From: a virus
Direction: 5' to 3' (one strand)
Length of the DNA: 28,703 nucleotides
IMG/VR virus record: IMGVR_UViG_3300044948_000151
Location: 1 to 28,703 of that record
The first letter of the stretch is position 1; each line of letters opens with the position of its first letter. Position numbers and translations under genes: made by a program. A model generated the notes under the pieces. The model was not told the origin of the DNA and ran no database searches. It saw only the letters and a program-made list of their open reading frames with translations. Shown here in pieces: positions 1-28,703 of this stretch.

Positions 1-921
1 TTCACCTGTTGTACTTGTCCAATTTGTTTGACTTGTACTTGCGTTGTATGTTGCAGGATTGAAAACAGCTAATGGCGAACCTCCAATAGTTTCAGAAATA
101 TGAGCATAATAACATTTAGCGTTTGAACAATTTGAAGACAATCCACCAGACAATATATTGAAATCAGTAGTGGTTGTAGCCATTGCGGCATATGTACCCG
201 TAATCGTTGAACCTATTTGTGTCCAAGTTACTAAACTAGGATTAGTTATACTTGTTTCTTCTGACTTGTAAAATTTAACTAAACTATTAGCACCAGACTT
301 TTCAAGTGTAATTCTTAACCAACCATTATATCTGGAAGTTGCTGTTGTTGCAAATGCGACGTGAGGAAACCCATTTCCATAACTTAAACCAAATGAACCT
401 CCACTATAAAAAGCATAGAATTGCCTACTTGTTGTTGAATTATCAAGCGTACCTATTGCGTAACCTGAAAAGACAGCTCCATCTATTAGGTCTAATTTCA
501 TTATAAAGTCAAGAGTATCTGTTTGAGTAAGTGCCTTAGGTGCGATGCAAGAGTTTCCTGCTACTGCAACACCTTTATAATAATTCGAGCCACTATGCGC
601 CAATAACAATGGCTGACTTGCTGCTGTTGCTTGTACTGCATCACCTGCTACTGTTAGTGAGTAAAGTTTCGCTGCTGCTTGTCCTGCTGTTGCGCCTGTT
701 CCTGAACCTAATTTGTACCCAATCCAATGAGCATCGTAACACACAGGCACGTTTGCCAAATCGCCATAAATAGACTTTAAACCTTTTACAAAGAAGTTTA
801 ATCTTGTTAAGTTTGATACACCACCATCTGCAATTATACGATTGTAAATAGTTTTAGCTTCTGCCGAAATTCCACCACGAAAACCTCCAACTCTTGCGTT
901 AGTAGTTGTAATTCCTAACAT
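1..921 (-). CDS. Partial tail fibre / receptor-binding-like structural protein
   Basis: An uninterrupted minus-strand frame starts with ATG at 921 and runs off the left edge, so 307 residues are visible and the C-terminus is missing. It starts two bases after the stop of the upstream small structural gene, which supports this start. The protein is rich in Gly, Ser, Thr, Ala and aromatic residues. Stretches such as FYAFYSGGSFGLSYG and YNGWLRITLEKSG look like beta strands of a concanavalin/LamG-like sandwich. The first 60 residues (ARVGGFRGGISAEAKTIYNR) look like a helical attachment segment. Its place at the end of the structural cluster suits an adhesin or tail fibre. The virion role is inferred from fold-like features and position; no catalytic motif was seen. 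Confidence 0.7.
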   Translation of the reverse strand, partial: MLGITTTNARVGGFRGGISAEAKTIYNRIIADGGVSNLTRLNFFVKGLKSIYGDLANVPVCYDAHWIGYKLGSGTGATAGQAAAKLYSLTVAGDAVQATAASQPLLLAHSGSNYYKGVAVAGNSCIAPKALTQTDTLDFIMKLDLIDGAVFSGYAIGTLDNSTTSRQFYAFYSGGSFGLSYGNGFPHVAFATTATSRYNGWLRITLEKSGANSLVKFYKSEETSITNPSLVTWTQIGSTITGTYAAMATTTTDFNILSGGLSSNCSNAKCYYAHISETIGGSPLAVFNPATYNASTSQTNWTSTTGE

Positions 922-923
922 AC

Positions 924-1193
924 TTATTGGAAGTTATAAGCTATCGCAGTTCCTGAAGTTAAAGTAATCGCAGTGATTGATGTTCCTGCTTCTGCGGGTA
1001 TAAACATACCTGCTGATACTGTTGCGCCATTGAATGCTTTTGTTGTTAGCACGTTTACTCCGTTCATTTCAAGTACACTAATTACTGCATCAGTATTAAT
1101 TACAATTCCTGAATAAGTTTTACCTGTTTTTGCTGATGCTGCTGCTATAAACTCGCATCCACCTGAACCAATTATTTTGCCTAAATCTGTCAT
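924..1193 (-). CDS. Small structural protein of unknown role
   Basis: This 89-residue protein is rich in Ala, Gly, Thr and Ile and has no charged coiled coil or transmembrane segment. Alternating small and beta-branched residues (GTSITAITLTSGTAIAY) suggest an all-beta fold, as in head-decoration or tail-associated proteins. It lies between a tail terminator-like gene and the adhesin-like gene. The ATG follows an AT-rich leader holding the 12-base motif shared with four other structural genes. I do not recognise a family. A virion role is inferred from position. Confidence 0.75.
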   Translation of the reverse strand: MTDLGKIIGSGGCEFIAAASAKTGKTYSGIVINTDAVISVLEMNGVNVLTTKAFNGATVSAGMFIPAEAGTSITAITLTSGTAIAYNFQ

Positions 1194-1212
1194 TTTATTT
1201 AATTTTATACTT

Positions 1213-1224
1213 AATAATATATTT
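1213..1224 (-). promoter_or_regulatory. Recurrent AT motif upstream of a structural gene (copy 1)
   Basis: The minus strand reads AAATATATTATT, ending 19 bases before the ATG at 1193. The identical 12-mer precedes the starts at 4704, 6899, 7525 and 14597. It could be an AT-rich translation-enhancing leader, as used by Bacteroidota in place of Shine-Dalgarno sites, or part of a late promoter. Confidence 0.4.
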
Positions 1225-1232
1225 AATTCTTT

Positions 1233-1676
1233 TTATTTCAAAGGTACTTGACATCTGTTTCTATCTTGCATCAATTGGAAGTTTAAAGTCATTCTCCAAC
1301 CATTAACAATATCTGGCATTGCTTCACGAATCGGAACTAAAGGAGTTGTAGTTTCTAAAATGAAGTAATCTTGATATGCATAAGATGTCAAAATTGAATA
1401 AATGTCTTGAGCAATACTTAATGTATCTGATAACACATCTTTTTCATTGTTATTATCTGTTTTAATGATGTCTAATACCTTTAATTCAATTGTAAGAGAC
1501 AAAGTATTAGTATCAATATTTGAATCCTTTACATCACTCCAAACTAATGGATATCGTTCTTGCTCACTTGCACTTATTTCTGCATCTTCTCCGAAATTAT
1601 AGTAGTTAACTTGTGCGTGTGAATTCGCAATTGTCTCAATAAGATTTAATACTTGATTTAGTGTATAAAATTCCAT
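1233..1676 (-). CDS. Tail terminator / tail completion-like protein
   Basis: This 147-residue protein begins with a helix (YTLNQVLNLIETIANSH) and continues with alternating strands. A segment near residues 80-95 (VLSDTLSIAQDIYSIL) is followed by a C-terminal strand region (NGWRMTLNFQL). That layout resembles the small alpha/beta tail terminator proteins at the top of the tail tube, and I have the impression of a family common in Bacteroidota phages. It sits directly after the connector gene. The start is unusually well supported: the minus strand shows AAAAGGAG about eight bases before the ATG, a genuine Shine-Dalgarno sequence in a genome that mostly lacks them. The assignment comes from position and secondary-structure impression only. 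Confidence 0.5.
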   Translation of the reverse strand: MEFYTLNQVLNLIETIANSHAQVNYYNFGEDAEISASEQERYPLVWSDVKDSNIDTNTLSLTIELKVLDIIKTDNNNEKDVLSDTLSIAQDIYSILTSYAYQDYFILETTTPLVPIREAMPDIVNGWRMTLNFQLMQDRNRCQVPLK

Positions 1677-1694
1677 TTGTTTTCTCCTTTTAAA

Positions 1695-2288
1695 TTAGCA
1701 CCAAGAACATCTTTTTTCAGATGGTTGAATTTTTATACCTTGAAAGTTATATTGACCTTGACATCCATTGCCATCTCCTAAAACTAATCCAGAATTATAG
1801 TTATTTTGCTTTGCGAAAATAGTGTCTACATTAGTATTTACTTGGTTTAAGTATAATGGATAAGAAACTGAATTAGCAAGTAAGTAATTAGTCATCCTTT
1901 GGGCATATACTTGTGCCTTATTTCTTGCATCATCCATTAATCTCTCTATATCTTGCATACTTGCAGGTTGCATATTGTCTGCGTTTTGCACACCTACTGA
2001 CTTATTGAAGTATTTATAGTTCATAGCCATCGGTAATTCCATACGACAATACCATACCATTACATCTGTGATATAATCATTGAGTAAAGTAGTGTTTAAA
2101 ACAGATAATGTACTTGTTTTAATTTGATTTATTACCTCATTATATAACTGTGTACCCATTATCGGAAGCACATAATACTTTTGTACATCCATTATCGTAG
2201 GTTTTACTACTTTCATATCCACGTTATCTTGTAAAACTGACCTATCTTTCAAGGTTTGTTCGCTTAAAAATAAAACTTCTGCTGCCAT
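1695..2288 (-). CDS. Head-tail connector / adaptor-like protein (DUF6712-like)
   Basis: This 197-residue protein is mostly helical and begins SEQTLKDRSVLQDNVDMKVVKPTIMDVQKYY. The region that follows (PIMGTQLYNEVINQI) resembles proteins annotated in Bacteroidota phages as DUF6712 and predicted to be head-tail adaptors. It lies just downstream of the portal gene, the usual place for an adaptor that docks on the portal ring. The C-terminal 40 residues are Gly- and Asn-rich with two cysteines in the last four positions (CSWC), which is odd for a cytoplasmic structural protein. The DUF6712 link is from memory of the family pattern and should be checked by profile search. Confidence 0.6.
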   Translation of the reverse strand: MAAEVLFLSEQTLKDRSVLQDNVDMKVVKPTIMDVQKYYVLPIMGTQLYNEVINQIKTSTLSVLNTTLLNDYITDVMVWYCRMELPMAMNYKYFNKSVGVQNADNMQPASMQDIERLMDDARNKAQVYAQRMTNYLLANSVSYPLYLNQVNTNVDTIFAKQNNYNSGLVLGDGNGCQGQYNFQGIKIQPSEKRCSWC

Positions 2289-2294
2289 AATTAT

Positions 2295-4283
2295 TTATTT
2301 AATCTTCTTTACAATTGATTGAACCCAAATGTGTCTACAATATGGTAAATTTACGTTCTTTAAAGGGTCGTGATACCACCCTCCTCTACGAGTAAATGCA
2401 TCGTAATTAGGTATACCATATAATTCACCCAAATCTCTTCCGATATTAACGATATCTTCTCTTGTATAATACCTATCATTAGCCATCATAGCCTCACAAA
2501 ACTCTCTACTGCTACCTCCTTCACTCAATGGTGGTGCTGAATCTCTTTTTTCGTATTTATATCTAATCAATAACTCATCAAAAGATGGTAATTTTGTGGC
2601 ATCTCCTTTACTTGTTGCGTTCAATATACCTTTATTGTCTACGATTAACTTTTCGCCTACTAATGTTTCTATTAATCCTTCGACATTATCCATACTTATT
2701 TTAAGTATTTTAGCAATATCTTCTTTACTTATGTTTGGTGTTTTCTTTATTAAGTCTAATAACCCTTTTTCGCCATCTGTCATTGCGAAGTCTTGATGTG
2801 ACATCATCGTTTTCTTGCGTTTTAATGTTACATAATTATCAGAAGTTTCACCATATTTCATAAACACTTCTAAATCCAAGTTATCTTGTGCAGAAGTGAA
2901 ATCGTGGTTGCATATTCTATCCGTGCTAAATGCTCCAGGTGATGCTACATCAGATGATGGTGCTAATAAATCGCCACCTTCTAAACCTGCTTTGCCTATT
3001 ATCGCACGAACCTCGTTTGGAGTTAATTGGTTTAATACTTTTGTAGCTACTAATGGTGATAATGCACTTAAACTATCAGCTACATTTGATACAACATTCT
3101 TAATTTCCAATGGTTTTCTTCCTACGATATCTCTCATCTCGTCTTTAGTCAATATGTTCATTAGTGTTTGCTCACTAAAGTTAGGCATAATAGGTTCTAA
3201 AGGCTTTATTTCTAACTTACCTTTTATCGGTGAGAATAAATTATAGATATTTGTTTGTACTTTTTGCTTTGGTGAAATATATGTTGCAGAAAATATGTTA
3301 TAAGCATCTATCATTTCTGCTCTTCCACCTAATTGACCTGCTACACGCACACCGAATATCATTGGTGATGTTATCTTATGACCAACAAATATTTCTTGTT
3401 GTATTGTTTCATTTAATGCTTGGTATTTATCAGCAAAATCTCCTGCGTTTAAGTCTTCTATCTTTGCAGCACGAGCAGGGTCATCTACGAAATCAATAAC
3501 TATACTTCCTGCTGAATCAGTTGATGTAAATTTATTCTTTAACTTGCGTTCTGTTACCTTCATTTCATCATCACTTGGAACACCATTCATAAAAGTAATC
3601 ATCTTACTTCCTTTGAATCCATTTTGTATTTCTGCACGATGGAAATTAGCTATTTCAGCATCAGTAATAATAGCAGGAACTGCTCCAATATATTCAGGTA
3701 AAGTGTAAGTATTTAAGTTAGGTCTATAAGACTTATAGTAATAGATTGATTCTGCTTGTTTCTTTGCGTTAGGGTCAAATGGTACATAAGTATTCTCTAT
3801 GTATGGATTATGTTTTTCTTGTCCGTTTTCATCCATCCATTCATTTGAATAATAGAATTCACTATTATCGTAATTGCTTCTTAACTTGCAATAATCAACG
3901 TGGTAAATATCGTAACCTTTGCCACCTTTTCTTCCAACTATTTTTAAGTAACATCCTCCAAATAACTCACAATCTAAATTTGTTTTAGACATCAAATCAT
4001 TTAAAGTTTCATATGGATTAGGATTATCAATAAATGCTTGTAATGCTAACACATCTTTGCCATCCATATCTGTTTGGTCAAAAACAAATCCTTGACCGTT
4101 TATATATAACTGCTTTGAAGTTATAATTGCGTTATGTTTAGCACTACGATTAAATAGAGTTACTAAATATTCTGGATAATTATTTGTCTCACCATATTTG
4201 ATAAAGTCTTTTCCTTTTGTTTCAACGAACATCGGAACTTTATCATTGCTAAAACCTATTTTGATTACTGAATCTTTGTACAT
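2295..4283 (-). CDS. Portal protein with C-terminal winged-helix-like and MuF-like segments
   Basis: This 662-residue protein forms the dodecameric DNA channel at one capsid vertex. Residues 1-350 look like a phage portal: an N-terminal wing, a helical stretch around residues 205-260, and the hallmark QQEIFVGHKITSPMIFGV near 295-312, which matches the helicase-loop and clip region of PBSX-type portals in Bacteroidota phages. Residues 500-557 (KGLLDLIKKTPNISKEDIAKIL, then a short wing) resemble a small winged helix. Residues 590-655 (FTRRGGWYHDP, then LPYCRHIW) resemble a MuF-type minor head domain. At 662 residues it is longer than simple portals, consistent with fused domains. It starts one base after the preceding gene ends. 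Unusually, it lies downstream of the capsid gene. The portal call is confident; the two extra domains are inference. Confidence 0.82.
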   Translation of the reverse strand: MYKDSVIKIGFSNDKVPMFVETKGKDFIKYGETNNYPEYLVTLFNRSAKHNAIITSKQLYINGQGFVFDQTDMDGKDVLALQAFIDNPNPYETLNDLMSKTNLDCELFGGCYLKIVGRKGGKGYDIYHVDYCKLRSNYDNSEFYYSNEWMDENGQEKHNPYIENTYVPFDPNAKKQAESIYYYKSYRPNLNTYTLPEYIGAVPAIITDAEIANFHRAEIQNGFKGSKMITFMNGVPSDDEMKVTERKLKNKFTSTDSAGSIVIDFVDDPARAAKIEDLNAGDFADKYQALNETIQQEIFVGHKITSPMIFGVRVAGQLGGRAEMIDAYNIFSATYISPKQKVQTNIYNLFSPIKGKLEIKPLEPIMPNFSEQTLMNILTKDEMRDIVGRKPLEIKNVVSNVADSLSALSPLVATKVLNQLTPNEVRAIIGKAGLEGGDLLAPSSDVASPGAFSTDRICNHDFTSAQDNLDLEVFMKYGETSDNYVTLKRKKTMMSHQDFAMTDGEKGLLDLIKKTPNISKEDIAKILKISMDNVEGLIETLVGEKLIVDNKGILNATSKGDATKLPSFDELLIRYKYEKRDSAPPLSEGGSSREFCEAMMANDRYYTREDIVNIGRDLGELYGIPNYDAFTRRGGWYHDPLKNVNLPYCRHIWVQSIVKKIK

Positions 4284-4284
4284 A

Positions 4285-4704
4285 TTATGTTGCTTGGTAA
4301 ACTATTGTTGTATTATCTACTGAATCGTAAGTTATATCCGTATTATTTGCGAATACTACATAAACTAATCCATCTTCTACTTCTTTTGTTATGTTTGGAA
4401 CTGCTGCTGCTGCGTTTGCAAGTCCACTTGTGTTAGCTAAATTTGTTTGATAAACTTTATAATCATAATAGCCTTGCAAACCTAAAGTAACTTCTCCATT
4501 TAATGTGTTTGCATTAGCTTTTTCAATCACTGTAAATTGATTAAATCTATCTTTGTAAGCACTTATATCAGTAGCTATAAAATAGTAGCTTACAAGTGTT
4601 TGTTGACTTACAAATTTAAATAAATAAATCGGATTCGCAACTGTAGAATTCTCTTTTAAAGTTACTACTACGTTATTTGTTGCTGATTTGTTAAACTTAA
4701 TCAT
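4285..4704 (-). CDS. Structural protein of unknown role
   Basis: This 139-residue, mostly beta protein begins MIKFNKSATNNVVVTLKE. It has a central block (YYFIATDISAYKDRFNQFTV) and a closing block (YYDYKVYQTN). I have the impression of a conserved but uncharacterised family in Bacteroidota phage structural operons. It follows a strong terminator and starts four bases after a copy of the recurrent AT motif, so it may head its own transcript together with the portal gene. No enzymatic motif is visible. A decoration or neck-associated protein is possible. Confidence 0.75.
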   Translation of the reverse strand: MIKFNKSATNNVVVTLKENSTVANPIYLFKFVSQQTLVSYYFIATDISAYKDRFNQFTVIEKANANTLNGEVTLGLQGYYDYKVYQTNLANTSGLANAAAAVPNITKEVEDGLVYVVFANNTDITYDSVDNTTIVYQAT

Positions 4705-4708
4705 ACAT

Positions 4709-4720
4709 AATAATATATTT
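4709..4720 (-). promoter_or_regulatory. Recurrent AT motif upstream of a structural gene (copy 2)
   Basis: The minus strand reads AAATATATTATT four bases before the ATG at 4704. It lies between the terminator at 4753-4777 and the gene, so a new transcript could begin here. Confidence 0.4.
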
Positions 4721-4752
4721 ATTTGACTTTTTACAATCTATTGATTAGGCAC

Positions 4753-4777
4753 AAAAAAACCCACTCGTTAGAGTAGG
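4753..4777 (-). terminator. Rho-independent terminator after the tube-like gene
   Basis: On the minus strand CCTACTC, a four-base loop and GAGTGGG form a seven-pair stem with one G-T pair. A run of seven T residues follows. It lies 31 bases past the stop of the upstream gene, in the only gap between these two genes. Confidence 0.85.
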
Positions 4778-4807
4778 CTCTTTTATATGAAAACAATGAA
4801 AGAAAAT

Positions 4808-5326
4808 TTAAACTATAATACTTGCTAATAATGATGCTAATGCTTCTTGAGCAAATGCTTTCTCTTGCCCCATTAGGGTCAAAGTGTAGCCATTATACTC
4901 ATTCATATTTGTTCCTGATGTGGCAGTACCACCTGATACTTGCATACCATTCTCTTTACCAAATATAAAGCATTGACCTGACTTCATTTCTACAACTACT
5001 ACACATCTGTTTTGAATTAACAAAGCTAATTTAGCAGATGTTGCCTGTTGCATTTTCAAGAAGTTTGCAGTGATTGTTTGCTCATAAGCAACTGTACCTA
5101 TTGCAGGGTCTGATTGTATTGCTACTGATGTATTGTTAGCACCTCTTGGCTCTAATTCATACTTATAAAATTTGCTTCCTGATGCTTTAGTAATTGCACT
5201 TACAATTCCACTTGCATTTTCTGCATATGCTGATACGTTAGCCAATTCGGTTACGTATAAATTCTTGATTCCGCCAACTGTGTCACGGCAATCTAAGCTA
5301 TAATTCGATACTATTGCGCAAGGCAT
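4808..5326 (-). CDS. Structural protein, candidate major tail tube protein
   Basis: This 172-residue protein begins CAIVSNYSLDCRDTVGG. A strand-rich middle ends in FIFGKENGMQVSGGTATSG, then NEYNGYTLTLMGQEK. That closing pattern recalls a widespread Bacteroidota phage structural family. It is isolated between two terminators just after the capsid gene, as expected for a highly expressed, stoichiometrically regulated virion protein. The size and beta-rich pattern suit a tail tube subunit, but a head decoration role is not excluded. The tube assignment is inference; the virion role is likely. Confidence 0.6.
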   Translation of the reverse strand: MPCAIVSNYSLDCRDTVGGIKNLYVTELANVSAYAENASGIVSAITKASGSKFYKYELEPRGANNTSVAIQSDPAIGTVAYEQTITANFLKMQQATSAKLALLIQNRCVVVVEMKSGQCFIFGKENGMQVSGGTATSGTNMNEYNGYTLTLMGQEKAFAQEALASLLASIIV

Positions 5327-5344
5327 TTTGATTAGGGTTTTAAA

Positions 5345-5373
5345 AAAGGTAGTAACTTTATGCTACTACCTTT
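5345..5373 (-). terminator. Rho-independent terminator after the major capsid gene
   Basis: On the minus strand AAAGGTAGTA and TACTACCTTT form a perfect ten-pair stem around a nine-base loop, and the 3' side runs into TTTTTT. It lies 9 bases past the capsid stop codon and 19 bases before the next ATG. Partial termination here could set the ratio of capsid to downstream proteins. Confidence 0.88.
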
Positions 5374-5381
5374 CTGGTTAA

Positions 5382-6323
5382 TTATATTGTAAACTTAACG
5401 ATTTCTGCAACTTGAGAAACTTGAACTCCGTATTTGTAATCCATTTTGAAACGAACTAAATCGAAGTCCTCAGAGTACCAAAACTTAAATGTTTCTTCTT
5501 CGTTTTGTAAATCCACTCCCAAGAACATATTTGCATCTTGTAAAGCATAGATTGCGTTTACTCCATTAAGACCTGGACAAGAAACAATAGTTACATCAGT
5601 TCCGTGTAATTTCATTTCACCTAATGCACTTTCTACACTTGTGTAGTTGAATAAGTTTGCGTTAGTTAATGCGATTTGATACAATCTGAAAATATGAGTT
5701 CCAACGTTTACTTTTAAATCAGGTTTGTTTAATAAAGCAATTGGAATTGCTTGGTAAACACCTTGCATAATTGAGATGATGTTTGCTGCTGTGATAGCTG
5801 TAGCTACTGCACTTACATATGCTGTTGCGTTAGCTTGAACTGTTCCACTTGCTGCGTTGATAATTTTAACTAAACCATCGAATTTGTTGATGTTAGGATT
5901 ACCACTTGCTGTATCACCTGTCCAAATTGCTACTTCTAATTGCTCTGCGTTTGTTCCTACTACTGTGTTAACGAATGCTTGGTCAATACCACCTGGTAAT
6001 GCACTATAGTTAGAACCTGGAGATAACAATAATTGAGTGTATTTAGTTTCTAAATCCTTGATACACCATTCTTTGTTAACCTTGATTTTACCTACAGTTA
6101 AAGTTCTGCCACTGATTGAAGTGTTACCACTTGCTGAAAATCCACAAGTTGAGCCATCTTGAAAAAACAAGGTGTCAGATAAACTTGGAACTTCGATTGT
6201 TGATTTTACACCTGTTAATGGTGTCATTCTTGAAGCGGTTTTTGCTTCGAACATTGCTTTAGTAATTAGAACGTTTTCGTTCGGATTAGTGTAAGCGGCT
6301 AAAGTTGATACTACAAATGCCAT
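5382..6323 (-). CDS. Major capsid protein
   Basis: This 313-residue protein fits an HK97-fold capsid subunit in length and position. It follows a scaffold-like gene and an XkdF-like protease gene and is trailed by a strong terminator. The N-terminus (residues 1-45) resembles an extended arm. The strand pair GRTLTVGKIKVNKEWCIKDL (about 71-90) suits the E-loop and P-domain start. The C-terminus (FWYSEDFDLVRFKMDYKYGVQ) matches the usual closing strands, which describe movement through a pore-forming tail of the protein. The reading of sub-domains is inference from pattern. No other protein here is a better capsid candidate. Confidence 0.82.
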   Translation of the reverse strand: MAFVVSTLAAYTNPNENVLITKAMFEAKTASRMTPLTGVKSTIEVPSLSDTLFFQDGSTCGFSASGNTSISGRTLTVGKIKVNKEWCIKDLETKYTQLLLSPGSNYSALPGGIDQAFVNTVVGTNAEQLEVAIWTGDTASGNPNINKFDGLVKIINAASGTVQANATAYVSAVATAITAANIISIMQGVYQAIPIALLNKPDLKVNVGTHIFRLYQIALTNANLFNYTSVESALGEMKLHGTDVTIVSCPGLNGVNAIYALQDANMFLGVDLQNEEETFKFWYSEDFDLVRFKMDYKYGVQVSQVAEIVKFTI

Positions 6324-6353
6324 AATTTTTTTTATTTATTTTTTTTTGATTTA

Positions 6354-6899
6354 TTATATGTTACTATTTTTCCATTCAGCAATTCTGTCTGCTGCTGATT
6401 TTGCAGGTTTTGCTTTCTTAAATGTTGAATTCTTTGGTGCTTCTACAACTACGATTGGTTCTTCTGCGATTGTATCAACAATTTCTTTGATTTCATTGAA
6501 TTTAGAATCTACATTAGCACTTGCTAATTCAACTGCTGTAAACATTTCTGAAATTTTCTTTTCCATTTCTTCAATCTTCTTCTCACAAGCCATCATTCTT
6601 TCTTCATAGATTTTCATATCTACTTCAGCTAACTCTACCTCTACTTCAACTTCTTCTGATTTAGGTTCAATCATTGTTACTAAACCACCTACTGTAGTTA
6701 CTAATGTACCATCACTTAATTCGTGAGTAGCATCAGGTGCAGGAGTTGTGTTACCATCAGTATCAATTACCATAATTGCTGTTCCTTCTCCTAATTCACC
6801 TTCCCATTGGATAAGTGTTCCATCGGCTAATTTTGCATCATTGAAATTTTCGTTAATGAATAATGCTTTTATTTTTGCGAATGCGTTTAATTTTGTCAT
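6354..6899 (-). CDS. Capsid scaffold-like protein
   Basis: This 181-residue acidic protein has a beta-rich N-terminal part (residues 15-75, including GTLVTTVGGLVTMIEP), an acidic bridge (EEVEVEVELAEVD) and a helical, probably coiled-coil segment (about 95-140, MKIYEERMMACEKKIEEMEK). The C-terminus is basic, as in scaffold domains that bind capsid subunits. It sits between the XkdF-like protease and the capsid gene, the classical scaffold position. It may be cleaved or expelled during maturation, which is known for scaffolds but not shown here. The ATG follows copy 3 of the AT motif by 16 bases. Confidence 0.65.
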   Translation of the reverse strand: MTKLNAFAKIKALFINENFNDAKLADGTLIQWEGELGEGTAIMVIDTDGNTTPAPDATHELSDGTLVTTVGGLVTMIEPKSEEVEVEVELAEVDMKIYEERMMACEKKIEEMEKKISEMFTAVELASANVDSKFNEIKEIVDTIAEEPIVVVEAPKNSTFKKAKPAKSAADRIAEWKNSNI

Positions 6900-6915
6900 T
6901 TTGATTTGTTTGATT

Positions 6916-6927
6916 AATAATATATTT
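6916..6927 (-). promoter_or_regulatory. Recurrent AT motif upstream of a structural gene (copy 3)
   Basis: The minus strand reads AAATATATTATT, 16 bases before the ATG at 6899 of the scaffold-like gene. Confidence 0.4.
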
Positions 6928-6943
6928 AATTTATTTTTTTGTT

Positions 6944-7525
6944 TTAGTTATCTATTTGCTTAATAATGTCAATCATTTCTTCTATTAAGTCTTTAGGTTT
7001 TTCAGCTATTTTTTCAGTCTTAAATACACCTTCAACAGAGAATCCTTTGAACTCTCCAGTCTTAATGAAATTATTCCAAATATCATCGTTATCTACTTTA
7101 TAACTTCCAAACCAACTACCATCAGTTAAGTTAAATCCTTTAGGCGAATTGATATTACGTGAACTATCTATGATAAAATTTTCTATCATATACACACCTT
7201 CTAACATCTTATTGGAATCGTGCATCATATTTACCTCTTTATCCTTTGAATACTTGAAGAACTTATTGCGTAGGTTGTATATATCTATAGCTGTAAATAC
7301 ACCATAATATTCGCCACTTTCATCTCTTCTATAAATTGGAAGGTCTGCAACCATTAAAGCACCACTTATTACTCTCTTCTCTTTATCGGCTACAAAGTTA
7401 ATCCTTGAGTTATTAAAAGTTTGCCAATTCAATTCAATAGCAGGATTGTCTACTAATGCCATTGCTTCCAATTGTGACTCATCATCTTCTCCAACTACAA
7501 ATCTAAAAATGGGTAATTTCTCCAT
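6944..7525 (-). CDS. Prohead protease, XkdF-like
   Basis: This 193-residue protein looks like the putative phage serine protease family named after PBSX XkdF. Visible marks are the strand VISGALMVADLPIYR (about 52-66), a histidine in VNMMHDSNK (His102), and the closing block SWFGSYKVDNDDIW then EFKGFSVEGVF, with Ser163 in GFSVEG. By analogy it would process the scaffold and capsid during head maturation. The catalytic His and Ser are proposed from conservation pattern only. Its place two genes before the capsid gene agrees. The start has copy 4 of the AT motif four bases upstream. Confidence 0.75.
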   Translation of the reverse strand: MEKLPIFRFVVGEDDESQLEAMALVDNPAIELNWQTFNNSRINFVADKEKRVISGALMVADLPIYRRDESGEYYGVFTAIDIYNLRNKFFKYSKDKEVNMMHDSNKMLEGVYMIENFIIDSSRNINSPKGFNLTDGSWFGSYKVDNDDIWNNFIKTGEFKGFSVEGVFKTEKIAEKPKDLIEEMIDIIKQIDN

Positions 7526-7529
7526 AATG

Positions 7530-7541
7530 AATAATATATTT
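7530..7541 (-). promoter_or_regulatory. Recurrent AT motif upstream of a structural gene (copy 4)
   Basis: The minus strand reads AAATATATTATT, four bases before the ATG at 7525 of the XkdF-like protease gene, and overlaps the last bases just before the tape measure stop region. Confidence 0.4.
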
Positions 7542-7544
7542 TAT

Positions 7545-9236
7545 TTACTTAATTGTTGCCTTGCGAATTATACCTTTAACTTTGTTTTGAGTATTAGTGA
7601 TGTCGGTTTCTACTACTATTACTTTTCCTACTGTACTATCGCCTGTTGTTGTTACTTGACTGTTGCCACCTAATTTAGTACCACTAATTGATTGAGGAAT
7701 TCTCGGTGCTGTTGGTGCTATTGTTCCTGATGGTGCGCCACTCTTTCCTAATGCACTTAATCCTTTTGCTGTTGCTGCTATGTTTGCTGCCACTCCTAAT
7801 GCAGTTGAAATATTATTCATTGCTATTACTGGTATTGCAGATACTCCACTTGTTGCTATTGCTTGTGGTGTCGCTAATGCTGCTATGTTTGCTGCGTTAT
7901 TAGCAATAATCATTTTTGCTATTCCTATTGCACTTTCACCAATTAATGCTGCTGCTTGTATTTCTTTACTTTCACCATCTACTGATTGTAATATACTTAT
8001 TACTGATTGTGCTGAACTTAATGTAGCCTCTTGAATTTGTTTTTTAGCTTCGTAAATTGATTTTTCAATCTCTATTTTTTTCTTTGCTGCTTCTTCTGCA
8101 TTTTTTAAATCTAATTCTGCATTAAAGGTATTTATATCAGCAATCTTTTTTTCCTCTTCAACATTTTTTAATCTTTGAGTTTCTACCATTTCAGCAAATG
8201 ATAAATCATAAGCCTTTTTATCATCTGCTATTTTTTTATCTTCTTTTGCTTTTGCCTTTGCCTTATCTGATAAAACTTTATTATGTGCTGCAATTAAAAC
8301 CCTTTCTTCTTGCCTTAATTTTTCAAGTTCATCTTTATTTTCTTTTGCTGCTTCTTGCTTTAATTTGTTTAATGCAAGTTCTTGCTTATATGTATCTTTT
8401 CCTGATGCCTTATCAACTTCTAATTCCTTTTCTCTTTGCTTGATTAATCGGTCTAACTTTTCTGCTGCTGCTGCTTCTTCATTTGCTTTTATTCCTGCTT
8501 CTGCACCCTTCTTATAATTGCCTACTATATTATAACCATTTTTTATTTCTTCTAATGCACCTGCAAAATCACCTTGTATTAATTTACCAAGTGTTTTGAA
8601 TGGCATAAGTATAGCATTCTTAATAACTTCACCTGCACCATAAGCTACTTCACGAAGTTTATCAAATATTTTACCCATATCATTAAAGATAGGGAATGAA
8701 TTTTTAACTACTTTTGATATTGCTTCCCAATTTGCATAAAGTAATCCTGCTGCTACAACTATTAAACCTATTCCTGTTGCGCCAATACCTGCTTTAATTC
8801 CTTTTAATGCATCACCTGCTACGTTCTTTAAGTTTTTAAAAGCATCACCCATCCCCATTAAACCATTTAAACCAGTAGCTAATGCAATTGCTCCTTGTGT
8901 TTTGGCAATAGTCTTATTTAGTTCTTCGTTTTCAGTACCCATTAAAGCCATTGCACCTTGTAATGCAGAGAATCCGTTTGCTGCTATACCTACTGCACCT
9001 GCTAATGCTTGGAATTTCTTCTCGGGATGGAAAGCATTAATAGTGTCTTTGGTGTCACTAATTTTATCCTTTAATTCCCCCGCTTTTTTAGCTGCGTTTA
9101 TAAATGCATCACTACCTTCCTCAAGGTTTTGAAGTTCATTTGTAACTGCTCTTAATTCTGCTTTTAAACTTTTTACCGATGCTACCGCAGGTTGTGCTTT
9201 TACCTCTACCTCTACTACTACTTTTTCTGTTGCCAT
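7545..9236 (-). CDS. Tape measure protein
   Basis: This 563-residue protein sets tail length and is thought to be ejected ahead of the DNA. The first 60 residues are helical. Hydrophobic stretches follow around residues 80-130, then a membrane-like segment (GIGATGIGLIVVAAGLLYANW). A long charged coiled-coil region runs from about 235 to 390. A second hydrophobic Ala/Ile-rich block lies near 405-490, and a Gly/Pro-rich C-terminus ends the protein. At roughly 1.5 angstrom per residue, the rule of thumb for tape measures, the tail would be about 80-85 nm. It follows the tail-tip gene, whereas in most siphophages the tape measure precedes the tip genes. Confidence 0.85.
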   Translation of the reverse strand: MATEKVVVEVEVKAQPAVASVKSLKAELRAVTNELQNLEEGSDAFINAAKKAGELKDKISDTKDTINAFHPEKKFQALAGAVGIAANGFSALQGAMALMGTENEELNKTIAKTQGAIALATGLNGLMGMGDAFKNLKNVAGDALKGIKAGIGATGIGLIVVAAGLLYANWEAISKVVKNSFPIFNDMGKIFDKLREVAYGAGEVIKNAILMPFKTLGKLIQGDFAGALEEIKNGYNIVGNYKKGAEAGIKANEEAAAAEKLDRLIKQREKELEVDKASGKDTYKQELALNKLKQEAAKENKDELEKLRQEERVLIAAHNKVLSDKAKAKAKEDKKIADDKKAYDLSFAEMVETQRLKNVEEEKKIADINTFNAELDLKNAEEAAKKKIEIEKSIYEAKKQIQEATLSSAQSVISILQSVDGESKEIQAAALIGESAIGIAKMIIANNAANIAALATPQAIATSGVSAIPVIAMNNISTALGVAANIAATAKGLSALGKSGAPSGTIAPTAPRIPQSISGTKLGGNSQVTTTGDSTVGKVIVVETDITNTQNKVKGIIRKATIK

Positions 9237-9251
9237 TTCTTTATAATATTA

Positions 9252-12050
9252 TTATGCTATTATTGGGTGTAATCTATATTCTAATTCTATTAACATTTGA
9301 CTGTTACCTGCTGCTCCTAAATTCCCTTGTGAGTGTATTTGTACTGCTAATTCTTTAAAAGGTAAATCGTTTATGTTTATACCCCTTTGTTTTTTAGCCA
9401 CGTTTGAACTTGTTATTGCATTGTCAAATTCTAACAAGTGTGTTCCATCGCCATTGTATTGCAAGTGTAGTTTATGGTTATTATAGCCAGTTTTCGGTGT
9501 AGTAGTTCCAAAGAATACTGTTATATAAGCATCATACACCTCAACCCAATATCCTGTTTGTATTGCTAATATTTCAATCGGTGTTGTGTTTAAACTTTGT
9601 AGTTCTGCAACTGTCAATATGTGAGTAGCAAGTAATGGTTGGTCAATATTATTTACTACTACTTGCCCATCTCTTTCACTCGTGTAGTCTTCACATCCGA
9701 TTAAAGTTACATTGTTTCTTATAACAGTGTTGTTTTCGCCACCTAATATTGATACTTTACTTCCATTCACAAAGTTGCCATCTGAATTGACAATCTGTTC
9801 GTAGCCTTGTAATGTGTTATCGTTTCCTTGTGCGATTACATCTACACCTTTTGGATATTGTGTTCCGTTTCTTGTAGTGTTTTGTGCGTATTGAGAACCT
9901 TCACCACCACTACCACCATTCGTTACTAAATTATAAGGTACAAACACTGGTGCTACTGCTAATTTTAAGAAAGTTAGTTTTGCGGGGTCTTCACTATTTG
10001 CATCAAAGTCTACTTCGTATAACCTATAAAATTGCTTATCTATAAAATATGAATTTCTAAATGATAAATTGTTTATTTCAACTTCATTTAGCTTTACATA
10101 AAATTCAACTAATTTAGAATCCTTGTTTGTGATTTCTTCTATTCCTTTTTTGTGGTATAAATTGTAAAGTGTTGACGGACTTTGTGTAGTTGAGAATCCG
10201 TTTTTATAATTTATTTTTTTAGGTATATCAAAGTTTATGTCAAACGTAGGACTTAAAGTATTGTCGTAGTGACCAACATAAGCATACGAATCAAAGAAAT
10301 GTGATGTACCATCAGGGTCAAGATAGTGAAAGTAATTTGTACCTATCACTGGACTTAAACCACCTGCTACAAGTAATCTTAATTTTGATGTACTGTCTAT
10401 TGATTCTCCGTTTGAATTCTTAAATAATATTTGGCTAAATACTACTTTCGGATTGTTTCTTGCTGCTCCTAATGGAGTAGGTGCAAAGATTACTTCTGTT
10501 TTATAGCTTTCAGTTATAAAGTCATTATCAATTGTTTTCTTAAATGTTCCATAAGGATAAGCATATTGACTCTGATGAATTTCGTTTAACTCATCTTTGT
10601 CTTCTTGCATTTGAAAAGTATATTCCTTGAATTTACTTGCTCCTAATGGCTTCACTTGAACACCTCTGCTTACATCAATCTTATTGGTCAAGTCTACTAC
10701 ATCACTCGTAAAATAATCATCACGTGGTTCAATCTTTAATTTCTTACTATCAAGTTCATCAACTGAAACATACAAATTAAACATCTTAATAATAGATGCT
10801 AAAAAGTCTGCTTGTTTAATATCAGCAGGTAAACAGTTAGCAAGTCTCATTGTTTGACCTACAATAATATCTGGACTTGGTATTGAGAAAAATGATGAAT
10901 CAGCAAGTAAAGCATACTGCCAACTTCCAACCATAGAACTATGCATTGCTACTTTTATTTTTTCGCCTACTGCAAAATATCTTGATTGACTTTGAAAATA
11001 TTGATTTAAAGTAAATGTACTTGTATTGTTTACACCCCAACCACTATTATATATTTCTCCATTAATATCACTATCAATTGTAAAATAATTACTAATACCA
11101 CCTGTCGAAATCTCAACAAAACGAATATTTAATTGGAAACCTATTTCATAATAACCTGCTTCAGTAAAAGTAAATTCATAGTTTACATTATCATATCCTG
11201 CAGGTGTGCTTTGAATTCCTGTATTATTAAAATTAAGTACATTAAATATTGTGAATGGTATACTTGGCAATACTGTATACGTACTATCAACTAATCTATC
11301 TCCTTTAAAAGTTCTGTCTGTTACTTGTTGTGTTGATAGTAACAATTTTTCTTGTGTAGCAGGTACTACTAATGTATTGAAGTTTCCACTTGTTAAAAAT
11401 AGTGATGCATATCTATAACCTGCATCTTTGAAAATAGCATCTACAATTGTTCTTGCAAATATCTGTGGCTTTTGGTCTGATGTTAAGAATCCTTTTTGGT
11501 CATTACTAAATCCTTTGTCTATTAATCCGTAGTAATATCCTATTGCTGCTGATGGTGTCCAACTTGTAACCATATTAGCATAATTCCAAGTATGGTTATA
11601 AGCAGATAAATCAAGTTCACTTAATTTCTTTTCGCCTAAATCTTGAAATAAGTTAGCAAATTTGCCTATTATAATTATCTCGTATTCGATTTGGTTCTCA
11701 TCAACTATATTGATATTCGTTAGTTGTAAGTAACCTTGAATCATTACAATTCCATTCTTATAAAGTATTGCATCTGCTTTTAAGTTAGGGTTAAAATCAG
11801 GTGCAAAGTTGTACGTATTAGTGTTGCTTACTGAACGTGCAAGATTAAATATGTTGCTAAAAATATCATTGTTAGTATGAGTACCAGGAAGAGTAATTGT
11901 TTTAGTAAAATCACTTTTTCTTTCTGCTACATTTTGAATGTCAATTATGCTTTTGTTGATTGGTATAGCTACATTGTCGTACAAATCAAGTTCATACTCA
12001 ACTATGTTCGCACCTGCAACTTGATTTATTATTAATCTGTTTTGATTCAT
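9252..12050 (-). CDS. Tail-tip / baseplate protein with C-terminal repeat domain
   Basis: This 932-residue protein is the longest in the window. The N-terminal ~330 residues (beginning IINQVAGANIVEYELDLYDN) and a middle part (about 400-620) resemble large tail-tip proteins of Bacteroidota phages that correspond to Tal/hub proteins. A Gly-rich linker near residues 705-715 (NGGSGGEGS) precedes a region with GxxN-type turns (AQGNDNTLQG, ILGGENNTVIRNN) suggestive of a beta-roll or beta-helix. A C-terminal domain of about 110 residues ends in QMLIELEYRL. The ATG overlaps the stop of the Dit-like gene. Host-contact function for the C-terminal part is inference. Confidence 0.75.
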   Translation of the reverse strand: MNQNRLIINQVAGANIVEYELDLYDNVAIPINKSIIDIQNVAERKSDFTKTITLPGTHTNNDIFSNIFNLARSVSNTNTYNFAPDFNPNLKADAILYKNGIVMIQGYLQLTNINIVDENQIEYEIIIIGKFANLFQDLGEKKLSELDLSAYNHTWNYANMVTSWTPSAAIGYYYGLIDKGFSNDQKGFLTSDQKPQIFARTIVDAIFKDAGYRYASLFLTSGNFNTLVVPATQEKLLLSTQQVTDRTFKGDRLVDSTYTVLPSIPFTIFNVLNFNNTGIQSTPAGYDNVNYEFTFTEAGYYEIGFQLNIRFVEISTGGISNYFTIDSDINGEIYNSGWGVNNTSTFTLNQYFQSQSRYFAVGEKIKVAMHSSMVGSWQYALLADSSFFSIPSPDIIVGQTMRLANCLPADIKQADFLASIIKMFNLYVSVDELDSKKLKIEPRDDYFTSDVVDLTNKIDVSRGVQVKPLGASKFKEYTFQMQEDKDELNEIHQSQYAYPYGTFKKTIDNDFITESYKTEVIFAPTPLGAARNNPKVVFSQILFKNSNGESIDSTSKLRLLVAGGLSPVIGTNYFHYLDPDGTSHFFDSYAYVGHYDNTLSPTFDINFDIPKKINYKNGFSTTQSPSTLYNLYHKKGIEEITNKDSKLVEFYVKLNEVEINNLSFRNSYFIDKQFYRLYEVDFDANSEDPAKLTFLKLAVAPVFVPYNLVTNGGSGGEGSQYAQNTTRNGTQYPKGVDVIAQGNDNTLQGYEQIVNSDGNFVNGSKVSILGGENNTVIRNNVTLIGCEDYTSERDGQVVVNNIDQPLLATHILTVAELQSLNTTPIEILAIQTGYWVEVYDAYITVFFGTTTPKTGYNNHKLHLQYNGDGTHLLEFDNAITSSNVAKKQRGININDLPFKELAVQIHSQGNLGAAGNSQMLIELEYRLHPIIA

Positions 12051-13213
12051 TATAACGATTGGCGATAACGTGAGTAAGTAAATTCGATGTCAAACGATAG
12101 ATTAAATAATTTTCTATCATCTAAATATTTTTTGATTTCGTAGTTTTGATTAGTTATATTAACTGCAACAAAATTAGTTGCACTACGTTCAAGATAGATG
12201 ACTGGTGATGTTGCAAGTTGTTCAAGCAATATGCTTTGCTCTTCGCTAATCCAATCACTATTGATTGAAATTTTATCATTTATAGTGGTGTTAAAATTAG
12301 TTTTTAGTCTATCAGATTTTAAGTAGCTAATCGGTAATGCTGCTTTAAATTGTTTACGTTCTATCTCTTCACTTTTTCTTGAATTCATTATAAAATTAAA
12401 CGATTCAAATGCTCCTAATTTATTTAGCCAATGTAATCTTACAGTTGAGTAATTTGAGCATTGTGGAGTGTACGTAAAAGTCTTTGATGCTATGATTACG
12501 TTAGCACTTGTTTGAACTTGTACGACATAAGTTCCCATTGCTAATGTTAAAGCACTTGTATCTAAAATCCATTTACCTGCGTTTATGTTAAATAAATGTT
12601 CTTTTGCAGGTAAAGTAATTGATTGAGAAAATGTACTTCCTGAAAGTAAAACTATTTTTGCTGCTATTCTATTAGGGTCAAAGAAAGTAAGTATTTTATT
12701 TTGACTTGCTTCAATGTTTTCATTAACTGATAAGTTTGCGTTTAAATAACCAAATCCACTTACGTTTGTGTTTACGTATGCAGTAGGTGTGAAGTCTTCA
12801 AAATCAAATATAGCATTACTTGCAAACTTGTAACTTGATGCACTTGGTGTCGCAGGGTCACTCGCTAACACAGCACTTAATGTCGGAACAGTTGCCACAT
12901 CATACAACTCACGAAACTCAACATAATACTTTAAACGTGAATTCGTGTTAGCTGCTACATATGCTGCTTGTGCGTTTAAGAAATCATAGCTTACAGAATT
13001 CTTTAATACATCTCCTATGTCAAAAGTTAAATCAGTTACTGCAGGTTGTTTTGGATATTTTAAACGTGCCAAAAGTGTTGATGTCGTAGTCTCTTTTATG
13101 TCAACTATGAAATTGAAATTTGGTTGAGCAGTATTGTTGCTACTTATCTTGTATACTACTTGGTTAAATGCTCCAATAAAATCATCTGGAGGTGTTACTA
13201 TTGTGATTGCCAT
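12050..13213 (-). CDS. Distal tail (Dit)-like structural protein
   Basis: This 387-residue, mostly beta protein begins MAITIVTPPDDFIGAFNQVVYK, suggesting Ig-like beta domains. The C-terminal third has VRLHWLNKLGAFESFNF (about residues 255-271) and ends in SFDIEFTYSRYRQSL, a pattern I associate with tail proteins paired with a Tal-like partner in Bacteroidota phages. Its stop overlaps the start of the 932-residue tail-tip gene, implying coupled translation. By analogy it would form the ring joining tail tube and tip. The Dit label is inference from position and beta content. Confidence 0.62.
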   Translation of the reverse strand: MAITIVTPPDDFIGAFNQVVYKISSNNTAQPNFNFIVDIKETTTSTLLARLKYPKQPAVTDLTFDIGDVLKNSVSYDFLNAQAAYVAANTNSRLKYYVEFRELYDVATVPTLSAVLASDPATPSASSYKFASNAIFDFEDFTPTAYVNTNVSGFGYLNANLSVNENIEASQNKILTFFDPNRIAAKIVLLSGSTFSQSITLPAKEHLFNINAGKWILDTSALTLAMGTYVVQVQTSANVIIASKTFTYTPQCSNYSTVRLHWLNKLGAFESFNFIMNSRKSEEIERKQFKAALPISYLKSDRLKTNFNTTINDKISINSDWISEEQSILLEQLATSPVIYLERSATNFVAVNITNQNYEIKKYLDDRKLFNLSFDIEFTYSRYRQSL

Positions 13214-13216
13214 ATT

Positions 13217-13864
13217 TTAAAATTCTGAAACTATTGATGCTAATACTTTTATTCCTATTTCTTTGCTCATTGCTTGTGATAACTTCTTTATTCTCTTTTG
13301 ACCTACTGCAGGTTCAACATAATTTACTGCTTTTATACCACTTATTTTTGTTGCTATTGCCATACCTTTTGCTGCTTGTTCGATGACATCCATTTTAGCA
13401 GTTTTTGTTTTTGTTTTATTATTCGTCTTGTAAAGTCTTGTGCTTTTACCTTTTATTTTCGCACTCTTTAAACCAAGTTTAGATATATATTCTTTAAAAC
13501 TATTTACCATCGTATCAGGTGTTCCAAGATTCCTGAATTGAAATGGTGAGTTAGGTGCTTTTGCGCTGCTCTTAACTCCTTTCACTCCCTTGTCTACAAA
13601 TTCCCAATGGTCTTGCATAGTAACAATCTCAATTTTTATGTTACCATTAGCATCCATAGGATAAGGTTTCGGAGCAAGGTCAGCTATTAACTTACCTCTA
13701 TCTTTTATCCTTGTTTTTTGCTTTAATATTTTACGCATTATAGCTATGCTTTCATTTGCCCAATCAATCATAATTTTATCAGCACCACTTTTTAACTCCT
13801 TTTGAAAGTTGTCTACTGATGAACCATATTTACTACCTATTGATGCGCCTGTGCCTTTTGCCAT
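13217..13864 (-). CDS. HK97 gp10-like tail completion protein
   Basis: This 215-residue basic protein has a helical N-terminus (DNFQKELKSGADKIMIDW) and a conserved-looking block DHWEFVDKGVKGV near residues 85-97. That block resembles the WxxFVExGT-type strand of HK97 gp10-like and neck proteins. The middle (100-150) is rich in Lys and Thr and probably flexible. The start overlaps the end of the frameshift extension by about 28 bases. A neck or tail completion role is inferred from motif and position. Confidence 0.6.
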   Translation of the reverse strand: MAKGTGASIGSKYGSSVDNFQKELKSGADKIMIDWANESIAIMRKILKQKTRIKDRGKLIADLAPKPYPMDANGNIKIEIVTMQDHWEFVDKGVKGVKSSAKAPNSPFQFRNLGTPDTMVNSFKEYISKLGLKSAKIKGKSTRLYKTNNKTKTKTAKMDVIEQAAKGMAIATKISGIKAVNYVEPAVGQKRIKKLSQAMSKEIGIKVLASIVSEF

Positions 13865-14118
13865 AATCGTTTATCTTCTTCGCTTTTGTCTTTATAAAAT
13901 ACAACTGTATTTAAGAATTCAATTATGTTCATATCAAAATAAAAGTCCCATTTACTTCTATCGTTATTTGACATATTGTTTATGACTGCAATCCACCCCC
14001 ACTTTTCTTCAAAACTTCTACCACTTTGGGGTGATTCATTGCCATCTTCATTGACTTCTCTGCTGCCTCCTCCAAATAAATTAGGATATTGTTGTGCAAT
14101 TCCTCGAAATATTTGCAA
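13837..14118 (-). CDS. -1 frame extension of the tail assembly chaperone (GT-type)
   Basis: This open frame lies in the -1 phase relative to the upstream chaperone gene and overlaps its last 139 bases. It has no ATG at its 5' end, only TTG at 14118 inside a nine-T run. Read as a T-type domain it contains EKWGWIAVINNMSNNDRSKW then NIIEFLNTVVFYKDKSEED, which resembles the second domain of frameshifted tail assembly chaperones. With slippage at T-TTT-TTT the fusion would have 160 residues of the first frame plus 93 from here, 253 in all. A later slip near the GGGGG run at about 14000 is an alternative. I doubt that it is translated alone. Confidence 0.7.
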   Translation of the reverse strand: MQIFRGIAQQYPNLFGGGSREVNEDGNESPQSGRSFEEKWGWIAVINNMSNNDRSKWDFYFDMNIIEFLNTVVFYKDKSEEDKRLWQKAQAHQ

Positions 14119-14597
14119 AAAAAAAGCATAATTGGGTAAGCACTGGTAATCTTCATATGATTATAAAACAAATCTGCAATCTCTTTATGATTTTCAGGAT
14201 TGTACTTTAACTTTTTACCATACCAAGTTCTCTCAACACATATACTTGCTAAAATATTATGAATGTTATTCACGATATCCTTCTCATCCTTGCAAAACGA
14301 AGTAGCATCTATGTATTGATTTGCTCCAAGTTTTTGCGTTTGCCAAATGCACTCAAATCTTTTGCCTTTAACTTTAAATTTCATTCTAACTTTAGTGTTT
14401 TCAGTTAGCTTTTCAATCTCGTTAAATTGCTTTAAAGCATTAGTCAACTCATCTACAGGCATTGCTTCAATCTCATCAAAAGTCTTGTTGCTAACTATTG
14501 CTAACATCTTGATGCTTTTGTCTAAAACATCAGTTTCAAATTCAGATATTGTTTTGCACTTGATGAATTGACCTATTGTTAAATTCTCTAATTTCAT
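13980..14597 (-). CDS. Tail assembly chaperone, zero-frame product (gpG-like)
   Basis: This frame gives 205 residues from ATG 14597 (MKLENLTIGQF). The frame stays open to 14660, but that would overlap the terminase end, and the internal ATG has the shared AT motif six bases upstream, so I prefer 14597. The protein is helical and charged, as are gpG-type chaperones that coat the tape measure during tail assembly. It lies upstream of the tail genes and overlaps a -1 frame with a T-like domain. The slippery heptamer T-TTT-TTT lies at 14118-14124 and is correctly phased in this frame. Function is inferred from context and the frameshift layout. Confidence 0.68.
   Translation of the reverse strand: MKLENLTIGQFIKCKTISEFETDVLDKSIKMLAIVSNKTFDEIEAMPVDELTNALKQFNEIEKLTENTKVRMKFKVKGKRFECIWQTQKLGANQYIDATSFCKDEKDIVNNIHNILASICVERTWYGKKLKYNPENHKEIADLFYNHMKITSAYPIMLFFCKYFEELHNNILIYLEEAAEKSMKMAMNHPKVVEVLKKSGGGLQS
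14118..14124 (-). promoter_or_regulatory. Programmed -1 ribosomal frameshift site
   Basis: On the minus strand nine T residues (14117-14125) place T TTT TTT exactly in X-XXY-YYZ phase: frame-zero codons are CTT TTT TTT TGC. A slip by -1 enters the overlapping frame without meeting a stop codon. Such poly-T heptamers are among the classical slippery sequences. Confidence 0.6.
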
Positions 14598-14603
14598 TTG
14601 ATA

Positions 14604-14615
14604 AATAATATATTT
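14604..14615 (-). promoter_or_regulatory. Recurrent AT motif upstream of the chaperone gene (copy 5)
   Basis: The minus strand reads AAATATATTATT six bases before ATG 14597. It supports this ATG over the upstream one at 14660. Confidence 0.4.
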
Positions 14616-14640
14616 TAATTTGTTATTTGTTATAGTCTTA

Positions 14641-15822
14641 CTATACTCGTATTGTGGCATACTTGCCTTGTGGTCGATTATTTAATTTATTTAAAGCAAA
14701 ATATCGTATCGCATCAATTGCGTGATTACTATGGTCAATTGGTTTACCTGTTAGCTTTCCATCTCTATCCTTCTCCCACTGATATGCTCTTAATTCTTTG
14801 ATTGTGTTTGTTGACTGTTTAGTGATATTCATTTGATATCTCTTTAGTATGTCAATACCTATCTTGATTGAATCAGCACCTTTTGATGCAGGTTGAATGT
14901 TGAATCCTTGCCTCCTTAATTCTTCGATTGATTTAGGTTCTGCACTATCTGCTACAATATCGTAAGGTCTTGTAATGTTGATTGACTTCATAAAATTACC
15001 GATGTCGTTATTAGTCATATTCGTTCTATACAGTAACTCATCTATGTAAAGTTCATTATCCATTTTGTAAATAGCCATTAGTGTTGTAGGGTCATTGGTG
15101 AACCCGAAATCCATCGAATAACCAAGTAGCTTTGCATCTGTAGGTATTACATCCACTTGCTTCCAATTATCGAATACTACACCTTCTAAACTTCCGATTT
15201 GACCTAATCCATATACTTTATACCAATTAACCCAAAAAGAATTACCTGCTTCTGATTTTTCTTTTGCTTTAAGTATAAAATTTAACGCACTTTCAGGACA
15301 AGCCTCATTGTCTTTATAATTTAATATTACAAAATCAACATCTTCATCATTATGTAATTCCGTATGAAACCAAAATTCATTTGTTGGATTCCAATCTAAA
15401 TATGCTCCTTTCTTGGTTCTTGATGCAAGTTCAGTATAAGCATTAAAGTTCATATTATTGCACTCATTCATATACAACCAGTCTCTTCTTGCTCCTCTTA
15501 ATTTAGAATCGTTATCAGCACTAAAGAATTCAATTGTAGAACCATTGCCAAATGTATATTTAAAATCAGTAGCATTCCATCGTGAATCAAACCATCTATT
15601 AGTTTGTGCCATAATCTTTTTAAAGTCTTTCATAGCACCTCTTTTAAGATGTGGCATACTTTCAGCAACTACTGATATTTCAGTTAAATTATCTTTTGTT
15701 GCAATATCTATTAAAATTGGTAAAATAGCATACGTTTTCCCCGCACTGCTGCCACCTTGTACTCCTTTGGTGAACTTTTTTAATTCTTTTATCTTATTTA
15801 TTGCAGTTGTTCGTATAAACAT
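14641..15822 (-). CDS. Terminase large subunit
   Basis: This 393-residue DNA-packaging motor ATPase and nuclease is at the short end of the usual range. The Walker A motif is GGSSAGKT at residues 23-30, with Walker B at DWLYMNEC near 111-118. The nuclease domain starts at GYSMDFGFTNDPTT (about 231-244), with further acidic residues in DIVADSAEPKS and DHSNHAIDAIRYF, consistent with three metal-binding Asp residues of the RNase H-like fold. It looks like the Terminase_3 / PBSX XtmB type. It follows the small terminase gene after a 53-base gap. All core motifs are intact. Confidence 0.95.
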   Translation of the reverse strand: MFIRTTAINKIKELKKFTKGVQGGSSAGKTYAILPILIDIATKDNLTEISVVAESMPHLKRGAMKDFKKIMAQTNRWFDSRWNATDFKYTFGNGSTIEFFSADNDSKLRGARRDWLYMNECNNMNFNAYTELASRTKKGAYLDWNPTNEFWFHTELHNDEDVDFVILNYKDNEACPESALNFILKAKEKSEAGNSFWVNWYKVYGLGQIGSLEGVVFDNWKQVDVIPTDAKLLGYSMDFGFTNDPTTLMAIYKMDNELYIDELLYRTNMTNNDIGNFMKSINITRPYDIVADSAEPKSIEELRRQGFNIQPASKGADSIKIGIDILKRYQMNITKQSTNTIKELRAYQWEKDRDGKLTGKPIDHSNHAIDAIRYFALNKLNNRPQGKYATIRV

Positions 15823-15875
15823 AAATGCGTTTTTGTCCTCGTGTAGACAAACGGTTTTGTTGATTTTGTTTGTTT

Positions 15876-16280
15876 TTAGTCAGGGAACAATGGTTGTTCC
15901 ATAATAGTCATTTCACTCTTATCAGTTAATGCATTTAACCTTTGTGTAATGCTTGGATTGTATTGCCCTACCATACCACCTTCTATTTGGTCAGCACGTA
16001 TAATATCCTTTATATGCGAACAGATTGTACAATAATCGTTGTATCTATTGTCAGTATTATCAAAATAGTGTTTTATGCATCCTTCACTTTTAAATGCAAA
16101 TACTCTAAATCCTTCCATCGTTAAAGGTCTTTCTAATCTCTCATTGTCACTATTACCATCCTTACCTACGAAAACGTGCTTTTTTCTTGGATTAGATTTA
16201 GTTTCTTCTCTATACTTTTCAAATAGTTCGTATAGTTTTTCAGGTGTTTCTATGTATTTTGTTCCTACTGGTCTTGCCAT
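15876..16280 (-). CDS. Terminase small subunit
   Basis: This 134-residue protein begins MARPVGTKYIETPEKLYELF. It has an interrupted helical core and ends with VGQYNPSITQRLNALTDKSE, a pattern typical of DNA-packaging gp3-type small terminases in Bacteroidota phages. The small subunit would recognise the packaging site and deliver DNA to the large subunit encoded next. Its start lies one base past the stop of the DUF3310-type gene. The last codons form a palindrome (15884-15900). Confidence 0.85.
   Translation of the reverse strand: MARPVGTKYIETPEKLYELFEKYREETKSNPRKKHVFVGKDGNSDNERLERPLTMEGFRVFAFKSEGCIKHYFDNTDNRYNDYCTICSHIKDIIRADQIEGGMVGQYNPSITQRLNALTDKSEMTIMEQPLFPD
15884..15900. repeat. Perfect inverted repeat at the end of the small terminase gene
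   Basis: GGAACAA and TTGTTCC flank a three-base centre. It lies in the last codons of the small terminase gene, near the junction with the large subunit gene, where packaging sites are often found. No T-run follows directly on the minus strand, so it is not a standard terminator. Confidence 0.4.
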
Positions 16281-16281
16281 T

Positions 16282-16494
16282 TTATTTCTTTTTTAAATTA
16301 GTTATCTCACGTTGTAAGTAGAATAATGCTTTTTCAAGGTCTTGTATTTTGTCATCCTTTTTACCTGCTCTCAATATGTATTTGATTGCGTTTCCGAGCA
16401 TAAAGTTTAGTTCATAGTGTTCTATTACTTTAATTGGTTCAAACATATTGTTTACTCCTCCGTAATGTTGAGGATGATTAACGTATTCTTTCAT
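16282..16494 (-). CDS. DUF3310-family protein
   Basis: This 70-residue protein contains VNHPQHYGG at residues 5-13, IKVIEHYELNFMLGNAIKYILRAGKKDD and DLEKALFYLQRE. These are the hallmarks of DUF3310, a small helical phage family related to the domain in T7 gp1.7. It overlaps the methyltransferase stop by four bases and ends one base before the small terminase gene. A nucleotide-metabolism link is known for T7 gp1.7 but untested for this short form. Confidence 0.85.
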   Translation of the reverse strand: MKEYVNHPQHYGGVNNMFEPIKVIEHYELNFMLGNAIKYILRAGKKDDKIQDLEKALFYLQREITNLKKK

Positions 16495-17021
16495 ATTGCT
16501 TCGTATATTCTTGTCCAGGTTGTTGGCACGTTAATATTTTTGATTAGTTTATATCCAAGTTTTTCAAATAGTTGATTCCACTCTTCTTCTGTTTTTATAT
16601 TAATATGACCCCATTCAGCATCTCCATCTGTCTTGTTAGGTGTTGAACTAAATAATATATTTTTAGGTTTTATTTTCTTAAATAGTGCTTTTAATTCTTT
16701 ATCACTCATATGCTCTGCAACTTCTATAAACACAAGCAAGTCAGTTGTGATTGGTTTAGGCAATACTACTAAATGTGGTAAGTTTTCTGCCATATAATCA
16801 CGATGTGCTTCAAAATACTCATAGCATACAATGTTGAATCCTTTATTGTAAAAAGAGTTACTATATGCGCCAACTCCTGCACCATAATCTAATACTGACT
16901 CAAATGTTATCTCTTTTGCTATTGCATCAACTGTTGCATCACATAAGTTTATAAAGTCTTGATTAAATGGACTTATTCCCATTTTTAATTCTGCTTCTAA
17001 AAATTCTTTGTCGGTTATCAT
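16491..17021 (-). CDS. SAM-dependent class I methyltransferase
   Basis: This 176-residue protein has the SAM-binding loop LDYGAGVGAY at residues 44-53, an acidic residue after strand two (CYEYFEAH, about 75-82), and the strand-four region LLVFIEVAEHMSD near 105-117. These fit a Rossmann-fold methyltransferase of the Methyltransf_11/23 type. No N6-adenine DPPY or C5-cytosine PC motif is visible, so it is not an evident DNA methyltransferase. It lies in a coupled run behind a glycosyltransferase and may modify a sugar or other small molecule. The substrate is unknown. Confidence 0.8.
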   Translation of the reverse strand: MITDKEFLEAELKMGISPFNQDFINLCDATVDAIAKEITFESVLDYGAGVGAYSNSFYNKGFNIVCYEYFEAHRDYMAENLPHLVVLPKPITTDLLVFIEVAEHMSDKELKALFKKIKPKNILFSSTPNKTDGDAEWGHINIKTEEEWNQLFEKLGYKLIKNINVPTTWTRIYEAI

Positions 17022-17344
17022 TTTTTTCTATTTTGGTATAAGTTTCTTCTTGTGTGTTCTTTTTCTATTACTTCTTCTATTGTTATTTGTTTTGGATTAT
17101 CTAACTCGTATTTGTTTACGAATCTTACCATATTTTTCATTGCTTGAATCATACACCCTTGACAATCGCCAGACCTGATACCCGTTATTTCTTGACTGTA
17201 TTCTTTTATTCTAATTAATTGATAGTTTGTTCCACACCAAGAACTTTCTTTATCAAATATTTTTAATAGTTCAAGTATAGTAAATCTTTCATCTGCTAAC
17301 AATCCACCTTGCATCTCATTGTAAATCTCTTCGTATCTTCTCAT
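17018..17344 (-). CDS. Hypothetical protein with conserved cysteines
   Basis: This 108-residue, mostly helical protein has a cysteine in SSWCGTNY, and a CQGC pair in GDCQGCMIQAMKNMVRFVNKY around residues 60-80. The close CxxC could bind metal or form a redox pair. It overlaps the methyltransferase start by four bases (ATGA) and follows the membrane protein gene by two bases, so it belongs to the same transcript. I do not recognise a family. Confidence 0.75.
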   Translation of the reverse strand: MRRYEEIYNEMQGGLLADERFTILELLKIFDKESSWCGTNYQLIRIKEYSQEITGIRSGDCQGCMIQAMKNMVRFVNKYELDNPKQITIEEVIEKEHTRRNLYQNRKK

Positions 17345-17346
17345 AA

Positions 17347-17577
17347 TTAAAATTTAAATAATAATCGTTTTAATATTATTGAACCATAAGCACCATATCC
17401 TGCATAAGCAAATGGTTCTGCATAAGTTTGCAAATTGAAAACATAAGTCACTACACACACCCAAAAGGTTAGGCATACTATACAGTTTAATGGTTTAAAA
17501 TCTAACCACTTTGGGAATTGAGTAAGTGAAAAGAATGACACAAAGACCATCGCTATTCCTATTGCTATTATTATCAT
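17347..17577 (-). CDS. Small membrane protein with CxxC
   Basis: This 76-residue protein has two or three hydrophobic segments: an N-terminal one (IIIAIGIAMVFVSFFSL), a middle one (NCIVCLTFWVCVVTYVF) and a weaker one near the Gly/Tyr-rich C-terminus. The middle segment starts with CIVC. A membrane location is likely. It overlaps the glycosyltransferase end by an ATGA junction, suggesting coupled expression. I do not recognise a family. A role with the glycosyltransferase at the envelope is possible; a holin-like role is less likely because it is not near a lysin. Confidence 0.72.
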   Translation of the reverse strand: MIIIAIGIAMVFVSFFSLTQFPKWLDFKPLNCIVCLTFWVCVVTYVFNLQTYAEPFAYAGYGAYGSIILKRLLFKF

Positions 17578-18680
17578 TTGTTTAATATTTGTTTGTATGC
17601 GTTATATCTTAATTCAGCTATTTTATCAATTGATTGCACCTGGACATCTAAATATAATTGTTCTGCAAGGTCTTCTATCATATTTGGATTACGAATTAGC
17701 TTTACCATTTGTTTGTACCAATCGTGTTTGTTCTTTGCAATTAAGCAATTCTTATCAGTTAGTAAAGTATTGTATGGATGAACATCACTTACGATGACTG
17801 CTTTCTTTTTGAATCCTGCTTCCAATAGTTTTAGGTTTGATTTCATATTATTGAAACGATTATTCTTCAATGGTATCAAAGCCACGTTTATCTTGTCGTA
17901 AAAGAATGCATAGTTATGTACATCTGTACTCGGAAATATTTCAAAGTTATTTTCATTTGCTTTACCTTTACAAGACAGCACACCTAACATTGCTTCACTT
18001 TCTCCATCTCCTTTTGCATAGCCTCCGTAAATCATCTTAAACTCATCCTTATATCTATAATCCGTGTATAGTGCTAATAAGCTATCGTGCATAAGCATAA
18101 TATCTTCAAAGTGTGTTATGCTTCCACTCCAACCAAATACTGCTTTCAAATCGCTTTGAAATGGTTTAGGTTCAAATTGTGCAAAGTCTGGTAATCCGTT
18201 TGGTATTATGTAAGTTTCTTTCTTACCGAATTCTTTTGTTATCTCATCAGCTAAAACTTGGTGAGTACAGGTAATTACATCAGCATATCTAATTGAATCT
18301 TTTACATCTGCCCCAATTCCATCTCTTTTTGATACATTGTAAAGTATGTGATTTGTTGGAAGTAAGAAGTCATCATCCATATCAAGAACGAATTTAACTC
18401 CTGCTTTCTTTACCTTCTCTGCTACTTTTTTTGATTCTAATATTTTTGACATCGTTCTATTACCGACAACTAAATCAAATCGTTGAATAAATTCAATTGA
18501 ATCTACACCATCTATTTCATTTGAATCAATATCACCTACTTGATGTAATTCAACATCATCTGAATATTTAAACAATGCTCTGTGTGGATTAAGCAAACGA
18601 TGATAATCAACTCCGTTTAATGTTGACTTTTCACCTGGCTTTGTTTCCGTGTAACTTGGTATTAGAACTAATATTTTCAT
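17574..18680 (-). CDS. Glycosyltransferase, GT-B type (GT4-like)
   Basis: This 368-residue protein has GT-B layout. The N-terminal domain ends with KFVLDMDDDFLL (about 97-107), and a hinge follows near ADVITCTHQVLADEI. The junction IIPNGLPDF (158-166), the sugar-nucleotide domain start FGWSGSITHFED (182-193), and NMKSNLKLLEAGFKKKAVIVSD (278-299) are typical of GT4-family enzymes that use nucleotide sugars. It has no signal peptide. It overlaps the sigma factor gene by four bases. In a phage it could glycosylate DNA bases, virion proteins or host surface glycans. The substrate cannot be read from the sequence. Confidence 0.85.
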   Translation of the reverse strand: MKILVLIPSYTETKPGEKSTLNGVDYHRLLNPHRALFKYSDDVELHQVGDIDSNEIDGVDSIEFIQRFDLVVGNRTMSKILESKKVAEKVKKAGVKFVLDMDDDFLLPTNHILYNVSKRDGIGADVKDSIRYADVITCTHQVLADEITKEFGKKETYIIPNGLPDFAQFEPKPFQSDLKAVFGWSGSITHFEDIMLMHDSLLALYTDYRYKDEFKMIYGGYAKGDGESEAMLGVLSCKGKANENNFEIFPSTDVHNYAFFYDKINVALIPLKNNRFNNMKSNLKLLEAGFKKKAVIVSDVHPYNTLLTDKNCLIAKNKHDWYKQMVKLIRNPNMIEDLAEQLYLDVQVQSIDKIAELRYNAYKQILNK

Positions 18681-19180
18681 TTCTTTAATACTTTTGAATA
18701 TTCTTTTATTCTGTTTTTTGCTTTGCGTAAAGTTTCGTAGCTGATGCCTGTTGCTCTATGCACTTTTGATAGTGTTCCAAGTTCGTTGTAGTGTAGTAGT
18801 ATTCGGTTATCCATCTCATCTAACTCAAGCATAAACTCTTCTATGCTTTGAAGGTCTACATTGTAGCCTATTTCTTCTTCTTCTAACACCTCATCTATTG
18901 CTTCTTGATGTGTATCTTCTTTAGAATAGATGTATCCGTAATCCTCGTATTTATAAATTATGTATCCTAACTTACCTTGTTTTGATATTATGTTCCGTGC
19001 CACACAAAAAAACCAAAAAGACAAATGCTCTCTGGTTGGTAATCGGTCTTCAGAAATAGTCAATATTTGCTCACATACTTCCTGAAAAATATCCTCGCAA
19101 TATTTCTTGTTTATTTTAAAGCAGGTAGTTCTAAAACTTTCGTTGCTTAAAATATGTTCTATTATTTCGTTGCGTTTCAC
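18677..19180 (-). CDS. Sigma-70-family RNA polymerase sigma factor-like protein
   Basis: This 167-residue protein resembles a small ECF-type sigma factor. Residues 28-66 (CEDIFQEVCEQIL, then FWFFCVARNIISKQGK) match region 2. After an acidic linker, residues 118-163 (LELDEMDNRILLHY, then VHRATGISYETLRKAKNRIKEY) form a region 4 helix-turn-helix. The start is GTG at 19180: no better ATG exists, and the frame begins just past a terminator-like hairpin. By position at the head of the terminase/structural cluster it could redirect host polymerase to late promoters. Promoter specificity is inference. Confidence 0.8.
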   Translation of the reverse strand: MKRNEIIEHILSNESFRTTCFKINKKYCEDIFQEVCEQILTISEDRLPTREHLSFWFFCVARNIISKQGKLGYIIYKYEDYGYIYSKEDTHQEAIDEVLEEEEIGYNVDLQSIEEFMLELDEMDNRILLHYNELGTLSKVHRATGISYETLRKAKNRIKEYSKVLKK

Positions 19181-19192
19181 AATTTTTTAAAT

Positions 19193-19220
19193 AAAAAAAA
19201 GCACCATATATTTGATGCTT
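19193..19220 (-). terminator. Terminator-like hairpin between early and late blocks
   Basis: On the minus strand AAGCATC and GGTGCTT form a seven-pair stem with one G-T pair and an eight-base loop. The T-run extends to 19193. The sigma gene GTG lies only 12 bases further, so read-through or anti-termination would control its expression. Confidence 0.65.
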
Positions 19221-19228
19221 CAAAAATA
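19221..19228 (-). promoter_or_regulatory. Weak candidate -7 element before the sigma gene
   Basis: The minus strand reads TATTTTTG, matching the Bacteroidota TAnnTTTG element. No TTG lies at a suitable distance (17-23) upstream, and the expected start would fall in the following hairpin, so support is weak. Confidence 0.25.
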
Positions 19229-19268
19229 GATGTAATTCTATTTTATATTTTCCACAAGTTATCAACTA

Positions 19269-19712
19269 TTATATTGATACTTTTTCTATACTTCTTCCAC
19301 TGCCATAGCATTCAAAACATATACCTTCGCAATAGTAATTAAATGCTTGTATTGTACCTTTACCATTGCATCTTGTGCATTCGCATCCTTGTGTAAATTG
19401 CTCACCAATATAAACTTTATTTTCATTTAAAATTTTACCAACAAATCTTAATATTTCGTTTTCAGATATTTTGCCTTCAAAATAGTTTACATACTTTTTA
19501 CCAAATCCTTTGACTTCAATATTAAATTTAAATAAAGAACCATTTTCATTTTTAAACTTTGGATTAGTCCAAATTCTACCTTGCTCTTGTATTGCAATTT
19601 TAAGATAGCCATTGTCTATGCATTTATTAATTGACCTTGTAATGCTACTTCTATTGTCAGAATCACAAGACCTATTTGCTTTATCTAAAATTTGTTTGAT
19701 GTAATTTTCCAT
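19269..19712 (-). CDS. DnaJ-like zinc-finger protein
   Basis: This 147-residue protein ends with CECTRCNGKGTIQAF then CFECYGSGRS (about 109-142). These are two CxxCxGxG-type repeats as in the DnaJ central zinc-finger domain, with an additional cysteine in between. There is no J-domain HPD motif, so it is not a full DnaJ. The N-terminal half is charged and mixed alpha/beta (ILRFVGKILNENKVYIGE). Zinc binding is likely. Function is unknown. It is the last gene before the terminator at 19193-19220. Confidence 0.7.
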   Translation of the reverse strand: MENYIKQILDKANRSCDSDNRSSITRSINKCIDNGYLKIAIQEQGRIWTNPKFKNENGSLFKFNIEVKGFGKKYVNYFEGKISENEILRFVGKILNENKVYIGEQFTQGCECTRCNGKGTIQAFNYYCEGICFECYGSGRSIEKVSI

Positions 19713-19753
19713 TTTATAAATGCAGTTGGTTGGATGCTGCTCCCCATTTAAAT

Positions 19754-20056
19754 TTAGTCTTCTATACCATCTTGGTTAAACATATGAATAAAATCTTTTG
19801 GCATTTTTTTAGCACAAGAGTTACCTATATAAAAATAACCTTGTGTTTCCCAACCATATTTCATTGCATCCTTATCTGTTTTAATTGATTTATGCATTGC
19901 CATCCAATTTGTGTTCATATGAACCATTTTAGCTTCTCCCTCTTTTAATTGTTTGCCACAACATTCGCACATATCTGCTGCCCAACCATTTTTCTCAATG
20001 TTTCTTTCTTTCATTGGACTTACATACAAGTCAGTTTCTAATTTAAAATTTTCCAT
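19754..20056 (-). CDS. Hypothetical zinc-binding-like protein
   Basis: This 100-residue protein has CECCGKQLKEGE (about 30-41), a following HMNTNW, and a lone Cys in YIGNSCAKKMP. These could ligate zinc in a treble-clef-like site. I do not recognise a family. The gene follows a 98-base AT-rich gap holding a candidate -7 element (20080-20087), so it may begin a transcript. Confidence 0.72.
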   Translation of the reverse strand: MENFKLETDLYVSPMKERNIEKNGWAADMCECCGKQLKEGEAKMVHMNTNWMAMHKSIKTDKDAMKYGWETQGYFYIGNSCAKKMPKDFIHMFNQDGIED

Positions 20057-20079
20057 TTTTTTTGTTGTTAATTGTTTGA

Positions 20080-20087
20080 CAAAAGTA
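20080..20087 (-). promoter_or_regulatory. Candidate Bacteroidota -7 element
   Basis: The minus strand reads TACTTTTG, matching TAnnTTTG, 24 bases before ATG 20056 in a gene-free gap. No clear TTG -33 element is present at 17-23 bases upstream. Confidence 0.35.
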
Positions 20088-20154
20088 TAATAACTTTTTT
20101 AATAAAAAAATTAATACTAATATATTTTTACAATTATTTTATAACTAACACATT

Positions 20155-20568
20155 TTAAGTTAAATAAAATTTATTTACTATTATTGCTTTTGATTCATTT
20201 AGCAAATAAACACCTTTATTTATCTTATCCTTATTCTCAAATTCAGTAGTTTTACTGCAAAATAATTCAGATGGTTTTGGAAGTATTAAGTCATTTAATA
20301 AGAATAAATAATTACCTTGAATATCTTCAACATAATAAAACTTTAAACATTCATACTCCATAAGTTTTTCATACTTATAAATCTCAAGCAGTTTGCTATA
20401 ATAGTAATCGTGTCTTTGCTTTAATTCTATTATGCAGTCATAGCCTTTTGGTGTTAATCCTTTGCCATCATAATGCTCATAGCTTCCACCTGTCCATTCT
20501 AATTGCCAACCATCTTTATTAAACTTATTAATTACCTGCTTCTCCCAATCATCTTTATCTATACTCAT
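20155..20568 (-). CDS. PD-(D/E)XK nuclease-like protein
   Basis: This 137-residue protein has a conserved-looking core: HYDGKGLTPKGYDCIIELKQR around residues 28-49, where Asp, then Glu-x-Lys, may form a PD-(D/E)XK metal site. A helix follows (YYYSKLLEIYKYEKLMEY). The size suits a small nuclease or Holliday-junction-resolving enzyme. It overlaps the upstream coiled-coil gene by four bases and lies next to the helicase, consistent with DNA metabolism. The nuclease call is moderate; active-site geometry is not verified. Confidence 0.5.
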   Translation of the reverse strand: MSIDKDDWEKQVINKFNKDGWQLEWTGGSYEHYDGKGLTPKGYDCIIELKQRHDYYYSKLLEIYKYEKLMEYECLKFYYVEDIQGNYLFLLNDLILPKPSELFCSKTTEFENKDKINKGVYLLNESKAIIVNKFYLT

Positions 20569-20960
20569 AATTTATCTATTTTATTTAATACTTCTACTTT
20601 TTTCTCCAGTTCAGCTATCCTGTGAATAAATACATACTGCTCTTTTTGTAATCTTTTTGACTTCGCACGATACAATACATTTTCATAATTAAACTTTGCG
20701 AATACTCTTGCGTTAAACTCTTGCATTCTGTAAAGTGTTTCAAGATGCTTTAAACCGTTTTCTTTTTGTGTCCCTTGTGACTTTATCACCTTTAACTCAA
20801 ACTGCTCTATAAACGCATTAAACTCCCAAAAATCAAAGAATAAATCTTTATTGTAGTTATCTGAACCAAATAATGAGAAATATTTATTTATCTCCATTAG
20901 TAAGTTCTTATATTCAATTGTCCTAATATTTTGAATTGCTTTGTATTCTTGAAATGTCAT
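20565..20960 (-). CDS. Hypothetical helical protein
   Basis: This 131-residue protein is rich in Lys, Glu and aromatic residues and almost wholly helical, with a probable coiled coil in the C-terminal 25 residues (HRIAELEKKVEVLNKIDKL). The start overlaps the helicase stop by one base. No family was recognised. A helper of the helicase is possible by position only. A consensus DnaA-box-like sequence lies inside the gene (20621-20629). Confidence 0.75.
   Translation of the reverse strand: MTFQEYKAIQNIRTIEYKNLLMEINKYFSLFGSDNYNKDLFFDFWEFNAFIEQFELKVIKSQGTQKENGLKHLETLYRMQEFNARVFAKFNYENVLYRAKSKRLQKEQYVFIHRIAELEKKVEVLNKIDKL
20621..20629 (-). promoter_or_regulatory. DnaA-box-like sequence
   Basis: The minus strand reads TTATTCACA, a full match to the consensus TTATNCACA. 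It is single and inside a coding region, so it may be chance. Confidence 0.25.
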
Positions 20961-21931
20961 TAGAATGGTATATTGTTTTGATAAAATGAATCTACTTTTG
21001 ATTTGTTATTGTCTATGTTATTAAAAGGTGTAGCTATGTATCGCTGATATCCTTCAAACTCTTCATAGTAAGCATTCTTTATTAAATCAAAACCAAGTGC
21101 AAACCTACCTTTTGTTCCTACAATCTTTGGTTTTGCTTTCCTAATATCTATATCCACAATGTTTGATTGTATAAAGTTTCCATTATGCTCTATGTAATTA
21201 CGATGGATGCAGATTAAACTTTGTGCTTTTGCATACCATACTGAACCACCTTCTATTTCATCTGGTCTTGGTGCTCTTGGAAACTGTTCTCCTTTCTCTA
21301 CAGTAGGATTCCTTGCGTGGCAAACCATTATGTTGTGGATGTTATGGTATTTAGCAAATCTATTCCACTTTGGCAAAGCATATTTTAAATATTCAGATAT
21401 TAATCCGTTTCCTTTACCTTTTAAATCGTGGTCTAAATCATTCCAATTATCTATTACTGCCAAATTACAATTATAAAGTTTCTTTGCTTCTTTGACATAT
21501 TCAAACCATTGTTCAAAAGATATACCTGCTTCATCGTTTCCTTCTATGACTGTAAAGTAATCTTGAATAAAAGTTTTTGCATTGTATAATTCTTTTTCGC
21601 TAATATAGTTCTTATGTGCTTTGTTCATAGACTTGCCAGTTAAGCAATGAATAAGTTCACAATATATTTCAGCAGCAGTTCCTGTTTCAGGTGAATAGAT
21701 AATAGGTCTCATACCATAATTAACAACCATTGATATTAGTAGCTGATACATAAATTGAGACTTACCACTTGTAGGATGTCCGTACAAAATAGTAGTGTTA
21801 CCAAGTCTTAAGTTATAATGGTTTCTTGCACCTTCAAAACCTATAAAATGACCTGCTCTCATTCCATTCTCGTATAAATCCATAAATTCAGAATTTACTT
21901 TTTTGTCGTTTATTTTTAAGATGTTTACCAT
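20960..21931 (-). CDS. DnaB-type replicative helicase / RecA-fold ATPase
   Basis: This 323-residue protein has Walker A GHPTSGKS at residues 51-58 and Walker B LAVID at 157-161. A sensor-like HARNP follows near 206-210, and EIEGGSVWYAKAQSLICIHR (about 226-245) is typical of the DnaB/Twinkle C-terminal motor. The usual DnaB N-terminal domain is absent, since only about 45 residues precede the motor. It would unwind DNA ahead of the replication fork. It overlaps the initiator-like gene by seven bases, matching the initiator-helicase pair of many phages. All core motifs are intact. Confidence 0.88.
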   Translation of the reverse strand: MVNILKINDKKVNSEFMDLYENGMRAGHFIGFEGARNHYNLRLGNTTILYGHPTSGKSQFMYQLLISMVVNYGMRPIIYSPETGTAAEIYCELIHCLTGKSMNKAHKNYISEKELYNAKTFIQDYFTVIEGNDEAGISFEQWFEYVKEAKKLYNCNLAVIDNWNDLDHDLKGKGNGLISEYLKYALPKWNRFAKYHNIHNIMVCHARNPTVEKGEQFPRAPRPDEIEGGSVWYAKAQSLICIHRNYIEHNGNFIQSNIVDIDIRKAKPKIVGTKGRFALGFDLIKNAYYEEFEGYQRYIATPFNNIDNNKSKVDSFYQNNIPF

Positions 21932-22593
21932 ATGATATTTTTTTCAGCTATTTTGTTTTCTACTTTATTAAACTTCTTGTCATTAGTTGACCAAGTAATT
22001 AATCTCTTGTCAACTTCAAATGTTTTTTCCAAACTCATTTTTGTTTTACCCTTGTCATCTTTTTCAGACCAGTATCTATAAAATGAATTCAATATATCTT
22101 TTGAATATGTTTCTTTAAACTTTGATAATTCTTCTACAAATTCTTTATCAGAACATTTTTTATAATTAAATAAAATTTTTGGTAATAAATATTCTTCTTG
22201 TTCTTCTTCTTGTTCTTCTTCTTCTTTGCTTGGTTTCGCTAAAGGTTCGCTAAGCGTTCGGTTAGCGTTCGCTTTAATTCGCTTTGCTTCCGCTCCTTTT
22301 TTACCATTTTCACTATTTACTTTTGAAATATGACCCGCATCAATTAATTGCTCATCTAAAAAGCTAATACTAATATTACCATCAATAACAGTAAAAAATC
22401 TATCAATTAAATTATCTACAATAATTGTTTTATATCTTTTGTTTATATCCTGAAGGCTTAATTTGCCATCTCTTTGCCAGTATAAAGCACAAATATTAAT
22501 AAATAAACCTTGCGTACTTAATTCTTCATACACAATATCACCTGTAAGCCACTCGGTAGCTACAAATTTAAAAAATGGAAAGTTCTTTGCCAT
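21925..22593 (-). CDS. Replication initiator / helicase loader-like protein with internal origin repeats
   Basis: This 222-residue protein has an N-terminal winged-helix-like domain (residues 1-95: FPFFKFVATEWLTGDI, then FINICALYWQRDGKLSL) of the type seen in DUF4373 / Lin1244-like replication proteins. A flexible linker (100-136) ends in a Glu/Gln run (KEEEEQEEEQEE). A helical C-terminal domain follows (150-200: EFVELLS-like, FKETYSKDILNSFYRYW). The layout matches phage O-type initiators and DnaD-like loaders. The linker DNA carries 11-bp repeats (22235-22283). It precedes the helicase gene by a seven-base overlap. The initiator role is inferred from domain layout, partner gene and repeats. 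Confidence 0.72.
   Translation of the reverse strand: MAKNFPFFKFVATEWLTGDIVYEELSTQGLFINICALYWQRDGKLSLQDINKRYKTIIVDNLIDRFFTVIDGNISISFLDEQLIDAGHISKVNSENGKKGAEAKRIKANANRTLSEPLAKPSKEEEEQEEEQEEYLLPKILFNYKKCSDKEFVEELSKFKETYSKDILNSFYRYWSEKDDKGKTKMSLEKTFEVDKRLITWSTNDKKFNKVENKIAEKNIIW
22157..22228. other. Candidate DNA-unwinding tract next to the iterons
   Basis: Beside the iterons toward the helicase gene, the minus strand has a nearly pure purine tract (22196-22228). Toward the gene end a strongly AT-rich stretch follows (22157-22195). An asymmetric, easily melted region beside initiator repeats resembles the lambda ori arrangement. It is coding sequence, so amino-acid bias may explain part of it. 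Confidence 0.45.
22235..22283. repeat. Helically phased iterons, candidate replication origin
   Basis: TTCGCT-type units start at 22235, 22246, 22257 (TTCGGT), 22268 and 22278. The spacing is 11, 11, 11 and 10 bp, about one helical turn. The extended unit is close to GTTCGCTAAGC. The 11-bp period is not a multiple of three, so it is not a protein repeat. The block is an unusually GC-rich island in AT-rich DNA and lies in the linker-coding part of an initiator-like gene, as in lambda O. Confidence 0.7.
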
Positions 22594-22595
22594 AA

Positions 22596-22808
22596 TTAAA
22601 AAGGTTCTTTAGTAAAACTGTCCATAATTGAAATTTGTTTACGTATTTCTCTGCCAAGTTTTACTGCTGATTCTCTATCAAGACAAATGTACTGAATACC
22701 ATCTCCCTCGATTTTAATTACTAACTCTCCTCTTGTATTAACAAAGGATTCTAATTGTGTTTGTTCTTCACTCTCTCTCGTTGAAGAAAATATTAATTGA
22801 TATGACAT
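22596..22808 (-). CDS. Small hypothetical protein before the initiator gene
   Basis: This 70-residue protein starts with ATG at 22808 (MSYQLIFSST). The frame is open upstream to TTG 22823, but ATG is preferred. It has a likely beta-strand core (RGELVIKIEGDGIQYICLDRESAVKLGREIRKQI). It ends two bases before the initiator-like gene begins. It lies just after the hairpin leader, so it is the first gene of the replication operon. I do not recognise a family. Confidence 0.75.
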   Translation of the reverse strand: MSYQLIFSSTRESEEQTQLESFVNTRGELVIKIEGDGIQYICLDRESAVKLGREIRKQISIMDSFTKEPF

Positions 22809-22847
22809 ATTTTTTAGAACCAATTAAGCACTGGTTAGGCTATAAAC

Positions 22848-22890
22848 GGAAAAACCACAGGTTAGGTTGTAGCTAACTGTGGCTTTTTCC
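22848..22890 (-). terminator. Long hairpin, bidirectional terminator / attenuator
   Basis: CCACA plus GTTAG (22855-22865) pair with CTAAC plus TGTGG (22873-22882), with one bulged G. Outer GGAAAAA (22848-22854) and TTTTTCC (22884-22890) extend the pairing. A run of five T residues follows on each strand. It lies 40 bases before ATG 22808 of the replication operon. Confidence 0.78.
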
Positions 22891-22943
22891 TATATTAATT
22901 AACTAATGGAAATTAATGATAGATGGCTAAATGGCTACAACCT
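22864..22943 (-). repeat. Ten-base inverted repeat pairing leader with hairpin
   Basis: AGGTTGTAGC (22864-22873, plus strand) and its exact reverse complement GCTACAACCT (22934-22943, plus strand) flank the leader. In the minus transcript the first copy emerges near the 5' end and could pair with the apical part of the terminator hairpin, excluding it. Confidence 0.55.
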
Positions 22944-22955
22944 CATTTAACTCTG

Positions 22956-22983
22956 CAAATATAATTGTATTATTCTATTTCAA
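22956..22983 (-). promoter_or_regulatory. Bacteroidota-type promoter for the replication operon
   Basis: The minus strand has TTG (22983-22981), a 17-base spacer, and TATATTTG (22963-22956), a full match to TTG-N17-23-TAnnTTTG. Transcription would start near 22949, read through the hairpin leader, and reach the gene starting at 22808. It lies in a gene-free gap. Confidence 0.65.
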
Positions 22984-22994
22984 AACACATAATG

Positions 22995-23438
22995 CTAACA
23001 ATTAACTATTTTATTAAAATCAGTTAGGATTTTGTTATACTTATGAATCACCAACTTATCGTAGCTTAATAAACTATCAACTGTTTTTATGCCGTGTATT
23101 ACTGTTGTATGGTCTTTTCCAAGTTCAGGTACACACCCTTTCTTTTTAGCCATATAAAGTTCTCCTATTTCTTTTAAAGATAACGTGGTGTTTTCACGAA
23201 CTATCTTCATTGATACTTGCCTTGCCTCGCATTGTAGTCTATGTCGTGTTGTAGCGATTAAAGTTTCAATTGGTATTCCGTATTCATCTGCGCAAAGTTT
23301 TACTATTATTCGTGCTAATTCGTTATCACTGTTTACTTCTTTGCTCTTGCAGAATAAACTTACTACTATGCCAGTGTTTTGTTTTATTTTACGTTCTGCT
23401 TCAAAAATTATTTTTGAAATTATATCTTGTTTTGTCAT
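22995..23438 (-). CDS. DnaA domain IV-like replication protein
   Basis: This 147-residue protein resembles the DNA-binding C-terminal domain (IV) of DnaA. Residues 46-64 (VKLCADEYGIPIETLIATT) match the first helices, 65-80 (RHRLQCEARQVSMKIV) the basic loop and helix, and 109-115 DHTTVIH the box-recognition signature. An insertion of about ten residues (YMAKKKGCVPE) lies before that signature, where chromosomal DnaA usually has the FGGR turn. The first 40 residues are basic and helical and are not an AAA+ domain, so there is no ATPase part. It is followed by the promoter and hairpin of the replication operon. Confidence 0.85.
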   Translation of the reverse strand: MTKQDIISKIIFEAERKIKQNTGIVVSLFCKSKEVNSDNELARIIVKLCADEYGIPIETLIATTRHRLQCEARQVSMKIVRENTTLSLKEIGELYMAKKKGCVPELGKDHTTVIHGIKTVDSLLSYDKLVIHKYNKILTDFNKIVNC

Positions 23439-23441
23439 ATT

Positions 23442-24140
23442 TTATATTAATTTAATTTGTGTGTTTTGTATTATTTTATTTCCTTTTATTATATTTTCTA
23501 AAGCCCACATTGGTTGAAAGTTTGTGTAATGGTTTAGCCTTATAAGTTCTTGCTCATCTTTTGCAAGTGATACAGGATAAATGTGGTCAAGATGCCATTG
23601 CCCTTGATTTTCCCAAGTCATTCCTTTTTTAAATTGTCTTTCTAAATGCTGTTTAAAATCTTCGAAACTACAACCAAGTATTTCAAATGTTCTTGATTGT
23701 TTATTATATCCTTGTTTAATTAATGATAAAGTTATTAAGTTTCTTATATTACATCTTAATTTAAATAATGGGTCTGTTTTTCTTCTATTTTTTATATAAA
23801 CATTATTATATTGTTTTATTTTATCTTTATTGTTTTTACGATAAATTTTAATTTTTTCTTTGTTATTTTCGTAATAATTTTTTTTTCTTATTTTTAATTT
23901 ATCTACGTTATTTTCACAATATTTAATTTCCCATTTTTTAATTTTTTCTTTGTTGTTTAAACGATATTTCTTTGCTTTTTCTTTTTTAATTTCTTTATTG
24001 TTTTGATAATATATTTGACATCTTGTTCTTATTTTACTTTTATCTCTATTCCTATCGTATTCTTTTAAATATTCTTTATTATTTTCACGATACTTTTTAT
24101 CTGATTTTCTTTTACTTTCTTTTTTTTCTAAATCAGTCAT
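23442..24140 (-). CDS. HNH endonuclease with repetitive N-terminal region
   Basis: This 232-residue protein has a C-terminal HNH nuclease domain. The QWHLDHIYPVS block (181-191) contains the catalytic His pair, and HYTNFQPMWALENIIKGNK (204-222) supplies the Asn and final part of the beta-beta-alpha metal fold. Residues 15-115 are low complexity with about six units centred on NNKEKIKxY, each roughly 13-16 residues, highly basic and Asn/Lys-rich. Such repeats occur on HNH proteins of viruses and may form helical DNA-contact arms. The gene overlaps the NinG-like gene by four bases. It may be a homing endonuclease; no intron or intein is evident nearby. Confidence 0.82.
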   Translation of the reverse strand: MTDLEKKESKRKSDKKYRENNKEYLKEYDRNRDKSKIRTRCQIYYQNNKEIKKEKAKKYRLNNKEKIKKWEIKYCENNVDKLKIRKKNYYENNKEKIKIYRKNNKDKIKQYNNVYIKNRRKTDPLFKLRCNIRNLITLSLIKQGYNKQSRTFEILGCSFEDFKQHLERQFKKGMTWENQGQWHLDHIYPVSLAKDEQELIRLNHYTNFQPMWALENIIKGNKIIQNTQIKLI

Positions 24141-24664
24141 TTTTTATACTTTATTTTTAAAAATTCTAACTCTAAATCTGTCCACTTGTAAACTCTTGTT
24201 TCTTCTGCAAGTAGTTCTAAATCTTTTACTTTTTGTTCGCCGATTCTATTTACTAAACCTGCTCTATAATTGCTTTCGTTTCCGTTTAAATATGTGTTAC
24301 ACTTCCTGCATTGCTTGTGAACGTTTAATTCGTGAAATATTACACCACGATAAAGTTCTGCTTTCTTATAGTGTCCACCATCCCATAACTTGGTTTCTTT
24401 TATGCCACAACTTATGCAAGGTGAATCTTTGTCTCTCATTCGTATCCACCTTTGAAATATGACCTTGACTTCGTTTACTCTTTGAGTATATGTCTTTAAC
24501 TTTTGTAACTTTACTTTTTTTTCAAGTCTTAAAATATTACTTTTTACTGGCTTACTAAATGCTAACTCAATTGCACATTTAGGAGTACATACTACTTGCG
24601 TTGATTTATAAGGAGTAAACATTACACTGCAAACTTTACATTTCTTTTGTTTTATTTCGTTCAT
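24137..24664 (-). CDS. ninG: NinG/Rap-like recombination nuclease
   Basis: This 175-residue protein resembles lambda NinG (Rap), a Holliday junction endonuclease of phage recombination. Cysteines 9, 12, 26 and 30 form an N-terminal zinc site. A basic helical stretch follows. The C-terminal part has CISCG (83-87), GGHYKKAELYRG (96-107) and HKQCRKCNTYLNGNESNYR (116-134), typical of the family's HNH-like zinc domain. Its place in a recombination module with ERF, a YqaJ-type nuclease and an SSB-like protein supports the call. Confidence 0.87.
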   Translation of the reverse strand: MNEIKQKKCKVCSVMFTPYKSTQVVCTPKCAIELAFSKPVKSNILRLEKKVKLQKLKTYTQRVNEVKVIFQRWIRMRDKDSPCISCGIKETKLWDGGHYKKAELYRGVIFHELNVHKQCRKCNTYLNGNESNYRAGLVNRIGEQKVKDLELLAEETRVYKWTDLELEFLKIKYKK

Positions 24665-24702
24665 ATTTAAAAGGGGTGGCAGTTAATACCACCCCCTTGT
24701 TT

Positions 24703-24996
24703 TTAGAATGGTAAATCTCCACCTGCAAATGCTTTGCTTAAACTAATAGCATTAATATTATGAAACCATTTGCCATTAAACTCACGACTATCAACACTAA
24801 ATGTTACCTCTACTTCGCCACCTACTTTGTGATTTTGTAATTGCTCTTGTTTCTTTAAAGCAAAACAAATTAATTTAGGGTAATTTTGCTCAAGTGTTTC
24901 AATTACGAACTCTACTTTGTTCCATTCTTTACCTGCTTTTGTAACTCCATTTGTTACTTCACCGATTTGGGTGATTTTTCCTTTTACTTTGTACAT
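24703..24996 (-). CDS. SSB-like OB-fold protein (DUF3127-like)
   Basis: This 97-residue protein has an OB-like strand pattern (YKVKGKITQIGEV, then GKEWNKVEFVIETL, LICFALKK, and GGEVEVTFSVDSREFNGKWFHNINAISL). It ends in the acidic-hydrophobic tip GGDLPF. It resembles DUF3127 proteins of Bacteroidota. A terminal Asp-Leu-Pro-Phe resembles the protein-docking tip of bacterial SSB. It lies in the recombination module and probably coats single-stranded DNA. Confidence 0.78.
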   Translation of the reverse strand: MYKVKGKITQIGEVTNGVTKAGKEWNKVEFVIETLEQNYPKLICFALKKQEQLQNHKVGGEVEVTFSVDSREFNGKWFHNINAISLSKAFAGGDLPF

Positions 24997-25001
24997 ATTT
25001 G

Positions 25002-25247
25002 TTATTTGGTTTTAAATTTTTTTGTGAAATGTCTTTCTGATTGTTCTAATAATTCTATCATATCATACAAGTTTTCAAATGTGAGACTGATAAACTTATA
25101 ATTTTCAGTGTCAATTTTAACACATTCATCGTAATGAAAAGTTAAACTTAAAGGGTCTAATTCTCCATCTAAAATAGTTGCAGTAACAGAATCTTTTGTT
25201 TTAATTAACTTACCTACTTTTGGACATAATATTTTTTCTATGTTCAT
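25002..25247 (-). CDS. Hypothetical protein in the recombination module
   Basis: This 81-residue protein has a beta-rich first part (VTATILDGELDPLSLTFHYDECV) and a helical C-terminus (MIELLEQSERHFTKKFKTK). It overlaps the YqaJ-type exonuclease gene by four bases and precedes the SSB-like gene by five. I do not recognise a family. A recombination-accessory role is inferred from position. Confidence 0.72.
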   Translation of the reverse strand: MNIEKILCPKVGKLIKTKDSVTATILDGELDPLSLTFHYDECVKIDTENYKFISLTFENLYDMIELLEQSERHFTKKFKTK

Positions 25248-25933
25248 ATTATTGGTTGTTTTAAAATGTTAATTAATGCATCTCTTTGCTCACTTGCTGC
25301 TGCTACTTCTTGCAGTATTTTTGCTTGAACTTCTAAATCTGCTTTTACTATTTTGTAAAATATCCGTACGTTTAATGGTAAATCTATTTCAATTTTATTA
25401 CCATCAAAATCATAATTAGTAGATGTTAAATACCTAACTAAATAATGATTAGTTACAGCAGGATGCCCTAAACTTTCATTGTGTTTAGTTAATGACATCA
25501 TTTGCATTTGCGCTTGGTAAAAATATGCTTTAGGTACGTTCTGAAATTCAGGCTTTGAATCGTTAATCATCATCATTTTTTGTTCAAAGAACTTTTCCGT
25601 AGGGCATTTTAAATCAATACTTGCTGCCATTACACCTTCAAAATCTATTAGTGCTGCATCAGGAGTTGAACCACAATTTTCGTTAATTGGAAAGTAAACT
25701 GAATCTAAATAAACTGCATTTAATCCTGTTACTTCTATAAACGATTCTAATGCTTCTAATTCGTTTATATTTCCGTGTTCGGTGTGTTTACTTGTAAAAG
25801 ATTTTGCATAGCCTTTAACTGCCTCTATTGCTTTATCCATTATATAACTATCTCTTGTTGCACCTTTGCCTCCAACAAATAAGTTGGAGACTGTTGATGC
25901 TGTGAATTTACCTAATCGTTCGCTACTTAACAT
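25244..25933 (-). CDS. YqaJ-like phage exonuclease (PD-(D/E)XK)
   Basis: This 229-residue protein resembles the YqaJ/lambda-exonuclease family that makes single-stranded tails for annealing. Motifs: ERLGKFTASTVSNLF at the start (5-19), HGNINELEALESF (about 53-65) with a conserved Glu, GSTPDA (88-93) with the metal-binding Asp, SIDLKCP (105-111) giving Asp-x-Lys in place of the more common Glu-x-Lys, and YFYQAQMQM (137-145). It overlaps the ERF-type gene by 11 bases, the usual exonuclease-annealase pair. Confidence 0.87.
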   Translation of the reverse strand: MLSSERLGKFTASTVSNLFVGGKGATRDSYIMDKAIEAVKGYAKSFTSKHTEHGNINELEALESFIEVTGLNAVYLDSVYFPINENCGSTPDAALIDFEGVMAASIDLKCPTEKFFEQKMMMINDSKPEFQNVPKAYFYQAQMQMMSLTKHNESLGHPAVTNHYLVRYLTSTNYDFDGNKIEIDLPLNVRIFYKIVKADLEVQAKILQEVAAASEQRDALINILKQPII

Positions 25934-26441
25934 TTAATAAATCCTCCACTTCTTTTGTTAGGTGATACTTTGCTTTTACTTTGTTAATATCGCCACCATT
26001 CTTTACATAGTCTAAAGCATCGTTAAACCCTTGTGTGTTTTTAGCCAGTGTAGGTTTGCTGTTAGTCACGTTTTGATTGTCTGCATCTGCTTCAGTTTCA
26101 TCAATTAAAAATAAACCATTTAAAGCATACTTACGAGCATAAGAACTTGCAGTTCCTGTTGTTTGTTCTGCACTCATTCCTTTGTGTTCTGAAGTTTCTG
26201 CATAACCACTACAACTTAATACCTCATCGCCTATTTTAATCGTGGCTGTTGACTTAATAAATACCTTTGTACCCAATAGTATTATGTCATCACTAATAGT
26301 TAGCCTTGCATTGTTATTTGCTAACACTGGCTTTACTGCTTCCAAGATATCTTCTGCTGAACGATACTTGTACTTTCCGAAACTGTTGAAGTTTCCTTTT
26401 GGAACTTTTAGTTCCCTTTGAATTTTAGTTAAATTTTCCAT
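25923..26441 (-). CDS. ERF-family single-strand annealing protein
   Basis: This 172-residue protein resembles Erf-type recombinases. Residues 22-40 (GKYKYRSAEDILEAVKPVL) and 96-111 (GTASSYARKYALNGLF) are the family's typical blocks. The C-terminal part (residues 120-172) is variable and helical. It would anneal complementary strands produced by the exonuclease encoded next. The start overlaps the upstream coiled-coil gene by 13 bases. Confidence 0.9.
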   Translation of the reverse strand: MENLTKIQRELKVPKGNFNSFGKYKYRSAEDILEAVKPVLANNNARLTISDDIILLGTKVFIKSTATIKIGDEVLSCSGYAETSEHKGMSAEQTTGTASSYARKYALNGLFLIDETEADADNQNVTNSKPTLAKNTQGFNDALDYVKNGGDINKVKAKYHLTKEVEDLLNVK

Positions 26442-26629
26442 TGTTTAATTTGTTTTCTTGTTTCTGATAATTGATTTCTATAAATACAGATTTGTTTATT
26501 GTACTTATCGTGTTGCAATATAACTTTTTTTGTTAATATATTCTGTAAAAGTATTATTATTTCTTCTTCAAGTTCCTGAATTTGAGATAATAAAAATTTT
26601 TCGTTATGTTGTAAATCCGATAATTTCAT
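26429..26629 (-). CDS. Small coiled-coil protein
   Basis: This 66-residue protein is almost wholly helical and likely coiled coil (LLSQIQELEEEIIILLQNIL). It overlaps the ERF gene by 13 bases and the preceding gene by one base, so it belongs to the recombination transcript. No family was recognised. Confidence 0.7.
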   Translation of the reverse strand: MKLSDLQHNEKFLLSQIQELEEEIIILLQNILTKKVILQHDKYNKQICIYRNQLSETRKQIKQWKI

Positions 26630-26814
26630 TAAAATAATTCTTTTAAAACACAGTCATAAACAAACTCGCTGTTGCAGTTCAATTCTTCTATTTCTGCATC
26701 TGTTAATTCAATTCCATCTATTTCTGCACTTACTATGTAAGCATCCACCATATCAGGATAATCGCTTGTATCGATATTTGCTAATTCTATGTTACTTATT
26801 TTATCTAATTCCAT
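26629..26814 (-). CDS. Small acidic hypothetical protein
   Basis: This 61-residue protein is strongly acidic (IDTSDYPDMVDAYIVSAE, then DAEIEELNCNSEF) and probably helical. It overlaps the upstream small gene by 10 bases and the downstream gene by one base. Small acidic phage proteins sometimes mimic DNA, but nothing here demonstrates that. No family was recognised. Confidence 0.68.
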   Translation of the reverse strand: MELDKISNIELANIDTSDYPDMVDAYIVSAEIDGIELTDAEIEELNCNSEFVYDCVLKELF

Positions 26815-26969
26815 TGCTGTGGTTGGCTTATTAAGTTAAGTGTTGCAGTGATTGAATAAAGTAACCATTGTGCTTGTTTTGTTTTTAAAATGTTGCGTTC
26901 ATTTATTGCAATGTTTCGCAATCGGTTTATTTTGTCGTACCTGTTACGTAAAGTGTCTATTCTGCTCAT
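26805..26969 (-). CDS. Small basic hypothetical protein (54 residues)
   Basis: An ATG at 26969 opens a 54-residue frame (MSRIDTLRNRYDKINRLRN) that is basic and helical with a hydrophobic middle (AQWLLYSITATLNLIS). It fills the otherwise empty 158-base gap between its neighbours, begins just past the stop of the upstream gene and overlaps the next start by 10 bases. Packing supports a real gene; function is unknown. Confidence 0.6.
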   Translation of the reverse strand: MSRIDTLRNRYDKINRLRNIAINERNILKTKQAQWLLYSITATLNLISQPQQWN

Positions 26970-26972
26970 AAT

Positions 26973-27179
26973 TTATTTATTAAATGTTTTGTTATAATAT
27001 TCATCTGCCGTTTTGTCTCCGCTATACTGACCTTCTTTATAGGATGACCAATAAGCATCAATTATCTGTTGCTTTTCCATTTCTTTGGCTTTTTCAAATA
27101 ATCCAAGTTCATTTACTCCATAATTTTGTAAAGCAATAAATTCTTTCTCTAACCATTCAATTGCTGTTTGTTTGCTCAT
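26973..27179 (-). CDS. Small conserved early phage protein
   Basis: This 68-residue protein begins MSKQTAIEWLEKEF and ends TADEYYNKTFNK. I associate this pattern (TAIEWL, EKAKEMEKQQIIDAY, ADEYYNKTF) with small proteins widespread in Bacteroidota phages, of unknown function. The start overlaps the upstream 59-residue gene by ATGA. Confidence 0.8.
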   Translation of the reverse strand: MSKQTAIEWLEKEFIALQNYGVNELGLFEKAKEMEKQQIIDAYWSSYKEGQYSGDKTADEYYNKTFNK

Positions 27180-27355
27180 TTCATTTCGTTTTTTAACTTA
27201 TGTACTAATTCCTTTTGTAATCTCCATTTGTTAGCTGCTTTGCCTAACTCTATAAATTCTTGGTCATCGCACTCGCCAGTGTGTGTTATTTCTAAACAGT
27301 TCTTGTAGTATTGCCATAGTATAGCTAACTTGTTTTCTTCTAATTCTAAACTCAT
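27176..27355 (-). CDS. Small hypothetical protein (59 residues)
   Basis: ATG 27355 overlaps the upstream stop (ATGA), and the stop overlaps the next ATG in the same way. The 59-residue product (begins MSLELEENKLAILWQYYKN) is helical, with one Cys in LEITHTGECDDQEF. Its junctions on both sides give good evidence that it is translated. No family was recognised. Confidence 0.72.
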   Translation of the reverse strand: MSLELEENKLAILWQYYKNCLEITHTGECDDQEFIELGKAANKWRLQKELVHKLKNEMK

Positions 27356-27591
27356 TCTTTATAGCCCCCATCGTTATTATATAATTCGGTTATTGTTTCG
27401 TTTAATGGTAAGCCTAAAGCATTCTTAATAGTTATTACATAAGTATTCTTGCATAATGTTGGCGATTCACTTATTATCTGTTTTAATACTGTTTGGAATT
27501 GCACTCCCATATTATCAGCTATGTAGCCAATTGCTTCTTGGCTTTCCAGTAATGCTAATACTACTTCTTTTTTTAATCTTTCTTTTTGCAT
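27352..27591 (-). CDS. Small helical hypothetical protein
   Basis: This 79-residue protein begins MQKERLKKEVVLALLES. A possible helix-turn-helix lies at about 20-40 (AIGYIADNMGVQFQTVLKQI), which might indicate a DNA-binding regulator. It overlaps the preceding gene by 19 bases and the following gene by four (ATGA). The regulatory role is speculative. Confidence 0.68.
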   Translation of the reverse strand: MQKERLKKEVVLALLESQEAIGYIADNMGVQFQTVLKQIISESPTLCKNTYVITIKNALGLPLNETITELYNNDGGYKE

Positions 27592-27797
27592 AATTTTAAT
27601 ATGTATGTTTTATTTGTTTTTTGATTTGTGTACACTCCACTTCGTTTTATTGCACCGCTTATAGAACCTGTTGTAGTGCATAATATTCTACCTGCTTTAG
27701 TCATACTTACCTTACTTGCTATAAGTTCTTTAGTTGCGCTAAAAATATCTATCAGAGTAGGTGCAAAGTTTAATTCGTATCGTTCTAATGGTGTCAT
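27573..27797 (-). CDS. Small protein with NUMOD1-like helix-turn-helix
   Basis: This 74-residue basic protein has MTKAGRILCTTTGSISGAIKR then TNQKTNKTYILK near residues 32-69. This resembles the NUMOD1-type helix-turn-helix with a following beta strand, found in DNA-binding phage and homing-nuclease proteins. No nuclease domain is attached. It overlaps both neighbours, so it is part of the early operon. The DNA-binding role is inferred. Confidence 0.55.
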   Translation of the reverse strand: MTPLERYELNFAPTLIDIFSATKELIASKVSMTKAGRILCTTTGSISGAIKRSGVYTNQKTNKTYILKLCKKKD

Positions 27798-28054
27798 ACT
27801 GATGCTTTCTCGCTTATTAATGTAAATACTTCGTTGAACTTGGCATCAAACTCTTCTTGACTTGATTCTAATGGTGCTAAACTTAATGCGCTACTTGTTG
27901 TACTCGTTGCGATTGATTCTCCATTTAAATAAGTACATACTAATACTGCTTCTGTCTCACTTACTATTTTAAAGTAGTGGCAACTGTTCTTACGATACGC
28001 AGGTAATTCTAATTCGTGCGTTTCTGTGATTGTTTTTTCGATTGTGATTTTCAT
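27794..28054 (-). CDS. Small hypothetical protein
   Basis: This 86-residue protein has a beta-rich N-terminus (KITIEKTITETHELELP, then CHYFKIVSETEAVLVCTYL) and a helical, acidic C-terminus. It overlaps the next gene by four bases and starts two bases past the stop of the 31-residue membrane peptide. No family was recognised. Confidence 0.72.
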   Translation of the reverse strand: MKITIEKTITETHELELPAYRKNSCHYFKIVSETEAVLVCTYLNGESIATSTTSSALSLAPLESSQEEFDAKFNEVFTLISEKASV

Positions 28055-28056
28055 TG

Positions 28057-28152
28057 TTATTCGTGTGTAATTAAAAGTAAAACATATAGCGTTGCAAAAG
28101 TTGCTGCTACTAAAATTATTCCTAATATTAATTCTAAAATTTGATTTTTCAT
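28057..28152 (-). CDS. 31-residue single-span membrane peptide
   Basis: ATG at 28152 starts one base past the preceding stop and the peptide ends two bases before the next ATG, so it fills the gap exactly. The peptide has one hydrophobic segment (LELILGIILVAATFATLYVL) and a short polar end. Such tiny single-span proteins may act on the host membrane or in exclusion; no function can be assigned. Size makes chance possible, but the tight packing argues for a gene. Confidence 0.55.
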   Translation of the reverse strand: MKNQILELILGIILVAATFATLYVLLLITHE

Positions 28153-28153
28153 A

Positions 28154-28390
28154 TTATTTTGTGTTATAAGGTTGTTCCATTAAGTTAAATGCTTGTTTTG
28201 TTTGTTGAATTAAATTGTTGTAATATTCATCTGCATCAAGTCTGCTTATTTTTATTACTGATTCTGATTTTATACCAATTCTATTTTTAATTTCATAGCC
28301 TATTTCTGATTGATACAAAGCTATTGTTACTAAATGCTCATACGTATACGAGTTGGTAAATGATGTTGATGTGATTAGTTCCATTCGCAT
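28154..28390 (-). CDS. Small hypothetical protein
   Basis: This 78-residue protein begins MRMELITSTSF; an alternative start is Met3. It has helical segments around residues 18-40 and 52-70 and shares the ADEYYN sequence with the gene at 26973-27179, which may be a common phage motif. The start overlaps the upstream gene by 16 bases. No family was recognised. Confidence 0.7.
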   Translation of the reverse strand: MRMELITSTSFTNSYTYEHLVTIALYQSEIGYEIKNRIGIKSESVIKISRLDADEYYNNLIQQTKQAFNLMEQPYNTK

Positions 28391-28593
28391 AATTGTTTAC
28401 AAAGTTTCTTTAATCTATTTAAGTCTTGGGTTTTTACGTTATCCCAATTACTTTTAGTAGCATCAATTAATGGCATATCATCAATTGTTGCAGTCCACAT
28501 ACTACCTGTTACTGGACTTGTGTAAGTTACATCATAGTGACCATAGCCACTGAATCTGAAACTGAAATCGTTTAAGCTAATTTTGTTTTTCAT
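28375..28593 (-). CDS. Small conserved early phage protein
   Basis: This 72-residue protein has FRFSGYGHYDVTYTSPVTG then WTATIDDMPLIDATK and a helical C-terminus with LNRLKKLCKQLCEWN. I associate the GYGHYxVTYTSPVTG block with a small family in Bacteroidota phages of unknown function. It follows an AT-rich 24-base gap. The core looks like a small beta-sheet packed by one helix. Confidence 0.78.
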   Translation of the reverse strand: MKNKISLNDFSFRFSGYGHYDVTYTSPVTGSMWTATIDDMPLIDATKSNWDNVKTQDLNRLKKLCKQLCEWN

Positions 28594-28617
28594 TGTTTTT
28601 TATTTTTAATTGTTAAA

Positions 28618-28703
28618 TTATTTTCTCATTGATGATGGTAAATTCTTTTCTAAATTTTCTCTATTTATTTCTGCAATACTTCTTGAATAAACATTGTTTT
28701 CTA
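28618..28703 (-). CDS. C-terminal end of a gene entering from the right edge
   Basis: A minus-strand frame is open from the edge and ends at a TAA (28620-28618). Its last 27 visible residues are polar (VYSRSIAEINRENLEKN, then LPSSMRK). It is followed by the next gene after 24 bases. With so little visible, coding status is only probable. Confidence 0.45.
   Translation of the reverse strand, partial: ENNVYSRSIAEINRENLEKNLPSSMRK

Follow-up and report, generated by a model that had tools for sequence, protein, structure and literature searches.

The segment at 22.15-22.29 kb of the viral contig analysed here is very probably a replication origin situated inside the gene of its own initiator, where the N-terminal domain of the protein would bind the iterons and open the adjoining tract and the C-terminal domain would bring the helicase. 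The contig, a 28,703-bp stretch from IMG/VR, is referred to as the window. The repeats are kept at the level of DNA, their spacing of one helical turn recurs across the gene family, purine-rich and A/T-rich tracts lie next to them, and the N-terminal domain (N-domain) and the repeats are exchanged together between phages. The best reading of these observations is an intragenic iteron origin bound by a winged-helix initiator, convergent with those of lambda, P22 and L.

The candidate initiator gene and its neighbours

Relatives of the replication genes are found in phages of Flavobacterium, Cellulophaga, Leeuwenhoekiella and Riemerella. The apparent assignment to hosts of the Flavobacterium type rests on these isolate relatives because a search of genome contigs with the initiator as query found none. 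The features are listed in Table 1. The start of the helicase gene overlaps the 3' end of the initiator gene, and the helicase has a Pfam match to AAA_25 that falls under the family cut-off.

Table 1. Features of the candidate origin region, in window coordinates
Feature	Position	Strand	Basis
DnaB/RecA-type helicase gene	20960..21931	-	PHROG primase/helicase E 8.5e-23, DnaB-like helicase E 2.5e-5
Candidate initiator (replisome-organizer-like) gene, 222 aa, holds the candidate origin	21925..22593	-	ORF list
C-terminal domain (ILFNYKKCSDKEF...), retained during exchange of N-domain and iterons	21925..22170	-	80-97% DNA identity
A/T-rich stretch, candidate DNA-unwinding element	22155..22193	-	37/39 A/T, counted from sequence
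Purine-rich tract, coding strand (GAAGAAGAACAAGAAGAAG...)	22187..22226	-	Sequence; GAA-rich 22192-22226
Exchangeable cassette: N-domain, iterons and purine tract	22190..22598	-	Block maps against relatives
Iteron array	22225..22283	-	AGCGAA/ACCGAA cores (plus strand TTCGCT/TTCGGT); sequence and exact search
N-terminal winged-helix-type domain, residues 1-108, presumed DNA-binding part	22270..22593	-	AlphaFold2
Small protein with only a DnaA helix-turn-helix, upstream of the initiator gene	22995-23438	-	Bac_DnaA_C E 4e-14

The initiator itself has no match in Pfam. Against PHROG it matches families of unknown function and, weakly, a primosomal protein (phrog_9327, E 7e-4), one relative has a weak DnaB_2 match, and a sequence search of solved structures returned nothing useful. 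The AlphaFold2 model of the N-domain (pLDDT 87.3, pTM 0.73) comprises helices and a two-stranded wing, while the linker is predicted with low confidence. The nearest solved fold identified with Foldseek is the N-terminal domain of DnaD (2vn2), a weak match with an E value of 0.15 and a TM score of 0.42. The description of this gene in the initial annotation as winged-helix and initiator-like agrees with the predicted domain and the 222-aa frame, with the reservation that the similarity of fold to DnaD is slight. The C-terminal domain is presumed to contact the helicase.

Two further elements lie upstream. Proteins consisting only of the DnaA helix-turn-helix are not confined to the window, as one is encoded at L034:2601-3044 and a similar gene is annotated in Harreka_1; such a phage protein could act on the DnaA sites of the host, either interfering with them or borrowing them. 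Between this gene and that of the initiator there is a strong hairpin at 22848-22892 (z -3.5), flanked by A/T runs and situated at the upstream edge of the exchanged cassette.

Repeats phased with the helix and carried by codon choice

An exact search places TTCGCT at 22235, 22246, 22268 and 22278 and TTCGGT at 22257, with successive spacings of 11, 11, 11 and then 10. These are the five positions first proposed, and they are confirmed with the qualification that the third unit is the variant and the last step is shorter. A degenerate sixth unit, TTTGCT at 22225-22230, can be read from the sequence, and the core on the coding strand is A(G/C)CGAA. Tandem Repeats Finder (TRF) reports a period of 11 at 22235-22273, and the best 33-nt match at lag 11 in the whole window begins at 22231, with 25/33 positions identical and a runner-up of 20. 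The hexamer TTCGCT is not enriched across the window (10 occurrences against 9.2 expected) and it is the phased cluster that is unusual. A terminator-like scan match at 22248 arises from the repeats themselves and was not taken as a terminator.

In the coding direction the iterons are followed by the GAA-rich purine tract and then by the A/T-rich stretch, both of them present beside the array as had been noted from the sequence. The purine tract is likely the strand-asymmetric part of the unwinding region. The linkers of relatives share this character, the best 36-nt purine fraction having a median of 0.92 compared to 0.72 in other genes. At the end of the N-domain many relatives (e.g. L041, L110, L135, L035) have an AT-hook-like peptide, GGRPK, immediately before the iterons. 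It occurs in about half of the window's family as well as in unrelated DUF6291 N-domains and may contact the A/T tract.

Is the repeat a property of the DNA or of the protein that it encodes? The null model applied was the same peptide recoded synonymously with the codon usage of the phage. For the window linker the match at lag 11 gives p=2e-4 with 5,000 shuffles and 5e-5 with 20,000, where 0/20,000 reached the observed value. Lag 22 gives p 3e-3 and the lags neighbouring 11 are not significant. The codon phases of successive cores are 2, 1, 0 and 2, so that all three phases are used. Since no synonymous recoding of the same peptide matched the observed period, the 11-bp repeat is kept at the DNA level via codon choice and is not imposed by the protein, in keeping with the original proposal. 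Charged linkers are common, and a loose 11-residue pattern can be discerned in some linkers (e.g. LANAKRTLSET-LANFSKE in L007), which would suit DNA repeats that are a by-product of a low-complexity linker selected as protein. That explanation is very unlikely, because the 11-bp period is lost when these peptides are recoded synonymously, the units occupy three codon phases and control genes carry no such signal; as the cause of the array a protein-level repeat was rejected on the synonymous shuffles.

A profile search with the N-domain found 80 loci which, together with earlier loci and four isolates, provided a test set of 46 non-redundant genes whose linkers and C-terminal domains diverge widely. 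In a first pass with full 48-codon linkers the mean z at lag 11 was 2.8. The controls, 171 segments taken from other genes of these loci, also as full 48-codon windows, gave a mean z of 0.1 with 0/171 above 3, and N-domains at this lag were the same as these controls. The purine tract was then trimmed and the test repeated because its 5-bp periodicity drove part of the signal at lag 10; the rerun covers the 46 linkers, and the comparison with the 171 control stretches refers to untrimmed windows. After trimming, lag 11 has the highest mean z (3.02), followed by lag 22 (1.91) and lag 10 (0.94), with values ≤0.53 at all other lags. The best lag is 11 in 25/46 linkers (binomial p 1.5e-18) and 22 in a further 12, giving 11 or 22 in 37/46. 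The z value at lag 11 exceeds 2 in 37/46 relatives and is ≤2 in the remaining nine. The repeats are thus conserved where the linker protein diverges, the check that the initial annotation had put forward. The sequence of the unit drifts from gene to gene (AGCGAA, ACCGAA, ACCCAA and TTCAACA cores) and the spacing is constant. As positive controls, the method recovers lags of 20, 23 and 24 in lambda O, where the annotated spacings are 20, 24 and 23, and lag 11 in gene 18 of phage L (p 6e-4).

Slippage can create short tandem arrays and the hexamer is not itself rare in the window, so a chance or neutral product with no function should be considered. Such an origin of the array is scarcely credible given that most of the 46 diverged genes have repeats at this place, built from units that differ in sequence, and control genes have none.

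Cultured relatives with clear repeats include Cellulophaga phage phi19:1 and Leeuwenhoekiella phage Arctus_1. Two isolates have iteron-like sequence a second time, within the part of the gene that codes for the N-domain and some 185 bp upstream of the linker array, at L043 ~2640-2683 (Arctus_1 8539-8582) and L042 ~2650-2700 (morran9-1 with the long repeat GCAATGCGACCGCATTAAATCCGC). Riemerella phage CRP6 (L045:2222-2752) has a related C-domain preceded by a part in which some seven GATACNGTTNNT-like units recur every 12 bp, in codon frame. The CRP6 units are likely an origin variant with another period.

The other markers of an origin were uninformative or negative. GC skew, suggested at the outset as a marker at 22.2 kb, tracks the coding strand both in the window and in the complete genomes of three isolates (morran9-1, Arctus_1 and Harreka_1); with no extremum where the candidate origin lies, it speaks neither for nor against the site. 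DnaA boxes (TTWTNCACA) number three in the window against seven expected, with none near 22.2 kb, and a DnaA-dependent origin was rejected for want of a box cluster at the site. A packaging site was likewise dismissed, as the repeats are far from the terminase gene.

Exchange of the N-domain together with its repeats

The same helicase, at 92-100% identity, occurs in ten viral contigs, and comparison of these reveals natural hybrids of the initiator. In L004, L026, L028 and L029 both flanks share approximately 80-97% DNA identity with the window, and the N-domain and linker between them differ. Identity resumes at 22226 or at 22172-22177, just beyond the repeats. From about 22176 onwards the C-domain retains 80-97% DNA identity in these four and in L035, L036 and L038, and in all seven the cassette is replaced. 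The exchange junctions fall within 22172-22226, where the purine and A/T tract runs, next to the repeats but outside them. In the more distant contigs L007 and L012 the reverse applies and essentially only the cassette of about 400 bp (22598-22190) is common with the window, L012 matching additionally in a 100-bp piece at 24.6 kb.

The replacement N-domains belong to different families, namely DUF6291, Lin1244_N and an unnamed MAIFRK type. Profile comparison with the window's family detected no relation except a short NGKKGGRPK motif in DUF6291. Three of the five replacement types have a significant 10- or 11-bp array of their own by synonymous shuffle: the MAIFRK type at lag 11 (p 5e-5), DUF6291a at lag 10 (p 5e-5) and Lin1244_N at lag 11 (p 2e-4). 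Two DUF6291-type alleles from the same phage lineage (L026/L035/L036 and L034) show no significant array in this test. Among wider relatives the Lin1244_N signal (n=8, mean z 2.82 at lag 11) is as clear as that of the window's family, whilst for DUF6291 (n=42) it is weaker, having its centre at 10 bp and being raised at 9 and 12 bp as well. In the natural hybrids the type of repeat therefore goes with the DNA-binding domain, the two DUF6291 alleles lacking a significant array notwithstanding.

The segment might instead be a recombination hot spot, its repeats and purine tract promoting modular exchange between phages. The clustering of junctions in the purine and A/T tract would fit, as would the presence in the window phage of ERF and YqaJ recombination genes and NinG. 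We regard this as highly improbable and rejected a recombination site because the junctions lie beside the repeats; moreover, repeat sequences differ between the exchanged alleles, so the repeats cannot be the shared homology.

A DNA-binding domain joined to its own repeats would also suit an autoregulator, and phased repeats are used by repressors too. In that case the array would be an operator at which the protein controls transcription of the operon encoding it or forms a roadblock, with replication starting elsewhere. Several points make this improbable. The array is some 310-370 bp inside the coding region and not at a promoter, the purine-asymmetric A/T tract comes after it, the helicase gene abuts that of the initiator, and this arrangement is also that of the mapped lambda origin and of the origin annotated as putative in phage L.

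A replication origin within the initiator gene is thus the reading that we prefer, and we infer that the initiator binds here, the strands open, the helicase is loaded and replication begins at this site. The N-terminal winged-helix domain would bind the five or six A(G/C)CGAA iterons, whose spacing of one turn puts all of them on the same face of the helix. The bound initiators would build a curved nucleoprotein array that strains and opens the adjoining purine-asymmetric, A/T-rich tract, and the C-terminal domain would then recruit the product of the next gene, the DnaB/RecA-type helicase. With the origin and the DNA-binding domain in one 0.4-kb piece, origin specificity could therefore be exchanged in a single recombination event that keeps the C-domain and helicase.

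Comparison with known origins and implications

The lambda origin, in the middle of gene O, consists of iterons and an A/T-rich tract (PMC7466680), the latter with nearly all purines on one strand (PMC5043065). The window is similar in that the part of the initiator gene encoding the linker contains the iterons, and an A/T-rich tract whose purines are on one strand comes next in the same direction. In lambda a helicase-recruiting gene is directly downstream of the initiator gene; here that position is taken by the helicase gene. However, lambda has four 18-bp iterons spaced by 20-24 bp and the window five or six units at 10-11 bp, and the next gene is helicase-like rather than a P-type loader. 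The initial annotation had assigned a lambda O/ori layout to a Bacteroidota phage. The order of N-domain, iterons, purine-asymmetric A/T tract, C-domain and helicase gene upholds this but the N-domain has no detectable homology to lambda O (hhalign probability 0.2%) and no Pfam match to Phage_rep_O, so the relationship is one of analogy.

The closest published precedent is gene 18 of Salmonella phage L, where six imprecise 11-bp repeats are annotated as a putative origin and a DnaB-type helicase gene is next (PMC8022706). The 11-bp repeats within an initiator gene and the adjacent DnaB-type helicase gene are common to both systems. The iterons differ between the initiator genes of lambda, P22 and L (PMC8022706). 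The initiators described here are of families other than those of gene 18 in L and P22, and the exchange differs since it breaks inside the gene just past the iterons, N-domains of unrelated families entering while the C-domain stays. Similarity to DnaD and the phage replisome organizers of Firmicutes consists of the weak fold match and the weak DnaB_2 match of one relative, the N-domain in the window having no sequence homology to DnaD.

As a rule plasmid iterons are located outside the rep gene and they often work with DnaA boxes. The array in the window differs from those of iteron plasmids, with their Rep-type winged-helix initiators, in being inside the initiator gene and in having no enrichment of DnaA boxes. 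The iterons of plasmids keep in phase with the helix (PMC5043065).

The Pfam families involved, DUF6291 and Lin1244_N, are annotated as unknown or uncharacterised. Searches of the open full-text literature, by Pfam name and for iterons in Bacteroidota phages, yielded no previous account of an origin or of iterons in such phages.

We consider it rather probable, with less assurance than for the origin in the window, that this is a general plug-in origin of Bacteroidota phages, in which unrelated DNA-binding domains (MAKNF type, DUF6291, Lin1244_N and MAIFRK type), each with its own iterons phased at one turn, are swapped in 0.4-kb cassettes and joined to a conserved domain that contacts the helicase. 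If so, origin specificity would change in one step, possibly to escape from satellites, plasmids or prophages with the cognate origin. A lambda study tested whether ectopic copies of the origin arrest phage proliferation (PMC4488673), and this work suggests a plausible selective reason for frequent exchange.

Should the assignment be right, origins would become readable from sequence in many such phages by the codon-shuffle test and initiator genes now listed as hypothetical would gain a function. The natural swaps would provide ready-made specificity pairs for bench work, and a lambda-style origin would have evolved convergently in non-homologous initiators.
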